From contig NZ_CP095551.1 in NCBI RefSeq assembly GCF_023078335.1, positions 1 through 64,000 on the forward strand: 64,000 nucleotides of DNA. The letters run 5' to 3'. The position numbers and the translations under genes were made by a program. Below are positions 1 through 64,000 of this stretch, in pieces (the stretch's first letter is position 1; every line of letters starts with the position of its first letter). This stretch comes from Metabacillus endolithicus. GTDB lineage: Bacteria > Bacillota > Bacilli > Bacillales > Bacillaceae. Under the pieces are notes generated by a model, which was not told the DNA's origin, made no database searches, and saw only the letters and a program-made list of their open reading frames with translations.

Positions 1-776
1 TAGCAATTGGCGCATTAGTAGGTCTCCTATTATTTATAAAAGAAGCAAAACGTAGAAAGATGAACCATAAATTATTAGTGGATATAGCTATCTATTCCCT
101 ATTTGGAGGAATAATAGGAGCTCGTATCGTCTATGTGCTTATTTATAATCCATCCTATTACTTTGCTAATCCAATGGAAGTATTTTTTATCCATAATGGT
201 GGATTATCTATTCATGGTGGTATTTTAGGTGGTTTAATTGTCGGCTATTCACTTTTGAAGAGACATAAATTACCAATATGGGGAACATTGGATATTGTTG
301 CTCCTTCACTCATTTTGGCACAAGGGATCAGTAGAATTGGGTGTGACGTGTTTGGTGGGCCAATTTCTAGTGTTCTTCCTTGGGGAATTGAAAGAAGTGG
401 GGAATACCTGCATCCAGCTCAAGCTTATGAATTTTTGTTGGACTATCTCTTGTTCGGATATTTATGGTTACGACTGAAAAAGCCTTCCTATACGGGGCAA
501 GTCATCCTTCATTATCTAATTGGCTACTTAGCTATTAGAGGTATTGTAGAGTTTGCTAGAATAAACCCGATGGTTGTTGGACCTTTTAGTGTAAGCCATG
601 TGATGAGTTTAGTAGGTATAATTTTTGCTATTTTCCTTATGAAGTATTGTAAGAGAAATGGAAAAATTGACAAAGTTAATCCGATCTCTAAAAATGAATT
701 TATCAAAACTGGTATATATGTGATATCACTAATGATCATTTCGTTACTCGTTTATTATGGAGTACAATGGCAATGA
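1..776 (+). CDS. lgt: Lgt-family prolipoprotein diacylglyceryl transferase, 5' end outside window
   Basis: The reading frame is open to the left edge (first full codon at base 3), so the N-terminus is missing. It is a polytopic membrane protein with the Lgt GGLSIHGG segment and the LHPAQAYE segment. Lgt transfers diacylglycerol from phosphatidylglycerol to the lipobox cysteine of prolipoproteins. The family signature GRxGNFxNxE is degenerate here (SRIGCDVFGG), with the Asn and Glu lost, as in divergent Lgt paralogues. It may therefore be an accessory Lgt rather than the housekeeping enzyme. The lipoprotein gene qoxA follows 300 bp downstream, and a terminator separates them. Family assignment is firm; activity is uncertain. 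Confidence 0.82.
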   Translation, partial: AIGALVGLLLFIKEAKRRKMNHKLLVDIAIYSLFGGIIGARIVYVLIYNPSYYFANPMEVFFIHNGGLSIHGGILGGLIVGYSLLKRHKLPIWGTLDIVAPSLILAQGISRIGCDVFGGPISSVLPWGIERSGEYLHPAQAYEFLLDYLLFGYLWLRLKKPSYTGQVILHYLIGYLAIRGIVEFARINPMVVGPFSVSHVMSLVGIIFAIFLMKYCKRNGKIDKVNPISKNEFIKTGIYVISLMIISLLVYYGVQWQ

Positions 777-850
777 TTATATTGGATTGGAATACTATGG
801 ACGCATAAAAAGGAATTATTGGCCAAAATGAGGATGAATGTGTATGTGAA

Positions 851-898
851 AAACGAGCATTGGGTACTTAAAGTAGCTAACGTGCTCGTTTTTTTTAT
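851..898 (+). terminator. Rho-independent terminator after lgt
   Basis: AACGAGCA pairs with TGCTCGTT and is followed by a run of eight T. The stem closes a loop of about 25 nt that can pair partly. Confidence 0.85.
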
Positions 899-1091
899 TT
901 GATTTTAAATCAGAAACATTAAAATATGTGACAAATTTAGTTAATTATTTATGAATAATTTGTGACTTATTCATTCCTTCACAATTTCCCCAAACTTCCT
1001 TGCTAGTATAACTACATTGTAACCTCTAAACTTATGACTCTAGTTTAGAGCGAGAGTCTAAGTGTTCCTAGATAAAGAAAGGAGAACTTGT
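899..1091 (+). promoter_or_regulatory. qox upstream region with two TTGTGA-type half sites
   Basis: AT-rich region ahead of qoxA. It holds TTGTGA at 960-965 and the inverted half TCACAA at 979-984. These halves resemble Rex/ResD-type redox sites, but the 13-nt spacing is wider than the usual Rex palindrome. A good Shine-Dalgarno, AAAGGAG, ends about 7 nt before the ATG at 1092. Confidence 0.3.
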
Positions 1092-1991
1092 ATGAAATTC
1101 AAGTGGACTTTATTAACAATTATTATTATTGTTGTCACAGCACTAACAGGATGTGAACCATTAACGGCATTAGATCCTAAAGGACCTCAAGCTGAAAGGT
1201 TAGCCAGTGACATCATGTTATCGATTGGTATTATGGCGATTATTGTCATTGTCGTTTTCGCGCTTTTAGTTGTTATGTTAGTAAAATATCGATCCTCTAA
1301 TCAAAAAGAGGACTATGAACCGCCACACATAGAAGGGAATGTATGGGTTGAAGCGATTTGTGTCGGAATTCCTATATTAATCGTTGCTTACCTTTCCTTC
1401 GTATCTGTTCAAAGTAACTATATCGTTGAGGCACAACCAAAGGGATACGAGGATAAAGAACCATTAGTGGTGTATGCATCATCTTCCAATTGGAAGTGGC
1501 ATTTTAGTTATCCGGAAGAAGGTATAGAAACAGTTAACTACTTATATATACCAACAGATCGAGCGCTTGAATTTAGACTTTATTCACACGGACCAATTTC
1601 AAGTTTCTGGATTCCACAACTAGGTGGACAAAAATATGCGATGAATGACCATGTAACAATACTCCATTTAGCAGCGACGTACCAGGTGAATATATGGGAC
1701 GAAATTCAAATTTTAGTGGAGAAGGGTTTGCTGAGAACCAGTTTAATGTCAAAGCAATGCCTGAAGATGAATTTAATGAGTGGGTAGATGAAGTGAAAGC
1801 AACAGCTGAAGCCCCTCACAGAAAAAAAATTCAATGAATTACTAGAGCCGGGCCATCTTGGACAATTAACTTTCACTGGAACTCACTTAAAGTTTTCACC
1901 ACCTCTTGAAGGTCATCATGACCAAGAATCATCAGACGCTATATCTGATTCACACAAGGAAAGTTCCGAACACAGCCAGAAAAATCAATAA
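1092..1991 (+). pseudogene. qoxA: Quinol oxidase subunit II (QoxA), two frameshifts
   Basis: Subunit II of the aa3-type menaquinol oxidase, a membrane-anchored lipoprotein. The start at 1092 follows AAAGGAGAACTTGT. The signal peptide ends in the lipobox LTGC, two transmembrane segments follow, and the cupredoxin part has WKWHFSYPE and SFWIPQLGGQKYAM. The copper-A ligands of cytochrome c oxidases are absent, as expected for a quinol oxidase. Near 1674 the frame shifts, and the expected GEYMGRNSNFSGEGF continues in another frame. Near 1815, beside a run of eight A, it shifts again to reach the true end (LTFTGTHLKF and an acidic tail). Each needs one inserted base, so sequencing error is likely. 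Confidence 0.85.
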
Positions 1992-2061
1992 ATTGAAAGA
2001 GTGATAGAAAGATAGAGTCTAACTTTATGAACAATCTATTTCCCGAAAGGAGTAAAAACGT

Positions 2062-4005
2062 ATGGACTTTTTTGATCGTTTTGCCGTACCTCATCCAAGT
2101 TTTGCGATCTATGCAGCAATGGTTGCCATTGGTTTGACTACGATCGCAATCCTTGCTGGATTAACGTACTTTAAAAAATGGGGTTATTTATGGCGTGAAT
2201 GGATAACTACGGTTGACCATAAACGAATTGGTATTATGTATTTAATTTCTGCGTTAGTTATGCTATTCCGTGGTGGCGTGGATGCGATTATGATGCGTGC
2301 TCAGCTTGCCGTACCTGATAACATAATGCTTGATTCACAACATTATAATGAGATTTTCACAACTCACGGGGTTGTTATGATTTTATTTATGGCGATGCCA
2401 TTTATCATGTTTTTCATGAACTTAGTTGTTCCATTGCAAATTGGGGCACGTGATGTTGCGTTTCCTCGTCTTAATGCATTAAGCTTCTGGTTGTTCTTTA
2501 TGGGAGCTATGTTATTTAATATTGCATTCGTTGTTGGTGGGTCACCTGATGCAGGCTGGACTTCGTACTTCCCATTAGCAGGTAATGAATTTAGTAAGTC
2601 AGTAGGAACGAACTATTATATGATTGCGATACAGATCGCCGGGATAGGTACCCTCATGACGGGTATTAACTTCATCACGACGATTATGAAAATGAGAGCA
2701 CCTGGTATGACATTAATGAAAATGCCAATGTTCACATGGTCAGCTCTTATTGCGAACTTAATCATTGTTTTCGCATTCCCTGTGTTAACAGTTGCACTTG
2801 CGATGGGAACAATGGATCGTCTATTTGGAACTCATTTCTTTACACTAGATAACGGTGGTATGGATATGCTTTGGGCGAACCTATTCTGGGTTTGGGGACA
2901 TCCTGAAGTATATATCTTGATTTTACCAGCATTCGGCCTTTACAGTGAGATTATTTCAACATTCTCAGGACGTAACCTTTATGGATACAAATCAATGGTT
3001 TGGTCAATGGTGTTAATTTCACTTCTTTCTTTCTTAGTATGGGCGCATCACTTCTTTACAATGGGTCAAGGTGCATTTGCAAACAGTATTTTCTCAATCT
3101 CAACGATGATCATTGCTGTGCCAACAGGGGTTAAGATCTTTAACTGGTTGCTTACGCTGAGAAAAGGTAAGATCCGTATGACAACGCCAATGCTATATTC
3201 CATGCTATTCATCCCACTTTTCACATTAGGTGGAGTAACTGGAGTTATGCTAGCAATGTCTGCTGCAGACTATCAATACCATAATACAATGTTCTTAGTA
3301 GCACACTTCCACAATGTTATTATTCCTGGTGTTGTGTATGCTATGCTTGCAGGTTTAACATATTACTGGCCAAAAATGTTCGGATTCATGCTAAATGAGC
3401 GTATTGGAAAATGGACTGCTTGGATACTTTCAATTGGGTTTGTTCTAGCATTTATTCCAATGTATATCACAGGTTTAGATGGCCAAGTACGTCGTAGCTT
3501 CACATACTCTGAATCTACTGGATTTGGACCACTAAACATGGTGTCATTTATCGGAGCAGCGATTATGGCAATTGGATTTGTGTTAATTGTTTATAACATA
3601 TACTACAGTATTCGTTACGCCCCAAGAAATATTGGTTCAGATCCTTGGGATGCACGTACACTGGAGTGGGCAACACACACTCCAGTTCCAGAATACAATT
3701 TTGCTATTGTACCAGAAGTTAAATCTAGTGAGGCGTTCTGGGATGCAAAGAAACATGGTCATGAGTTATTTAAAGGTGATATCAAGAAAATTCATATGCC
3801 AAATAACAGTGGTATGCCGTTCCTTATGAGTTGCGTGTTCTTTGTATGGGGCTTCTCATTCATATTTAGTTTATGGATTCCAGCGATCATTGCAACAATT
3901 GGAATCTTTATCTTTATGACAATGCGCTCTTTCGAAAAAGATCATGGTCGTTATATCCCTGTTAAAGAAATTGAAGAAACAGAAAACGAATTGCGAGGTG
4001 TTTAA
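2062..4005 (+). CDS. qoxB: Quinol oxidase subunit I (QoxB)
   Basis: Catalytic subunit of the aa3-600 menaquinol oxidase, 647 residues, full length. It reduces O2 to water with electrons from menaquinol and pumps protons. Visible ligands are His102 (heme a) in THGVVM, His280 of WVWGHPEVY with the cross-linked Tyr284, His329 and His330 (CuB), and His415 and His417 in AHFHNV (hemes a3 and a). The K-channel Lys358 lies in PTGVKIF. It has about 14 membrane segments. It is preceded by AAAGGAGT and followed at once by qoxC. This is the only large qox gene with no frameshift. Confidence 0.97.
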   Translation: MDFFDRFAVPHPSFAIYAAMVAIGLTTIAILAGLTYFKKWGYLWREWITTVDHKRIGIMYLISALVMLFRGGVDAIMMRAQLAVPDNIMLDSQHYNEIFTTHGVVMILFMAMPFIMFFMNLVVPLQIGARDVAFPRLNALSFWLFFMGAMLFNIAFVVGGSPDAGWTSYFPLAGNEFSKSVGTNYYMIAIQIAGIGTLMTGINFITTIMKMRAPGMTLMKMPMFTWSALIANLIIVFAFPVLTVALAMGTMDRLFGTHFFTLDNGGMDMLWANLFWVWGHPEVYILILPAFGLYSEIISTFSGRNLYGYKSMVWSMVLISLLSFLVWAHHFFTMGQGAFANSIFSISTMIIAVPTGVKIFNWLLTLRKGKIRMTTPMLYSMLFIPLFTLGGVTGVMLAMSAADYQYHNTMFLVAHFHNVIIPGVVYAMLAGLTYYWPKMFGFMLNERIGKWTAWILSIGFVLAFIPMYITGLDGQVRRSFTYSESTGFGPLNMVSFIGAAIMAIGFVLIVYNIYYSIRYAPRNIGSDPWDARTLEWATHTPVPEYNFAIVPEVKSSEAFWDAKKHGHELFKGDIKKIHMPNNSGMPFLMSCVFFVWGFSFIFSLWIPAIIATIGIFIFMTMRSFEKDHGRYIPVKEIEETENELRGV

Positions 4006-4008
4006 GAA

Positions 4009-4606
4009 ATGAAAATTGATAACTCGCTACCACTTGAATATAGTACGGAAGAAAATCGTTTAAAGATTTTCGGATTTTGGATTTTTATAGGTGCGGAAAT
4101 TATGCTTTTTGCTACACTTTTCGCAACTTATTTTACTTTATATAATCGCACTGGTAGTGGTCCTGATGGGTTTTGAAATCTTTGTTATTACTCCTGTGTT
4201 CCTTGAGACAATTTTACTTTTAACGAGTAGCTTTACAATTGGTCTTGGTATTCATGCAATGCGTCTTGGTAGACAAAAGGCAATGGTTGGATTCTTTGCT
4301 ATTACACTTCTTCTTGGTTTAGGATTCTTAGGCGTGGAGATCTTTGAATTTGTCACATATGTACATGAGGGAGCCGGTATTGGAACGAGTGCATTTACGT
4401 CGATTTTATTAACGACGTTAGGAACTCACGGTGCTCACGTAACGCTTGGATTATTCTGGGGATTATTCATCATCATGCAAGTGAAAAAACGTGGATTAAC
4501 TCCAGAAACAGCAAATAAGTCATTTATCTTTTCGTTATACTGGCATTTCCTAGATGTAGTTTGGATCTTTATCTTTAGCTTCATCTATTTGAAAGGAATG
4601 ATGTAA
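4009..4606 (+). pseudogene. qoxC: Quinol oxidase subunit III (QoxC), one frameshift
   Basis: Polytopic subunit III of the quinol oxidase. It starts at ATG 4009, three bases after the qoxB stop, with FGFWIFIGAEIMLFATLFAT as its first helix. The frame hits TGA at 4174 just after the run GGGTTTT. The family sequence continues one frame over (EIFVITPVFLETILLLTSS, then LGTHGAHVTLG and SLYWHFLDVVWIFIF) to 4606. The joined product is about 198 residues, the normal size. A homopolymer indel is the simplest explanation. A caller that ignores the shift would start wrongly at 4091. Confidence 0.85.
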
Positions 4607-4608
4607 AC

Positions 4609-4890
4609 ATGAGAGAATTATTTCCGATGAAACAAGTAATGGGATTTGTTTTCTCACTAGTCCTTACGGCAGTAGCTCTAGGTGTTTACTTCTTTGATAT
4701 GTCGTTTTCAGTTGGGATGACAGTTCTGCTTATTACAGCATTTATACAAGCAGGTCTTCAGTTGGTGGTATTTATGCATGCTGGTGAGACTGAGGATAAA
4801 GCGGCTATTTATACGAATGTATACTACGGGGTGATCATTGCCTTAGTAACTGTATTTGGTACATTACTTGCTTTGGTATGGGACATGTAA
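4609..4890 (+). CDS. qoxD: Quinol oxidase subunit IV (QoxD)
   Basis: Small three-helix subunit IV of the menaquinol oxidase, 93 residues, the usual length. It carries the COX4_pro-like pattern AFIQAGLQLVVFMHAGETEDK. Subunit IV supports assembly of the CuB site of subunit I. The start lies two bases after the qoxC stop, so it is translationally coupled, and it is the last gene of qoxABCD before a terminator. Confidence 0.93.
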   Translation: MRELFPMKQVMGFVFSLVLTAVALGVYFFDMSFSVGMTVLLITAFIQAGLQLVVFMHAGETEDKAAIYTNVYYGVIIALVTVFGTLLALVWDM

Positions 4891-4900
4891 TTCTGCATTA

Positions 4901-4929
4901 TAAGGAGTGCTTTGATAGTGCTCCTTTTC
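4901..4929 (+). terminator. Terminator of the qox operon
   Basis: AAGGAGTGC pairs with GTGCTCCTT (two wobble pairs) across a 7-nt loop, then TTTTCT. Confidence 0.7.
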
Positions 4930-5305
4930 TATATTCTATATATTTTAAGATCTATTAAAAGGTATCAGGGTTTACAGTAAGTTTTTTGTAACGGTGTCGG
5001 CAGAAATCATAGGTTTGATAATAATACAAGATATACTATAAATTCCTTCAATGATTATTTGCTTTATTAATATATAACCTCATCACTCATTAGAATTTAA
5101 AAACTCTCTAACTCTTTATCAAGGAAATTTATTTTCAGAAAGTAGTCTTGACTGCAACTGAGAGTACTTTTCATACTGATTATCAAGTAGGGGGATTCTG
5201 AAAAAAGTATTTAAATCTTATTGCTGACAATAAATTGTTAGAATTTACTTATTTCGATATTCAAATATTTTCATACTATTGTGTTATCAAAAGGAGCGTC
5301 CATTC
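4930..5305. other. Intergenic stretch, no gene seen
   Basis: AT-rich, no convincing reading frame and no clear repeat. The last 15 bases hold the ribosome site AAAAGGAG for the RsgI-like remnant. Confidence 0.5.
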
Positions 5306-5505
5306 ATGAAAAGAGGGATTGTCTTAGAATATAATGAAAAGTTTGTGATATTCTTAACAGAAGATGGATATTTTTTAAAGGATCATAAGAAAAAAAGAAA
5401 TATGAACTTGGAGAAGAAATAACTCTTTTTGAAATATTGGATGAACATGAAGATACTACTTCAATAGGTCCAGGGAACAAGGAAAGAATCTCTGAGAATA
5501 TATAA
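5306..5505 (+). pseudogene. RsgI-type anti-sigma N-terminal domain remnant, frameshifted
   Basis: The start at 5306 follows AAAAGGAGCG. The first frame reads MKRGIVLEYNEKFVIFLTED and so on, the pattern of the RsgI N-terminal domain that binds the SigI sigma factor. A shift in the run of seven A near 5392 ends that frame. The next frame continues the domain (YELGEEITLFEI) and stops at 5505. Joined, it is about 65 residues. Full RsgI proteins go on to a membrane segment and an extracellular domain, which are missing, and no sigI lies upstream. It is either a stand-alone small domain protein or a remnant. Confidence 0.6.
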
Positions 5506-5833
5506 TACATTACTTTGTATTAATGTTGAGTGTGTTTTTTCTAAATGATTATCTGCTATTTTTTATAATCAGGGATATTGTTATGGTAATTAGTTTGCCA
5601 TGGATAGAATAGAGATAATAAAAAATTGATAAAACAAATAAAGTACCCTAAAAAGTGTGGATGACACTTAATGTTTCTTATTTAACACCCTCTCGAATCA
5701 AATTGAAAGCCTCATCATTTATGATAAGGCTTTTTAAAATTTTAATATTAGATCTTAATCGTTTATCACAATTTCTTCAAATTTATTAAGTATAGTATTA
5801 ATATAGGATTTCACACTTTTAGGAGGAAAATAA
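5506..5833. other. Intergenic stretch before cysK
   Basis: No gene seen. It holds the terminator at 5706-5736 and, just before cysK, the strong ribosome site AGGAGG. Confidence 0.5.
5706..5736 (+). terminator. Rho-independent terminator upstream of cysK
   Basis: AAGCCTCATCAT pairs with ATGATAAGGCTT with one mismatch and a 2-nt loop, then five T. Confidence 0.75.
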
Positions 5834-6778
5834 ATGACTGATATATTAAAACGTCCAAAAATCGCAAAAAATATTACAGAATTAATAGGTCGTACACCGT
5901 TGGTAAGACTAAATCGGATTAGTGACTCAACTGGTGCTGAGGTACTTGCAAAATTAGAATATTTCAATCCGTTATCAAGCGTAAAAGATAGAATAGGTAA
6001 TGCAATGATAGAAGATGCCGAGCAACGTGGGATTATTAATAAGGATACAGTCATTGTTGAGCCGACAAGTGGAAATACAGGTATTGCGTTAGCCTTTGTG
6101 TGTGCAGCTAAAAATTACCGTTGTATTCTTGTAATGCCTGATACAATGAGTACAGAAAGACGTAGCCTTTTAAAAGCATTAGGTGCAGAGCTTGTGTTAA
6201 CTGAGGGAACTAAGGGTATGAAAGGTGCAATCGAAAAGGCTGAATCATTAAGTAAAGAAATACCAAATGCGTTTATTCCTCAACAATTTAATAACCAAGC
6301 AAATCCTATGATTCATAGAAAAACAACAGCTGAAGAAATTTGGTCTGATACAGATGGCGCTGTTGATATTGTAGTGAGCGGAATTGGAACAGGTGGAACT
6401 ATTACAGGTATTTCGGAAGTCTTAAAAGAACGAAAGTCTTCTTTTAAATCTGTTGCTGTAGAACCAAAGGATTCCCCTATTTTATCAGGTGGATCTCCAG
6501 GCCCGCACAAAATTCAGGGAATTGGTGCAGGATTTACTCCAGGGGTATTAAACACAGATATTTACGATGAAATTGTCCAAGTTATGAATGATGAGGCATT
6601 TGAGGCATCAAGGTCGCTTGGAAAACAAGAGGGGATATTAGTTGGTATATCTTCTGGTGCAGCGATTCATGCTGCTTCAGTTATTGCAAAAAAACCGGAA
6701 AATAAAGGGAAAACAATTGTAGTGATATTACCTGATACAGGTGAACGTTATCTCTCTACGGCATTATTTAATGAGTAA
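5834..6778 (+). CDS. cysK: Cysteine synthase (O-acetylserine sulfhydrylase)
   Basis: PLP-dependent enzyme making cysteine from O-acetylserine and sulfide in the cytoplasm. It has 314 residues, normal for CysK. PLP lysine Lys51 lies in SSVKDRIG, the substrate loop is TSGNTG (from residue 78), and the phosphate-binding loop is [10 protein letters not shown]. The start follows TTTTAGGAGGAAAATAA. It is monocistronic, with a terminator downstream. Bacillaceae genomes often carry several paralogues, so this may be an accessory copy. Confidence 0.94.
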
Positions 6779-6834
6779 GAGTAGATTTTTAAAATGAAAT
6801 ACCCGAGCTCACTTAGATAGTAGGACTCAGTAGT

Positions 6835-6880
6835 AAAGGATAGTTGACAGTTGAATCTTAACTACATCTATCCTTTTTTA
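6835..6880 (+). terminator. Terminator of cysK
   Basis: AAAGGATAG pairs with CTATCCTTT around a loop of about 25 nt, followed by a T run. Confidence 0.7.
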
Positions 6881-6998
6881 TTGTAATCTTAAACTAAAAA
6901 TATTTTCACTAAACTATAATGACTAAACTTTTACATTTAGAAACAGATGAGCTTCTGTTCTAATATGTTAACACAACAACTAAGGGTTCGATATCTTT

Positions 6999-7501
6999 TT
7001 AGGAGCGTTCTTTCGCATTTAAAATTGGAATATAAACATTACCATCTTGAATTATAGGTTCAAAAATATCCAATGGCCTTGGTGGAGGTCCACCTATATT
7101 AATACCAAATTCGTCATATTTACCTCCGTGGCATGGACAAAAAATGTAATGCGTTCATCTTTAAGATTATCATCAGCATGTGTTGCTGTGCAACCAAGAT
7201 GGGTACAAATAGGTGACATAACTAACAATCCTTTAGTACTACTATTTATGTTTATTTATACAAAACCTTCCCTTTCTTGTTCTACCCAAGCATCCTTAAT
7301 TTTGGTGCTATAGTTTACTTTCTTAGGAAATGGTCCCTTTTTTAATTTTTCTAATGGACCAAGGTTAGCCAGTGCGCTAGTATCTATTTCGTCTTTATTA
7401 CATGCTGTTAAACTAAAGGGTATAACAGAAAGTGTTAATAGGCCCATTGTTCCTTTTACACTTTTCTTCAAAAACTTCCTTCTATCTAATTGTGTCATCA
7501 A
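6999..7501 (-). pseudogene. Rieske [2Fe-2S] protein, disrupted
   Basis: The start at 7501 (minus strand) gives a twin-arginine-type leader, DRRKFLKKS, a hydrophobic stretch and a possible lipobox LTAC. The frame meets TAA after GREGFV-like sequence near 7258, then continues in the same frame with SPICTHLGCTA. Near 7140 a run of six T shifts the frame, after which CPCHGGKYDEFG completes the Rieske cluster motif (CTHLGC and CPCHGG), ending PRPLDIFEP and stop at 6999. Joined, it is about 165 residues, like QcrA-type subunits that pass electrons to cytochrome c. No cytochrome b gene is next to it. The substitution-type stop makes a true pseudogene more likely here than for its neighbours. Confidence 0.8.
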
Positions 7502-7657
7502 ATCCCTCCTTAATTTAAATTCTAAACTATAAATATGAGGAATCTATGGTGTTTAAAATTCCACTGAATTTTCTATACATAAAGATATTTTAGAATTTCA
7601 CAGTTTCTACAAATCTTTATGTCAAAATATAAATATGTTTCAAAAGGAGGAAATCAA

Positions 7658-7813
7658 ATGAGTTGTTGCGGATCTTCAAATAAAAATAAAACTCAGAACA
7701 AAAATACCAGTAATGCAAACTTAACCCCAATCGAACAGTTGAAGGTACGATTAGCACAAGGTGAAATCTCTATTGAAGAATACCTAAAAACAAAAACTGT
7801 ATTAGATCAATAA
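7658..7813 (+). CDS. Small SHOCT-domain protein
   Basis: A 51-residue protein starting at ATG 7658 behind AAAAGGAGGAAATCAA. It begins MSCCGSSNK, has a polar linker, and ends with a SHOCT-like segment, LKVRLAQGEISIEEYLKTK. SHOCT domains are short helical modules at protein ends, often involved in oligomerisation. The twin cysteines could bind metal, which would suit the nearby copper and cytochrome genes, but that is inference. Confidence 0.75.
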   Translation: MSCCGSSNKNKTQNKNTSNANLTPIEQLKVRLAQGEISIEEYLKTKTVLDQ

Positions 7814-7826
7814 TGAGTTACATTGG

Positions 7827-7868
7827 TACCCAGCTCCATTGGAGACTGGGTATTATAATGGGCTTTTT
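7827..7868 (+). terminator. Hairpin after the SHOCT gene
   Basis: TACCCAG-CTCCA pairs with TGGAG-A-CTGGGTA (7827-7852), a strong stem. A T run follows only at 7863, so termination is probable rather than certain. Confidence 0.6.
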
Positions 7869-7968
7869 TCAAATTGAATAGAATCCATCACAGAATCTTC
7901 ATATTTATTGCCTATAATCCTAGAAGATGGCTTCTTTAAAACAGTATGAAGAAATGAGGTGTTATTGA

Positions 7969-8430
7969 TTGGGAAAGAAAACAAAAATGATCATTGCTCT
8001 AAGTGTTTTTTTAGCAGTAATAGGTACCCTTATCTATACTAGCATCGGTAATGCAGCAACTTTCTATCTAACTGTAGATGAATTAAAAGATAAACAGGAA
8101 GAGGCAGTTGGTAAACGGATTAAGGTAAGTGGGAACATTGTAGGGGAATCCATTAAGTTTGATTCATCACAAATATTACTAACGTTTGAACTAGAAGGAG
8201 AAAATGGATTTCGTGTACCCATACAATATGATGGTGTCAAACCAGACACATTAAATGATGGATGGGAAGCGATAGTGGAAGGTGAATTAAACTCTGAGGG
8301 TGTTTTTATTGCCTCTGAATTGCTAGTAAAATGTCCTTCAAAATATGAGGCAATGGAGGAAAATGGAGAGGAAATTCCAAAAGACCACCCGGCGACACAG
8401 AAACAAGGAGGAAATGAAACTAATGGGTGA
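7969..8430 (+). CDS. ccmE: Cytochrome c maturation heme chaperone CcmE, cysteine variant
   Basis: CcmE takes heme from the CcmABCD complex and hands it to CcmF/H on the outer face of the membrane. It has 153 residues: one N-terminal membrane anchor (8-28), then the OB-fold domain. The classical heme-binding HxxxY is replaced by Cys122-PSK-Tyr126, the CxxxY variant described in some archaea and non-proteobacterial CcmE proteins. The start is a TTG behind GAGGTG. The stop overlaps the ccmF start, so the genes are coupled. Confidence 0.9.
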   Translation: MGKKTKMIIALSVFLAVIGTLIYTSIGNAATFYLTVDELKDKQEEAVGKRIKVSGNIVGESIKFDSSQILLTFELEGENGFRVPIQYDGVKPDTLNDGWEAIVEGELNSEGVFIASELLVKCPSKYEAMEENGEEIPKDHPATQKQGGNETNG

Positions 8431-10407
8431 CATCGGTCGTTTGGCCCTTATATTCTCAATTGTCATTGTTGTATATGGAATAATAAGTCATCTGATGGCA
8501 ATTCGAACGAAAAATATACGTTGGCTCAAGAGTGCGAAAACATCTGTAATGATTCTTGCTTTTTTAACCACTCTAGCCTCGGGTTCTTTAATTTATTTAC
8601 TCGTAACAGGGGATTTCAAATACGAGTATGTTGCACTTTATTCAAGTACCGACATGCCATTATTTTATAAAATATCAGCTTTTTGGGGAGGAAATGCAGG
8701 TTCTCTCTTACTATGGTTCTGGATATTAAGTTTATATACAGCATTGGTCACGTGGTCTAAACATAAGGATAGTACCCAATACTTACCTTGGGTATCAACT
8801 ATATTATTAATCATCAATGCTTTCTTTGTACTCATACTTAACACGATTGAACAACCTTTCGCGTTAAATCCTGAGCAGATGACAGAAGGTAATGGATTAA
8901 ATCCATTATTACAGAACCCAGGAATGGCAGTTCATCCTGTTACCTTGTATTTAGGGTATATCGGTTTCGCTGTTCCGTTTGCATATGGAATGGCTGCATT
9001 AATTCTGAAAAAAGCGGATGCGGTTTGGCTTAAGGTCACAAGAAAATGGACATTAGTATCTTGGCTATTTTTAAGTATGGGAATACTATTTGGTTCCCAA
9101 TGGGCCTATGTAGAACTAGGATGGGGTGGTTACTGGGCATGGGATCCAGTAGAAAATGCTTCATTACTGCCGTGGCTTACAGCAACAGCACTTTTACATT
9201 CAAATATGGTTCAAGAAAGAAAGGGTATGTTAAAAAGGTGGAACATATCCCTAGCCACTCTTACATTTGTCCTTACATTATTTGGGACATTCTTAACGAG
9301 AAGTGGTTTGTTATGGTCTGTGCACGCATTTGCAAATGGTCCAATCGGTGCCTACTTCCTTGCCTTTATAGGAATCATTCTTATAGGTTCAATTTGGAAT
9401 ATTTCAGCTAATTGGTCGGTGCTAAAGTCAGATGCCCAATTTGAATCTTACATTTCTAAAGAAAGTAGTTTTCTAGTAAACAATCTATTATTAGTAGCAT
9501 CAGCATTTACGGTTTTTTGGGGAACCATTTATCCTGTTGTGTCGGAAGCTGTAACAGGTACAAAGACAATGGTAGGTGCTCCTTATTTTAATAGAGTCAA
9601 TGTTCCAATCTTTATTGCCATAATTATTTTAATGGGGATTGGGCCAGTTGTTGCATGGAAAAGATCTACCACAAAAGCACTTTGGAAAAATCTTCGTGTC
9701 CCATTAATTGTGACAACTCTATTAACTCTAGCACTATTAGGTACTGGGGTGAAGAATTGGATGACCCTTTTATCTTTATCAAGTACAAGCTTTGTAGCTT
9801 TGATTATTTTTCTTGAATTTGCAAAAGCTGTACAAGCTAGGGTGAAGGTAACAGGTGAATCACCACTTCGCTCATTTTTTATGCTTTTTGTTAAAAATAG
9901 GCGGCGTTATGGTGGGTACATTGCTCACTTTGGAGTCATTTTAATTGTAATTGGGTTAACTGGTGCTAGCACTTATTCAGTAGAGAAACAATATGGATTA
10001 AATGAAGGGGATTTTATCAATCTTGGAAAATACACATTATTGTATAGAGGTCTAGGCGAGAATAATAGTGAGGCTAAGCAAACGGTTTATGCTGAATTAT
10101 TGGTAGAAAAAGATGGGGAAAAAATAGGTGTTGTCCGACCTGAGAAGGTGTTCTATGTAAATGGTACTCAACCCACAACTGAAGTATCCATTGTAAGTTC
10201 ATTACAGGAGGATCTTTATGTTGTACTAAATGGGTGGTCTGAGGAAGATGGCAAGGTGTTTATTCAAGTGAAGATTTTCCCTCTCATGTCATGGACATGG
10301 CTTCTGGAGGCTATATCTTGATTCTAGGTACATTAGTATCTTTATGGCCAAATCGATCTGCCAAAAGAAAATTACCGTTTAACATGGAGTCGATGATCTA
10401 TGGGTAA
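8423..10407 (+). pseudogene. ccmF: Heme lyase CcmF, one frameshift near the C-terminus
   Basis: Large polytopic protein that attaches heme to apocytochrome c with CcmH. The start at ATG 8423 has AAGGAGGAAATGAAACTA upstream. The tryptophan-rich WWD signature is visible as WGGYWAWDPVENAS, and GGYIAHFGVILIVIG lies near the end. At about 10305 the frame shifts. The last membrane segment (GGYILILGTLVSLWP) continues in the next frame to TAA at 10405, overlapping ccmH by 8 bases. The joined length is about 660 residues. The lesion needs one inserted base and is probably a read error. Confidence 0.88.
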
Positions 10408-10900
10408 ATGGCTGAAAAATATATGGTTTTCGCTATCTTTAACGATATTCTCTCTTTTAGTATTTGCTCCTAGAAAAGGCTTTGCCGAAGGGGAAAACGT
10501 TTCTATTTCTCGTAATGATATGCTAAATGTTGCCAAAGAACTTCATCCACCTGGGTGTACAGATTCTATGACTGCTGATTATTGTACGTTATCAACCGCG
10601 TATGATTTGCGACAAGAGATATGGTCCCTGTTAGAAGGGGGAATGGATAAAAAACAAGTAATTGATTATCTAGTTCAAAAATATGACGAACGTATCCTTG
10701 CGGCTCCTACACCTGAAGGTTTTAACCTCATAGCATGGGTTTTACCTGGGGTAGGAGTGGCAATTGGTTCAATTCTCATCCTTTTTCTAATAAAAAAATG
10801 GAAAAAGGGACAGGTTGAATCGAATGAGAATCAACAAAAGCAGTTTGTTACGGACTATGATACAAATAAAGTCCAAGAGGAACTAAAAAATTGGTTATAA
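10400..10900 (+). CDS. ccmH: CcmH-family thiol protein, unusual CX8C
   Basis: CcmH/CycL/NrfF-type factor that keeps the apocytochrome CXXCH cysteines reduced for heme attachment. It has 166 residues: a signal/anchor at 10-29, the family helical domain (TAYDLRQEIWSLLEGGMDKK, YLVQKYDERILAAPTPEGFN) and a C-terminal membrane segment (about 108-130). The standard LRCxxCQ is replaced by GC53-eight residues-C62, which could still form a thiol pair but not a CXXC. It overlaps ccmF and is followed by ccmI. Confidence 0.85.
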   Translation: MGKWLKNIWFSLSLTIFSLLVFAPRKGFAEGENVSISRNDMLNVAKELHPPGCTDSMTADYCTLSTAYDLRQEIWSLLEGGMDKKQVIDYLVQKYDERILAAPTPEGFNLIAWVLPGVGVAIGSILILFLIKKWKKGQVESNENQQKQFVTDYDTNKVQEELKNWL

Positions 10901-10915
10901 AGAGAGGGAAAAGTT

Positions 10916-11265
10916 ATGACAGATACTGAAATTTTTATGGGTGTCATCGGCTAATCATCTTACTTCTTCTTGCTTCTCCTTTCTTTATAAAAAGAAATCC
11001 AACAATAGAAGTGCCAGTAGAAGATTTCCAAGATGAAAAAGAGCAAGTGTTTATGCAACTTTCCGAATTAGAATACGATTATCAAATGGGAAAGTTACCA
11101 GAAAGAGACTATATAAACACAAAAAGTGAGCTTACGTCAAAGGCATCTAAATATGTTAGTCACTCTAATGAAGATTTAATTGAAATTGAACGAACGGTAG
11201 ATATAGAAATAAGAACGGTGCTTAAGAAAAGTGGGGTGGGGAAGGAGATAATGTATGAAAAGTAA
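10916..11265 (+). pseudogene. CcmI-like protein, frameshifted
   Basis: The start at 10916 follows AGAGAGGGAAAAGTT. The first frame is MTDTEIFMGVIG then TAA. Without the stop, the next frame gives LIILLLLASPFFIKRNP, completing one membrane segment, then a CcmI-like helical part, LSELEYDYQMGKLPERDY. CcmI proteins act with CcmH/F as apocytochrome chaperones. Joined, it is about 115 residues, shorter than proteobacterial CcmI, which carries TPR repeats. Its end overlaps the next gene by 11 bases. Confidence 0.7.
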
Positions 11266-12187
11266 AATTATTTCACTTTTAATAGTGATCATCATGCTTC
11301 CTCTTGCGTTAGTACCCAATAAAGGTTCAGCTGATGGCAAGTATCCAGTAAGGATTACAGAACAAAATATAGTAGCCTCTCCCATAGATCAGAATACACT
11401 TCAGCTTATTCAGATAGTGAATTTTAAAAACAGTGGGAATAGGAAAGAAGAGCAATTACCTATTTATTTACCTGAAGGTTATTCCGAGCTTCAAGTTCGT
11501 TCTGGGTTAGAAGAAAAGGATATGAAGGTAATAGATAAAGGGATTATTGATGTAACAGGTCTTGACCCTGGTAAAGAAAAGCAGATTGTACTTTCCTATA
11601 CTATGCCGCTCACCCAAAGCGAATCTCAATGGGCGATTGAGACATCCTATGTAACTGAAAGTTTTCAGGTTATTATACAGCCTGGGATATTATCTTTTGA
11701 AGCAAGCAATTTAGTCACACAATCTGATTTGTTCGAAATGAATGACCAGGAATTTAGGCGATTTACTCGAGTAGATCTTCATCCTGACACACCTTGGACA
11801 CTTACTTTCAGCTTTATTGGCCAATCAAGTGCAAACAATGAGACAAGCAAAGTAGAAGATTCATCTCCATCTAACTATACAGAAGATGGATATAAGATTA
11901 TTGGGAAAGAAGGAATAGGATACGGAAAGGCTGCTATTACAATAGCCATAATAGTGATTGCATTAAGTATGACATTAATCGGATTAAAAAGGGATTATCA
12001 AAAATCGATAAACAAATCGGTAAGACCTACACGTACGTGGTTACAGACGGAAAAGGAAATATTATTGCAAGAAATGGTTCAACTAGAAAAAGATTATCAA
12101 TCGAAATTAGTTAGTGATAAAACATATAAGGAAACCTATAACGATATAAGAGAGAAAATGATACGGGTTATAGCAGAACTCAGGTAG
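11255..12187 (+). CDS. Secreted-domain membrane protein of the ccm operon
   Basis: Not a family I can name. It has 310 residues with a signal peptide (2-27), an extracytoplasmic beta-rich domain, one membrane segment (about 224-244, ITIAIIVIALSMTLIGL) and a cytoplasmic tail, EMVQLEKDYQSKLVSDKTY, that resembles the helical unit of the CcmI-like protein encoded just upstream. Its position between ccmI and ccmA, with overlap at one end and abutting ccmA at the other, suggests a Ccm accessory role, perhaps linking the chaperone to the ABC module. Confidence 0.7.
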   Translation: MKSKIISLLIVIIMLPLALVPNKGSADGKYPVRITEQNIVASPIDQNTLQLIQIVNFKNSGNRKEEQLPIYLPEGYSELQVRSGLEEKDMKVIDKGIIDVTGLDPGKEKQIVLSYTMPLTQSESQWAIETSYVTESFQVIIQPGILSFEASNLVTQSDLFEMNDQEFRRFTRVDLHPDTPWTLTFSFIGQSSANNETSKVEDSSPSNYTEDGYKIIGKEGIGYGKAAITIAIIVIALSMTLIGLKRDYQKSINKSVRPTRTWLQTEKEILLQEMVQLEKDYQSKLVSDKTYKETYNDIREKMIRVIAELR

Positions 12188-12901
12188 GTGGTCTCCATTT
12201 TAGAACTTCAAAATCTTGAATTTATCATAAATGAACGAAAGGTATTAAAATCGATTAATTTCTCTTGGAGAAAGGGTGAAACGGTTGCGTTTATTGGAGG
12301 GAATGGAGCAGGGAAGTCTACTCTCTTAAAGATCATTGCATTACTTTCTCAACCTTCTGACGGGAAGTTATCGTTAGCAAAAGGAGCGAGCAAAAACAAA
12401 TGGAAAAACAATCTAGGTGTTGTTTTTCCTGATAGTTTTTTACACGACTCCTTAACAGCTATTGAAAATTTACGTTTTTACCAGCAAATTTATGGGAAAG
12501 ATGACAAACGTTTTATTGAGCATATTCTTAATAAAGTACAATTAGTCACTGTGAAGGATGAACTTGTGGGCACCTATTCTAAGGGAATGAGACAACGTTT
12601 ATCCATCGCAAGAGCGTTGGTCCATCAACCTGAGTATCTACTTTTGGACGAACCGTTTGATGGGTTAGACTTGAAATCAAAAATGATCATTGAAGATATT
12701 CTTAATGTACATGAGTCACAAGGGAATGGATATATCTTAGTCAGTCATGATGTAAAACAAGCTTTTGATCTTTGTAAACGATCAATTTTACTACATGATG
12801 GGGAAATTATTGTTGACGAAAAGAGTTCCCAAATATCTCTCTTATCTTTTTTAGATAAGTATCAATCATTGTTGGAGAGGAATGAAAATGAATTTCTATA
12901 A
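12188..12901 (+). CDS. ccmA: Heme-export ABC ATPase CcmA
   Basis: ATPase of the CcmABCD complex that releases holo-CcmE. It has 237 residues with Walker A GGNGAGKST, ABC signature YSKGMRQRLS, Walker B EYLLLDEP and H-loop VSHD. A GTG start directly after the previous stop. The short single-domain form directly followed by a CcmB permease supports CcmA rather than a generic ABC ATPase. Confidence 0.88.
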   Translation: MVSILELQNLEFIINERKVLKSINFSWRKGETVAFIGGNGAGKSTLLKIIALLSQPSDGKLSLAKGASKNKWKNNLGVVFPDSFLHDSLTAIENLRFYQQIYGKDDKRFIEHILNKVQLVTVKDELVGTYSKGMRQRLSIARALVHQPEYLLLDEPFDGLDLKSKMIIEDILNVHESQGNGYILVSHDVKQAFDLCKRSILLHDGEIIVDEKSSQISLLSFLDKYQSLLERNENEFL

Positions 12902-13565
12902 ACAGACATTTTTAATTCTTAAAAGGGACCTAACGTTAGAATTTCGCCAAAAATCACTCCTCTTTTCAATGATTATTTTTGCATTAATGCTTCAAGTCTT
13001 TTTAAACATTGCGTTCGATACAGACATGGAAGCTATGCAAAAATTGGGGGCAGGGATATTATGGATTCCTATTCTTTTATCAGCCATGCTCGGTTTTAAT
13101 CGAATTGTTGCAATGGATAAAGAGAATAGTGTCCTAACTGGCTTATTAGTCTCTCCATTAGACAAGGGTGCACTATACCTTGGGAAATTTTTAGGAAATT
13201 TGGTCTTGATTTTTATCGTAATCTGCATATCAGTTCCTGCCTTTTTTTTATTTGTTCAACAACCTTACCCAAATTCACTCGGTTTACTGATAGCGGTATT
13301 GATATTGGGCAGTTGGGGGTTTGTGGCGATGGGTGTTTTTCTAGCAACCCTTGCACAGTCAAGCAGAATTACTGAATTATTACTACCAGTAATGCTTTTC
13401 CCATTAAGTGTTCCACTGTTTTTAGGGATCGTTCAGCTAACTGAAGTAGCCTTATATCCTTCTATAGAAATGTCGCAAAACGTATGGCTGATACTTTTAG
13501 CTAGTTATGACATTCTTTTTACAATCATCCCACTATTTTTATTCGATTATTTACTGGAGGTGTGA
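12882..13565 (+). CDS. ccmB: Heme exporter permease CcmB
   Basis: Six-helix membrane partner of CcmA, 227 residues, normal for CcmB. The N-terminus has the family pattern LKRDLTLEFRQKSLLFSM, followed by MLGFNRIVAMDKENSVLTGL. It overlaps ccmA by 20 bases, so translation is coupled, and the start follows TTGGAGAGG. Together with CcmC and CcmD it loads heme on CcmE. Confidence 0.9.
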   Translation: MKMNFYKQTFLILKRDLTLEFRQKSLLFSMIIFALMLQVFLNIAFDTDMEAMQKLGAGILWIPILLSAMLGFNRIVAMDKENSVLTGLLVSPLDKGALYLGKFLGNLVLIFIVICISVPAFFLFVQQPYPNSLGLLIAVLILGSWGFVAMGVFLATLAQSSRITELLLPVMLFPLSVPLFLGIVQLTEVALYPSIEMSQNVWLILLASYDILFTIIPLFLFDYLLEV

Positions 13566-13566
13566 C

Positions 13567-14259
13567 ATGGTTAACAGGTTACTTGAAATATCAAAAATTC
13601 CACTAACTTTAATAACAGCAATCGTAATAATCATTCAACTATACATGGCTTTTTACTATGCACAAACTGAAAAGTATATGGGAGAGATACAAAAAATTAT
13701 GTATTTCCATGTCCCAAGTGCTTTTGTAGCGTTTGTGGCATTTGCAATCGTGTTTATCGGAGGAGTTTTATATTTATACACGAAAAATAAGCAATGGGAC
13801 TATTTAGCTGTATCAGCAGCTGAGATTGGAGTACTCTTCGCAACATTTGTTCTAGTGACTGGCTCGTTATGGGCAAAGCCGGTGTGGAATGCATGGTGGG
13901 TGTGGGAAGACCCACGCTTAGTTACTTCGCTTATATTATGGTTTATGTATATCGCTTATTTATTCATTCGAGCATCTGTACAAGGAGAAGAACGTCATAG
14001 GAAATTTGCTGCAATATTTGGTATCATCGCCTTTTTAGATGTTCCACTCGTTTACTTCTCGGTAAAGTGGTGGAGAACCATCCACCCAAAGGTAATCGAT
14101 GAGCAAGGTGTTCATATGCCGGTTGAAATGGCACAAACCTTGTTCTTCAGTATAATTGCCTTTCAGTTTCTATTTTTCACACTATTAATCTATCGTTTCT
14201 TTCTTGAAAGACAAAAAGAAAAGATAAAAGAAATAAAGAATATAGAATTAAAAAGATAG
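13567..14259 (+). CDS. ccmC: Heme handling protein CcmC
   Basis: Six-helix protein that loads heme onto CcmE. It has 230 residues with the tryptophan-rich signature VWNAWWVWEDPRL and the flanking histidines in FHVPSAF and KWWRTIHP. The start at 13567 lies behind CTGGAGGTGTGAC, one base after the ccmB stop. A longer upstream start at 13507 would overlap ccmB and lacks a ribosome site. CcmC belongs to the same superfamily as CcmF. Confidence 0.93.
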   Translation: MVNRLLEISKIPLTLITAIVIIIQLYMAFYYAQTEKYMGEIQKIMYFHVPSAFVAFVAFAIVFIGGVLYLYTKNKQWDYLAVSAAEIGVLFATFVLVTGSLWAKPVWNAWWVWEDPRLVTSLILWFMYIAYLFIRASVQGEERHRKFAAIFGIIAFLDVPLVYFSVKWWRTIHPKVIDEQGVHMPVEMAQTLFFSIIAFQFLFFTLLIYRFFLERQKEKIKEIKNIELKR

Positions 14260-14269
14260 GAGAATATAG

Positions 14270-14392
14270 ATGAATTTTTTATTCGTAGGAGTATTAATTA
14301 TTTGGGTTGGGATTCTCGCATACGTTATTCGAATTTTTAACGAACAGAAAAAGATAACGAAACAATTAGAGAAAATCAAAAGTTATTATTAG
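14270..14392 (+). CDS. ccmD: CcmD-like small membrane protein
   Basis: A 40-residue protein behind ATAGGAGAATATAG. It has one membrane helix (FLFVGVLIIWVGILAYVI) followed by a charged tail (NEQKKITKQLEKIK), the exact layout of CcmD. CcmD helps release holo-CcmE from the ABC complex. Sequence in this family is poorly conserved, so position between ccmC and ccmG carries much of the weight. Confidence 0.8.
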   Translation: MNFLFVGVLIIWVGILAYVIRIFNEQKKITKQLEKIKSYY

Positions 14393-14418
14393 ATGTAAGT
14401 ATAGGAGGGGTGAAAAGT

Positions 14419-14960
14419 GTGTTACGTAAGCTGGTGCGTGTAACGATTATTGTGCTTATAGGAGTTGCATTTATTTACATGGCTATAAATCTTGCTGAAA
14501 AATCAACTGCTGCAGAAGTGGGTGGCCCTGCTCCTGATTTTACGTTAGAAAATATGGACGGTAACATGGTAAGTCTAACAGACTACAGAGGTGAATTTGT
14601 CATTCTGAATTTTTTGCATCCTGGTGTCCTCCATGTCGGGAGGAAGCTCCTGAACTTCAATCGTTTGAAGAAGAGTATGGAGATCAGACAAAACTTTTAA
14701 TTCTAAGTCGAGCGGAACCAAAAATACAAGTGCAGGAATTTATTGAAGAATTTAAGTCAACCTCAACGTATCTTTTAGATTATAATGATTCGATGGCTAA
14801 ACCTTATGGTGTAGCTGGACAACCTGAAACTTTTTTTATTGATGAAAGTGGGATTATTAGGTACCACCATGTAGGTCCGATGACAAAAGAATTTATGGTT
14901 GAAACTGTTAATAAATACACAAAAAATCACCACTATCAGAAAAGTAAAAGAACCCAATAA
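14419..14960 (+). pseudogene. ccmG: CcmG/ResA-type thioredoxin, one frameshift
   Basis: Membrane-anchored thiol-disulfide oxidoreductase of cytochrome c maturation. The preferred start is GTG 14419, eight bases after GGAGGGG. It has an N-terminal anchor, then APDFTLENMDGNMVSLTDYR. At about 14600, exactly at the active site, one base is missing from TTTTTTGCA. The next frame restores ASWCPPCREEAPEL (the WCPPC motif), followed by QPETFFIDESG (cis-Pro loop region replaced by QPET). Joined, it is about 180 residues. It reduces CcmH or apocytochrome cysteines. Confidence 0.87.
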
Positions 14961-14981
14961 ATAGGGTTTGGAGGGGAAATT

Positions 14982-15890
14982 ATGTCATTTCGTAGGATTT
15001 CTTTAGCGCTTCTTGGTTTGTTTTTTCTTTTAGGACCAACGGGTGTTTTTGCTCATAATGGACAAAAAAGTGGTTTACATGATTATTCCTTTTTTGAGCT
15101 TTGGAACCCGCCATTATTTATAGGAGTTATTTCTGTTTTCTTGTTATACCTTCATTTCATAAATAAAAATCGAAGGGGTAATCCTGATTTTACTCCCGTA
15201 TCCATAAAAAGAAAACTTTCTTTCTTAGGTGGACTGATTGTATTTTATATTGCGCTAGGTAGCCCGTTACATGTTTTAGGTGACAGTTTCTTATTTAGTG
15301 CGCACATGCTGGCACAGTCTTTAGTTTATATTGTAATGCCACCGTTACTATTAATGGGTTTAGAAAAATGGATGGTCCAATCCGTTATAAAAATTGGTTT
15401 TAAATATAAGATTCTTTCAATAGCAAAGGTTCCATTGATTCCATTGTTACTATTTAATATTCTATTTTCTTTTTACCATATTCCAATAATTTTTGATAAA
15501 GTGGTTTCAAATACAATTTATCATAACCTTACTCATCTGATTTTAACAGCTACAGCATTTTTGATGTGGCTTCCAATATTTCCTGTTAGTGATGAATTAG
15601 ATAAACTTTCTCCTTTGCAAAAACTTGGATATATTTTTGGAGCAGGTGTGTTATTAACTCCTGCTTGCGCATTAATTATTTTTGCCGATGAACCATTGTA
15701 TGTGGTGTATGCTAATGCTCCACAATTATGGACTTATCACGGTCCATTAGATGACCAACAAACTGGTGGCATCGTCATGAAAGTTATACAAGAATTAATT
15801 TATGGCACTGTAATAGGATATATATTTTTTAAATGGGCAAAAAAAGAACATATTCAGGATGAATATGTTCCAACAATAAATGAAGGATAA
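14982..15890 (+). CDS. ctaG: CtaG-type cytochrome oxidase assembly protein
   Basis: Polytopic membrane protein of the Bacillus CtaG (caa3_CtaG) family, needed for copper delivery to caa3 oxidase. It has 302 residues: a signal-like start, about seven membrane segments, and conserved polar features SAHMLAQSLVYIVMPPLLL, FYHIP, YHNLTHLIL and LDDQQTGG. Histidines in membrane segments could bind copper. The start follows TTGGAGGGGAAATT. It closes the cytochrome block and is followed by a two-component system. Confidence 0.9.
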   Translation: MSFRRISLALLGLFFLLGPTGVFAHNGQKSGLHDYSFFELWNPPLFIGVISVFLLYLHFINKNRRGNPDFTPVSIKRKLSFLGGLIVFYIALGSPLHVLGDSFLFSAHMLAQSLVYIVMPPLLLMGLEKWMVQSVIKIGFKYKILSIAKVPLIPLLLFNILFSFYHIPIIFDKVVSNTIYHNLTHLILTATAFLMWLPIFPVSDELDKLSPLQKLGYIFGAGVLLTPACALIIFADEPLYVVYANAPQLWTYHGPLDDQQTGGIVMKVIQELIYGTVIGYIFFKWAKKEHIQDEYVPTINEG

Positions 15891-15903
15891 GTGAGTGATA
15901 GGT

Positions 15904-16602
15904 ATGAAAGACAAAATTCTTATTGTTGATGATGAGTGGAATATGAGGAATTTAATAAAGATTCATCTGCTTCCTCACTTCGCTTTAGAAGAAGCAGCAA
16001 ATGGTAAAGAGGCGTTAGAAAAGGTAAAAGACCTTGATTTTCAACTCATTATTTTGGATGTAATGATGCCTGATATGACTGGATGGACAGTCTGTGAAAG
16101 AATCCGTGAGAAAGGAAACATTCCAATTTTAATGTTAACTGCTTTAACGGATGTAAAGGATAAAGTACACGGTCTTAACATTGGTGCAGATGACTATTTA
16201 GTAAAACCCTTTGACCCTGAAGAATTGGTAGCACGTGTTCATGCATTATTAAGAAGGTCTGTTGAATTTAATAATGAAAATGATAATGGAACAATTACAA
16301 TCTCTGACCTAACAATTATTAAAGATAGTAGACTGGTTCTCGTAAACGGCAAGGAAGTTGACCTTACACCTAAGGAATTCAATCTAATTCATTTATTCGC
16401 AACAAATCAGAAACAGGTATTTACACGTGAAATTTTACTTAATGCTATATGGAATACAAACAACGTTTTAGATGTTAGGACGGTTGATACACATGTGAAA
16501 AATGTAAGAGAAAAGCTTAGAAAAACTGGATTATCGTTTAATCCAATAAAAACAGTATGGGGTGTTGGGTATATCTTTCAAACTCCAGATGGAAAAGCAT
16601 GA
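15904..16602 (+). CDS. OmpR-family response regulator
   Basis: Receiver plus winged-helix regulator, 232 residues from ATG 15904; a GTG at 15895 is the alternative. The acidic pocket is VDDE, the phosphorylated residue is Asp52 in LDVMMPDMTGW, and the signalling lysine is in DDYLVKPFDPEEL. The C-terminal DNA-binding domain shows LTPKEFNLIHLF and DVRTVDTHVKNVREKL. Its stop overlaps the kinase start. The closest Bacillus style is ResD-like. Regulation of the surrounding respiratory and copper genes is likely but not shown. Confidence 0.9.
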   Translation: MKDKILIVDDEWNMRNLIKIHLLPHFALEEAANGKEALEKVKDLDFQLIILDVMMPDMTGWTVCERIREKGNIPILMLTALTDVKDKVHGLNIGADDYLVKPFDPEELVARVHALLRRSVEFNNENDNGTITISDLTIIKDSRLVLVNGKEVDLTPKEFNLIHLFATNQKQVFTREILLNAIWNTNNVLDVRTVDTHVKNVREKLRKTGLSFNPIKTVWGVGYIFQTPDGKA

Positions 16603-18008
16603 AATGGAATAGTATCGTTATTAAGTTAGGAGTAGTCTTTATCCTGCTTTTTATCGTTGTTATTTTCCCTTTAGGGTTTAGTATAAATAAAATTTTTTCC
16701 GGATTCTTTTATAATGAGGTAGAAAGCCAAGTTGATAAGCTGTCCACTCGATACTCGCGAACAATAACAGATATTAAAGATGAGAAAATTCTTAATATGT
16801 TTGAAATGCTGGCAGATTTGACAGATCATGAAATAATTATAGTGGATAAAAATGGGGAAATCGTGGCAAATTCAGGATTACCTAGTCTTCCTAAGGGTTC
16901 AAAGGCAAACATCGAACTTTTGCCTTCTCTTAAGGAAAAGGAATCGGTTAAAATCGAAATTCAAGATGTAACTACAAAGAACAGGTATTTATCAATTGGA
17001 AAACCAATAATTTCAAACAAGGAATTCCTAGGTGGTATATTTGTTTTAGCTCCAATTGATGGCATATACTTATCACTTGACCGTGTTAGAGATATGCTTA
17101 TCCTTGCCGGAATGGGTTCCATATTTTTAGCAATTGGATTTGCCTTCTTTTTTACAAGAAAACTGACAACTCCATTACTTGAAATGGAAAAGGCTACGAG
17201 GGATATTGCACATGGCGACTTGAAAACAAGAGTGAGTGTTGAAAGTAAAGATGAAATAGGATCTCTAGCAAAAGCTATTAACTATCTTGCAGTAGAATTA
17301 GATAAATACCAAACAAATAGAAGGCAATTTTTCGCTAATATATCACATGAGTTACGAACACCTTTAACATATTTAGGTGGTTATATAAAAGCGATTCAAC
17401 AAGGCCTTTACCAATCTGACAAAGAAAGAGATCAATATCTATTTATTATAGAGAATGAAACGGAAAGAATGACGCAATTGGTGAATGATCTTTTTGAATT
17501 GTCGAAAATGGAAGAGGGAAAATTAGAATTCCACTTTGAAGATATAGACCTCTGTGAAGTTGTTCAAAGTTCTATAGAGAAAACAAAATTAAAATCAAAA
17601 GAAAAGGGAATCGAGATTTTCCTTAAAGGTGATACAAATCTTCCCTTAGCCAACCTTGATGGGTTACGAACTGAACAAATTGTAATAAACCTCTTAGAGA
17701 ATGCCATTCGTTATACAGAAAAGGGGGCTATAACCGTAAGGCTTTGGAGTGAGAGACAAAAGATAAAATTATCAATTGAAGATACGGGATTAGGTATACC
17801 GGAAGAAGATTTACCTTATCTGTTTGAGCGTTTTTATCGAGTGGAAAAGTCAAGGTCTAGAGAAACCGGTGGAACAGGCTTAGGATTATCCATTGTAAAA
17901 TCATTAGTTGTACTTCAACAAGGTGAAATTCAAGTTAAAAGTGAAGTTGGTAAGGGGACAAGCTTTATATTGTCATTTCCTGTAGTAGACTATAGTCAGG
18001 AGGATTAA
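16599..18008 (+). CDS. Sensor histidine kinase
   Basis: Membrane sensor kinase of 469 residues. The ATG overlaps the regulator stop (ATGA). It has two membrane helices (about 7-27 and 162-184) enclosing an extracytoplasmic sensor domain, a HAMP domain, the H-box FFANISHELRTPLTYLGG, N-box VINLLENAIRYTE, G1 EDTGLGIPEEDL and G2 GTGLGLSIVKSL. It phosphorylates the regulator encoded upstream. The signal sensed cannot be read from sequence. Confidence 0.93.
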   Translation: MKWNSIVIKLGVVFILLFIVVIFPLGFSINKIFSGFFYNEVESQVDKLSTRYSRTITDIKDEKILNMFEMLADLTDHEIIIVDKNGEIVANSGLPSLPKGSKANIELLPSLKEKESVKIEIQDVTTKNRYLSIGKPIISNKEFLGGIFVLAPIDGIYLSLDRVRDMLILAGMGSIFLAIGFAFFFTRKLTTPLLEMEKATRDIAHGDLKTRVSVESKDEIGSLAKAINYLAVELDKYQTNRRQFFANISHELRTPLTYLGGYIKAIQQGLYQSDKERDQYLFIIENETERMTQLVNDLFELSKMEEGKLEFHFEDIDLCEVVQSSIEKTKLKSKEKGIEIFLKGDTNLPLANLDGLRTEQIVINLLENAIRYTEKGAITVRLWSERQKIKLSIEDTGLGIPEEDLPYLFERFYRVEKSRSRETGGTGLGLSIVKSLVVLQQGEIQVKSEVGKGTSFILSFPVVDYSQED

Positions 18009-18009
18009 G

Positions 18010-18270
18010 ATGAAACGAATTGAATATGTAATTGCTAGTCTACTCGTGATTGTAGGTCTGGCTTGTCTAACAACTTCAGGATCTTATCTTATGGGCGACG
18101 GTTTAGATGCATACATCACGACATTTTTACAGTTGTGTATGTGGTTGGGTATTCCTATTGTTGTGGTTGGCGTAATTTATTTGATACTAATAAGGATAAA
18201 AAAAGGTGAAAAAAATGATGAGATTAAGACTTTTGACTTTAATGTTTTTTATAATGACTCTACCTCTTAA
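18010..18270 (+). CDS. Small two-helix membrane protein
   Basis: An 86-residue protein starting one base after the kinase stop behind AGTCAGGAGGATTAAG. It has two hydrophobic helices (about 7-27 and 40-64) and a charged tail. Family unknown. Tight coupling to the kinase suggests a helper or sensor-accessory role. Its 3' end overlaps the next gene by about 56 bases. Confidence 0.65.
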   Translation: MKRIEYVIASLLVIVGLACLTTSGSYLMGDGLDAYITTFLQLCMWLGIPIVVVGVIYLILIRIKKGEKNDEIKTFDFNVFYNDSTS

Positions 18271-19411
18271 TGCATTTGCTCACGGTACAGAAGAAGAACA
18301 TCAAAGAGAGGGTTTAATGTATGGAAAGTTAATTGATGGCGGATTAGTAGCATCAATTCTTTTATTAGTAGTATCTGTGTTCGGTATTATAGTGATTTCA
18401 AAGAAAATAAAATCAATAAGTGTTAAGAATAAGCAAGGTCAGAAAAAAAGTAATCAATTAAAAAGAAGTTCTACAATCCTAAAATGGATTAGTGCTGTAA
18501 CTTTATTAAGTTCAATAATTTTTGGGTTCATAACTTTAAAAAATAGTGATGTTGAACAGGGAAATACTATTGGATTCCAACATATACATGGGCTTGGATA
18601 CTCTGGTGATGGTAATAATTTTTATATACCAGCTCATGATGGCTTAAGAGTTTATTCTAAAGGTGAGTGGAGTATTCCAGAAGGGGAGAAACATGATTAT
18701 ATGGGTTTTTCCATGGTAGATGATGGATTTTACAGTAGTGGTCATCCTGGACCAGGCTCAAAATTGGAAAATCCTTTTGGAGTGGTAAAAAGTAATGACT
18801 TTGGAAAGTCATTAGAAATATTAGATCTTTATAAAGAGATTGATTTTCATGGAATGGCTGTAGGCTATTATTCACACGCGATTTACGTTTTAAATCCCCA
18901 AGCGAATAGTAGGATGGAAGACACGGGCCTATATTATACATTGGATGAAACGAAAAAGTGGACGAAAAGCGATATGAAAGGATTAGATGGTCAACCTGCA
19001 TCAATCGCAGTGCACTCATCAGATGAGAAAATCATCGCAGTAGGTACAGATCAAGGTGTGTTTCTTTCAACTGATTTTGGTAATACATTTGAAAGTATAT
19101 TACCTGAGGTGCCTACGTCTGCCATTCACTTTACAAAAGAAAACAAATTAATGGTTGGTGGGCTAGAGGATGGGTCCGTAATGTATGAAATCAATCTAGA
19201 TACGAATGAGAAGGCTAAGTTTTCTATTCCGGAAATAAGTAATGAAGATGCAATATCGTATATTGCTGTTAATCCTCAAAACAGTTCAGAAATTGTTTTC
19301 ACAACATTTGAGAAACAAATTTATATAACAAAAGATAATGGAAATAGTTGGACACAGATCGCAAAGGATGGAACAGCTATTGATCGTAAAGTAGAAAAGG
19401 TAGAAAATTAG
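18215..19411 (+). CDS. Secreted BNR-repeat (sialidase-fold-like) protein, F510_1955-type
   Basis: A 398-residue protein from ATG 18215 behind AAAAGGTGAAAAAA. It has an N-terminal signal (MFFIMTLPLNAFAHG), two membrane segments (about 30-53 and 80-100), then a beta-propeller-like domain with Asp-box repeats (STDFGNTFE, TKDNGNSWT, TLDETKKWT). This matches the layout of F510_1955-family proteins, annotated as glycosylhydrolase-like. No catalytic residues can be assigned. Its genomic company of CopC/CopD and Met-rich peptides suggests a copper- or stress-linked surface protein. Confidence 0.7.
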   Translation: MMRLRLLTLMFFIMTLPLNAFAHGTEEEHQREGLMYGKLIDGGLVASILLLVVSVFGIIVISKKIKSISVKNKQGQKKSNQLKRSSTILKWISAVTLLSSIIFGFITLKNSDVEQGNTIGFQHIHGLGYSGDGNNFYIPAHDGLRVYSKGEWSIPEGEKHDYMGFSMVDDGFYSSGHPGPGSKLENPFGVVKSNDFGKSLEILDLYKEIDFHGMAVGYYSHAIYVLNPQANSRMEDTGLYYTLDETKKWTKSDMKGLDGQPASIAVHSSDEKIIAVGTDQGVFLSTDFGNTFESILPEVPTSAIHFTKENKLMVGGLEDGSVMYEINLDTNEKAKFSIPEISNEDAISYIAVNPQNSSEIVFTTFEKQIYITKDNGNSWTQIAKDGTAIDRKVEKVEN

Positions 19412-19467
19412 GGAACTTTCAATGTAATTGGGATAAATTAATCGAAAATAATTTATGTATAAGGAGA

Positions 19468-19707
19468 ATGACAATGATGGGAATGATGAATTTTGGCATG
19501 TTATTAAATATGCTAATTTGGATATTGATAATTGGTTTTGCTATTTATGGATTTGTTTTATTAATTATGAAACCATTTGAAAAAAACAAAGATTCTAGTG
19601 GGAAAAGTAACCAAGGAAATGCTCTAGACATTTTAATGGAGAGATTTGCTAGAGGTGAAATTAATGAAGAAGAATATGAGCAAAAAAGGAGAGTACTACA
19701 AAGATAA
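19468..19707 (+). CDS. Membrane-anchored SHOCT-domain protein
   Basis: A 79-residue protein. It has a methionine-rich start (MTMMGMMNFGM), one membrane helix (about 13-33) and a C-terminal SHOCT segment, LMERFARGEINEEEYEQKR. Start behind AAGGAGAATGACA; ATG 19474 is an alternative. Such proteins are common next to copper-handling genes. A terminator follows at 19797. Confidence 0.8.
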   Translation: MTMMGMMNFGMLLNMLIWILIIGFAIYGFVLLIMKPFEKNKDSSGKSNQGNALDILMERFARGEINEEEYEQKRRVLQR

Positions 19708-19795
19708 AATATAAATTAATCTCTTCACATTTCCTTCAAATTAATAGGGTACAATATTCCTTGTAACATAAAACCAAACAGTAAACAGACTAAAA

Positions 19796-19829
19796 TGAAG
19801 GGGACCTTTAATGGTTCCTTTTATTTTTT
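19796..19829 (+). terminator. Terminator after the SHOCT gene
   Basis: AAGGGGACC pairs imperfectly with GGTTCCTTTT around TTTAAT, followed by T-rich sequence. Confidence 0.6.
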
Positions 19830-19912
19830 ACATAAAACTTTACAATCTCCACAGTTTCATCAAATTTGTAGTCTATACTTTAATTAATGGTATGGAAAGG
19901 AGGTAGAGCAAA

Positions 19913-20137
19913 TTGAAAAAGAAGATAGCTTTTGTTTCATCTTTTGCTTTAGCAGCTCTTTTAGTTGTAGGACAGTTTACGTATGCTGAGGAACCCGAAA
20001 AAGGTATGGGCAACATGATGAACGGAAACGGAATGATGAATATGATGGAAGCTATGAATTCACCTGAAGGTCAGAAAATGATGACAGCGTGTGGAGATTT
20101 CATGGAATCCTATAATGATCAAGAAAGTAATGATTAA
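19913..20137 (+). CDS. Small secreted Met-rich protein
   Basis: A 74-residue protein with a TTG start behind GGAAAGGAGGTAGAGCAAA. A cleavable signal peptide ends at about TYAEE. The mature part is rich in Met and Asn (GMGNMMNGNGMMNMMEAMN), then KMMTACGDFMES. Met clusters bind Cu(I), and the nearby CopC-CopD gene supports a periplasm-side copper role. This is inference from composition. Confidence 0.7.
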   Translation: MKKKIAFVSSFALAALLVVGQFTYAEEPEKGMGNMMNGNGMMNMMEAMNSPEGQKMMTACGDFMESYNDQESND

Positions 20138-20168
20138 GAGTAACGTGCTCACATATTAAATATTCCCT

Positions 20169-20198
20169 TTTAAAAGGCCTTCTCTTGGGCCTTTTTTA
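20169..20198 (+). terminator. Terminator after the Met-rich gene
   Basis: AAAGGCC pairs with GGCCTTT across a 9-nt loop, with a run of six T. Confidence 0.85.
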
Positions 20199-20480
20199 AT
20201 TATTTCTTGGTGAGATTTATCTCTTTATTTCATAAAAACTACATAATTATGTGATAATGTAGGACTCGTGGGTTTTTTAGGATATTTTACCTGAAGTAAA
20301 TGTAATTGGATTTATTTGCTGCATATTTATATAAAAAAAGAAATTAGATTTTAACAATAGTGCCAAACTTGGTTGCTTCTACTGTTTTATTTGAGCTATG
20401 AGTAGCCATTGAGTGTATTTAATAAAAAAATTTCCTAAAACGTCCTGTAGATAAGATTAATTGGAAGAGATGGAGATAAT
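20199..20480. other. Intergenic stretch, no gene seen
   Basis: AT-rich spacer without a convincing frame. The last bases hold the weak ribosome site GGAGATAAT for the next gene. Confidence 0.5.
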
Positions 20481-21170
20481 ATGTATTGGGACTGGATTGA
20501 TCAATTATCTGGATTACTCACAAGTAGTCACAATTATTTATGGGATCTTTATCAAAATAGTACTTTTTATATGAAATCAATTTGGCTCGGAGTCATGTCG
20601 TTACTTACATATAGTCAAGTAACATCAAATTTTCTTCTAGTTATTTATTTGCTTTTTCTATTTAAAAAGGAAAATTGGATAAAAGAATTAGTTTTGATTT
20701 GCGTGGGAAAAATTTCTGGATTGTTTATAGGGATTTGGATAACGACAATGTTTGGGGATTATAATTTTCAAATCTTAATAGGCCTAGTTAATTATAGTAT
20801 TGGTCCGTTAATTGTCATTATCTTACTCGTTCATTTTAGGATAATTAAAATAGGCATTGATTTTAAGATGCAAACATGGTGTTCTTTCATTTTTGGTTTA
20901 ATGTTATCATTTTATCTTGATCCTGTTTTTTATGGTTTTTCTAGATTTTTACCATTCTTCTTTGGTGGGGATGTTTTTAGTTTCATTAAGCCTTTTTTGT
21001 ATTCTATGATTTTGATATCCCCTTTGACACTATTTGCATTCATTGCATATGGTTTTGAATTTGATAAATGGGTTAAAAAAAATATATATCTTTTTAAAGT
21101 ATTACAAAAAGTCTTATATACTTTTTTAATACTTATAGCAATTAATTCTTTCATTATATATTGGTTTTAA
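20481..21170 (+). CDS. Polytopic membrane protein, family unknown
   Basis: A 229-residue protein with six or seven predicted hydrophobic helices and few conserved polar motifs. Aromatic-rich N-terminus MYWDWIDQLSG. It is followed 21 bases later by the CopC-CopD fusion gene, so the two may be co-transcribed. A role in copper or cytochrome biology is possible from context alone. Confidence 0.55.
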   Translation: MYWDWIDQLSGLLTSSHNYLWDLYQNSTFYMKSIWLGVMSLLTYSQVTSNFLLVIYLLFLFKKENWIKELVLICVGKISGLFIGIWITTMFGDYNFQILIGLVNYSIGPLIVIILLVHFRIIKIGIDFKMQTWCSFIFGLMLSFYLDPVFYGFSRFLPFFFGGDVFSFIKPFLYSMILISPLTLFAFIAYGFEFDKWVKKNIYLFKVLQKVLYTFLILIAINSFIIYWF

Positions 21171-21191
21171 ACTCTGAAAGGAGTAGGACAA

Positions 21192-23096
21192 GTGAGTAGG
21201 TCAGTTAAGTTTTTAATAATGTTAAGTTTTGTTTCGATTTTTATATTAAGTATATTCCCGGGGGTTTCTGCGTTTGCCCATTCTTCTTTAGTGAGAACAC
21301 TTCCTGAAGGCGGAGCAAAGTTAGAAACTAGCCCTTCTACCATTGAATTTTGGTTTAAGGACCCAGTTGTACTGCATTCTAAAGCTTTGAAAGTAATAGA
21401 TTCATCAGGCAGGTCATTTCAATTAGATAACTCATATTTAGATCCTAATAATCAAACGCATATCATTGGTGAATTAAAAGAACCGTTGCCAGCTAATAGA
21501 TATAATATTGAAATTAACGTGATAGCTTTAGATGGAGATATCATAACAGAAAAATTCTTTTTTGAGGTTCTTAAGGATGAGCCTAAACAAAAGGGTCCAT
21601 TGAAGTTAAGTAAGCAGATACCTAATGATGGACAAATCATCAAAGGTAGTCCTGATAAGATTGATTTATGGTTTAACCAAGAGACAAAACTTACAGCCAT
21701 CGGAGTCTTTGACAAGAACCAACAGCCAGTGAAATTAAAGGAACCATACCAGGATCCTGTAGATCCCACCCACATAACAGTAGAATTTGACCAATTGTTA
21801 GCGAAAGGTACCTATCAAGTAACATGGTATGCACATCCAAGCAAAAAGGATTCTAGTAATCAACCAGACAATCTTGATGTTTTTTATTTTGCTGTGGATG
21901 AATTTACACCAATCGAAGAGGGTTCAAAGGGTACACCTGTTAAAAAAGTATGGTTTCCAGATATGGGATTAAAGCAACTTGGATATTGGCTCATTTTTAT
22001 TGGATTATCAATATTATTCGGTTCAAGCCTATTTATTCAAATCATTTCAAAAAATCTTAAACAAAATAGTAAATGTAAGTTTATTTCTTTAGGTTTTATT
22101 TTCATAACGATGGCTGGTGTTACTCTATTAATCCTCCAGCAAAGACTGGAGTTACTAGACTTACCTTTAAGTGAGTTTTTTACATTAAAATTTATATTGA
22201 TACCAATTATCCAAGTCATTTTATTATTACTAGGATTAATGGTTAGAAGAATTGAGACTTTTGCCTTTGGATTAGCGTTATTTATGACACCGTTTGTAAT
22301 GGGGCATGCCTCGTATCCCCGCTATGGAGGTTACTTTACTATCTTCGTAAATGAATTGCATCTTTTTGGGGCATCGATTTGGATGGGGGGGTTATTGGCA
22401 TTAATTACGCTTGTTAAGAAAAATGAGGTTTCTGATTTTATTGGGAAGTCTGCATTGAAGTTTTCTAGATTAGCCTTTTGGAGTCTTATTGTTATAATCT
22501 TCTCTGGGATTATAATGACGATCCGTTATATTCCTTCCTTTTCAATTGAAAGTTTCCTCGATAGTCAATGGGGAAAAGCGGTTATCGTAAAAGCAGTGTT
22601 AACCATTCTAGTGGTTTTGGTAGGGTATCTCCAAAGAAGAACGATTAAAAGCTTCACTGTAAATATGGTAAATAAGTTTAAAATAAGAGGTATTAATGAA
22701 ATTGTGTATGGCACACTTATCTTATTATTTGCTTCGATTTTAGTGGTATCTACTCCTAGTGCTGCTGAACAGGGTATATATCCTGAAGGAGAAGAATATG
22801 AACAAGATTTAGATGTGGAAATGTCTCCATTAAACCCAGGACTTAACGTCTTAACTATTGATTTAAAAGAGAAAAGTGATATCGAGGATATAAGGGTTAA
22901 AATCACGATGCCGCCCGATTATAGTGTTGAGTATGATGCGTTTGAAATAGATGAGGACACTTTTAAAATAACAGGGAATATTATCCATGCAGCTGGAACA
23001 TTGTTTATGGAAGTTGAAGCAATAAAAGAAAACGGAGATAGTAATACCTATCAATACACGATTGTTGTTCCAGGTGAGGTAAGGTTTAATGAGTAA
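21192..23096 (+). CDS. CopC-CopD fusion copper protein (YcnJ-like)
   Basis: A 634-residue protein with a GTG start behind GAAAGGAGTAGGACAA. It has a signal peptide ending near VSAFAHS, then two tandem CopC-like domains (about 28-125 and 135-235, the first His right after cleavage being a typical Cu(II) ligand), about eight membrane helices forming CopD (about 260-510), and a C-terminal extracellular domain (to 634). It resembles Bacillus YcnJ, a copper importer. Only one clear CopC histidine site is visible; the second CopC copy may be structural. Confidence 0.88.
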   Translation: MSRSVKFLIMLSFVSIFILSIFPGVSAFAHSSLVRTLPEGGAKLETSPSTIEFWFKDPVVLHSKALKVIDSSGRSFQLDNSYLDPNNQTHIIGELKEPLPANRYNIEINVIALDGDIITEKFFFEVLKDEPKQKGPLKLSKQIPNDGQIIKGSPDKIDLWFNQETKLTAIGVFDKNQQPVKLKEPYQDPVDPTHITVEFDQLLAKGTYQVTWYAHPSKKDSSNQPDNLDVFYFAVDEFTPIEEGSKGTPVKKVWFPDMGLKQLGYWLIFIGLSILFGSSLFIQIISKNLKQNSKCKFISLGFIFITMAGVTLLILQQRLELLDLPLSEFFTLKFILIPIIQVILLLLGLMVRRIETFAFGLALFMTPFVMGHASYPRYGGYFTIFVNELHLFGASIWMGGLLALITLVKKNEVSDFIGKSALKFSRLAFWSLIVIIFSGIIMTIRYIPSFSIESFLDSQWGKAVIVKAVLTILVVLVGYLQRRTIKSFTVNMVNKFKIRGINEIVYGTLILLFASILVVSTPSAAEQGIYPEGEEYEQDLDVEMSPLNPGLNVLTIDLKEKSDIEDIRVKITMPPDYSVEYDAFEIDEDTFKITGNIIHAAGTLFMEVEAIKENGDSNTYQYTIVVPGEVRFNE

Positions 23097-23110
23097 AAGG
23101 AGAGGGAAAG

Positions 23111-23847
23111 ATGTATGAATTCTTTAGTCAAATAAGTAATATTCTTAGTCAACCTTTTCTCACTCTTAGGTATACTACAGAAAGCATCCCTATTCTTTCA
23201 GCTTTTATTTTAGGGATTATCGGTGCTTTAGCACCTTGTCAATTTACTGGTAACCTAGGGCCTATTACGATATATGGAAATAAATCTGTTCAAAAAAGTA
23301 TGGCTTGGGCTGAGGTATTCCTTTTTATTTTAGGAAAAATCGTTGTTTTTTCAGGTTTAGGCCTTATTGTTTGGTTATTAGGCAGTGAGTTTGAATCAAC
23401 ATTGACTCTCTATTTTCCATGGATACGTAGGGTAGTTGGACCTATGTTAATATTGATCGGATTATTTATGATTGAAATTTCATTAAGTTTAGGAAGTCTT
23501 TATCACTTGGAAGCATACCAGACCGTTTTCTGAGAAAAGGAAAACTTGGCTCCTTTTTAATGGGAGTTAGCTTTTCGTTAGGGTTCTGTCCGACAATGTT
23601 TGTATTATTTTTTGTAAGCTTAATGCCGATGGTTGTGTCAGTATCCTATGGGGCAGTATTACCAACCATCTTTGCCATCGGAACATCCTTGCCTTTGATT
23701 ATTGCAATTTTTCTGATCTGGTATTTTGAATTAAGTGGAAAGTTAATGAAAAAGAAAGGGAGAAAAATTGGTTCTATCGTCCAAAAAATAGCAGGTTGGA
23801 TAATGATCATACTTGGAATATTAGATACATTAACTTATTGGACGTAA
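23111..23847 (+). pseudogene. CcdA/DsbD- or SafE-like membrane protein, one frameshift
   Basis: The frame from ATG 23111 (behind AAAAGGAGAGGGAAAG) gives three to four helices with ALAPCQFTGN, and meets a stop at 23531. The expected continuation (SLGS, then FLRKGKLGSFLMGV) begins one frame over near 23493 and adds SLGFCPTMFVLFF and more helices to 23847. The joined 245 residues have two proline-flanked cysteines in symmetrical halves, typical of CcdA/DsbD and UreH/SafE-type transporters of electrons or metals. In this context it could serve copper or cytochrome c thiol chemistry. Confidence 0.75.
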
Positions 23848-23893
23848 ATTAGCTATTTTAAAAAGATAAAAGATTAATAGAAAATATATGTAT

Positions 23894-23938
23894 ACTCACC
23901 TCATGAAAAGGTAAAGATAATCGTGAGGTGAGTTTTTT
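23894..23938 (+). terminator. Terminator hairpin overlapping the ywmB ribosome site
   Basis: ACTCACCTCA pairs perfectly with TGAGGTGAGT, followed by TTTTTT and then the ywmB ATG. The 3' arm contains the GAGGTGAG Shine-Dalgarno of ywmB, so one hairpin both ends upstream transcripts and could mask ywmB translation. Confidence 0.8.
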
Positions 23939-24685
23939 ATGAAATCTATCAAATTGACTATAGTATTTCTGATACTATTAAGCTTTTTCTATACAAACAG
24001 GGCAGTTAATAGTCAAAGTAATACAAATGGATTATTGGAGTTAACAGAAATTGTTCAAAAGGAAAAAATAACATTAAATTCATGGAAAATTTATATAATG
24101 AAACCGGTTAAGGATGTAACCAGTGAAAAAGATATTCAAAGAGAAATAGAAAGAATACAAAAAGATGAAGAAGGATATAAGTGGGATATTAGTCGTGATG
24201 AAGGCAGTGAAGAACAACACTATATTACAGTTGGTTACAAACAAATCGAACCAAAAGAAATAGAGATGCGAGTTAAAGTTACTGCCTTTCTTGTAGGGAA
24301 TAAGTACAGAATATATCATTCTTATGAAATTAAGGGTCAAACTTGGAATAAAGAATTATGGGATTTTATTAATGCTAACTTTAATAATGAAGTTAACGGA
24401 CAAAATGAAGTCTTTTATACTCTTAAAGGCACAATGAAAGAAAAGAATGGCTTTGAATTAAGGGAAGAGGGGGATCTTCTCTTAAGAGAATTCTCTGGTA
24501 CCTTTGTGGAAGGATTAATTGAAGATGATTTGGTTTCATTATCTGCATATACTAATCTTTTGGAGTCATATACATTAAGGATAAATGAAAAGAAAATTAA
24601 TCTTCAAATAGGTCTTAGGAAAAATCAAAAGGATGATTTAATTGATGTTACGATTGGTACCCCTATAATAACTTCTGGATACTAG
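23939..24685 (+). CDS. YwmB-family secreted protein
   Basis: A 248-residue protein with a signal peptide (about 1-25), then an alpha/beta domain matching the YwmB (DUF1779) layout: IYIMKPVKDV, HYITVGYKQIEPKEIEMRVK and a C-terminal half with SAYTNLL. YwmB has a TBP-like fold and no known function; it is usually chromosomal near the ATP synthase and spoIID genes, which are not visible here. Start directly after a terminator-like hairpin that includes the ribosome site. Confidence 0.75.
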   Translation: MKSIKLTIVFLILLSFFYTNRAVNSQSNTNGLLELTEIVQKEKITLNSWKIYIMKPVKDVTSEKDIQREIERIQKDEEGYKWDISRDEGSEEQHYITVGYKQIEPKEIEMRVKVTAFLVGNKYRIYHSYEIKGQTWNKELWDFINANFNNEVNGQNEVFYTLKGTMKEKNGFELREEGDLLLREFSGTFVEGLIEDDLVSLSAYTNLLESYTLRINEKKINLQIGLRKNQKDDLIDVTIGTPIITSGY

Positions 24686-25166
24686 AAAACAATATTATCA
24701 AAGAGTAACAGGATCATTCATTTTTAAGTGTACATAAAATTAAAGGTTTTAAGTAGAGTATAATTGACAATTTATTAGAAATCTTAAATGATCAAGAAAT
24801 TGTTGTAAAACTTTCATTCTAATTAAAGAAAAAAATAGAAGGGACCTTACTGCACTTGCTATACAGAAGTTTCGAGAACGTTCGGAAATCGGAACGAGAA
24901 AGTTTAAAAGATCTCGAAGGCACTGAATATGCTTCGAGGCGATGCTTATATAGTTGGAATTTGTGAAAACATTTGAGGCACGAAATTACTTTGCTCTTTT
25001 TGTCTCTTTCGCAAAGGCACTAACCATTCAATTAGTTGATATAGAATCCATATGGATCAATATCTTGTGTGTCACTGTTGTTGATTTCATTGTTCTTTTT
25101 GTGCTAAAACGTTTTTAAATTTTGCGAAAAAATGACCACCTACAGATTAATAGGTGGTCATGTAGA
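24686..25166. other. Gene-poor stretch with degraded sequence
   Basis: No intact gene. From GTG 24963 a 51-codon frame to 25120 encodes a hydrophobic peptide (TIQLVDIESIWINILCVTVV), without a ribosome site, probably the tail of a lost membrane-protein gene. Repeated TTCGAG-like words occur at 24870-24945. Confidence 0.4.
25128..25158 (-). terminator. Terminator of the small four-cysteine gene
   Basis: On the minus strand CCACCTA pairs with TAGGTGG across an 8-nt loop, followed by TCATTTTTT. Confidence 0.8.
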
Positions 25167-25322
25167 TTACAACAGGCTACGGCACTCATTGATGCACTCT
25201 TGTAAGTCTCTCGAAGCGTGTTGTAAACGTTCATTGCTCATTTTAGACATAGCGTTATTTAAGTGTCTCATTGCGCTTTCACATTCATTAATACATTCTT
25301 GGAGTTGTTGTTTATTATCCAT
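25167..25322 (-). CDS. 51-residue protein with two CxxxC helices
   Basis: The minus-strand frame starts at 25322 behind AAAGGAGGGATTATC, an excellent ribosome site, and ends before its own terminator. The protein repeats LQECINEC at residues 7-14 and 40-47, with an amphipathic linker. Four cysteines in a CxxxC spacing on helices recall four-helix copper-storage proteins, halved; a dimer could form such a bundle. Family not recognised. Confidence 0.65.
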   Translation of the reverse strand: MDNKQQLQECINECESAMRHLNNAMSKMSNERLQHASRDLQECINECRSLL

Positions 25323-25340
25323 GATAATCCCTCCTTTCCA

Positions 25341-25844
25341 AAAATTTATTGTTACCTAGAAGTAGGGAATTATTCGTTTAATAGTAAACCTGTTACTGAG
25401 TCACCTATTAAAACAGAAGGTCACATAAGCAGTTGTTGTAAGGGGAAGTTGAAGTCATACAGAAAAATAGATGGAAGACCTTTAGTTTGGATGTATTTAG
25501 ATGAATTTTATAGCACCTCTCAAGATGAAATAAATTTAAAGATAAGAAGATCACTCGAAATTGAAAAAACTGAACAATCAAAATCATTACACTCCAAGAG
25601 AATTTCGGGTGGGAACAATTCACATGCAAGATCAGTTTTTTGTATCACAACAAATAAACCTTTCAATACAGCAAAGGAAGGATCTCTCTATTATAATATT
25701 GGTGTTAATGGTAGTTCAGTAACATCGTGTTGTAAAGGCAGGTTAAAATCAGCCGGAAAAGATCCAGAAACAGGAGAAAAATTAACATGGATGTACTATG
25801 AAGATTACATAAAAAGCAAAGATATACATAAAGAAGTATGTTAA
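25341..25844 (+). pseudogene. NUMOD-type DNA-binding repeats, homing endonuclease remnant
   Basis: The open frame runs through this span, but the part before about 25340 overlaps an opposite-strand gene and is not credible. Two copies of one unit are visible: HISSCCKGKLKSYRK then LVWMYLDEFY, and VTSCCKGRLKSAGK then LTWMYYEDYI, preceded by NKPFNTAKEGSLYYN. This is the NUMOD1-like helix-turn-helix unit found C-terminal to GIY-YIG or HNH homing endonucleases. No nuclease domain is present, so the gene is 5' truncated or a stand-alone DNA-binding remnant. Confidence 0.6.
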
Positions 25845-25902
25845 AAATAAATTATACATAACTAGTTAAAACGTTGAATTTATAGAAAAGGAGATTGATA
25901 AC

Positions 25903-26091
25903 TTGAAATGTTCTTCAGAATCCTTTAGAAGTATCAGAGGTAAGTTTCAGAAAGCAACGAAAGAACAGAATTTTACATATGAAGATGTTTTAAAGGATAT
26001 AGAGTTAATGGAAAATGGTGGAATGGATAAGAAGACTGCAAGACAATTTCTTGAAGAAATGAGAGTAAAAGAAAATAATCAATACAGATAA
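25903..26091 (+). CDS. 62-residue unknown protein
   Basis: TTG start behind AAAAGGAGATTGATAAC. Hydrophilic, helical, with YEDVLKDIELMENGGMDKK. No family recognised. It lies between two mobile-DNA remnants. Confidence 0.5.
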   Translation: MKCSSESFRSIRGKFQKATKEQNFTYEDVLKDIELMENGGMDKKTARQFLEEMRVKENNQYR

Positions 26092-26168
26092 ACTAAACAA
26101 ACAAAAAACAGGAAGTATCGATACATAAGTGCTGCGCAGCCTCCGTTGATCTGGAGGAGAATAGGGAA

Positions 26169-26549
26169 ATGGGTAGAAGAAAAACGCATGAGGAATTTGT
26201 ACAGGAAGTATTTGAGTTAGTTGGAGAAGAGTACGAAATTTTAGGGACTTATATAAACGCTAAAACTAAAATAAAGATGATACACAGTAAGTGCGGATAC
26301 GAATGGGAGACCGCAACTCCTTCTAATTTTACTAATAAAAATAATCCCAAACGATGTCCTAAATGTGCAGGAAACATACAGAAAACAACTGAATTATTCA
26401 AAAAAGAAGTGTTTAATTTAGTCGGAGATGAATACACTGTCTTAGGAGAATATATTAACGCCCATCATTTGTTTGATCAATTAAATCATTATACTTTTTT
26501 CTTAGTTCTTCATTGGTATAAGACATTTTATCAATCCCCTTACATGTAG
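26169..26549 (+). pseudogene. Zinc-ribbon repeat protein, truncated
   Basis: Start behind TCTGGAGGAGAATAGGGAA. One complete unit (FVQEVFELVGEEYEILGTYI, MIHSKCGYEW, PKRCPKC) is followed by a second (KKEVFNLVGDEYTVLGEYIN) that breaks off after INA at about 26462. From there the frame reads unrelated sequence to 26549. Tandem treble-clef units of this sort occur in phage and homing-type proteins. A DNA junction at about 26462, 170 bp from the transposon, cut the gene. Confidence 0.6.
26455..26526 (-). pseudogene. 23-codon 5' fragment at the rearrangement junction
   Basis: Minus strand, ATG 26526 behind AAGGGGATTGATAAA, encodes MSYTNEELRKKYNDLIDQTN and stops at the junction. Good ribosome site, no recognisable family; it looks like the start of a gene cut by the same event that truncated the zinc-ribbon gene. 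Confidence 0.35.
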
Positions 26550-26628
26550 TAGTAATCTTCAGCAATAAAAGCGCTAGAGTAGAACATTAATGGACTGTAC
26601 AGCAGTCTTTTTTTTATTTCATTATTTG

Positions 26629-26633
26629 TTATT
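26629..26633. repeat. Target site duplication, left copy
   Basis: TTATT immediately before the left inverted repeat; identical to 34832-34836. Five-base duplication is the Tn3-family hallmark. Confidence 0.9.
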
Positions 26634-26671
26634 GGGGTAGCGTCAGGAAAATGCGGATTTACAACGCTAAG
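26634..26671 (+). repeat. Left terminal inverted repeat (38 bp)
   Basis: Begins GGGGTAGCGTCAGGAAAATG and matches the reverse complement of 34794-34831 at 37 of 38 positions (C at 26667 against T). The GGGG start is typical of Tn3-family ends. Confidence 0.93.
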
Positions 26672-26701
26672 CATATTTTCGAGACGACTTCCCCATTTTT
26701 A

Positions 26702-26722
26702 ACAACGTTAAGAAAATTTCAA
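26702..26722 (+). repeat. Second copy of the inner terminal-repeat edge
   Basis: ACAACGTTAAGAAAATTTCAA matches, with one mismatch, the reverse complement of the right end just inside and across its inverted-repeat edge (34784-34804). The left end therefore has an extra 40-bp insert between two ACAACG words. Confidence 0.7.
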
Positions 26723-29674
26723 TGGTCTTAAAGAATCTAACGAGACAATTTTCTCTGAATTAAAATGGTATTCTCCTAGCAAATTAATATGTTCCCAACC
26801 TAAAGGTGACATATGGTGCAATAATTCTTCATTAAACCTACCAGACTGTTTTTGATATTCAACTGCTTTTGTTAGATGTAAGGTATTCCAGATACTAATG
26901 GCATTGATAATTATGTTTAAAGCACTGGCCCTTTGAAGTTGATGCTGTATTGTTCGTTCCCTAAGCTCTCCTTGTTTACCAAAGAAAATAGCTCTTGCCA
27001 GCCCATTCATGGCTTCTCCTTTGTTCAATCCTCTTTGTATTTTTCTTCTTAAAGATTCATCTGAAACGTAATTAAGAATAAAGATCGTTTTTTCTATTCG
27101 TCCCATTTCTCGTAAGGCTGTAGCTAGGCTGTTCTGTCTTGAATAAGAACCTAATTTCCCCATAATAAGTGATGCTGAGACTGTTCCTTCTCTTACTGAA
27201 TGGCCTAATCGTAAAACATCCTCATAATTCTCTCCAATGACTTTTGTATTAATTTGTCCACGTAAAATTGTTTCTAGTTTTGGATACTCACTTGCTTTAT
27301 CTATTGTAAATAATTTCGAGTCTGATAAATCTCTTATTCTTGGAGCAAATTTAAATCCTAATAGATGGGTTAATCCAAAAATTTGGTCTGTATAACCGGC
27401 TGTATCCGTGTAATGCTCTTCTATGTTTAGATCCGTCTCATGATGCAATAAACCATCCAATACATGAATCGCATCCCTTGAATTTGTATGAATAATCTTT
27501 GTGTAGTAAGAAGAGAACTGGTCACTCGTAAATCGATAGATGGTAGCTCCTTTTCCAGTTCCGTAATGTGGATTTGCATCTGCATGTAGTGACGAAACAC
27601 CTAACTGCATTCTCATACCATCTGACGAAGATGTTGTACCATCGCCCCAATAGGAAGACAAATGTAATTTGTGATGAAAATTTACTAATACGGCTTGGGC
27701 TTTATTCATGGCATCTTCATACATGCGCCACTGAGAAACATTTGCTAATTGCTTATATGTAAGTCCGGGTGTTGCTTCAGCCATCTTGCTCAAACCAATA
27801 TTCATTCCCATTCCTAAAAGAGCAGCCATAATAATAATCGTTTCTTCTTTATCAGGTTTTCTATTATTGGAAGCATGAGTAAATTGATCATGAAATCCTG
27901 TAATATAAGCAACATCCATGAGTAAATCGGTTAATTTTATTCTTGGTAGCATCTGATAAAGGCTTGCACTAAACTTTTTTGCCTCTTCTGGAACATCTTT
28001 TTCTAAGCGTGCGAGTGACAGCTTTCCTTTTTCAAGAGAAACCCCATCCAACTTGTTGGAATTGGAAGCTAACCACTTTAACCTTTCATTAAGGCTGCTG
28101 GTTCTCTCCTTTATATAATCCTCGAATGATAAACTAACTGATAATCTCGTATTCTCCCTCGTTTGATTCCATGTATCTTCCGAAAACAAATATTCCTCAA
28201 AATCTCTATATTGTCTGCTACCAATAATGGAAACATCTCCTGCCCGAACATGCTCCCGAAGTTCTGATAAAACAGCCATTTCATAGTAATGACGATTTAT
28301 TGTTGTACCATCATCCTCGTATAAATGCTTTTTCCATCGTTTTGAAATAAAATCCACAGGTGAGTCATTAGGCACTTTTCGTTTTCCGGATTCGTTCATT
28401 CCTCGGATAATCTCAACAGCCTTTAAAAGTGGCTCATTTGCCTTTGTGGAATGAAATTTCAATACTCTTAATAGCGTTGGCGTATATTTTCTTAGTGAAT
28501 AAAACCGTTTTTGCAGTAGGTCTAAATAATCATAGTCGGCAGGACGTGCAAGCTCCTGAGCTTCTTCGACTGAAGAGACAAAGGAATTCCATTCGATAAC
28601 GGATTCTAAAACCTCAAAAACGTCTAATTTTTCCTGTTTTGCTTTGATCAAAGCTTGTCCGATGTTCGTATAGTGTATAACTTTCTCATTCAGCTTTTTA
28701 CCGTTTTGTTTCTGAATTTCCTCTTGAGCCTTACGGCCTTTTGATAACAGACTGAGTATTTGTCTGTCATGAATTTCAAAAGCTTTATCCGTTAACTCCT
28801 GAGTAAGATTTAATAAATAGACGGTTAATATTGAATAGCGTTTATTTTCCTGAAAGTCACGGAATGCATAAGGCTCATATCTTGAACCTAAACGAGATAG
28901 CTGTAACAGGCGATTGCGATGCAAATGACTAATTTTTACCGTCCCCAATTCTATTTCCCGTATGTATTCCAGCCGTTCTATTACTTTTAGAAATGTTTCG
29001 GGTGAAGGAAGACCCGGTGGTTCCTTTAACCAACCCAATATTGTTTTATTGGATTCGGATGGAAGCTGCGAAGTTATGATCTCTTCAAGTTTTTCTTTTT
29101 GCTCATTTGTTAGAGACTGACTAACCGTATTAAATAGCTTCTTTTCAGCCATTGCTCTTGCCTCCCACACCATTCTTTCAAGTGTAGTGATAGCTGGTAG
29201 TATGATTTTGTTTTTTCTTAGAAAATCTATGCATTCATGCAGTAGATGAATGGCATCACCATTTTCCAAAGCTAATTGATGAAGGTGCTTAAATGTCATT
29301 CGATATTCTCTCAGGGTAAAAGTTACAAAGTCGTATTCACTTCGAATTTCTTTCAAATGATCCCAAAGTGTATTTTCCCTTTGAGGATAATGACTAAGCG
29401 AGGATGGACTGGCACCGATCTGTTTCGATATATATTGTAAGACTGAATCTGGGATGCTTTTGATATGAGTGTATGGCCAACCGGGATACCGAAGAACAGC
29501 TAATTGAACGGCAAATCCTAAACGGTTTTCTTCCCTCCTTCGCTTGTTAACTATTTCTAAATCCCGTTTGGAAAAAGTGAAGTAGGTCCCCAGTATCCAT
29601 TCATCTTCAGGGATTTGCATAAAAGCCTGTCTCTGTTCCGGTGTAAGCAATTCTCTACCTCTCGCAATTTTCAT
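26708..29674 (-). CDS. tnpA: Tn3-family transposase TnpA
   Basis: DDE transposase of 988 residues, the standard size. The N-terminus (ELLTPEQRQAFMQIPEDEW) is the DUF4158 DNA-binding part. The catalytic domain shows acidic residues in YWGDGTTSSSDGMRMQ, EEHYTDTAGYTDQIFG and LATALREMGRIEKTIFIL. It acts on the 38-bp ends to form a cointegrate. Divergently transcribed from tnpR, with the res site between. No frameshift, so it is probably active. Confidence 0.96.
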   Translation of the reverse strand: MKIARGRELLTPEQRQAFMQIPEDEWILGTYFTFSKRDLEIVNKRRREENRLGFAVQLAVLRYPGWPYTHIKSIPDSVLQYISKQIGASPSSLSHYPQRENTLWDHLKEIRSEYDFVTFTLREYRMTFKHLHQLALENGDAIHLLHECIDFLRKNKIILPAITTLERMVWEARAMAEKKLFNTVSQSLTNEQKEKLEEIITSQLPSESNKTILGWLKEPPGLPSPETFLKVIERLEYIREIELGTVKISHLHRNRLLQLSRLGSRYEPYAFRDFQENKRYSILTVYLLNLTQELTDKAFEIHDRQILSLLSKGRKAQEEIQKQNGKKLNEKVIHYTNIGQALIKAKQEKLDVFEVLESVIEWNSFVSSVEEAQELARPADYDYLDLLQKRFYSLRKYTPTLLRVLKFHSTKANEPLLKAVEIIRGMNESGKRKVPNDSPVDFISKRWKKHLYEDDGTTINRHYYEMAVLSELREHVRAGDVSIIGSRQYRDFEEYLFSEDTWNQTRENTRLSVSLSFEDYIKERTSSLNERLKWLASNSNKLDGVSLEKGKLSLARLEKDVPEEAKKFSASLYQMLPRIKLTDLLMDVAYITGFHDQFTHASNNRKPDKEETIIIMAALLGMGMNIGLSKMAEATPGLTYKQLANVSQWRMYEDAMNKAQAVLVNFHHKLHLSSYWGDGTTSSSDGMRMQLGVSSLHADANPHYGTGKGATIYRFTSDQFSSYYTKIIHTNSRDAIHVLDGLLHHETDLNIEEHYTDTAGYTDQIFGLTHLLGFKFAPRIRDLSDSKLFTIDKASEYPKLETILRGQINTKVIGENYEDVLRLGHSVREGTVSASLIMGKLGSYSRQNSLATALREMGRIEKTIFILNYVSDESLRRKIQRGLNKGEAMNGLARAIFFGKQGELRERTIQHQLQRASALNIIINAISIWNTLHLTKAVEYQKQSGRFNEELLHHMSPLGWEHINLLGEYHFNSEKIVSLDSLRPLKFS

Positions 29675-29689
29675 TCAGTATCATCCCAT

Positions 29690-29819
29690 TTCTGTATTTT
29701 CAATTTATTAGTTCAATTATATATCAATAGAGTGTACTCTATTGATACAAGTATAGTAGACTGATAAAATCATAGTTAAGAGTGTCTCATAAGACTTGTC
29801 TCAAAAACGAGGTGAAATT
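29690..29819. promoter_or_regulatory. res recombination site and divergent tnpA/tnpR control region
   Basis: A perfect 26-bp palindrome at 29722-29747 (TATCAATAGAGT, GT, ACTCTATTGATA) fits a resolvase-binding subsite where crossover occurs. A second possible subsite, TGTCTCATAAGACTTGTCTC, lies at about 29783. Promoters of both genes must lie here, so resolvase likely represses them. Confidence 0.75.
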
Positions 29820-30395
29820 TTGCAGAAAATCGGTTATATACGCGTCAGTTCGACTAGCCAAAATCCTTCAAGACAATTTCGGCAATTGAACGAAATTGGA
29901 ATGGATATTATTTATGAAGAAAAAATTTCAGGAGCCACAAAGGATCGTGAACAACTTCAAAAAATGTTAGAGGATTTACAGGAAGGTGACATTATTTATG
30001 TTACAGATTTAACTCGGATCACTCGAAGTACGCAAGATTTATTTGAATTGATTGATTTAATACGAAATAAAAAGGCAAGCTTAAAATCACTTAAGGATAC
30101 ATGGCTAGATTTATCAGAAGATAATCCATATAGCCAATTCTTAATTACGGTAATGGCTGGTGTTAACCAATTAGAGCGAGACCTTATTCGTATGCGTCAG
30201 CGTGAAGGAATTGAGCTCGCAAAGAAAGAAGGGAAGTTTAAAGGACGGTTAAAGAAATATCATAAAAATCACGCAGGAATGAATTATGCAGTAAAGCTAT
30301 ATAAAGAAGGAAATATGACTGTAAATCAAATTTGTGAAATTACAAATGTATCTAGGGCTTCATTATATAGAAAGCTGTCAGAAGCGAACAATTAG
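29820..30395 (+). CDS. tnpR: Serine resolvase TnpR
   Basis: Small serine recombinase, 191 residues from TTG 29820 behind ACGAGGTGAAATT. Catalytic serine in GYIRVSSTSQNPSRQ, then the family segment VTDLTRITRSTQDL, AGVNQLERDLIRMRQREGI and a C-terminal helix-turn-helix (VNQICEITNVSRASLYRKL). It resolves the transposition cointegrate at res. Confidence 0.95.
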   Translation: MQKIGYIRVSSTSQNPSRQFRQLNEIGMDIIYEEKISGATKDREQLQKMLEDLQEGDIIYVTDLTRITRSTQDLFELIDLIRNKKASLKSLKDTWLDLSEDNPYSQFLITVMAGVNQLERDLIRMRQREGIELAKKEGKFKGRLKKYHKNHAGMNYAVKLYKEGNMTVNQICEITNVSRASLYRKLSEANN

Positions 30396-30746
30396 TCACG
30401 CCTTATTTCATATAAGGCCCCGATTGTGGAGTATCTCTAATTACGTAGTAGACTAAATACTGCGCAACAAACAACTTCCTTCGTGAAAGAATGTACTTAG
30501 TAAAGAAGTAGGTTAAATAGGTGGTGGGTCAGCAAACGTGCCATTGGTATGGAGTAACTTATGGAATCTTTTAACCCTGTAAAATCCAAATAGAGAAAAC
30601 CATATTGAAACCAAAAGTCGGTTTCTTATTTCTATCTTATTTTTGAGAGTTCGACATACACTTGATTATTTAACAAGCATAGTTATGTTATTCTTGACCG
30701 TGTACCATAGTACACGGTTTATTATATTTCTGAGAGGTGAAATTTA
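30396..30746 (+). other. Spacer between tnpR and merR
   Basis: No gene seen. It holds a hairpin GAAACC/GGTTTC at 30607-30625 followed by TTATTTC, a probable terminator, and the mer promoter at its end. Confidence 0.5.
30694..30725 (+). promoter_or_regulatory. mer promoter/operator 1
   Basis: TTGACC at 30694, then the MerR dyad CCGTGTAC-CATA-GTACACGG spanning 30698-30717, then a -10 candidate TTATTA/TATTAT at 30719-30725. The spacer of 19-20 bp is the over-long spacing that MerR untwists when Hg(II) binds. It drives merR and the downstream mer genes. Confidence 0.9.
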
Positions 30747-31145
30747 ATGAGTTATCGCATTAGTGCATTTGCTGATAAATGTGGGGTAAATAAAGAGACA
30801 ATTAGATATTACGAAAGAAAGAACTTATTACAAGATCCTTTAAAAACAAATGCTGGTTATCGGATATATTCAGATGATGATGTGAAGCGTGTAGGGTTTA
30901 TTAAACGTATACAAGAGCTTGGCTTTACTTTAAGTGAGATTTATAAATTACTTGGTGTTGTTGATAAGGATGAAGTTCGCTGTGAAGATATGTTTGAATT
31001 TGTATCTAAAAAAGAGGAAGAAGTTCAAAAACAAATAGAGGACTTAAAACGGATTGATCTTATGTTGAAAGATTTAAAAAGGCGATGTCCAGATGAAAAA
31101 CAATTACATGCCTGCCCAATCATTGAAACATTGATTGAGGACTAA
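30747..31145 (+). CDS. merR: Mercury-responsive regulator MerR
   Basis: MerR-family activator/repressor, 132 residues. N-terminal winged helix with ETIRYYERKNLL, then a coiled-coil. The three Hg(II)-binding cysteines are present: Cys79 (VRCEDM), Cys114 (RRCPDE) and Cys123 (HACPII). Start behind TGAGAGGTGAAATTTA. As in Gram-positive mer operons, merR is the first gene and is co-directional. Confidence 0.96.
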   Translation: MSYRISAFADKCGVNKETIRYYERKNLLQDPLKTNAGYRIYSDDDVKRVGFIKRIQELGFTLSEIYKLLGVVDKDEVRCEDMFEFVSKKEEEVQKQIEDLKRIDLMLKDLKRRCPDEKQLHACPIIETLIED

Positions 31146-31161
31146 TGAAAGGAATTTAGAA

Positions 31162-31389
31162 ATGAAACATAAAAAGACCTTTATTGCAGGGCTTATAGGT
31201 ACATTTTTGGTTTTGTTATGTTGTGCTACACCTATTTTAGTTATTTTATTAGGTACGCTTGGATTAGGCGCAATAACAGGCTATTTAGATTTTGTTCTGA
31301 TTCCTGTTTTAGCTGTTTTTCTTGGTTTAACTTTTTATGCTTATTCTAAATATGAAAAATCACATAAAAAAAGGAGATGTAAAAAATGA
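31162..31389 (+). CDS. merF: MerF-like mercury transporter
   Basis: A 75-residue, two-helix membrane protein starting at ATG 31162. The first helix ends in LLCCATPILVILLGTLGLG, the vicinal CC-x-TP pattern of MerF, which moves Hg(II) inward. The second helix is LDFVLIPVLAVFLGLTFYAY, with a basic tail KKRRC. Both cysteines are normal codons here, in contrast to the next two genes. It overlaps the merT-like start by four bases. Confidence 0.85.
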   Translation: MKHKKTFIAGLIGTFLVLLCCATPILVILLGTLGLGAITGYLDFVLIPVLAVFLGLTFYAYSKYEKSHKKRRCKK

Positions 31390-31685
31390 AAGAAAGAGTT
31401 GTTGCAATTGCTTCGATGTTTTCAGCTTTTTTAGCAAGTCTTTGTTGAATTGGCTTAGCGATCTTAATACCACTTGGTCTAAGTGGTTTAGCTGGAACAC
31501 TTGCCGTTACGTTTGCGCCATATCGAATTTGGTTTATTGTTATCACGGTTATTATGCTTTCTTTTGCTCATTTACTTGTATGGAAACAAAAAAATAGTTC
31601 AAAGAAAACGAAGAAGTTGGTATGGGTTAGTACAATCGTTTCTGGGGTAATGCTTATCTATACATTGTTCAGTCAGGGGATATAA
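31386..31685 (+). CDS. merT: MerT-like mercury transporter with in-frame UGA (probable selenoprotein)
   Basis: The frame from ATG 31386 (behind AAAGGAGATGTAAAAA) runs 99 codons to TAA 31683 with one internal TGA at codon 21. The sequence FLASLC-UGA-IGLAILIPLGLSG aligns with the MerT pattern ASxCCxGPLxLIxLGxSG, so TGA sits exactly at the second Cys of the Hg-binding CC pair; FAPYRIWFI then matches MerT. Three membrane segments. A hairpin at 31469-31487 with apical GGTCT follows, as expected for a SECIS. Reading UGA as selenocysteine gives a full MerT. Without Sec machinery the gene would be a truncated pseudogene. Confidence 0.8.
31469..31487 (+). promoter_or_regulatory. Putative SECIS hairpin in merT-like gene
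   Basis: ACCACTT pairs perfectly with AAGTGGT around the loop GGTCT, the same loop bases as in Escherichia coli fdhF (AGGUCU). The loop G lies 28 nt after the UGA, within the 16-37 nt window used for bacterial SECIS models. Confidence 0.75.
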
Positions 31686-31688
31686 GGC

Positions 31689-32012
31689 ATGATGAAATAT
31701 TTAATATATCTATTCATTGTATTTGGATTGGTTGTTGTCCTTTCTGGGTGTGGTCAAAAAGCAGTTGAAGAAGGTTCAAAAACAAGAGAGGTTCCATCGG
31801 AAAACTTAGAATCTGTTTCGTTTAAAATAGATGGTTTTACTTGAGTATCTTGCGCTTTTACGGTGAGTTCCGCCGTTTCTAATTTAGAGGGTATTCAAGA
31901 TATAGAAGTTGAAGGATCAGGAGAAGCCCAACTTACATTTGATAAATCGAAAACTAGCTTAGAAGAAATTGAAGAAATAATTACTGATTTAGGGTATGAA
32001 ATAAGGAAATAG
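31689..32012 (+). CDS. merP: MerP-like lipoprotein with in-frame UGA (probable selenoprotein)
   Basis: The frame from ATG 31689 runs 107 codons to TAG 32010 with one TGA at codon 52. A lipoprotein signal ends in VVLSGC (Cys21). The mature part is a heavy-metal-associated domain: [21 protein letters not shown] matches GMTCxxC, with TGA in place of the first metal-binding Cys and Cys55 normal. The rest, [17 protein letters not shown] and IITDLGYEI, is typical HMA. A SECIS-like hairpin starts 16 nt after the TGA. It would bind Hg(II) outside the membrane and pass it to MerT. Confidence 0.8.
31860..31876 (+). promoter_or_regulatory. Putative SECIS hairpin in merP-like gene
   Basis: ACGGTG pairs with CGCCGT (one wobble) around loop AGTTC, with a G in the first two loop positions, 21-23 nt after the UGA. 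This fits the bacterial SECIS model. Confidence 0.65.
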
Positions 32013-32044
32013 GAAAATTTAAGATAAAACAGGAGGTTGAAGTA

Positions 32045-33685
32045 ATGAATAAATTTAAGATAAATATTCAAGGAATGACTTGTACGGGTTGTGAAGAGCA
32101 TGTGGCAGTAGCACTTGAAAATATAGGTGCTAGAAATATTGAAGCTAGTTTTCGTTGTGGTGAAGCAGTATTTGAATTACCCAATGATATTGGGGTTGAA
32201 AGTGCAAAAAAGGCAATTGATGAAGCAAAATATCAACCTGGAGAAATAGAAGAAGTACAATCTGAAGAAAAAGTGGTTTTAGGTGATGAGGGAGATTATG
32301 ACTTACTTATCATTGGTTCTGGTGAAACTGCTTTTTCGGCTGCGATTAAATCCGTTGAATACGGGGCAAAAGTAGCCATGATTGAGCGTGGAACCGTTGG
32401 GGGAACATGTGTAAATATTGGTTGTGTGCCATCAAAAACACTTCTTAGAGCTGGGGAAATCAATCATTTAGCAAAAGTTAATCCATTTATAGGTTTACAG
32501 GCATCTGCTGGAAAAGTGGAATTAGCTCCTTTAGTAAAGCAAAAAGATGAGTTAGTAAGCGAACTTCGGAATCAAAAATATGTCAATTTAATTGATGAAT
32601 ATGGCTTTGAGTTAATTGAAGGTGAAGCAATATTTGTTGATGAAAATACAGTTAAAGTTAACGGGAAGAAACTTTCTGCAAAGCGTTTCTTAATTGCAAC
32701 GGGCGCTTCTCCTTCCTTACCGCCGATTTCAGGACTTGAAAAAGTGGATTATTTAACAAGTACAACACTACTTGAATTAAAAAAGGTGCCAAAACGATTA
32801 ACGGTTATTGGTTCAGGATATATCGGAATGGAACTTGGGCAATTGTTTCATAATTTAGGTTCAGAAGTCACGCTTATGCAAAGAAGTGAGCGACTTTTAA
32901 AAGAATATGATCCAGAAATTTCAGAAGCCGTAGAAAAAGCGTTAATTGAACAAGGTATTAACCTTGTAAAAGGGGCAACTTTTGAGCGTGTAGAACAAGA
33001 GGGGCAAATCAAAAAGGTTCATGTAACAGTAGATGGTAAGAAAAAAGTGGTGGAATCAGAGCAGTTACTTGTTGCAACAGGAAGAAAACCAAATACAGAT
33101 TCTTTGAATTTAAGTGCCGCAGGGGTTGAAGTTGGAAAACGAAAAGAAATCCTGATAAATGACTACGCTAGGACAAGTAATGAAAAGATTTATGCAGCAG
33201 GCGATGTAACATTAGGACCTCAATTCGTTTATGTAGCAGCATATGAAGGTGGAATTGTTGCCGATAATGCGATTGGCGGATTAAATAAAAAATTAGATTT
33301 ATCCGTTGTTCCTGGCGTAACTTTTACCAATCCATCGATTGCAACGGTTGGGTTGACAGAAGCACAAGCAAGAGAAAAAGGCTATGAAGTAAAAACATCT
33401 GTATTGCCTTTAGATGCCGTTCCAAGAGCGATAGTAAACCGTGAAACAACAGGTGTGTTTAAACTTGTTGCGGATTCGAAAACATTAAAAGTGCTTGGGG
33501 TTCATATTGTATCTGAAAATGCAGGCGATGTGATTTATGCAGCGACTTTAGCCGTTAGGTTTAGCTTAACCGTAGAGGATTTAAAAGAAAGCCTTGCACC
33601 ATATTTAACAATGGCAGAAGGATTAAAATTAGCTGCTCTTACCTTTGATAAAGATGTATCGAAATTATCTTGTTGTGCAGGATGA
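32045..33685 (+). CDS. merA: Mercuric reductase MerA
   Basis: FAD- and NADPH-dependent cytoplasmic enzyme reducing Hg(II) to Hg(0), 546 residues. N-terminal HMA domain with GMTCTGC (Cys13, Cys16); FAD motif [15 protein letters not shown]; redox-active pair [19 protein letters not shown] motif [19 protein letters not shown]-binding YAAGDVT; and the C-terminal vicinal cysteines SCCAG that deliver Hg(II) to the partner subunit. Start behind ACAGGAGGTTGAAGTA. All cysteines are normal codons. Confidence 0.97.
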
Positions 33686-33689
33686 TAAA

Positions 33690-33719
33690 AGAGGTTCCCA
33701 TTAGGGACCCTTTTTTATT
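33690..33719 (+). terminator. Terminator after merA
   Basis: GGTTCCC pairs with GGGACCC (one mismatch) across ATTA, followed by TTTTTT. Confidence 0.8.
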
Positions 33720-33821
33720 ATGAATAAAAAGAAGATGATAAGGTTTTTGGTATGATATGGTTGATGAAAACGACGATATTTGTGGAGCAGGATTATTAAA
33801 TAAAAAATCATAAAATTACCA

Positions 33822-33853
33822 TTGACCCTGTACTATGGTACGTGGTTCATACT
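33822..33853 (+). promoter_or_regulatory. mer promoter/operator 2
   Basis: TTGACC at 33822, an imperfect MerR dyad around GTACTATGGTAC, and a -10 candidate CATACT at 33848, spacer 20 bp. It drives the second merR unit. Confidence 0.8.
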
Positions 33854-33875
33854 AATAACAGAGGAGGGAAAAGAA

Positions 33876-34292
33876 ATGGAAGGATTGACAATAAGCCAAC
33901 TAGCAAAAGTTTGTGAGGTCAATATTGAAACCATTCGCTATTATGAAAGGCGTGGTTTAATTCCTAAACCTCCTCGAAACAATTCGGGATATAGAAAATT
34001 TCCTGAAGGTTTTGTAAAGGACATTCAGTTTATTAAAAGGACACAGGATTTAGGATTTACATTAGAAGAAATAAAAAATCTGTTAACTGCTTCAAATAAT
34101 GAAGATTTTCGTTCAGAAGAAGTACATGATTTTGCCACAAGCAAAATCAAAGAAATTGAAGAAAGAATCGAAAATATGCACCAAATGAAAGCATTACTGG
34201 AAGATTTAGCAGAAAAGTGTCCTGGTTCTGGGGTTTCCAAAAACGATTGTCCTATTATCAAAAATTTTAAAGGAGTGAATGAAAATGGCTAA
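33876..34292 (+). CDS. Second MerR-family regulator, one ligand Cys replaced
   Basis: A 138-residue MerR-type regulator from ATG 33876 behind AGAGGAGGGAAAAGAA. DNA-binding ETIRYYERRGLIPKPPR. The C-terminal binding region keeps Cys115 (EKCPGSG) and Cys125 (NDCPII), but the position of the first Hg ligand is Ser80 (FRSEEVHDF), so a classical three-thiolate Hg site is not possible. It may sense another thiophilic agent, or use only two cysteines. Overlaps the thioredoxin-like gene. Confidence 0.85.
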   Translation: MEGLTISQLAKVCEVNIETIRYYERRGLIPKPPRNNSGYRKFPEGFVKDIQFIKRTQDLGFTLEEIKNLLTASNNEDFRSEEVHDFATSKIKEIEERIENMHQMKALLEDLAEKCPGSGVSKNDCPIIKNFKGVNENG

Positions 34293-34557
34293 ACGATTAG
34301 TAGAAGTATTTACATCAGGTTGCTATCTTTGTGATGACGTTGTAAAACAAGTGAAAGACCTTGCCTGTGATAATTGTGAGGTTGTCGTTTACGATTTAAA
34401 TGAAGGTTGCGATACGAACGAATGTGAAGCAAAAGCAAAGGAATACGGCGTTAAATCAGTCCCAGCAGTTGCAATTAACGGCGAATTAGTAGATTGTTGC
34501 AAAAATAATGGAATCGATATTGAATCAATAAAAGCGGCAGGATTAGGTCAAGGATAA
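34285..34557 (+). CDS. Thioredoxin-fold mercury-operon protein
   Basis: A 90-residue glutaredoxin-like protein; start at ATG 34285 (ATG 34279 is possible) behind AAAGGAGTGAATGAAA. Active site TSGCYLCDD, cis-Pro in KSVPAVAING, and extra cysteines (LACDNCE, EGCDTNECE, DCCKNNG) rare in housekeeping thioredoxins. Translation is coupled to the second merR. It probably binds or shuttles soft metal ions or repairs thiols during Hg stress. Confidence 0.8.
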   Translation: MAKRLVEVFTSGCYLCDDVVKQVKDLACDNCEVVVYDLNEGCDTNECEAKAKEYGVKSVPAVAINGELVDCCKNNGIDIESIKAAGLGQG

Positions 34558-34572
34558 TAGGATAATGTATTT

Positions 34573-34597
34573 AACAGGGCAAAATTGCCCTGTTATT
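34573..34597 (+). terminator. Terminator of the thioredoxin-like gene
   Basis: AACAGGGCAA pairs perfectly with TTGCCCTGTT, a strong stem, followed by ATTATTTT. Confidence 0.75.
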
Positions 34598-34734
34598 ATT
34601 TTGATGTTCTTTAATAAAGCTTCCTTAGATGAAGAAGAACAACTAACAAAACCAAGTCATTTACTGCACAGTACAACGATACTGTTCAACAAAAAAATTA
34701 TTTTCAACAATCAGGCGTTTTAATTGAGAAATGA

Positions 34735-34781
34735 AAAAAGCCTAATCTCTTCACAGTTAATTGAGAAATCAGGCTTTTTGA
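34735..34781. terminator. Bidirectional terminator near the right transposon end
   Basis: AAAAAGCCT pairs with AGGCTTTTT around a 29-nt loop that can also pair (TCTC/GAGA). A and T runs on the two sides allow either strand to terminate. The rest of 34598-34793 holds no gene. Confidence 0.65.
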
Positions 34782-34793
34782 TATTGAAATTTC

Positions 34794-34831
34794 CTTAACG
34801 TTGTAAATCCGCATTTTCCTGACGCTACCCC
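34794..34831 (-). repeat. Right terminal inverted repeat (38 bp)
   Basis: Ends ...TTTTCCTGACGCTACCCC; reverse complement of 26634-26671 with one mismatch. Confidence 0.93.
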
Positions 34832-34836
34832 TTATT
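34832..34836. repeat. Target site duplication, right copy
   Basis: TTATT directly after the right inverted repeat, identical to 26629-26633. Confidence 0.9.
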
Positions 34837-34892
34837 GGGCAGGATAGTTTCAATTTAATGTTGAATCAATACAGAAAAAGGAGTTGATCAAT

Positions 34893-35198
34893 TTGGTAGG
34901 CGTATTAAAAAAACTTTATCTTCAATTTATAGCTTTGTTTTCAGTATTACTTTTATGTTCTTCAGCTTTTGTTGATCCTCGAAGTTGGTGGAGTATTCGT
35001 GAAATAACAGAGATTAGTGCAGATGGTTTTTCATCACAATTTTCTTGGATAAAAATATCATGCTATGCCCTAGTTGTTGTAACTTTAGTTGGTATTCTAA
35101 ACGTACCTTTGGTAAAAAGAGCGTTAAAAACTATAATGAAACTTGGAGTGATAAAACTTCAATTGCTTTTAAATAATGTTAGAACTTTATTGAATTAA
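34893..35198 (+). CDS. Two-helix membrane protein, unknown
   Basis: About 101 residues from TTG 34893 behind AAAAGGAGTTGATCAAT. Two hydrophobic helices (FIALFSVLLLCSSAF and ISCYALVVVTLVGILNVPLV) around a WWSIRE-containing loop. No family recognised. It is the first gene outside the transposon, so it was not disrupted by the insertion. Confidence 0.5.
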   Translation: MVGVLKKLYLQFIALFSVLLLCSSAFVDPRSWWSIREITEISADGFSSQFSWIKISCYALVVVTLVGILNVPLVKRALKTIMKLGVIKLQLLLNNVRTLLN

Positions 35199-35340
35199 TG
35201 AATTGAGAATGTGTTACTTATTTTTGTAAGTTCCAAATTGAATGCTTTCTTTCTTCGACAATAAAAAGCGAGATTGTGAAACAACGTAGGTAGAAAATGA
35301 TCAAACTTTTTTATAAAAACCAAACTTAAATCTGCTGGAG

Positions 35341-35381
35341 AAGAATCCATTTTGATCAATCTTCAAAATGGATTCTTTTTA
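35341..35381 (+). terminator. Strong terminator hairpin
   Basis: AAGAATCCATTTTG pairs perfectly with CAAAATGGATTCTT across 8 nt, then a T run. Confidence 0.85.
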
Positions 35382-35596
35382 TTTATCGTAAAATATGGGT
35401 TTGTAATGTATTTTTGATCAAACTTTATTTCAAAGCTACAGAAGGTATTGGTTAAATTAAAATTGAAAACAGTATTTTGATTAACTAGATTATTTGTTGA
35501 AATGATTAATCTTAATCAAAAGCTGATATTAGGAAAAAGTTTTTCTTTATAATATGGGAATATTGACGTATAATTTAATGTAAATTGATAGAATCG

Positions 35597-35659
35597 TTAG
35601 GCGGAAGACGCATTTATCTCTTGGTATCAAGACTAAGAGATAGGTGCGTCTTTTTTTTT
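35597..35659 (+). promoter_or_regulatory. Leader hairpin/attenuator before XRE gene
   Basis: AGACGCA-TT-TATCTCTT pairs with AAGAGATA-GG-TGCGTCT around GGTATCAAGACT, followed by nine T and then the ribosome site AGAAAGGAAGAGAAG. A complete terminator inside the leader suggests attenuation. Confidence 0.6.
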
Positions 35660-35679
35660 GCTTAAGAAAGGAAGAGAAG

Positions 35680-35988
35680 ATGGAATTTTTATCTGTTTAT
35701 CCAAATTTAATTGAAATATTACTCCCACCTCATAAAGGAGAGTGTGTCCTTTTATTTAGAAAGCAACTTGGTTTAACTCAATCAGAATTAGCGGAAAGAG
35801 TAAATTTATCTAGAAGTGCGATTTCCAAAATGGAATCTGGAACGTCAGGTGTTAACGAAAAAGTATGGGAATACGTTACCAGGAATGTCTTTCAATCATT
35901 GCATAGTAATGAAAAGATCTCGTACATCGAATTTAGAGAAGTGTTAGAAAAAGTCTTTTTCTATAGTCAGAAAAAAGGTGTGAGTTAA
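35680..35988 (+). CDS. XRE-family helix-turn-helix protein
   Basis: A 102-residue protein from ATG 35680 behind AAAGGAAGAGAAG. The Cro/CI-type HTH is VLLFRKQLGLTQSELAERVN then LSRSAISKMESGTS (about 28-60). A C-terminal helical region probably dimerises. It lies four bases upstream of the CpaE/MinD-like gene, so it may be its autoregulator, as in partition or conjugation operons. Confidence 0.85.
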   Translation: MEFLSVYPNLIEILLPPHKGECVLLFRKQLGLTQSELAERVNLSRSAISKMESGTSGVNEKVWEYVTRNVFQSLHSNEKISYIEFREVLEKVFFYSQKKGVS

Positions 35989-35991
35989 AAG

Positions 35992-37352
35992 ATGGATGTT
36001 ATTATTGGCACTGGTAATGAACATTTAGATGCCATGATACAGGAGGATATAAAGAAATCTGGTATAGGCCATGTTGTTGCTATCGTTCCTACTCGAAGAT
36101 CACTTGTGAAAAAAATAAATGAAGTATCTCCAGAGATGATTATTATAGGTGATGATTTATTAGGTGAAAGTAATAATCGTGGTGAGTCAGATGTTGAATG
36201 GGAAAATATTATAGAGGATATTAGGCGTTTTAGTTATAATTTGAGGATCGTTTTCTTCTGTGATCGTTCTGAAGATGATTTATTTTTAGCAAAGTTAACC
36301 ACTTTTAACATTACTGACATCTTTAACGAAGGTACATTTCCAAAAGATTATATCCAGCAGTTAGATCAGGAACCAAATTTCAAAAATATAATCCGCTTCA
36401 GGAATCAAGTTGAAAAAGCCACAGAAGATATGAAAAAAAGAAAGTAGAAGAAGAGATAAAGGCTGCTGAAGAGATTATTGTTTCCGGTGTACGTCCACAA
36501 GAAGGAAGAGTTATTGAAAAGATTGTGCCGGTATATCAACAATTAATTGTACAACCTAAATTAATAGTGTTTGCTAGTGCATTTGAGGGGGCAGGATCAT
36601 CCTCTATGGCTAAATTATTTGCAGAGCACCTTGCAACATTAAATCTTCATATAGGTCTTGTAGAAAGCCCATATGCAGATCCATATTGGTATGAGGCAAT
36701 AGATGGAGAGGTTAGGGTGAAAGAAGATTGGAAGAGTTGGTTTTCAAGTATAGATAAAGACCAAGTTATTCGTAAGGGCAGTGATATAGAAGTTGAGAAT
36801 GTTACGTATATCATAAAGGGGCCTAGTGACTTATTACAAAAGTGGTCTTTATTAAAAACAGCTTACCTCATTGGATATGCACGTCAAATTCCTATAATCG
36901 TTTATGATATGTCTCATAATTTAACACATGAGCATGAAAGGATTATTTTAAAGCAAGCAGACCATGTATTCATTACTTCAACTTTTGATCCAGTACGAGT
37001 AAATAGAAGCGTTGATGAGTATAGCGAGTTTAGAAAACACATACCCCCTGAAAAGATTTCAATGATTTTAAACTACTCAACAAAAGAACTTCGTACAAAG
37101 TATGAAGATAAACTAAGGGATTCATTTTCAATTACTGGAGATGTCTATCATATACCATATGTTCATGAAATGACGACAGCATTAATAAAAGGATGTTCCA
37201 CATGGGAGCATATACCCGAAGATGATGAGTTTAAAAAAGAACTAAAAAGCACGATGGCAATTCTTACAGAAAAAGTAGTAGGGAAAGAACTGCTTAGTAA
37301 ATTATTACCAGAATCAAAGAGGAAGCGTTGGTCTTTTTTTAGTAAGAAATAG
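35992..37352 (+). pseudogene. Receiver plus CpaE/MinD-like ATPase-fold protein, one frameshift
   Basis: The N-terminal part (to about residue 120) resembles a receiver-like domain (MIIIGDDLLGE, NLRIVFFCDRS). The frame ends after ATEDMKKRK because one A is missing from a run near 36432; the next frame continues KVEEEIKAAEEIIVSGVRP, then a SIMIBI-type domain with a degenerate P-loop, FASAFEGAGSSSMAKLFAEH, and IPIIVYDMSHNLTHEHERII. The joined 453 residues have the CpaE/TadZ layout. The Walker Lys is absent, so ATP hydrolysis is doubtful. A role in positioning or segregation is inferred. Confidence 0.65.
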
Positions 37353-37376
37353 AGTGAAAATATATTAGGAGGAAAT

Positions 37377-37548
37377 ATGCAAAAAAAGAACTTATAAACA
37401 TTGGTCTATAGGAGAACAAGAGCAACTTATTGAATTAATACAATATAGATTAAAGTATCACGAGATTGAATGGAGAAAGTTCAGTTTATTAGCTATTATC
37501 ACACTTTATCTTCTTTATATATCTTTTTCATTTACCGCAATTGATTGA
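37377..37548 (+). pseudogene. Small membrane protein, frameshifted
   Basis: ATG 37377 behind TTAGGAGGAAAT. A run of seven A seems one base short: the first frame stops after six codons, while the adjacent one gives YKHWSIGEQEQLIELIQYRL, then a single helix FSLLAIITLYLLYISFSF, to TGA 37546. Joined, 57 residues, unknown family. Confidence 0.5.
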
Positions 37549-37835
37549 AATTTTGGTGGTATTGAAAGAGGTTTAAATAATTAATATTTTCTAAGCCGTA
37601 GTAAAATCCTAAATAAGAATAAAAAATCAATATCTCTCATTATGTGAACAAAGAACCTCAAAAATATTTAAGAAATACCCTAAAAAGGTTAATCTATCAA
37701 TATTGTATAAAATAATGCATAATCTATAAAAGTAACAAAGAGCCAACCCGTTGATATCATTGAGTTTGGCTCTTTTACTCGCTTCGTATTGTTGATGTTA
37801 TGGTAACTAAAGATGTATATGATATACTCTTAGCT
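37549..37835. other. Intergenic stretch with a bidirectional terminator
   Basis: No gene. AAAGAGCCAA pairs with TTGGCTCTTT at 37736-37777, serving converging transcripts. Confidence 0.6.
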
Positions 37836-38458
37836 TTAATTTTCAACCAAATTGATTTTATCTTTATATTTTGCTTTTGCTTCCTTAATTAGTTTTTTAA
37901 CACTTTTATCATCACCATTAAATTCTAATTCATCTGTTTCTAATGGAGCCTTACCATATACAGCACCTACAGGGATAAATGTTCCAGGATCAGAGCTACT
38001 TTCATCCATAAATAATATATAATGTTTACCTTTTTCCATAAGTTCATATCCATCTAAAGAATAATTAACCTTTTTTTGCCATCACCAATAGTATCACTAG
38101 CAGCATTTTCTAATACAGAAATCACATCATTTTTAATAACTTCTTGACCAGAAGTATTTTTAATAACCTTCTTAACTTGAAAATTTGATATTGTATAGCC
38201 ACCCATAATACCTTCATATCCATCTTCACCTACTACACCATCTTCTAGTATGGTAGGTTCCTCTTTATTTAATTTCTTCCCTATAACAATTAAAGTGGAT
38301 TTATGCTCCATAGCTTCAACACTTTCAAACCCTTCATGTTTTCCGTGACCATAAAAAGACTGTTCAGTAACAGGTTCGTTATCTTTGTAAATATAAATAC
38401 CACCAAAAAAGATTAGTGAAACTAAAATCGTTTTAATTAGAATCCCTTTGTATTTCAT
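37836..38458 (-). pseudogene. Membrane-anchored or secreted protein, frameshifted
   Basis: Start at 38458 (minus) behind TAAGGAGGGGAAATTTTCAA. One N-terminal helix (IKTILVSLIFFGGIYIY), then an extracytoplasmic domain. The frame ends at GDGKKRLIIL because the run at 38071-38077 is probably one base short; restored, it reads KVNYSLDGYELMEKGKHYIL and continues to 37836. Joined, about 207 residues. No family recognised. It follows the matrixin protease gene by 17 bases, so the two form a minus-strand operon. Confidence 0.65.
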
Positions 38459-38475
38459 TTGAAAATTTCCCCTCC

Positions 38476-38991
38476 TTAATATCTCGCTCGAATGCCAGAC
38501 CAATCATCTGATACAGGATAAATACTATCTAGCCATTCTGGCCCCGATACCATAATTGAAGGAACATCATCTTCATGAGCTAATCCCAATGAATGTCCAA
38601 CCTCATGTGCTGTCGTTTCTTTTTCTCGATCATCAGATAAAGGACCAAAATCACCCCAGAAAGTTATGTTTGAATAATCACTAGTACTACAACGACATTC
38701 ACTGACTTCTGTAGCATAGTCATTTGTATCAGTTGATGAATATTCGAACCTTATCGTAGCTTGTGATTTTGTGTATTTTTGACCATAAATCACAATCTCA
38801 GGTGCTGGATCCCAAGCAAAAACTCCATGTCTAGCATCGGTATTCCATGATCCCACCGAAGAACCAATATAATAAGTTATTCCTTTAGGGTTAGGCACTT
38901 TATTTCCTAAAAATCCATATGCTTGTGCAGATATTGTAGTAAGTAAACACACAATAACCAATAAACTTGAGAAAACAAATTTCTTTTTCAT
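38476..38991 (-). CDS. Secreted matrixin-type zinc metalloprotease
   Basis: A 171-residue protein starting behind AATAGGAGGATATT. Signal peptide ending near AQAYG. Zinc site HEVGHSLGLAHE (about residues 128-139, HExxHxxGxxH) and a Met-turn candidate PSIMVSG, the M10/matrixin signature. The catalytic domain has the minimal matrixin size, without a recognisable prodomain. Two cysteines in ECRCS may bridge. It probably cuts extracellular or surface proteins. Confidence 0.88.
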   Translation of the reverse strand: MKKKFVFSSLLVIVCLLTTISAQAYGFLGNKVPNPKGITYYIGSSVGSWNTDARHGVFAWDPAPEIVIYGQKYTKSQATIRFEYSSTDTNDYATEVSECRCSTSDYSNITFWGDFGPLSDDREKETTAHEVGHSLGLAHEDDVPSIMVSGPEWLDSIYPVSDDWSGIRARY

Positions 38992-39719
38992 AATATCCTC
39001 CTATTCTTAAATATCTAGTTAACTAATTTCTACAAAAAATGTAAAATTCCTCCTTTTCTTCAAAATATTCAATCTATTAAGTTATTTGCCTTTATGGCAT
39101 AACCAAAAATCAATAAAATTAATGCTGCAAAACAAAGAGCGAATTACTGTGTGTAACATAGAGAGTGAGAAGGGACAAGTTCTAAAAAGTCGGTTAAACC
39201 ATTGGTATATATGGTTTTTTTGGTTACACCTAAGTTTTATGAATAAAACCACCATACAAACTGGTTTTGGTTGCCTTAATGGCAACCTTTTAGTCTTTAA
39301 GACATTAACGAAAAATTATAAAATACAAGGTTGCAAAACCAAAGGGCGAATTGCTATTAAATAATAGTGATAATAGAGAGGGTTTTTAAAAAGTGACTTG
39401 AAGAGTTGATATGACTAGGTTTGTTAAGGTTTTTAGGGTGTCACCTTTTTAAATAAATACAAATAAAAAAAGACCGTATCATTTTACAGATACGATCTAA
39501 AATCTTTATTAAAAAAACTTTGCAGGTAAACTTACCTTTTTACCATTTTGATCTTTAAGATTTTTTAAAGATTGTTGAATTAATCTCATAGTAAGTTAGT
39601 ATTACATGTATAAAGTAGGTTATGAAGAAGATATACTTACACTTTGAACAAAAATAGTTAAAGGTAAGTGTTGGCTTTTAGTAGTTAAATAACTTATTTG
39701 ATCTAATAAAAAAAAGTAG
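38992..39719. other. Gene-poor stretch with an imperfect direct repeat
   Basis: No credible gene. An imperfect repeat of about 20 bp (GCAAAACAAAGAGCGAATT at 39128, GCAAAACCAAAGGGCGAATT at 39333) lies 205 bp apart. Hairpins GGTTGCC/GGCAACC at 39269-39287 and AGACCGTATC/GATACGATCT at 39470-39498 look like terminators. Confidence 0.45.
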
Positions 39720-39838
39720 TATAATAACCATATATTTATTTCTTATTGCTCAGATAGAGCCTTGCATTGAAGTTTTAAGCCCTATGGGTAGTATTTTCTC
39801 TTAGAGGAAGTCTGCCCATAGGGCTTTTTTGCGTTGTC
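39697..39838 (+). promoter_or_regulatory. Promoter and structured leader RNA, copy A (before the clamp gene)
   Basis: TTGATC (39698), 16 bp, TATAAT (39720). The leader then has a small hairpin GCTC-GAGC (39748-39760) and a long hairpin AAGCCCTATGGG (39777-39788) with CCCATAGGGCTT (39815-39826) and an apical TCTC/GAGG stem, ending in six T. It shares layout and words with copies at 48351 and 61031. Confidence 0.7.
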
Positions 39839-39910
39839 ATAAGGAATAAATCTTAGTTTAGTGGGGCGCTCACCTATTAAATTTTATTACACATTTTAGG
39901 AGGGATTTAA

Positions 39911-41026
39911 GTGAGCATAAAAATTAATCATTTAAAGGGTTTTTTACAAGTATTAGAAAGGGCAAAAGCTGTTGCGTCTGATAAGAATGACGACATCAAA
40001 TCTGGTGTATTAATTCAAGCTAAGGGAACATCTTTATCTATTAGGGGAATGGACGAAAATATTAGTTTAGAGATTCAATCAAATGAACTAACAGAAGCAA
40101 CCAAAGAAACATCTTTTTTGGTTCCGGCCTCGTTTTTTCAAGAATTGATGAAGAATTTACCTAAAGGAGATGTGAAATTAGTCAAAAAGGAATCGAAAAA
40201 TGAAGTAAACATAGTAGTGGGGAAATCTCAGTTTAACATTGCAACTATGAATGGTGAAGATTACCCTGTAGTCGATGTGCTTCAAGAGGGTAATTCCTTT
40301 AAAATTGACGGTACTCTTTTTTCAGAAGGTCTCTCAGCTGTTAAACACGCAACATCAGAAAATGAAACAAGACCAATCCTAACAGGGGTACATATTGTTT
40401 CAAATGGTCAGTATTTAACTCTAATTGCAACAGATAGTCATAGGTTAGCTGCTAAAGCAGTTCCTTTACTTCAGGAAGCTACAGAATTGAAAAATACCGT
40501 CTTACCTAAAAAGTCGATTGATGAACTTATTCAAATTCTATCAAATGTCAAAGAATGCGAAATGATCATTCACGAAAATAGGATGACCATAAAGACAGAT
40601 AATCTTACTTTTACCACAAGGCTTTTGGAGGGGAGCTATCCAGACATTACTAAGCTAATTCCTAATGATTTTGAATGCCAGTCTAAGGTTAATAGGGAAG
40701 AGCTTATAAGAGCTTGTGATAGAGCAAAAATTTCCTTGAAGCCAGATAAAAAGAAAGTGGCGAAATTTCACTTTAAAAACTCTGAATTACCTGCATTAGA
40801 TCTTATCTTTACAACTAGTATCTCTTCAGGAAAAGAGGAATTATTTTTAGCTGATTTAGAGGGAGAAATTACAATAAATCTTGATGTAGTTTACCTTAAG
40901 GATTCATTACAAAGTCTTACTACGAGGGATGTACTAATTCAGTTTGCTGGAGTAATGAAACCCGTACTCATTAAGCCTGTCAGTGAAGATGCTGCACAAT
41001 TTGCGCTTGTGTTACCAGTCCGTTAG
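39911..41026 (+). CDS. dnaN: DNA polymerase III beta sliding clamp paralogue
   Basis: A 371-residue DnaN with a GTG start behind TTTTAGGAGGGATTTAA. Three clamp domains are recognisable: start IKINHLKGFLQVLERAKAVA, middle EGLSAVKHATSENETRPILTGV with LIATDSHRLAAK, and a third ending PVLIKPVSEDAAQFALVLPVR. It tethers polymerase to DNA. A chromosomal dnaN normally sits beside dnaA and recF; here it sits on an accessory module, suggesting a mobile replicon that brings its own clamp. Confidence 0.95.
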   Translation: MSIKINHLKGFLQVLERAKAVASDKNDDIKSGVLIQAKGTSLSIRGMDENISLEIQSNELTEATKETSFLVPASFFQELMKNLPKGDVKLVKKESKNEVNIVVGKSQFNIATMNGEDYPVVDVLQEGNSFKIDGTLFSEGLSAVKHATSENETRPILTGVHIVSNGQYLTLIATDSHRLAAKAVPLLQEATELKNTVLPKKSIDELIQILSNVKECEMIIHENRMTIKTDNLTFTTRLLEGSYPDITKLIPNDFECQSKVNREELIRACDRAKISLKPDKKKVAKFHFKNSELPALDLIFTTSISSGKEELFLADLEGEITINLDVVYLKDSLQSLTTRDVLIQFAGVMKPVLIKPVSEDAAQFALVLPVR

Positions 41027-41051
41027 GAAGAATTTAATACACTTACAAATC

Positions 41052-41077
41052 ATCACGAGACTGTCGTGATTTTTTTA
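41052..41077 (+). terminator. Hairpin after the clamp gene
   Basis: ATCACGA pairs with TCGTGAT across GACTG, with seven T. Confidence 0.85.
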
Positions 41078-41101
41078 TTGCACATTTTAGGAGGATGAAC
41101 A

Positions 41102-41248
41102 ATGAAAAGCCCATATTTAACAAGAACTCAAGAGGTCATAGCAATGAGTAGGTTAAAACGAAAGGTTGAAACTTATAAGCGGATCTATTCAAGTAACTAT
41201 GACGTAAAAGTTTCAATTAAAGATTTGAAGGCATTAGCAGTTCGTTAA
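41102..41248 (+). CDS. 48-residue basic protein
   Basis: ATG 41102 behind the repeated CACATTTTAGGAGG ribosome site. Hydrophilic and lysine/arginine-rich (SRLKRKVETYKRIYSSNYDV). No family. The strong shared translation signal supports a real gene. A hairpin AGAGAACTA...TAGTTCTCT follows at 41281-41315. Confidence 0.6.
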   Translation: MKSPYLTRTQEVIAMSRLKRKVETYKRIYSSNYDVKVSIKDLKALAVR

Positions 41249-41336
41249 TAAGTGCTAATTACAAAAAAATAGAAGTCATAAGAGAACTATTACTAATATG
41301 TAGTAGTTCTCTCTTAAATAAGAGGAGGAAAATATA

Positions 41337-42131
41337 ATGTCAGAAAAAATGGTAGCAAATTTAATTCCAACAGCAGCAAAAATTTTAGATTTAGGTGTTT
41401 TCAATAAAGTGGCCGTTAGGGATGTTGACATTAAAGAAGAATTTGGAGATACACATTCGGGTGATGCAGTAGAAGTTTTGACTTTTTACAGAACTGTTAG
41501 ACGCACTAGTAAAAAGAATAGAAGGTCAATCACATATGCCTTGCATATCTTTTTAAAAGGTAATACTAACAAGGTAGAAGCTTCTGCCTTTGTTAGAACT
41601 TATCGATCTAAAGGGAATGTAACTATGGGGCATCGATGGTCTGCTGTTTTTCAAGGATATCGTGATATTGACATTTCTACAAATAGAGATCTATTTAAGC
41701 TAGTGTCACAGGAGAGTATTTCCTTTGATGGATTATCTGTTTTCATTTCAGAGGCTATAAAAAAATCTCAGGAGATATTTAAAATTACGCCTAAAAAAGA
41801 CATCTATAAACAATTCCATGAGACAATTCAGTACTTAACTGATCTATATAATCATGAAAATGCTATTGTAGATTTGATGTCCGTTCATTTATCTAGCACA
41901 ACATTATCTTTCTCAATCATCTGTGAGACTGGTTGGGGTAGTGATTATCATTCCAATGTCACAAAAGATGGTAAATTTGCAGTAATGACAATGGAAGTCG
42001 ATCCAAGAGAAGTGGGGGATGAGGTATCTCCGACTTTCCAAGCGAAAGAAGAGATTAAATCTTCTGATTCAGGAAGTACCTATGAAGCCTTTAATAAACT
42101 ATTTAAAGCATACGGAATACTAAATTTATAA
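41337..42131 (+). CDS. Unknown protein of the accessory replicon
   Basis: A 264-residue soluble protein behind TAAGAGGAGGAAAATATA. Basic patch TVRRTSKKNRRSI, otherwise mixed alpha/beta; no signal or membrane segment. No recognised domain. Located between clamp and DndC-like genes, it probably works in the replicon's DNA metabolism or regulation. Confidence 0.6.
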   Translation: MSEKMVANLIPTAAKILDLGVFNKVAVRDVDIKEEFGDTHSGDAVEVLTFYRTVRRTSKKNRRSITYALHIFLKGNTNKVEASAFVRTYRSKGNVTMGHRWSAVFQGYRDIDISTNRDLFKLVSQESISFDGLSVFISEAIKKSQEIFKITPKKDIYKQFHETIQYLTDLYNHENAIVDLMSVHLSSTTLSFSIICETGWGSDYHSNVTKDGKFAVMTMEVDPREVGDEVSPTFQAKEEIKSSDSGSTYEAFNKLFKAYGILNL

Positions 42132-42170
42132 CTACGAAAAATGAAGGTCAAATAAAAACAATATAACGTA

Positions 42171-42223
42171 AAGGAGGGGACTGTTCCCTTGCTAAACATT
42201 TTAGCAGGGGGACACCCCTTTTT
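42171..42223 (+). promoter_or_regulatory. Shine-Dalgarno separated from ATG by a hairpin (DndC-like gene)
   Basis: AAGGAGG at 42171-42177 is followed by a long hairpin 42176-42218: GGGG/CCCC, TGT/ACA and TCCCTTGCTAAA/TTTAGCAGGGGGA, then TTTTT and ATG 42224. Folding brings the Shine-Dalgarno to about 5-7 nt from the ATG. The same fold also looks like a terminator. Confidence 0.6.
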
Positions 42224-43950
42224 ATGTTTAGCAGTGGGACAATTCGCATGAATGATATTTTTGAAGAGATTAAAGAACATATGAAAAAGGTTTATTTAAT
42301 GGAAGATGTTCCGCTAGCATTAGCTTATTCAGGAGGTAAGGATTCAACCTTATTATTGCTACTGTTATGGGAAATGCTCTTGTCTTTACCTGTTTATCAA
42401 AGAAAAAAGAAGGTGCACTTAATAACTTCTGATACAGGCGTGGAAACACCTGATATGACTGAGTATCTCCATAATGCGATTGATAGCATACAAAGATCTG
42501 CTGATGAACAACGGATACCAGTTGAAACAACAATTGTAAAACCAAGTCTTAAACAGTCTTTTTGGTTCAAAGTACTTGGAAGAGGAACTCTTATTTCAAC
42601 ACCTAATACACGTCACCGTTGGTGTACAGCGTCTTTAAAAATCTACCCATCACAATATAAACTAAAAGAACTTTTATCACAAGCTCCAATTAGGATAGGA
42701 GACCAAGCGAAGCATCAACTTATTCTTATGCTTGGTACCAGAAATGAAGAAAGTGCTAGGAGAAGGGCTTCAATAGCCAAGTGGGAATTAAGTGAAGAAT
42801 CTTATTTTAGTGGTCATAGTGATTTTGATGAAATCCTTTGCTATGGCCCTTTGAAATTTATTTCCTCTGATTTTCTCTGGTATAAACTTATGGATTATAC
42901 TGTTTTTCCCTTTGGAGTAAAGTTAAGTGATCTAACACTACAATATGGTGAATCTATTATGGAGTGTGGTATGAAAACAAGTAGTGATCAAGGAAACGCT
43001 TGTGGTGCTGCTGGAAGCAGAGCAGGATGCTGGACTTGCGGAATGCTGAGTGGGAATGATCCGATGCTTGTTCGCCATATTGAAGAAGGGAAAACCAAAT
43101 ACCAGTATCTATTGGAATGGAAAAACCTTATGTTACGAATGCGGAATGATATCCGATTTCGAGAGGTATTACCTAGACAACTCTTTAAAAGAAATTAAAG
43201 GTTTTGAAGTTGGAAAGAGAATCATCGAATTATCTTAGTTTCTTTGAAGAAGGCGATTTAAGTCATAGACACAGGTATGAATCATTTAAACGTGTAAGTT
43301 ATGAGGAATATCTTCCAGGTGCTATGACTGTTATGGGAAGACGAATTTTGTTGGAATACCTCCTATTTATCCAAGAGGAAACGGGCTATTCTTTAATTCA
43401 AGAGGATGAAATAGATGCTATATTAAACTGCTGGGTAGAAGTTGATGGGATTTCTGTTAAAAGGGATGAATTAAATCCTAGAGAATTTGATTATGATGGA
43501 GAATTAATTTTCCTTCCTAATAAAACGATTAACCAAAAATTAACGAAGAATCCTCACCCAGTTTTTTATATTACAGTAGAGTTAAATATGAGCGAAGATA
43601 AATTATTTGAATTTCTTAAAGAACGACAACAAGCTACTGGGAAATCGTACTTTTTCTTCCCATCTTCTCTTGATTTTAAGAAAAGACAAGCTGTTTGGAA
43701 TAGAGCTAGCTTTGTAGTTTGTAATAGAGGGATTGAGAATGATTTACAAGCCGCTGAAGAGGTATATAAATGGCTTGGCTGGTCTTATGGTTCATTTACA
43801 GATAGGACACATAAGGCTGCTATAAACCATCTTATGCTTAGTGCTATAGGTGAAGCGTTAGGGAAGCAAGAGCAAAGTTACGGGTTTATATCTGGCGAAG
43901 CTTTACCAGAACACCAAGAAGGAGTATTTTCTCTTGTTAACTTAGAGTGA
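42224..43950 (+). pseudogene. DndC-like PAPS-reductase-family protein, one frameshift
   Basis: ATP-pyrophosphatase motif AYSGGKDSTLLLLL, SSDT-like ITSDTGVETPDM, TRHRWCTASLKIYP, LGTRNEESARRRA, and the cysteine cluster GNACGAAGSRAGCWTC match DndC, the sulfur-activating subunit of DNA phosphorothioation. The frame stops at 43198 after a run of A near 43187. The next frame continues with a DndC-type C-terminus (MGRRILLEYLLFIQEETGYS) and an additional unknown domain to 43950. The joined length is about 575 residues. No dndB/D/E is nearby, so the substrate may differ; IbrA-like regulators are an alternative. Confidence 0.75.
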
Positions 43951-44000
43951 TTTACATTTAAAGAAAAATTTGGTATTACTTATTGGAGGTGTTGTGATAG

Positions 44001-45167
44001 ATGTCGGAGAAACTTAATTATCATGGATTTTTACATAACCTTGCCCCTAAAATGGACAAGGTTCTAGATATATTTCGTACTGAATCAACAAAAGATGATA
44101 TAAAGTCTAATTGGTTCGGAGATTTGGTACTATTAATCATAAAGGATTTAAAAAAATTTTATAAGCCAGTTACAACGGTTGGTAAGATGAAAATAGCAAA
44201 CTTAACTGGACTTCCAATAATAGGTGGAGCTGTTGCCAGTGTTATTACATGGTTTGCGGAATTGCATTGGGCGTTGATAGCTGGAATAACACTTCTAGTC
44301 TTTGTGGCCATCTTTCTTTGCCTAATTCCTTTTTATAAGGATAAAATGCTTAATATCTACCATCCTTATTTTAATTTACAGGCTTATAAGAAATATAGAC
44401 CAATTGAATATGAATTGTTAAATCATACTGTGTATGATAAACACTTTTCATATAGCGGATTGGCAGCCTATGTTACTGGTGTTCTAACAAAACAAGACGA
44501 AGATTCTAAGATTGTTCAAGCTATTACTACACAATATAATAAACAAGAGGAAAATCTAAAAAATGAAATACTAGAATTGCGAAACAGAGAACAGTCAGCA
44601 ATGGATGAGTACCGTGACACAATTAAAGAGCTTGATTTAGAAATAGAAGTCTATGAGTCAACGGTTAGTTATTTGGTTCATTTAATAGATCATATTCAAA
44701 AGATTTTACTTAGAATATCGTCTGATGATTTTGATTATCCAGATTTAGCGATCATATCTGACTTTACACTTTATGAATACCAAGAAGGAATGAAGCTAAA
44801 AAAGATAGCTGATGTAGGAACAACAGCGGAATTTCCGAAATATATTGATTTGGAAAGAGAAATGCACCATCCAAAAATACAGTCTATTATAGATGTTTTT
44901 AACAGTACTACATCGGACATGTATCATAATCAACCAGAAGATGGTTATGAAGTTGTTTCATACAAGATGAAAATGGGAAAAGAAAGAAATAATACTATTT
45001 GGATAATTTCTTTACAGATTAACAAGTCAGTTAATGAAAGAGGTCTTCTATTATCTGTTTCAAATGATATAGTAGATAAAAGAGTTATTTACAAGATTCT
45101 TCTTGGTTTAAGTCGTATTCTATATGATAAAATTGAGAGAGAAGAGAAGAAAGAAATTTGGATCTAA
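44001..45167 (+). CDS. Membrane protein with coiled coil and possible GAF-like C-terminus
   Basis: A 388-residue protein behind TATTGGAGGTGTTGTGATAG. Soluble N-terminus, two adjacent membrane helices (LTGLPIIGGAVASVITWF and ALIAGITLLVFVAIFLCLI, about 75-115), a long coiled coil (NKQEENLKNEILELRNREQS, about 185-235), then an alpha/beta C-terminal domain. No catalytic motif seen. The layout suggests a sensor or scaffold. The next gene overlaps its stop. Confidence 0.6.
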   Translation: MSEKLNYHGFLHNLAPKMDKVLDIFRTESTKDDIKSNWFGDLVLLIIKDLKKFYKPVTTVGKMKIANLTGLPIIGGAVASVITWFAELHWALIAGITLLVFVAIFLCLIPFYKDKMLNIYHPYFNLQAYKKYRPIEYELLNHTVYDKHFSYSGLAAYVTGVLTKQDEDSKIVQAITTQYNKQEENLKNEILELRNREQSAMDEYRDTIKELDLEIEVYESTVSYLVHLIDHIQKILLRISSDDFDYPDLAIISDFTLYEYQEGMKLKKIADVGTTAEFPKYIDLEREMHHPKIQSIIDVFNSTTSDMYHNQPEDGYEVVSYKMKMGKERNNTIWIISLQINKSVNERGLLLSVSNDIVDKRVIYKILLGLSRILYDKIEREEKKEIWI

Positions 45168-45430
45168 TGTCACTTCAAAAATCTAGTACGGAAAAATTAG
45201 GTGCTCGTTCTCAAGTGGTTCCAATAAGGTCCCAAGCGGAAATAATTGCAGAACGTAGAAGAGCAAGAAGAGCAAGAATTAATCTAGCAGATTCAAGAGC
45301 GCGAAGTATTCTGAATGGTACTGCAGATATTCCTGCAAGTATTACAATAAGAGATCCGAAAAATGAATTTGATTTATATAGAGAAGATATAAATAAAGCT
45401 ATTTCAGAAATAGCTGCTATAAAAGAATAA
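45167..45430 (+). CDS. Small basic protein, unknown
   Basis: ATG 45167 overlaps the previous stop (TAATG). It has 87 residues with the arginine-rich helix QAEIIAERRRARRARINLAD, shared in part with the small frame at 45553 (DELIAERRKK). Probably nucleic-acid binding or a structural adaptor; no family recognised. Confidence 0.6.
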   Translation: MSLQKSSTEKLGARSQVVPIRSQAEIIAERRRARRARINLADSRARSILNGTADIPASITIRDPKNEFDLYREDINKAISEIAAIKE

Positions 45431-45432
45431 TA

Positions 45433-45470
45433 AAAACCCCTTAATAGATGATCTATTAAGGGGCTTTTTT
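45433..45470 (+). terminator. Terminator after the small basic gene
   Basis: CCCCTTAATAGAT pairs perfectly with ATCTATTAAGGGG, then CTTTTTT. Confidence 0.9.
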
Positions 45471-45552
45471 GTATTTATTAACTAGATATGTATAAATGCT
45501 AGATTCTCCTGGACATACTTGCTACTAAAGAAGAACAAAGGGAGAGGTTGGC

Positions 45553-45683
45553 TTGAGCGATAAAAAAGTAATTAATATGAATTCAAAATCTAGACCGTTA
45601 AAAGGTAAGAATCAGGATGAGTTGATAGCCGAAAGAAGAAAAAAAGGAAAGAAAAATTAGCACCTTTACTTAAGAAAAGGTAA
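45553..45683 (+). pseudogene. Small basic protein, probably frameshifted
   Basis: TTG 45553 behind AGGGAGAGGTTGGC encodes 35 codons ending in RRKKGKKN. Adding one A to the run near 45641 gives EKLAPLLKKR and a stop at 45681, about 43 residues. Shares AERRKK/AERRRA with the upstream gene. Weakly supported. Confidence 0.4.
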
Positions 45684-45758
45684 AAAACGGAATAATAATA
45701 TATGTTAAAATAAATCCCTGTATACTTAGAAAAGTCATGTGAATGGGGAAGATATTTC

Positions 45759-45953
45759 ATGGAAGAAACAAAAGAATTAGGTAACCAAAAAGCAGTAGAG
45801 TACGATCTAAGTATTGTTTATGATTACCGAACACATCCCGATAAGATCAGTGGTCGTTGCGATCATTGTAATCATGCGTTATTCGACAGTTCAGTCAAAA
45901 AATATGAATATATAAGAAAATGCAGAAACTGTGGGATGATGAAAAGTATTTAA
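45759..45953 (+). CDS. 64-residue zinc-ribbon protein
   Basis: Two CxxC knuckles (GRCDHCNH and RKCRNCGM, about 33-60) form a zinc ribbon. Start behind GTGAATGGGGAAGATATTTC. Stand-alone; no other domain. Likely a small regulator or adaptor on the mobile replicon. Confidence 0.65.
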   Translation: MEETKELGNQKAVEYDLSIVYDYRTHPDKISGRCDHCNHALFDSSVKKYEYIRKCRNCGMMKSI

Positions 45954-46344
45954 TTGGTATCTTTAATGTGAGGTCTTAGTTTATAATAATGTAAATCCTA
46001 CTCTAGTAGCTATTAATATTCATAAAATATATTGCCTTCAATTAAAAGTTAGAAGGAATTAGGAATAGATAGCGATAGATCTATTTGAATAACGAAAGCT
46101 ATATTGTTTAATTAATATAAATAAAAAAGCCTCATCAGCTTCAAAGAAGCTGGTGGGCTTTATATATAGGTCAACGAAAACAATAGAAAAGAACCAAACT
46201 CTCGATATATGAGTTTGGTTCTATTACTATCTGTTTTAAAACAGACAAACTTAGGTGGATTTGAAATCGATTTGCAATTAATAATAAAAAGCTCAAGTTC
46301 TACCTGTGAATCTGTACTGAGTCTTACTTATGGACAAAGAATAT
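45954..46344. other. Intergenic stretch with two terminators
   Basis: No gene. Hairpins at 46124-46160 (AAAGCC...GGCTTT with CAGCTTC/GAAGCTG) and 46190-46222 (AGAACCAAACTC/GAGTTTGGTTCT); the second fits termination of the minus-strand lipoprotein gene. Confidence 0.65.
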
Positions 46345-46698
46345 TTAGTTCTGGATTTGGATACTTTTAGCTTCAATTTGTGGAGGATCTGAGTCTTTAA
46401 TGACTTTTTGAGGGCCAAGCCAAACTTTTACTTCTTGTCCCATTTTTACTTTTGTTTCCCCTTCATAAATTACTTTATGATATAAGAATTTAGTATCTTC
46501 GAATAATTCTACTTTTGGGATATCTTTTATTTCATCAAATTCATTTTTAGTTATGTCAGATACCATAATGAACCCCATCTTATTCTCTTCTAAAATATAC
46601 CCTTTTAAATCATATGGATCGCTATTCGCAGTAGATTTACCACATGCTACTAAAACAGTTAAGATGACAGAAATTAAAATCAATTTAATAAATTTCAA
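46345..46698 (-). CDS. DUF3221-type lipoprotein
   Basis: About 117 residues from TTG 46698, eight bases after AGGTGG; a GTG at 46710 is possible. Lipobox VLVACG. The mature part, KGYILEENKMGFIMVSDI with GQEVKVWLGPQKV and SDPPQIEAKSIQI, has the OB-like pattern of DUF3221 proteins (Bacillus secreted lipoproteins of unknown role). Confidence 0.75.
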   Translation of the reverse strand: MKFIKLILISVILTVLVACGKSTANSDPYDLKGYILEENKMGFIMVSDITKNEFDEIKDIPKVELFEDTKFLYHKVIYEGETKVKMGQEVKVWLGPQKVIKDSDPPQIEAKSIQIQN

Positions 46699-46854
46699 TA
46701 TTTTAACCACCTTTCCGAAAGAGTGTCTTAGTTTGATTATACTTCAATATACTATGAGTATATTACATAATTTATTATAAATTATAAATATTGCAATTAA
46801 TGTAATATAATGGTAAATTAATTGTTGTAAAATTCTAATAATAGGGGTGTTGAA

Positions 46855-48188
46855 TTGAGGGAATTATTGAAAAATCTGCTAACTACCATTTCTGTGTGTT
46901 TTTTTCTATTTTACTTATTCAAAATACGACTGTCTTAGCTGAAGGGAAATCAAGTAAAAATACTTCAGAAACACTTATAGAAGAGGAGGACAGTTTTGAT
47001 GAAGTAAGTTATGGGATAAAGTTTAGAAAAGAAGCAGGACTAGATTCTTCAAAGGAAAAAGTAGAGAAATTAATAAGAGAGCATAAAATTAATAAGGATT
47101 TGTATGTTGAAGATTTTGGAACTGTTTTAGAAAAAAGTGAGCATGATAAGTTAATTAAACGTATAGAAAAATTAGATAAACTTTTACCAAAGGTCGAAGC
47201 TGAATTCAAGAGCAAACAAAAAAGTCGTTATGGTGGATTATACGTAAATCATCAAGAAGATGGAGCAGTATATATTGGTTTGAAAAATGGGAGTTCTACT
47301 GAATTGAATAACACAAAAAAATTATTAAAGTATGAAAATATTAAATTTTTTAATGTTAACTATTCAGAAGAAGACCTAATGACTGCAAAGGATACTTTAC
47401 ATAGTGTAAAAGAAAAATTAACTAAAAATGGAGTTGAAATTACGTCAGTAATTCCAAACATACCATTAAATAGATTGGATATAAGTGTCGAACAGTTAAA
47501 TAGTGAAACTGCCTCTATTATTCAGAAATTTATAGGTAATATTCCTATAGACTTAACAGATAATTTTAGCCAAGTAGTGGAAGCAGATAGATATAGTGGT
47601 AATGAAGTTATTCAAGGTGGTCTAGAAATCAGGAATATAGATACGGGGGACGGTTGTACTTCTGCTTTTACTGCGTATAGAAATACATCAGCAGGTACAT
47701 TATATTATACCCTTACTGCAGGGCACTGTGCGACAGGGTTGTACCAAGAGTTTCGACATGGAACATTAAAGTTTGGATCTGTAGCAAATCATTATAACAG
47801 TAGCTTTTTAGACGCGGCTGCCATAACGTTAGCGCCAAACAGGAAAACACATTACATTTTTGGAGAATACTCAAATAGTTATGAAATCACTGGATTGAAG
47901 ACATCATACTATGTTGGGGATTTTGCATGTATGGTTGGGAAAACAACTGCTAAAACAGTATGTGGTAGCATTGGTGCAACCAGTGCGGATTTAGATACCG
48001 TAAGAGATGTTGTTTCAGTAAACTATTACTCGCAAGGTGGTGATAGCGGAGGCCCGGTATATAATTACGGAAAAGCTATGGGAATTCATAATGGTAGATA
48101 TATCACAGGTGGATACACTCTAAGGTATTTTGCTAAAATTGGTAAAATCCTAGATGCTTTTTACATGGATGGAATTGTTGTGAAATAA
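46855..48188 (+). pseudogene. Secreted trypsin-like (S1, streptogrisin-type) protease, frameshift in signal peptide
   Basis: TTG 46855 behind AGGGGTG starts a signal peptide (MRELLKNLLTTISV); a T run at 46899-46905 lacks one base, after which SILLIQNTTVLAEG continues in the long frame. A pro-region of about 200 residues precedes the protease domain: catalytic His in LTAGHCATG, Asp in SSFLDAAAI, Ser in GGDSGGPVY. Cys pairs CTS.../GHC and CMVG/VCGS could bridge. Similar to alpha-lytic/streptogrisin enzymes. Only the signal peptide is damaged, so an intact enzyme is likely in reality. Confidence 0.82.
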
Positions 48189-48300
48189 TACCTTTATTAA
48201 ATGTAGTCACTTGGGATAAAAGGTTTAAATAGGAAATCATATATAAACTATTAAGATCTAGGAGTAATCCCTCAAACGAAATAGAAGAATAAATATCGCA

Positions 48301-48452
48301 ACATTATAATTGTATTCGTGATAATACTAGATTATAATTTAGTTATTAGTTATTTTTCTTGCTCAATTGAGCCTTTTACTGAAGTTATAAGCCCTATAGG
48401 GTGGAATAAACACACCACAAGTGTGTCTTTCCTCTCTATAGGCTTTTTTGTG
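48301..48452 (+). promoter_or_regulatory. Promoter and structured leader RNA, copy B (before the primase-like gene)
   Basis: TTGTAT (48310), 17 bp, TATAAT (48333). Leader: GCTC-GAGC (48361-48371), then AAGCCCTATAG (48389-48399) with CTATAGGCTT (48435-48444) and apical ACACAC/GTGTGT, then six T. Same layout as copies A and C, with a different apical stem. Confidence 0.7.
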
Positions 48453-48487
48453 TTTTATATCAAATTAGCGCATGGAGGGGAACGGAA

Positions 48488-49729
48488 GTGGCATTTATTA
48501 CAGAAGAAACTATCGAAAAGGCTAGAAATATAGATTTACTTTTTTTGGCTCAACAACTTGGTGAGTCTCTACATCGTTCGGGACAAAGCTTTTTTACTTA
48601 TCGTAATGGTGGTGAAAATACTCCGTCCCTTTCCATTAATCCTACTAAACACGTTTGGAAGGACTTTGGTGGAACTGCTGGTGGAAAGGATGCAATTAGT
48701 TTTTATTGCTACCGCAAATATAATGACCCTTATTTAAAAGGTAAGGATTTTGTACAAGCGGTTGAAGAAATTTGTGAGCTATGCGGTATTCCTATTGAAT
48801 ATCAAGATGGCGGCAGTCGTACATTTGATGATGTTGTTTATAAACCTAGGATTGAGATTCAAAAAGAATCACCTAAAGCAACTCCTGGGTATTTACATGA
48901 AGTCTACTCTAAATGGATCAAGCAATTTGATCTCAAAAAGCCACATCTTTTTCACTTGAAAGAAGTGAGAAAAATAGGTCCACAGGTAGCGAAAATTAGA
49001 ATGTATCGTTCTTATTCAGATGATATGAAAGAAAGATATGGTATTACTAAACAGCTTGCTGCTAAAGGAGTTAAGCTAGATGGAGTTCCGGGATTTGCAG
49101 TTAAAGAAGGGAAATATGGACCTTATTGGACGTCTGTTGGTAGAGCTGGTTTGTTAATTCCATTTCGTAGCATCAATAACGAAATTCAAGGATTTCAAAT
49201 CATGTTTGATGAAAAGCCTGCTAATGGTCAAAAGTACGGTTGGTTCTCTTCACCTATTAATCCTGATAAAGGAACAATACAAGGTGCTGAAATAGGAAAT
49301 CCAGTGCTACCTTATCATGCAGCTGTTCCCGCTCAAGTTCTATTAAATTGGATCTTGTATAAAGGAGAACTCAGTGACCATATGGAGACTGATACTGTAT
49401 GGTGGGGCGAAGGTGCATTAAAAGGAGATATAGCTTCGAATTATACAAAACAGATACATTTACAAGTACCTGGAGTGAATAATTGGAGACTCCTTTTAGA
49501 ACCTACTATTTCATTACGACCAAAGCGTGTGATCTTTAGTTTTGATGCAGATGCTCAAACAAAAGAGGATACTGTTCAAACTAATGTATTAAACGCAATA
49601 GAAGGTGCGAAAAAAGAACTCAAACCACATGGAATAGAGTTAGCGATTGCATTATGGCCAGTTGAAAAAGGTAAAGGAATCGATGACCTTGTAAATAACG
49701 GTTATAAGCCTCAAATCGTCTCTATTTAG
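48488..49729 (+). CDS. Toprim/primase-like protein
   Basis: A 413-residue protein with a GTG start behind GGAGGGGAACGGAA. The N-terminus resembles the primase CHC2 region (SFFTYRNGGENTPSLSINP, HVWKDFGGTAGGKDAI) but without zinc cysteines, as in mobile-element primases. A DUF3854/Toprim-like C-terminus shows WWGEGALKGDIASNY and VIFSFDADAQTKEDTVQ, with ALWPVEKGKGIDDLVNNG at the end. It probably primes or handles replication of the element. Confidence 0.8.
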   Translation: MAFITEETIEKARNIDLLFLAQQLGESLHRSGQSFFTYRNGGENTPSLSINPTKHVWKDFGGTAGGKDAISFYCYRKYNDPYLKGKDFVQAVEEICELCGIPIEYQDGGSRTFDDVVYKPRIEIQKESPKATPGYLHEVYSKWIKQFDLKKPHLFHLKEVRKIGPQVAKIRMYRSYSDDMKERYGITKQLAAKGVKLDGVPGFAVKEGKYGPYWTSVGRAGLLIPFRSINNEIQGFQIMFDEKPANGQKYGWFSSPINPDKGTIQGAEIGNPVLPYHAAVPAQVLLNWILYKGELSDHMETDTVWWGEGALKGDIASNYTKQIHLQVPGVNNWRLLLEPTISLRPKRVIFSFDADAQTKEDTVQTNVLNAIEGAKKELKPHGIELAIALWPVEKGKGIDDLVNNGYKPQIVSI

Positions 49730-49754
49730 TTGAGTTTAATTATATTACAGAAAA

Positions 49755-49787
49755 GAAGTTACTAATCAGTGGCTTCTTTTTTTTACT
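49755..49787 (+). terminator. Terminator after the primase-like gene
   Basis: GAAGTTACT pairs with AGTGGCTTC (two wobbles) around AATC, then eight T. Confidence 0.8.
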
Positions 49788-49877
49788 TTAAAGGAGGTGA
49801 TTTTATGTAATCCATGATAGAAAAACTCATGAATTATTTAAGATTAAACACATTACACATTTTAGGAGGAAGAAAAA

Positions 49878-50570
49878 ATGAATCAATTATCTTTTGTGAG
49901 TGAACGTACAGACAGCTCGTTAGTAAAAGAGTCTGTTGAAAGGTTATATGAAGTGGAAGGAGATGTTTCTAACCTAAATTTAAGTGAATTACTTTGTTTA
50001 ATGATAGGGACAGGAACAAAAAAGACTTCATTGCAGCAAATGGTTAATCAAATCCTTGATATGAAGCGAGAGTATGGATTAAAGGGATTAACTGTTGAAA
50101 GAGTTATGACGATTGAGGGATTCACTAAACGCAAAGCGGAAATGTTTATTGCTGCTCTAGAGTTAGGTAGGAGAGTTTATAACGAAAAAGCAGAGAGTCG
50201 CTATGTGATTAGGTCACCCAAAGATGCTGCTGATTTCTTAGAGTATCTTAAGGATTATAATCAAGAGCACTTTGTTGCTTTGTTTTTAAATACAAAGAAT
50301 GAAGTTCTTCTTAAGAAAACTATTTTTGCTACTTTAAACGCAAGCATAGTGCACCCTCGCGAGATCTTTAACGAAGCATTAATGAGAAGTGCTGCTTCCG
50401 TTATTGTAGCTCATAACCACCCATCCGGGCATTCGGCTCCTTCACGTGAGGATATTGAAGTCACGAAGAGACTAGTTGAAGTTGGGAAAATTGTAGGTAT
50501 TGAGGTTTTAGATCACGTTATTGTGGCAGCCAATGATTTTACATCTATAAAGGAAAAGGGTCATGTTTGA
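49878..50570 (+). CDS. radC: RadC-family JAB-domain protein
   Basis: A 230-residue RadC. N-terminal helix-hairpin-helix (LLCLMIGTGTKKTSLQQM, VMTIEGFTKRKAEMFIAALE) and a C-terminal JAB/MPN metalloprotease fold with the zinc motif HNHPSGHSAPSREDIE plus HPREIFNEALMRSA. RadC homologues are common on plasmids and integrative elements; their function is unsettled. Start behind the repeated CACATTTTAGGAGG site. Confidence 0.93.
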   Translation: MNQLSFVSERTDSSLVKESVERLYEVEGDVSNLNLSELLCLMIGTGTKKTSLQQMVNQILDMKREYGLKGLTVERVMTIEGFTKRKAEMFIAALELGRRVYNEKAESRYVIRSPKDAADFLEYLKDYNQEHFVALFLNTKNEVLLKKTIFATLNASIVHPREIFNEALMRSAASVIVAHNHPSGHSAPSREDIEVTKRLVEVGKIVGIEVLDHVIVAANDFTSIKEKGHV

Positions 50571-50617
50571 TCAACTTCAGCTACAGCAATCTCATTGCTT
50601 AAGGGATAAGAGAGGGC

Positions 50618-50986
50618 ATGACTTTAAATAAAGGAGATAGAGTAGAAGTTTACTATAACCTTGTTAAAGGTGGAATTTTTTCAATTAAAAGCCTGGTAAA
50701 AGGTACATGTTATGGGAAGGTGGTTGCCTATGCCCCCACTGTACTTATGTCTAATGGGAAATTCGTAGTTAGTAAGCCAGGTATTGAAAAAATAAGAAGT
50801 GAGCAACGAAAAAGAGTTTGTGCAGTTGTTCGCGGAACCTTTGAGGGAATAGGTTCTCCTATAAACGGAGAAAAGGTCTATTTTAACCCTTACATTACTG
50901 ACTTATTTACAAGAGCATCTGATGGAGTTGAAGTACATTCAGCCGAGATGATCTATTTTTATAACAATATTTGTGAGGTTCATTAA
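50618..50986 (+). CDS. Unknown protein
   Basis: A 122-residue protein from ATG 50618 with weak GGATAAGAGAGGGC upstream. Beta-rich, starts with a KOW/SH3-like pattern, KGDRVEVYYNLVKGG. No family named. It is 48 bases after radC and likely in the same operon. Confidence 0.55.
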   Translation: MTLNKGDRVEVYYNLVKGGIFSIKSLVKGTCYGKVVAYAPTVLMSNGKFVVSKPGIEKIRSEQRKRVCAVVRGTFEGIGSPINGEKVYFNPYITDLFTRASDGVEVHSAEMIYFYNNICEVH

Positions 50987-51010
50987 TTACACATTTTAGG
51001 AGGATGAAAG

Positions 51011-51406
51011 ATGAAAGCGAAATTTCGTACTGAAAAGGTTGAATATGTAATAGAAAATGGTGGTTATTCTCGAAATGGACATTTTGTACAAGGAGAGGTC
51101 AAGTTAAAGTCACTATCTATTGGAAGTGAAGCTCAGATTGAAATAAAAACAGGAGCATACACTCAACTTATTCGTACTGATATTGTTCATTCAATTGATC
51201 TTTGCCCAGCTATCTTTAAAATGCAAATGGCTACTGAAGTCCATCCGTATCGTATTAAAGTGGTAAATAAGAATTCTAAACCAGGGATTTTTATGAAAAT
51301 CGGTACAGAGAAGGAAATTCAAGCTTATGTAAAAGATAGATTTAAGGGTAAAAGAGTAACATACGCAATTGAGCCAATCCCTACAAGATTGGAGCTGGTT
51401 CAATAA
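51011..51406 (+). CDS. Unknown protein
   Basis: A 131-residue beta-rich protein behind CACATTTTAGGAGGATGAAAG. No cysteine motif, signal or membrane segment. Its stop overlaps the next start (TAATG), so the two are coupled. Confidence 0.55.
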   Translation: MKAKFRTEKVEYVIENGGYSRNGHFVQGEVKLKSLSIGSEAQIEIKTGAYTQLIRTDIVHSIDLCPAIFKMQMATEVHPYRIKVVNKNSKPGIFMKIGTEKEIQAYVKDRFKGKRVTYAIEPIPTRLELVQ

Positions 51407-51630
51407 TGAAGACTTATAATGTAGGTGAAAAAATCGAAGTGATTTTAAAAGGGAATAAAAAACCGATTAAAGCCGAATTCGTAAAATGGCAACCTATTGA
51501 AGATCGAGCGGGTAACTTCTTTTTAGTTTTAAACTTTAAGGGAGAACTGCGATATATCATCGATGGATTTATTGGTTTTATTAATGGACAACCTTTTACA
51601 CCAATTGAGCTTAGTAGGGTAAGTAATTAA
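51406..51630 (+). CDS. Unknown protein
   Basis: A 74-residue protein starting inside the previous stop. Small SH3-like beta pattern (NVGEKIEVILKGNKKPIKAE). No family named. A terminator follows. Confidence 0.55.
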   Translation: MKTYNVGEKIEVILKGNKKPIKAEFVKWQPIEDRAGNFFLVLNFKGELRYIIDGFIGFINGQPFTPIELSRVSN

Positions 51631-51646
51631 ATAATACATTACTTAG

Positions 51647-51677
51647 AAAACCGATTCTTTTTATGGATCGGTTTTTT
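51647..51677 (+). terminator. Terminator before the methyltransferase gene
   Basis: AAAACCGAT pairs with ATCGGTTTT around 11 nt, with a T run. Confidence 0.85.
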
Positions 51678-51697
51678 ATTTTTAGGAGGAAAAATAA

Positions 51698-52732
51698 ATG
51701 GCTAGGATTGCATCGCAAAGTAAAGGTGGATTTTACGCAACACCAGAAGGACAATTATCACTTATATTACCTCACCTTCAGATTAATCAAGATGAGGAAA
51801 CTGAAGTAATAAATCTATTAGATCCTTGTGCTGGTGAAGGGAAGGCTCTTAAACAGATTTCTCAGTATCTACAAACGTATGACGTAGCAGTTGCAAGCTT
51901 TGGTGTAGAGCTTGAAAAATCTAGAGCAAAAAAAGCTGAGGAACTATTAGATGTTGTCATAAATGAGGGATATGAATCGATAAGGACGGAACCTAAATAT
52001 AGTTTGTTATGGCTTAACCCTCCTTACGATGAAGTATTTCATGAGAGAACTGAATTACGCTTTCTCAGGACGCTGACCAGCAAAACAAAAAACGTACTCG
52101 TTGATAATGGGTTACTAATGTTCTGTGTACCTCAATATGTGTTAGGAGCATGTTCTTCTGTTCTAGCTGGGAGGTTCAAGGATATAAAAGTTTATCGTTT
52201 CACTGACGAAGCGTATCCGGTATTTAAGCAAGTTGTTGTTTTTGGAAAGTTTGGAAAGCCTCATTCCAGTGAAGCTAGAAAACAAACGAAAGCATACCTT
52301 AAAGAAATAGCGGATCAAGGTCCTGAAGTGTTACCAACCATTGAAGAGATTGAAGAAATGTTTATAGTGCCTAGTAGCACAGACATTCAATGCTTTAGAG
52401 CTGGTAAATTACGTAATGAAGAACTTGCTGAAGATCTTGCTCAATCACTCGCCTATCAAGAATTTGAGAAAAGAGTTACACCAAAAGCGAAGAACAGTAC
52501 GATGAAAAATCCGCTTCTTCCTTTAAAGGTGACTCACGCAGGTATAGCCGTTGCTAGTGGAGCAATAGGAGGAAACTTCGGAAATCACATCATTGTAGGT
52601 GTAACAAAGCAGGTCAATGAAAAACAAGAAGTACTCGATGAAGAAGGATTAGCGAAACAGGAAGTATATATCAAACATTACAAAAGTGTCGTTCGTGTAT
52701 TTACCACTGATGGTATACATGAGATTCAATAG
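51698..52732 (+). CDS. DUF6094-like SAM-dependent methyltransferase
   Basis: A 344-residue protein behind TTTTAGGAGGAAAAATAA. Motif I LLDPCAGEGKALKQI (about 40-54), acidic FGVELEKSRA, and catalytic LLWLNPPYDE (about 108-117, NPPY as in adenine-N6 DNA methylases). The later part is not a typical restriction-type target-recognition domain. Proteins of this type occur in plasmid and integrative-element modules beside helicases, as here. It may methylate element DNA. Confidence 0.82.
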   Translation: MARIASQSKGGFYATPEGQLSLILPHLQINQDEETEVINLLDPCAGEGKALKQISQYLQTYDVAVASFGVELEKSRAKKAEELLDVVINEGYESIRTEPKYSLLWLNPPYDEVFHERTELRFLRTLTSKTKNVLVDNGLLMFCVPQYVLGACSSVLAGRFKDIKVYRFTDEAYPVFKQVVVFGKFGKPHSSEARKQTKAYLKEIADQGPEVLPTIEEIEEMFIVPSSTDIQCFRAGKLRNEELAEDLAQSLAYQEFEKRVTPKAKNSTMKNPLLPLKVTHAGIAVASGAIGGNFGNHIIVGVTKQVNEKQEVLDEEGLAKQEVYIKHYKSVVRVFTTDGIHEIQ

Positions 52733-52744
52733 GAGGAACTAATT

Positions 52745-53390
52745 GTGAGATTAATATCAAATATAGATTGTGGTTACTGTCATGATCAGAACGCCTTAGC
52801 TTTATGTGAAGAATGCGGAGGAAAAGGATATCTGCAGATTAGGTTTTCGAAAGATATCCCACACTATTTATCTTTATCATATGTGAAGTTTGATCCGCTA
52901 CCAGGACTCTTTGGAGTGTTTTTGTTAGAAGATGAGATATTAGGTGTAGGTAATGTTGATATTTCATTTCATAGCCTAGTCATTTATGATCTTCAATCTT
53001 TTAAAGGAATTTACGGACAATCTTTAATGGTGAAAAGCCTTTGCAAGATGGAAAGTATACATTCTATTCATGGATTCACTACCAGTCAGGATGCTATCTT
53101 TTGGGAGATTCTTGGAGCAGATATACAAAGAGACAAGCAGGAATGGACTTTTACTATCTTCGTTGGAGTAAGAAGCCCCTATACAAAGTAGGAATGCTCA
53201 TTTTAATTGGTCTGACTACTTTGATTGGTTTGATTCTGCAACTGATATGGAAGCTGATTTTATGATGAGGTATACCCCACCTTCTTTACGTAAGGAGCAG
53301 GTAGATCATTATTATTCAAATGGTTTTTACTTAGTCGAGAAAAGTTCAAGAAGGAACTTATCTTTAGAGGAAGTTTTTACTCTATATTAA
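52745..53390 (+). pseudogene. Zinc-knuckle protein, two frameshifts
   Basis: GTG 52745 behind ATAGGAGGAACTAATT. N-terminal DnaJ-like knuckles (CGYCHDQ, CEECGGKG). The first frame is coherent to SLMVKSL, near 53040. The next frame continues DGKYTFYSWIHYQSGCYLLG to about 53208, and a third frame carries DSDYFDWFDSATDMEADFMM, VDHYYSNGFYLVEKSS and stop at 53388. Joined, about 214 residues, unknown function. Both lesions are single-base shifts. Confidence 0.6.
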
Positions 53391-53416
53391 GAGATTACTA
53401 TTTTCATTTTTATAAT

Positions 53417-53460
53417 GAGAGGAGGCAAGCTACTGTTCGTAAAGAATAGTAGCTATTTTT
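53417..53460 (+). promoter_or_regulatory. Shine-Dalgarno separated from ATG by a hairpin (PAPS-reductase-like gene)
   Basis: GAGAGGAGG (53417-53425) is followed by a hairpin 53429-53455: AGCTACTGTTC pairs with GAATAGTAGCT (one wobble) around GTAAA, then ATTTTT and ATG 53461. Collapsing the hairpin leaves about 8 nt between GGAGG and ATG, the ideal spacing. Confidence 0.65.
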
Positions 53461-54306
53461 ATGAACTTTAATAAATTAACTGAGTATGCTAAAAGCCTAA
53501 TTGTGCCGCTGCCTAATGAAATGAAGTCGTTTGGGGATTATCGAATTCATTGTAATTTTAGTGGAGGTAGAGACAGTATAGCCTGTGTTTTACTCCTTTT
53601 ATATGGTTACGGTGTACCGAAAGAACAAATAGAGATGGTTCATTTTAGGGTGGATGGTAAGCAAGAAGCATTTTTTGATTGGAAGGAAACTGATGAATAT
53701 CTAGAGTATTGCCAAGAAATTTTAGGATTGCCAATGGTTATTCTTAACCCCGATAAAAGTTTAAAAGAGAGAATAACTGATAGGGGAAAATGGCCTTCAG
53801 GGGCAACTCAGTATTGCACATCTTACCAAAAACGCGATACCTACAGTAAATGGGTAAGGAGCTTAGGTGCTGGAAATTATTTATGTGTTAGCGGTGAAAG
53901 GGCGCAAGAAAGTCCAAGACGTGCAAATAAACCCAATTTCCAAGTTTACAAGACAGCAAACGCACCAACAAAAGGGCGATACGTTGATTGGCTTCGTCCT
54001 ATCCATCATTTAATGAAGGATCAGGTGATGAAACTAAATGAGCTTGCTGGAATTAAGCCACACCCTTGTTATCAATATGTTTCACGATGCAGCTGTAAGT
54101 TTTGTATTTTTCTTTCACCGAATGAGATGAAGAAGGTCTCAGAACTTTACCCTGACGATTTTAACGAATTAATTCGTATGGAAAAGGAAATGGGACACAC
54201 GCTTAAATGGGAAAAGAAAAATCCGCTATCGTTAGTAGACTTTATAAAGAAGGCAGAAGGATCAGACAAACAGTTATCGTTTGATTTACCATGTTTTTTT
54301 GAATGA
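53461..54306 (+). CDS. PAPS-reductase-family protein
   Basis: A 281-residue ATP-pyrophosphatase-fold protein. P-loop HCNFSGGRDSIACVLLL (about 31-47), YCTSYQKRD, VSGERAQESPRR, and C-terminal cysteines RCSCKFCIFL. This layout fits the mobile-element branch of the family rather than assimilatory CysH (no KRTEC tail). It is the second such protein in the window, after the DndC-like gene. Both have a hairpin between Shine-Dalgarno and start. The substrate is unknown; sulfur or nucleotide chemistry on DNA or RNA is plausible. Confidence 0.82.
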   Translation: MNFNKLTEYAKSLIVPLPNEMKSFGDYRIHCNFSGGRDSIACVLLLLYGYGVPKEQIEMVHFRVDGKQEAFFDWKETDEYLEYCQEILGLPMVILNPDKSLKERITDRGKWPSGATQYCTSYQKRDTYSKWVRSLGAGNYLCVSGERAQESPRRANKPNFQVYKTANAPTKGRYVDWLRPIHHLMKDQVMKLNELAGIKPHPCYQYVSRCSCKFCIFLSPNEMKKVSELYPDDFNELIRMEKEMGHTLKWEKKNPLSLVDFIKKAEGSDKQLSFDLPCFFE

Positions 54307-54320
54307 AAAATGAAATTATA

Positions 54321-54371
54321 AAAGGAGGGATTGTCCTCTGACTTTGTTTTTTAGGTCAGGGGTTATATCCC
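54321..54371 (+). promoter_or_regulatory. Leader hairpin at the SNF2 helicase gene
   Basis: AAAGGAGG (54321-54328) runs into a hairpin: GGGAT/ATCCC outer and CCTCTGAC/GTCAGGGG inner. This repeats the Shine-Dalgarno plus hairpin layout of 42171 and 53417, but no ATG follows directly, so the start codon here is uncertain. Confidence 0.45.
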
Positions 54372-57300
54372 TACCTAATAAAAGTCATGGCAAAATACGT
54401 ATGAATATTTATTTACAGAGTACTGATCGTCATTTTGAAGCAAAATTACAATTTATTGTGAAAGAGGAAGATCATGTGTTAGCTGCCTCTTATATAGGAA
54501 TTCCAGAAGCGGTTACTGCTATAACAGCAGGTATTATTGAAGGTAGAACAGTGGTTGTAGAAGGAAAGGAGCTTACAAGAGGTCACGATCCTTTTAGGAG
54601 GATTGAACGTAAAGTAGGTATTGGTGATGTGGCTCATGCCTTTATTTATAACTCATTGACTACTTTAGATGGTTTATCTGGTGTTATTGATAGTGATAAG
54701 AACACGAGGGGGTATATCTTATCTCTTCATGGAAACATCAAAGAAGATGTTGCTCAACATATGATTTCACGCTTTGGTTTACCACCGGAGTGGAGTGACC
54801 ATTATGCCGGTCTTTTTGGATTTATGATCGAGGACTTGGAAGTAATTCAGAATCCAGCCTTTCAACATTTAAATCCAAATTTAAGGGCCCTGAAGATAAA
54901 CGGCAGCGAAAGTGATGTTTTAGAGGTAGTAGAAATGGCACTAAAGAATCGCTTACTTACCATTCCTGAATCGGAGATCGAAGGTAAATTTGATCCTTCT
55001 TGGTCGTTAAAAGAATATATGGTTAATAACGCTAGTGCAATGAATAAAAAATTAAGTGTTATGAGACCATTGCATACCATGAAAGATAAGGTAGATCCTG
55101 CAATAGCAACTATGAGTAGAGTTCCTTTTCCTGCTCAAACACATGTTATTCAGGGATTAATAAACGGATTAGATGTTGAGAATTCGGTTATAACATCTGC
55201 GAACATGGGGACCGGAAAGAGTATACAAGCTATAGGTGTCGCTCACGTCTTAAACGAACGGAAGAAAAGAAGAGGCTCTAAAAGAGGGACTGCTGTTTTG
55301 CTTTCTGCTCCTGGTATAACACTTAGTAAATGGGAAAAGAAAGAGATTGGTAAAACTGTCCCACATGCGAAAACATCAATTGTCCGGTCATCAGAGGATG
55401 CATTGAGGCTTTTGGAGCGTGTTCGTAATGGCTACCGCCCAACAGTAGGTGATCTTGAATTTACCATTGTGGGTATTGATAAAGCCAAAAGAGACAGTGA
55501 ACCATACTTTGCAGGCATATGGAAACGTGTGAAGAATACTTCTGATTCTTATGGATGGCATTGCCCAGATTGTGGACGCCAATTATATAAAAAAGAAGAA
55601 GGAGAATGGTTTCCTTTAGATTGGTCTGATGTAGCTTTCGGATCTGCACCTACAATAGAGCAGTTAATAGATGCAAGAGAAGAAAAAGCATTACTACCGA
55701 ATGGACTACCAAATTCATGGAAAGTGAAATGGAGAAGGACTAAACAATTCTTTAAATGCTCATATCAAGAAGGTGTACAAGGTTACCTACCAGATGGTGC
55801 TTTACCTTGTGGAACAAAACTGTATCGCCCCGCAGTCAAAAGTCGTGGAGAAACGAATAAGCGTCCTGTAGCTAACATTTCTAAAATCTTTAAGCGTATG
55901 AAAAAATACTTTGATTTATACATTGTGGATGAGGTCCATCAATGTAAAGCAAGCGGTAGTGGTAGAGGAGATGCTTTTGCTCAAATGGTTAAATCAGCAA
56001 AAAAGACTCTCATGCTTACAGGTACCCTTGTAAATGGAAAATCTACATCGATCAAAGAAATTCTTTGGAGAACCAATCCAAAATCCTTATTAGATAAAGG
56101 GATGAATGATTCTACAGGGGATTTGACATGGGCGGAACGATATGGAAAGTTAAAGCAAATCGTTTATTTACAGGATGAAGTGAATCATCAAGGATGGGTC
56201 ACAAGACAGCGTAGAAAACCGATGCAACCGACAGAAGAGCCAGGTATTGCACCACATATGACAGCTGAATTTTTATTGCATAAAACTGCTTTTCTTGATT
56301 TGGAGGACTTAGGGTTACCACTGGTGGAACTAAAGGAGAAACCAATCTTTATTACTCCGAAACCAGAACATGAAGCGGCATATAGACAGTTTCATGAGGT
56401 AATGTATGAAGAGTGTGCTAAAAGGGCACGAGCAGGTGCTAAAGGAGCATGGTCAAAGTTTAACCCTGCCACCTTAAATTACGCTGCTAGACCCGATTTA
56501 GGAGCATTTTATACGTTTGTTAGTGTTGATGGAAAAGAAACAATTGTATCAGCTCCACAACTTACTGGTTATACAGCCAAGGAAGAATGGTTGATAGATA
56601 ATGTGAAGAAGGAATTATCTGAAGGTAGAGGAGTTGTTATTTATAACAACTATACAGGAGAATACCAACTAAATGAGAGAGTTCATGACATCCTTAAGGA
56701 AAATGGTATTCCGAGCAGAATTTTAAACGAATCCAATACCGAAAAGCGTTCTGAGGTCCTTCAAAAGTTTGAGGATGAGGGAGTAAAAGTCATAATAACC
56801 AATATGAAGTTGGTTGAAGTTGGTTTAGATTTACTTGCTTGGCCGACGCTTATTTTTAATCAATTAAGTTATGAAGTTAACGTTGTCCGTCAGTCTGCGA
56901 AGAGAGCACACAGAATTGGTCAACATCGTGAGTGTAGGGTTCTAATTCCTATTCTGAATGGTACACAAGAGATGAGTCAATTTAAAAAGGTAATGAGTGC
57001 TAGAGGTCATGCTTTAATGACAGAAGGTAGATTAGATAGAGGAGAACTTGCTAAGTATAGTTATGATGAGCAATCATCATTAGCAACTGATCTTGCTGAA
57101 TGTTTTGCAGAAGCCGATCTTGCCAATGCGTGGGAAGAACTTGCTGCAATTGAATATCAAGATGTTGAAATGATTGAAGAAGCGAATTTTGAACATATCT
57201 TAGCTGATAGAATGAAAGACCTGGCAGAACAGACATTAAAACTCTGCGGTGTTTCAAAAGTTGTGCCTATTGATCAATCTGAATCTAATATAGTAACCGA

Positions 57301-57460
57301 TAGTACTGAAGAAGATTCATTATTTAACATCACTGAATCGAGTGGTTCTAGTGTGGATCTTGAGGATGATGGAATAATTGCATTAGTAGATATCACAAAG
57401 TATAAGAAAAAGAAAACATTAAAGGCACCAACTGAAAATCAACTGGGTTTTGTTTTCTAA
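54344..57460 (+). CDS. SNF2-type DNA helicase/translocase
   Basis: Large SF2 ATPase. The frame opens at TTG 54344 inside a hairpin; the first ATG is 54401, and neither has a normal ribosome site, so the start is unsure. Walker A SANMGTGKSIQAIG, motif Ia LLSAPGITLSKWEKKEI, a zinc-ribbon insertion (CPDCGRQ with CSYQEG and PCGTKL), DExH box LYIVDEVHQCKA, motif III LMLTGTLVNG, and C-terminal motifs V/VI (GLDLLAWPTLIFNQLS, RQSAKRAHRIGQHRECRV). About 1020-1038 residues. It probably remodels DNA-protein complexes during replication or transfer of the element. Confidence 0.9.
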   Translation: MFFRSGVISLPNKSHGKIRMNIYLQSTDRHFEAKLQFIVKEEDHVLAASYIGIPEAVTAITAGIIEGRTVVVEGKELTRGHDPFRRIERKVGIGDVAHAFIYNSLTTLDGLSGVIDSDKNTRGYILSLHGNIKEDVAQHMISRFGLPPEWSDHYAGLFGFMIEDLEVIQNPAFQHLNPNLRALKINGSESDVLEVVEMALKNRLLTIPESEIEGKFDPSWSLKEYMVNNASAMNKKLSVMRPLHTMKDKVDPAIATMSRVPFPAQTHVIQGLINGLDVENSVITSANMGTGKSIQAIGVAHVLNERKKRRGSKRGTAVLLSAPGITLSKWEKKEIGKTVPHAKTSIVRSSEDALRLLERVRNGYRPTVGDLEFTIVGIDKAKRDSEPYFAGIWKRVKNTSDSYGWHCPDCGRQLYKKEEGEWFPLDWSDVAFGSAPTIEQLIDAREEKALLPNGLPNSWKVKWRRTKQFFKCSYQEGVQGYLPDGALPCGTKLYRPAVKSRGETNKRPVANISKIFKRMKKYFDLYIVDEVHQCKASGSGRGDAFAQMVKSAKKTLMLTGTLVNGKSTSIKEILWRTNPKSLLDKGMNDSTGDLTWAERYGKLKQIVYLQDEVNHQGWVTRQRRKPMQPTEEPGIAPHMTAEFLLHKTAFLDLEDLGLPLVELKEKPIFITPKPEHEAAYRQFHEVMYEECAKRARAGAKGAWSKFNPATLNYAARPDLGAFYTFVSVDGKETIVSAPQLTGYTAKEEWLIDNVKKELSEGRGVVIYNNYTGEYQLNERVHDILKENGIPSRILNESNTEKRSEVLQKFEDEGVKVIITNMKLVEVGLDLLAWPTLIFNQLSYEVNVVRQSAKRAHRIGQHRECRVLIPILNGTQEMSQFKKVMSARGHALMTEGRLDRGELAKYSYDEQSSLATDLAECFAEADLANAWEELAAIEYQDVEMIEEANFEHILADRMKDLAEQTLKLCGVSKVVPIDQSESNIVTDSTEEDSLFNITESSGSSVDLEDDGIIALVDITKYKKKKTLKAPTENQLGFVF

Positions 57461-57473
57461 TTACGCCGGAATA

Positions 57474-57507
57474 TAGAACCCCTCATGCAATTTTGAGGGG
57501 TTCTTCT
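57474..57507. terminator. Bidirectional terminator
   Basis: AGAACCCCTCA pairs with TGAGGGGTTCT, between converging genes, with TTCTTATT after it. Confidence 0.85.
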
Positions 57508-57512
57508 TATTA

Positions 57513-57788
57513 TTACTTTATAACACTTCTAATATCCTCTATCAGTTGTATAATAATTCCATTCTTGAAATCTGTCATATAAGCTTTAGTAGGACCTTCT
57601 AACCCAAAAAATTCATCTTTTCCTACAAAGTAATACTTTTTATTAAATTCACAAATTTCGCTTTCACCTTCAGCAAAATCATCTGCCTCCGTAAAGAAAA
57701 CGACAGCATCTTCTAGTAGTTCCGTGTTATAAATAATTACATATAAATTTTCTATACTAATTTTTTCTTCAAATACTAAAACATCCAT
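57513..57788 (-). CDS. Small acidic protein, unknown
   Basis: A 91-residue protein from ATG 57788 (minus) behind AATGGAGGAATAAAT; a longer upstream start is unlikely. Acidic, with NTELLEDAVVFFTEADDFAE. No family recognised. Preceded by a terminator-type leader. Confidence 0.6.
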   Translation of the reverse strand: MDVLVFEEKISIENLYVIIYNTELLEDAVVFFTEADDFAEGESEICEFNKKYYFVGKDEFFGLEGPTKAYMTDFKNGIIIQLIEDIRSVIK

Positions 57789-57812
57789 ATTTATTCCTCC
57801 ATTACAATAATT

Positions 57813-57871
57813 AACACAAAAAAGCACCGTTGAAAAAGGGCATAACTATAGCCTCTTTCCCAACGGTGCTT
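57813..57871 (-). promoter_or_regulatory. Terminator-type leader upstream of the small acidic gene
   Basis: On the minus strand AGCACCGTTG pairs with CAACGGTGCT, with inner GGGAAAGAGG and CCCTTTTT, ending GCTTTTTTGTGTT. The ending matches leader copies A-C, suggesting the same type of control. Confidence 0.55.
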
Positions 57872-58204
57872 CCGTGGATTATTGTGTGTTTTTTAGTTTT
57901 ATGGATTGATTATACTTATATATTTCTAAAAGTACAAGCAAAAAATGGTGGGGAATATCACATTTATTGTGGATTTGAAAGTAAGTTCAATCCTAAATAA
58001 AGAGTTTGATTAAGAAACCAGTGTTGCTAATTTTATTCCACAAACAGCTCCATTCTTGAATAAGGATTGTGCTCTTTATCTTTATAAGGCCATTTTCTCT
58101 GATAATTAATTGTGGAAATAAGAGATATTTGAGATGATCGTTAAAAGAATGGGCAGTATAGTTAATTTAAATATCTAACTAACTTTAATATGGGGTGAAT
58201 AGGA
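57872..58204. other. Intergenic stretch, no gene seen
   Basis: AT-rich. Weak ribosome site GGGGTGAATAGGA at the end for the SEC-C gene. Confidence 0.5.
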
Positions 58205-59388
58205 TTGGTCAATAGAGAAAGAAAACTGAATCTATTAAATCAATTTAGAATTAGTAAATGGGAAAGTTGCCCATGTGGCAGCAAGGAAATATATAACGAA
58301 TGTTGTAATAATAAACCAATATTACCAGTTCAAGTATCAAAAAAACCACCGGAAGTCCAGTTAATGGAAATGATGCGAAAGTCTATGAAAAAATGCTGTA
58401 TGCACCCGGATCAGAATAATTGCAAAGGTAAAATTAAGAATGCTCATGCTTTGCAAAATAATAAAATAATATCTTTACTCGGAGCTAGTGAACGGCATGT
58501 CTTCTTATTAGATCCTAAGAAAATTCCTTTGTTAGTTCCTCTTAAAAATGGGGAAACGGAACTTATCATTGAAATTAGTAAAACAAGTGTTAATAATGCA
58601 ACAACTCAAACTTGCTTTTGTGATTTACATGATAATATAGCTTTTGCATTAATTGAAAAAGGTGCACCTGATTTTGATGAATCAAATGACGCAATGAAAT
58701 TTGTATATGCCTACAAAGCTTTTATCTTTGAATATTATAAGCAATGGATGGCTATGGATATTTTTAAAGTCAGTTTTGCAAACCGCCCTGAGGTATTCAA
58801 AACATTTAAAATGTAGGAATGTATCGAATGTTGCAGCTCAAAATGAAGGAATTTGAACCAATAAAAGCACTTTTTGATAATCAAATCCTTGCAGGAAAAC
58901 ATGGTGGTATCGAAACTTGCATTATCAAATTACCCGAACAAATAAAATTTGCAAATTATGCTTACATTGCTCCAGATTACGACCTGGATGGTCGAAGAAT
59001 AAAACATACTATAAAGGGGGTAATGCATCGGGTTGCTATAACAGTTTTTCCTGAAGAAACACAGTCGTACATTTTATTAAGTTGCTTGGAGAGTGAGAAA
59101 GCAATATATAAAACTTTATTTAATCAGCTGCAAAATTCATCGGTAGATAAAATAAAGTTTTATTTTTCGATGATCTTGCCGTTGTATTCTGAAAACATGG
59201 TATTAAGCCCGAATATATGGAACAACTGGGATGAAGAAACTCGCAAGGCTTACACCTATTATGCAAATCTCCAAGGAAATGATGCTTTTATTTATAGTAA
59301 AACAATTGGAATGTTGTTGCGAAATGCTGCAAAAAGCACTACTTTTGATTATAGTAACAGAAGTAAAATAGATTTATTTGTACAATAA
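58205..59388 (+). pseudogene. SEC-C-motif metal-binding protein, probable frameshift
   Basis: TTG 58205. N-terminal SEC-C motif SCPCGSKEIYNECC (about 22-35) and a second cysteine/histidine cluster CCMHPDQNNCKGKI with HALQNN and FCDLHDN, resembling an HNH-like zinc fold. The frame ends at 58816 after FKTFKM. One extra A in the run near 58808 would join it to the next frame (GMYRMLQLKMKEFEPIKALF, to 59388). The joined product is about 394 residues, a plausible single SEC-C protein. Alternatively there are two genes, the second starting at ATG 58819. Confidence 0.65.
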
Positions 59389-59783
59389 CCATGGGAAATC
59401 CTTAATAACACGGAAGGATGTGTGCTACCTAAGCTAAACTTCCTTATTTTGTTAACAATTGCATTTCTTAATATAAGTAACGATTGTTTATTCATTTACT
59501 TATGTCCTTAAATACCTAATCCGTTCTTTAATAAACCAAGATGAAGATTGTAGAAGAATAGTTGTTGTAAAATATCATAGTTCTCATAAAAGAATAAACA
59601 GATAAAAATTTTATAAGAGCTGTTTTGATCAATCTTTGTTCAAAACAGCTCTTTATTTGCTTTTATATCAAGGTTATAGCCTCGATTTTATATATTAATA
59701 GGAGAGTTTATTAGGTATTATTTCGTATGCTTTTTGTGTTTATAGTAATATATAACTATACTCGTAATGATAAAAGTAGGTAG
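59389..59783. other. Intergenic stretch with a strong terminator
   Basis: No gene. AAGAGCTGTTTTGA pairs perfectly with TCAAAACAGCTCTT (59615-59653), a T-rich tail follows. Loop word GATCAATCTT is shared with the hairpin at 35341. Confidence 0.7.
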
Positions 59784-60038
59784 ATGTTAATGGAAAATAT
59801 ATTAATTGATATAAAAGATAGTGTATTTGAAAGCAAAGATGAAGCAAGTTTGTACGTGATAAAAGATGTGAATAAACATGGGGATGTATTTATATTCACT
59901 ATACCGGAGTATTCATTTTCATGGGTTGTTAAGAGTGAAGATGATTTAGAATCATTGAAGTCTTACAGAATTCTAAATAGCGTGGAAATAAAAGAGAAAT
60001 TAATTAATGAAATGAAAAAAGCAATTAAAAAACTCTAG
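59784..60038 (+). CDS. Small unknown protein
   Basis: An 84-residue acidic protein, ATG 59784 (ATG 59790 alternative). Compact alpha/beta look (FIFTIPEYSFSWVVKSEDDL). No family recognised; monocistronic. Confidence 0.5.
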   Translation: MLMENILIDIKDSVFESKDEASLYVIKDVNKHGDVFIFTIPEYSFSWVVKSEDDLESLKSYRILNSVEIKEKLINEMKKAIKKL

Positions 60039-60132
60039 AGGTTTAACATCGGTGGATATTTCCTTTTCTGCCTCGAAACTACTAGTTACATCATTTTAAG
60101 TTTCTAATAACATGTAATAAGAGGTGGTTTAT

Positions 60133-60938
60133 ATGATAAAGCTCGATGTTACTAGAAAAGGCAATTGAGCCGATTAACGATAATACTTATTTGACAGAAT
60201 TGAAACTTGATGGGATAAGGCTCATTTGGACTAAATTTAATGATAAGGTTCGTTTATATACACGTCACAATACAGAAGTTACATTTAGATTTAAAGAGCT
60301 GCATGATCTAGATATGCCAAACGGTACTATACTCGATGGTGAGCTTATCGTCCCCGGTGATGACGGTAGACCAGAATTTGAGTTAATGATGGAGAGGTTC
60401 CAATCCTCTAAAAGTAATCATTTTATTCAGTATTGTGTGTTCGATATCATTCAGTACAATGACCAGAATGTAACGTCCCTTCCTCTTTTAGAAAGAAAAG
60501 AATTACTTTCAAAAGTTGTTACACCTATAGAACATGTAGTGTTGGGGCAATTTATTCAAGGGCATGCAGTAGAGTATTTTGATTTAGTAAAAGAAAGAGA
60601 TTTAGAAGGAATAGTAATTAAGAAGGCGGATAGCCCATATGAACTGAATAAGCGCAGTAAATCATGGATAAAGGTGATTAATTATCAATATGAAAATATC
60701 TATCTCACAGCTTTAAAAAAGGGTGAGTTTGGAGTTAACTTGGCTTTTGAGGATGGATCTTATGCTACTAATGGAATTCATGCCAACTGACGAAAGAAAG
60801 AAACTCTATCAAACAATGAGAAAAGTATCTGAAACTGAAAAATACATTAGGATAGAGCCAATTAAATGCCAGGTGAAATATCGAAATTTAACACGTTCAG
60901 GATTATTGCGAATTCCATCTTTTCATCAATGGTTATAA
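60133..60938 (+). pseudogene. ATP-dependent DNA ligase (LigB/YoqV-like), two frameshifts
   Basis: ATG 60133 behind AAGAGGTGGTTTAT. One extra base near 60143 breaks the first frame; removing it gives MIKPMLLEKAIEP, the usual PML start. Nucleotidyltransferase motifs are then intact: I ELKLDGIRL (Lys is the adenylated residue), III LDGELIVPG, IV LEGIVIKKADSPY, V SWIKVINY. Near 60770 a second shift enters the OB-domain end (MEFMPTDERKKLYQTM, KCQVKYRNLTRSGLLRIPSF) to 60938. The joined product is about 268 residues, the phage/SPbeta YoqV size. Confidence 0.82.
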
Positions 60939-61021
60939 AAAAAGTCAGACCTATTATTTTACTAATCTCCCTTAATCTCTCTGAACTAATTGCTTTTAAG
61001 ACAGATTCTTGATAAATTTAA
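60939..61021. other. Spacer before leader copy C
   Basis: No gene. A promoter for the following leader probably lies near TTGATA (61010) or just upstream, but I could not fix it. Confidence 0.35.
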
Positions 61022-61133
61022 TATATAGTTATTTTTTCTTGCTCTTATGAGCCTTAATTTTTGAAGCATTCAAGCCCCCTATGGGTGGTATTTTTTCTTT
61101 TTGAAGGAAAAGTCTGCCTATAGGCTTTTTTGT
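61022..61133 (+). promoter_or_regulatory. Structured leader RNA, copy C (before the ubiquitin-like operon)
   Basis: GCTC-GAGC (61041-61051), then AAGCC...TATGGG (61072-61085) facing CTGCCTATAGGCTT (61113-61126), apical TTTTTCTTT/GAAGGAAAA, and six T. Same layout as copies A and B, ahead of the operon that carries the E2, Ubl and JAB genes. Confidence 0.68.
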
Positions 61134-61163
61134 ATGCAAAAAACAGTTAAAAGGAGGATTTTT

Positions 61164-61493
61164 TTGAGATTACAAAGGTTTGTTTCTTCAATAGGGGAAA
61201 GTTCAGTACCGGAAGATATCCACGCTCAAAATACTAGGAAAATTCGACTGATTTCTTTAATGTTATACGACAAAGAAAAAGTTGGAGAAGTAGATTTTGA
61301 TTCTTTTACTCTTGATGATCTTGTATTAGCAAGAGAGGAAATTATTGATTATAACTCTGACGAGTTCGATGAAGGACAAGTCGACTTCTTTCCTAATGCT
61401 GAAAATGGATTATATCATGTGAATCGATTAGCTCATATATCTAAAAAAGTTAAATCAATTCAATCCATTAGGAAAAAGAGGAGGTTTTTTTAG
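61164..61493 (+). CDS. Unknown first gene of the Ubl operon
   Basis: A 109-residue protein, TTG 61164 behind AAAAGGAGGATTTT. Acidic middle (DFDSFTLDDLVLAREE, DEFDEGQVDF) and basic C-terminus (SIRKKRRFF). No family recognised. The next gene starts at its stop codon. Confidence 0.6.
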   Translation: MRLQRFVSSIGESSVPEDIHAQNTRKIRLISLMLYDKEKVGEVDFDSFTLDDLVLAREEIIDYNSDEFDEGQVDFFPNAENGLYHVNRLAHISKKVKSIQSIRKKRRFF

Positions 61494-62080
61494 TGGCTAA
61501 GTCAGCTTATCTATCTAATGAATGGTTAATGGCTGCTTATAGCACTGCAGATAATTTATTAGTAGCCAAATTAATGCATGATGAAGGAGTTCCACTAGCA
61601 CCGGAATTAACATTTTTTGTAGATTATCACTCCTACAAATTTTCGTTATTTTGGGTCGCGCTAGGTGAACTCTTTTTTTATGAAAAAGTAAGCGAAGGTA
61701 ATAATGGAAGTACGGATGGAGAGTATCTCATTACCTGCAAGGAGCTGTCTGAAATATACAAGATTAAAGAGCTGCTAAAAGGGACTAAGGATTATTTAAT
61801 GTTCTGGGAAGAGTGTACTAATCTTGTTGATTTTCTTGATGTATCAGCGGAATTATTCGAACTGTCTATTAAAGGCGAGTTTACAGACAATGGACTTCTT
61901 CTGAAATTCGTAGGAGATCCTTATTACTCTGAATTTTTTACACTGTTGCAAGGTATTTTTGAATTTAAACAATATCTAATTCTATTTCTAAATACCTGGA
62001 AGGACAAGATTAATACAATTTCTAATTTAGGAGGAAATAAATATGACTCAAACAGTCAACGAAGTTCACATTCAGCTTAA
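61493..62080 (+). CDS. Unknown helical protein of the Ubl operon
   Basis: A 195-residue protein, GTG 61493 overlapping the previous stop, behind AAGAGGAGGTTTTTTTA. Mostly helical, aromatic-rich, no recognised domain. It overlaps the E2-like gene by 38 bases. Conserved linkage would be needed to assign a role. Confidence 0.55.
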   Translation: MAKSAYLSNEWLMAAYSTADNLLVAKLMHDEGVPLAPELTFFVDYHSYKFSLFWVALGELFFYEKVSEGNNGSTDGEYLITCKELSEIYKIKELLKGTKDYLMFWEECTNLVDFLDVSAELFELSIKGEFTDNGLLLKFVGDPYYSEFFTLLQGIFEFKQYLILFLNTWKDKINTISNLGGNKYDSNSQRSSHSA

Positions 62081-63209
62081 GGAGCATGGTACTGTAGTGA
62101 ATAACTTATGGAATGGTATGTCTGTTAGTAGGAACTATATCTCACCTACAGATTTAGCACTATCGATGTTAGATATTTTGGAGGATAGCGAAATTATTAG
62201 GCATTTGTTATCAACAAATACCTTGGTTGAATTATTTACTCCATATCTTGAAGCGGATAGCTGGGATACTGGTGAACATGAAGAAGATCTTATTCAGATT
62301 ATAGACATGATAACCGGAAATGTACCCGATTATGGAGAGAAAGCAGTTAAGTTATTGTTTACTCAACTTAGTAGTCGCTTTAATCCTATGGAGCTTTCTG
62401 TTCAAGAAACCAATAAGATTTTAAAAGTATTTATAGATAAATTTAGTAGGACCAACTTTAGTGGAGAGTATGAGTACACTCTATTAATTGATCTCTTCTG
62501 TAAGATACTTGAGAAAGTCAATTTACTCGGAGATCGTTCGGTTCCTTTCTTATCGCCGATTTTAAGGAAGATATATCAGCAAGCTAACTTTCTAGATGAT
62601 AAGGAAATAATAAATAGTCTATTTGAGGTGACAGCTTCTAAAGCTGATAAAAGTGCAGTATTACGTGTATTAGAGCCGTATATCAAGAAAGAAAGAGTAT
62701 GTTCAAGCCCATTGCTCCCGAAAAATTGTTTTATCTATCAAGAAATGTTGGATGGGACAGTTTTAGTTGGAATAGAGGTTGAAGCTCAACGATTTGATGT
62801 TAAGTATCATCGTAGGGATTTCAAACAAGTAGGGCATCCAAACATGCTTTTTTTATTTAAAATACGTGGTCAAGAGGTATTGATGTCGCAATTAGTGTGT
62901 ATAAAAGATAAATTACTTAAGCCAACAACTCAATTATATCGTTACCCATTCAGTAACGTATTTAAAAGTTTGTCATGCTGTTGGCCAGATTTGCAGTCCT
63001 ATAAGGTTAAGGATTTATCAATGGTAGGTACACTTCCATATGCTTTTATAAATTCCCCAAATAATGATCATGCGTACTTTGGTGAGAATTTAGGAGAGAA
63101 GTTTTATTTTCTACAAGATAATGATTTTAATCATGAAGATCTAACTCCAATTGAAGATGGTTTAACCCTTTCTGATTGGCTAGAGTTACAGAAGTTTGAA
63201 AAGAAGTAA
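62043..63209 (+). CDS. Prokaryotic E2-like (family D, PRTRC-B-like) protein
   Basis: A 388-residue protein, ATG 62043 behind TTTAGGAGGAAATAAAT. The N-terminal half is helical and unassigned. The C-terminal half (about 232-388) fits the prokaryotic E2 family D pattern: NMLFLFKIRGQEVL, YRYPFSNVFKSLSCCW with Cys312/Cys313 in the place of the catalytic cysteine, then TLPYAFINSPNNDHAYF and LTLSDWLELQKF. E2 proteins carry an activated ubiquitin-like protein as a thioester. The Ubl and JAB genes directly downstream support this. Confidence 0.72.
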   Translation: MTQTVNEVHIQLKEHGTVVNNLWNGMSVSRNYISPTDLALSMLDILEDSEIIRHLLSTNTLVELFTPYLEADSWDTGEHEEDLIQIIDMITGNVPDYGEKAVKLLFTQLSSRFNPMELSVQETNKILKVFIDKFSRTNFSGEYEYTLLIDLFCKILEKVNLLGDRSVPFLSPILRKIYQQANFLDDKEIINSLFEVTASKADKSAVLRVLEPYIKKERVCSSPLLPKNCFIYQEMLDGTVLVGIEVEAQRFDVKYHRRDFKQVGHPNMLFLFKIRGQEVLMSQLVCIKDKLLKPTTQLYRYPFSNVFKSLSCCWPDLQSYKVKDLSMVGTLPYAFINSPNNDHAYFGENLGEKFYFLQDNDFNHEDLTPIEDGLTLSDWLELQKFEKK

Positions 63210-63264
63210 CTGTCTTTTTTCTAATGAATTAAGAATATAATACACATTTTAGGAGGATGAAAAA

Positions 63265-63672
63265 ATGTTTGAAAATCAATTAAGTCTATTTGGTGAGAAT
63301 GTTAAGTTTATTAATAAAGAGGAAGATAAGAGTAATGAAAAGCAACAGGCAAAAAAGGAAGATAAAAAGTCGAATAAGAAAGAAGTCGTTTCTTCAGCAA
63401 GTGATAAAAAAGAATCGAAGAAGTCAGTTGCAGCTAAGACTCAAAAGGTCTTTGAAAATATTAAAGAAGATTGGACTATCCATTATTATTCTAATACTTT
63501 CCAAGTTACAGAGTTTGTAAATGATATACCGGAGAGTGGTATTTCCACTGAGCAATTGAGAGAAGAAATGGCTAAAGAATTCTTTGAAATGAGTAGGGAT
63601 CGTACTTTTTGGGATATTGATAAAGAGAATAAACGACTGTTTCCTCGTATTACAGGAGGAGCAAAAGGATGA
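63265..63672 (+). CDS. Ubiquitin-like protein with Lys-rich N-terminus (PRTRC-C-like)
   Basis: A 135-residue protein behind CACATTTTAGGAGGATGAAAAA. Residues about 18-60 are low-complexity Lys/Glu/Ser. The C-terminal part (about 68-135) resembles a prokaryotic ubiquitin-like fold and ends FPRITGGAKG, that is, a diglycine (131-132) plus a three-residue tail, close to the GTKG-type ends of PRTRC-C proteins. The tail may need trimming, by the JAB protein encoded next, before conjugation. The next gene overlaps by four bases. Confidence 0.7.
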   Translation: MFENQLSLFGENVKFINKEEDKSNEKQQAKKEDKKSNKKEVVSSASDKKESKKSVAAKTQKVFENIKEDWTIHYYSNTFQVTEFVNDIPESGISTEQLREEMAKEFFEMSRDRTFWDIDKENKRLFPRITGGAKG

Positions 63673-64000
63673 TGAAAAAAGGAATTCACACTTACAGCTG
63701 GTCATTAACTGATCTACTAAAAGAGGGATTAACACCTTTTAATATTGTTGCCTCTAAAGACGGACGTTTATATGAAATTAGAAAGAGTGAGTTTGGGACG
63801 ATGTCTGTTCCAGTTCAGTCTCTTCAGCGATTAGAAGAAGTACCTACAGGATTTCAAATGGATTTACCAAAGATACCAGGATACTTGTTAGAGCGGGTTG
63901 TAACATTCTTTCGTGATTACTGTTTAGAATTTGATTATGAAGTAATGGTTCAATTTTTTTGGAACAAAGAACTAGAAAGTTATGAGGTTAGATGCCCGAT
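63669..64000 (+). CDS. JAB/MPN-type protein (PRTRC-A-like), 3' end outside window
   Basis: ATG 63669 overlaps the Ubl stop; the frame is open to the window end (110 codons visible). The visible part matches the region ahead of and entering a prokaryotic JAB domain: KIPGYLLERVVTFFRDYCLE, then EVMVQFFWNKELESYEVRCP. The metal-binding HxH...D motif would lie beyond the edge. In PRTRC-type operons a ThiF-like E1 gene usually follows. Confidence 0.6.
   Translation, partial: MMKKGIHTYSWSLTDLLKEGLTPFNIVASKDGRLYEIRKSEFGTMSVPVQSLQRLEEVPTGFQMDLPKIPGYLLERVVTFFRDYCLEFDYEVMVQFFWNKELESYEVRCP

Follow-up and report, generated by a model that had tools for sequence, protein, structure and literature searches.

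A mer cassette with two selenoprotein-type genes on a Tn3-family transposon, apparently carried beyond the range of selenocysteine decoding

In the window (the whole stretch of DNA analysed, 64,000 nucleotides), the mercury transporter gene merT raises an unusual question, as its frame is interrupted by a TGA that falls on a metal-binding position. Does this codon specify selenocysteine (Sec, U), does it do so in the window's own Metabacillus host, and what history would have placed it there? A sequence-only reading had proposed that Sec is inserted into this MerT, with a hairpin just downstream as the signal. The features at issue, which include a second gene with an in-frame TGA, are the following.

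31386..31685, + strand: merT, selenoprotein-type gene, 99 codons; matches PF02411 with the TGA read as Cys
31446..31448, + strand: in-frame TGA, merT codon 21, second Cys of the MerT CC pair; predicted Sec codon in Sec-decoding hosts
31469..31487, + strand: apical hairpin of the merT SECIS, stem of 7 bp, with the loop GGUCU placed 27 nt past the TGA; covariation across 29 distinct sequences, MFE -7.9
31689..32012, + strand: merP, HMA-domain protein (PF00403), 107 codons, second selenoprotein-type gene; N-terminus lipoprotein-signal-like by eye
31842..31844, + strand: in-frame TGA, merP codon 52, first Cys of CxxC (GFT-U-VSC), the position of the metal-binding Cys of HMA proteins
31860..31876, + strand: merP SECIS-like hairpin, 6-bp stem, loop AGUUC; fits published length, loop, spacing and energy limits

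The TGA at 31446-31448 is the sole interruption of the 99-codon frame and sits on the second Cys of the CC pair, just as the sequence-only reading had described it; the residues around it read S-L-C-U, and column 21 of the alignment is occupied by Cys in Cys-type MerT proteins. With the TGA read as Cys, the product scores 36.9 bits against PF02411 (cut-off 32.9), which places it in the MerT family, and 80.9 bits against the stricter NF033560, under the cut-off of 130. The second TGA, absent from that earlier reading, lies in the gene directly after merT: the merP frame contains this single TGA, in the context GFT-TGA-VSC, and its product, read in the same way, scores 42.3 bits against PF00403 (cut-off 24.8).

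Both genes belong to a mer operon with the order merR, merF, merT, merP, merA, a second merR-type gene and a thioredoxin-like gene. The operon sits within an 8,198-bp element on the smaller of the two contigs of the 5.3-Mb host genome, and the element has the marks of the Tn3 family, namely 45-nt inverted repeats (93%), a transposase, a resolvase and a perfect TTATT duplication.

26629..26633, no strand: left target-site duplication, TTATT, 5 bp; identical to 34832-34836
26634..26678, + strand: left end of the Tn3-type transposon, terminal inverted repeat of 45 nt; complementary to 34787-34831 at 93%
26708..29674, - strand: Tn3-family transposase, 988 aa; ORF, matches annotated Tn3 family transposases at the DNA level
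29796..30395, + strand: resolvase/recombinase; ORF, matching records annotate a recombinase family protein
30747..31145, + strand: merR, Hg(II)-responsive regulator; TIGR02051, 181.5 bits (cut-off 150.85)
31162..31389, + strand: merF, Hg transporter, CC pair intact; NF033565, 88.4 bits (cut-off 50)
32045..33685, + strand: merA, mercury(II) reductase; TIGR02053, 646.4 bits (cut-off 454.45)
33822..34292, + strand: second MerR-family regulator; PF13411, 66.5 bits, over cut-off; TIGR02051, 140.3 bits, under 150.85
34279..34557, + strand: small thioredoxin-like protein; PF13192, 28.9 bits (cut-off 24.8)
34787..34831, + strand: right terminal inverted repeat; complementary to the left repeat
34832..34836, no strand: right target-site duplication, TTATT, 5 bp; identical to 26629-26633

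The region 30700-33690 has a mosaic look, its merR part being 80-86% identical to the Cytobacillus firmus M7 and E. faecalis copies and its merT-merP part 98-100%. The transposon backbone (26634-30395 and 34787-34831) is ~91-93% identical to its counterpart on plasmids of Bacillus, Listeria and other sources, where the cargo differs; of the 15 PLSDB records listed out of 437, Metabacillus sp. B2-18 alone has the backbone joined to this mer operon, with a gap in the transposase.

The two TGAs could have arisen separately in decaying genes, as nonsense mutations or as errors of sequencing, and the assembly does hold indel-like errors in four tRNA-fMet copies, while the merT hairpin by itself is only mildly improbable. 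Against this, both TGAs fall on metal-binding Cys codons, and independent records that span ten genera carry them too (Cytobacillus, Alkalihalophilus, Aquibacillus, Geomicrobium, Metabacillus, Enterococcus, Aerococcus, Marinilactibacillus, Ruoffia and Alkalibacterium). At merT codon 21, TGA is present in all six PLSDB loci translated and in 9/9 close genome loci (L075 is the same plasmid as L054); the merP TGA is present in the same six PLSDB loci and in 8/9 close genome loci, the merP of the ninth, from Aquibacillus, being internally deleted. Homologues were gathered from plasmids, genome contigs and whole genomes. The close PLSDB records number 16, of which these 6 were translated; for the remaining ten the form is deduced from their equal tblastn scores. 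Within the family of the host, a MerT match is found in 3 of 80 genomes, and TGA occurs only in the window's own copy and in the broken copy of Metabacillus B2-18; Cys forms are found beside the B2-18 copy in the same genome and in the third matching genome.

The merT site is also occupied by TGA far outside this close group. In an even sample of 398 genomes of the phylum, 27 have a MerT match, at 34 places (32 with one TGA, one with a TAA and one with no stop), and 26, the window's host included, have a MerT with TGA at the same site. Among 29 distant loci, which leave out the TGA places in G091 and G167 and one TGA and one TAA place in G297, the aligned site is TGA in 28 and Cys in one (L189), so that the TGA/Cys comparison among homologues suggested by the sequence-only reading comes out in its favour. 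A Cys precedes the U by one or three places in all 28, and the C/SxxU motif given in the available text of PMC13188914 fits 16 of the 28 as well as the window. In a MerT tree of 58 proteins and 101 columns, which includes 23 of the 44 more distant genome-contig loci, the window falls among the TGA forms and 18 Cys forms from Bacilli fall in one starred clade; many forks are unsure, and we use the tree as support only. Viral contigs scanned for MerT gave no relative. In 3 of the 29 distant loci, all in SelB-encoding genomes, MerT is adjoined by a MerP that has TGA at the corresponding Cys. By eye, these pairs (L164, L167 and L169) lie near ArsR-type and ferredoxin-like genes, and no merA was recognised in the short stretches examined around them.

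The association with Sec decoding was evaluated in the same phylum sample. SelB is over cut-off in all 25 TGA-MerT genomes other than the window's host and in 36 of 53 genomes taken to be without a MerT match, the latter being the first by number among phylum genomes not listed as MerT matches (Fisher p = 0.0008, or 0.004 if the window's host is counted). A B. subtilis control genome gave no SelB match at E 1e-60.

Selection on the codons after the TGA bears further on decay. Between distant copies, merT gives post-TGA dN/dS values of 0.13 (window and A. pseudofirmus OF4), 0.17 (window and Aquibacillus), 0.17 (C. firmus DS1 and OF4) and 0.21 (OF4 and Aquibacillus), and merP gives 0.23 (window and OF4) and 0.19 (DS1 and OF4). 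By these values, purifying selection acts between distant copies on the codons that follow the TGA, and hence the full-length proteins were used over deeper history. Close pairs give merT values of 0.45, 0.61, 0.30 and one undefined, and merP values of 1.42, 0.28 and two undefined, with 0-2 synonymous changes each, and are too similar for selection to be judged. With selection persisting past the TGA and TGA at the merT site in 28 distant loci, nonsense mutation or sequencing error is already refuted for merT, and for the pair of genes we give it practically no credence. On this sequence evidence, merT and merP are authentic selenoprotein genes.

The merT hairpin pairs 31469-31475 with 31481-31487 around the loop GGTCT at 31476-31480, a perfect 7-bp stem that starts 20 nt past the TGA, as claimed earlier. 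Both hairpins lie within the bSECIS limits given in the available text of PMC13188914 (a loop of 3-9 nt that lies 16-37 nt past the UGA and has G at its first or second position, a stem of 4-16 bp, MFE <= -7.5): the merT hairpin has a 5-nt loop GGUCU, 7 bp, a spacing of 27 nt and -7.9, and the merP hairpin has a 5-nt loop AGUUC, 6 bp, a spacing of 21 nt and -7.6. RNAfold assigns the merT hairpin an MFE of -7.9 kcal/mol (z -2.0; an energy that 12 of 200 shuffles match) and adds a G-U pair within the loop. When synonymous codons are reshuffled with the protein preserved, an equal or longer stem in an allowed place arises in 3.4% of reshuffles for merT and 17% for merP, and the folding energy is matched in 23% and 17%, respectively, which is not extreme. 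Taken alone, the merT hairpin is only mildly unusual and is weak evidence; it rises above chance because of its conservation and covariation in relatives.

These were evaluated in a structure alignment of 29 distinct merT sequences, in which the close group is represented by the window, L054 and L073 only and L166, a near-copy of L165, is excluded. Standard pairs occupy 84.2% of the stem cells, compared to 71.5% in shuffles and 34-56% when the stem is slid by 1-3 bases, and the covariation score is 0.426 against 0.230 in shuffles, a score that none of 500 shuffles reaches, a type of comparison that relatedness of the sequences can inflate. Two of the five covariation measures are at shuffle level (both-sides-changed pairs, 3 vs 2.9; further pair types, 14 vs 13.5). 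The strongest single point for covariation in the alignment is the synonymous pair of columns 30-36, which lies at third codon positions on both sides of the stem and is occupied by CG in 8, AU in 6, UA in 5 and GC in 4 of the 29 sequences; the permutation fractions for Watson-Crick pairs are <=0.0002 at the three third-third position pairs. The loop is GGUCU in 19/29 sequences. Covariation in homologues, which the sequence-only reading had named as a check, is thus present at synonymous positions, and the merT hairpin is, as judged from these comparisons, the SECIS of the gene family. Between the window and Aquibacillus, synonymous changes are found in 0 of 12 comparable merT hairpin codons and in 24 of 67 elsewhere (Fisher p = 0.014, for a 12-codon window picked post hoc from the alignment), and 6 of 281 comparable windows of merA are likewise unchanged. 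In three distant merP genes, the hairpin seems to be placed further downstream than in the window's merP.

The Sec machinery gives a different answer for the window's host than for some hosts of its close relatives. In the window's host genome (two contigs, 99.7% complete), no match to SelA, SelB, SelD or tRNA-Sec (selC) reaches cut-off, so the search of the host for sel genes that the sequence-only reading had called for came back negative. That reading had named, among the results that would count against it, the joint absence of sel genes in the host and of any related sequence with TGA at this site; the first absence holds here and the second does not, given the 28 distant loci. In the ten hosts of close copies, SelA and SelB are over cut-off in the same three, Cytobacillus firmus DS1, Aquibacillus salsiterrae and Alkalihalophilus pseudofirmus OF4, and tRNA-Sec is over cut-off in these three of nine hosts, the window's host, scored separately, being under; only these 3/10 therefore have the machinery that a selenoprotein gene needs. 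SelA and SelB over cut-off are absent from the other 7/10 (the window's host, Metabacillus B2-18, Aerococcus, Marinilactibacillus, Ruoffia, Alkalibacterium and Geomicrobium). The best sub-threshold tRNA-Sec scores approach the cut-off of 47 bits, with 44.3 in the window's host, 44.9 in Marinilactibacillus and 45.6 in Geomicrobium, and the two best sub-threshold matches in the window's host fall on tRNA-Ser genes.

In OF4 and Aquibacillus, SelD has its own in-frame TGA (STKGG or STKAG, then U, then GCKIGPEDL), which suggests that Sec decoding is alive there; the SelD motif was not found in the C. firmus stretches examined. The selD genes of OF4 and Aquibacillus (L159 and L160) have selA and selB nearby, together with ABC transporter genes that by eye resemble phosphonate-type uptake systems. 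None of 12 formate dehydrogenase matches in the three Sec hosts has an in-frame stop, so that gene provides no host SECIS for comparison.

The notion that the window's host does insert Sec, by machinery that was missed, would draw on a genome that is 99.7% rather than 100% complete and on a tRNA-Sec search in which 150 of 279 candidates were scored. It is opposed by the fact that SelA, SelB, SelD and tRNA-Sec are all below cut-off in a two-contig assembly, and that identical searches detect SelA, SelB and tRNA-Sec in three Bacillaceae, and we consider it very improbable. Nor was a tRNA found that would read UGA: the UCA anticodon occurs in 0 of 145 tRNA genes found in the host's tRNA clusters, and no tRNA lies within the 64-kb window. 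The tRNA search of the whole genome scored 150 of 429 candidates, and an odd tRNA may have escaped it. Four genes of undetermined anticodon ('ttca', 'at', 'ca' and 'ccat') were considered as suppressor tRNAs and rejected, as they are tRNA-fMet copies with indels. The anticodon loop of these copies (L138, L152, L154 and L157, host chromosome) contains indels or changes that the other, normal copies lack, which looks like assembly error in the window's genome.

With no SelA, SelB, SelD, tRNA-Sec or UCA-anticodon tRNA detected, both UGAs should be stops in the window's host, where merT should end after 20 residues and merP should give a 51-residue fragment. The earlier claim that Sec is inserted in MerT is therefore upheld for the gene family, by the TGA in 28 of 29 distant loci, the hairpin covariation and SelB in all 25 other TGA-MerT genomes, and not for this host.

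We consider it very likely that the locus is a stranded mer cassette with two selenoprotein genes, of Sec-decoded origin, that moved into Sec-less hosts in which its UGAs act as stops. In the ancestral cassette, MerT and MerP would both have been selenoproteins, with Sec replacing one metal-binding Cys in each. In Sec hosts, SelB would read the merT hairpin and Sec would enter MerT, the insertion itself being inferred; the merP UGA is probably decoded as Sec in these hosts as well, and MerT and MerP would pass Hg on to MerA. Hg(II) is bound more tightly by selenolate than by thiolate. Plasmid and transposon would then have carried the cassette into hosts without Sec machinery, including the window's Metabacillus, where the stops would leave the two short fragments, MerF and MerA. 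Resistance in the window's host most likely rests on MerF and MerA, since this MerF keeps its CC pair. Other bacteria that carry closely related copies can probably still make their MerT and MerP.

The state of the Sec-less copies bears on an alternative, in which a standard tRNA (for Trp or Cys, misreading the codon) or a suppressor not recognised as such reads through the UGAs in these hosts, and some selenium-free MerT and MerP is made. UGA read-through as Trp occurs in Bacillus. The frame after the TGA is open in 6/7 Sec-less copies of merT and 6/7 of merP, the exceptions being the merT of Metabacillus sp. B2-18 (L055, NZ_CP088246.1, 166547-166844), which keeps the TGA and has a frameshift just after it, and the merP of Aerococcus L067, which is altered close to its end. 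In addition, one Cys of the MerF CC pair is gone (CW or GC) in 5 of 13 relatives, all Lactobacillales (L067-L071, from Aerococcus, Marinilactibacillus, Ruoffia and Alkalibacterium), and the merT frame is kept in all five, which would be sensible if MerT still works; with this loss, MerF is not a dependable back-up everywhere. However, the Sec-less copies compared differ so little from those of C. firmus that an open frame requires no selection, and neither the tRNA genes found in the host's clusters, 0/145 of which have a UCA anticodon, nor the four indel-bearing tRNA-fMet copies offer a suppressor. Trp at the MerT Sec site is not expected to bind Hg. We therefore give read-through a low probability, and favour the stranded cassette, in which decay appears to have begun in some Sec-less copies (B2-18 merT and Aerococcus L067 merP).

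A tentative extension, which we think rather unlikely, is that import of Hg is gated by selenium in two modes: where UGA is decoded, the cassette would give high-affinity MerT-U and MerP-U, and elsewhere MerR, MerF and MerA only. If so, a selenoprotein operon could spread past the Sec boundary harmlessly, with unneeded Hg import off where Sec is lacking.

The Sec-decoding Aquibacillus has lost parts of merF and merP and retains the merT frame, TGA and hairpin, so a selenoprotein MerT appears to be the sole transporter left in that operon. With merT as the only intact transport gene of its operon, this copy makes the role of Sec in Hg transport directly testable.

In terms of known systems, selenoprotein MerT as such is a prediction already on record, as a 'Putative mercuric transport protein' (PF02411 MerT, C/SxxU, ABB16073.1) is listed as a predicted selenoprotein in the available portions of PMC9312934 and PMC13188914. 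Its Sec site looks the same as that of the window (S-L-C-U), as likened by the motif description, and those portions name no plasmid or transposon copies, paired MerP or Sec-less hosts. MerP is a predicted selenoprotein in a metagenomic row, with a count of 2, of the ocean survey table in the available part of PMC2398784; here the MerP gene adjoins merT in a complete mer operon. The MerT/CopZ fusion-like heavy metal transport selenoprotein of NF045683 is similar, by its name, in combining MerT-like and HMA-like parts, but it is a single fused protein, and at 23.9 and 31.9 bits the two proteins of the window stay below its cut-off of 375, outside the family. SaoL, SaoB, SaoC and HgcA/B are selenoprotein mercury/organometal families (Haft and Gwadz 2023, cited in PMC13188914); they are also tied to mercury or organometal handling but are other protein families, and the available text of PMC13188914 names no MerT/MerP operon among them. 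Gram-positive Cys-type mer transposons, for example on Listeria, Priestia and Exiguobacterium plasmids, share a recombinase, merR, merT, merP and merA in 4/4 loci inspected, and the Listeria and Priestia loci have a Tn3 transposase, as in the window. Unlike the window's MerT, to which they are ~36-42% identical, the two Cys-type MerT proteins translated (L056 and L057) have their CC from sense codons.

A non-exhaustive literature search found no report of Sec-less hosts that carry, by transposon or plasmid, a mer operon with two selenoproteins. What appears to be new is thus the spread of such a cassette past the range of Sec decoding, the predicted selenoprotein MerT and MerP families being known already. 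Selenoprotein genes are usually thought to be tied to hosts that decode them, and here a pair has been carried into 7/10 tested host genomes without SelA and SelB. The copies in Sec-less hosts mostly keep their frames and SECIS, and constitute a natural experiment on recoded genes that cross a decoding barrier. They also expose an annotation problem: in the 4/4 annotated plasmid records inspected that list merT, the TGA-containing merT is annotated at full length, and merP is split or omitted.
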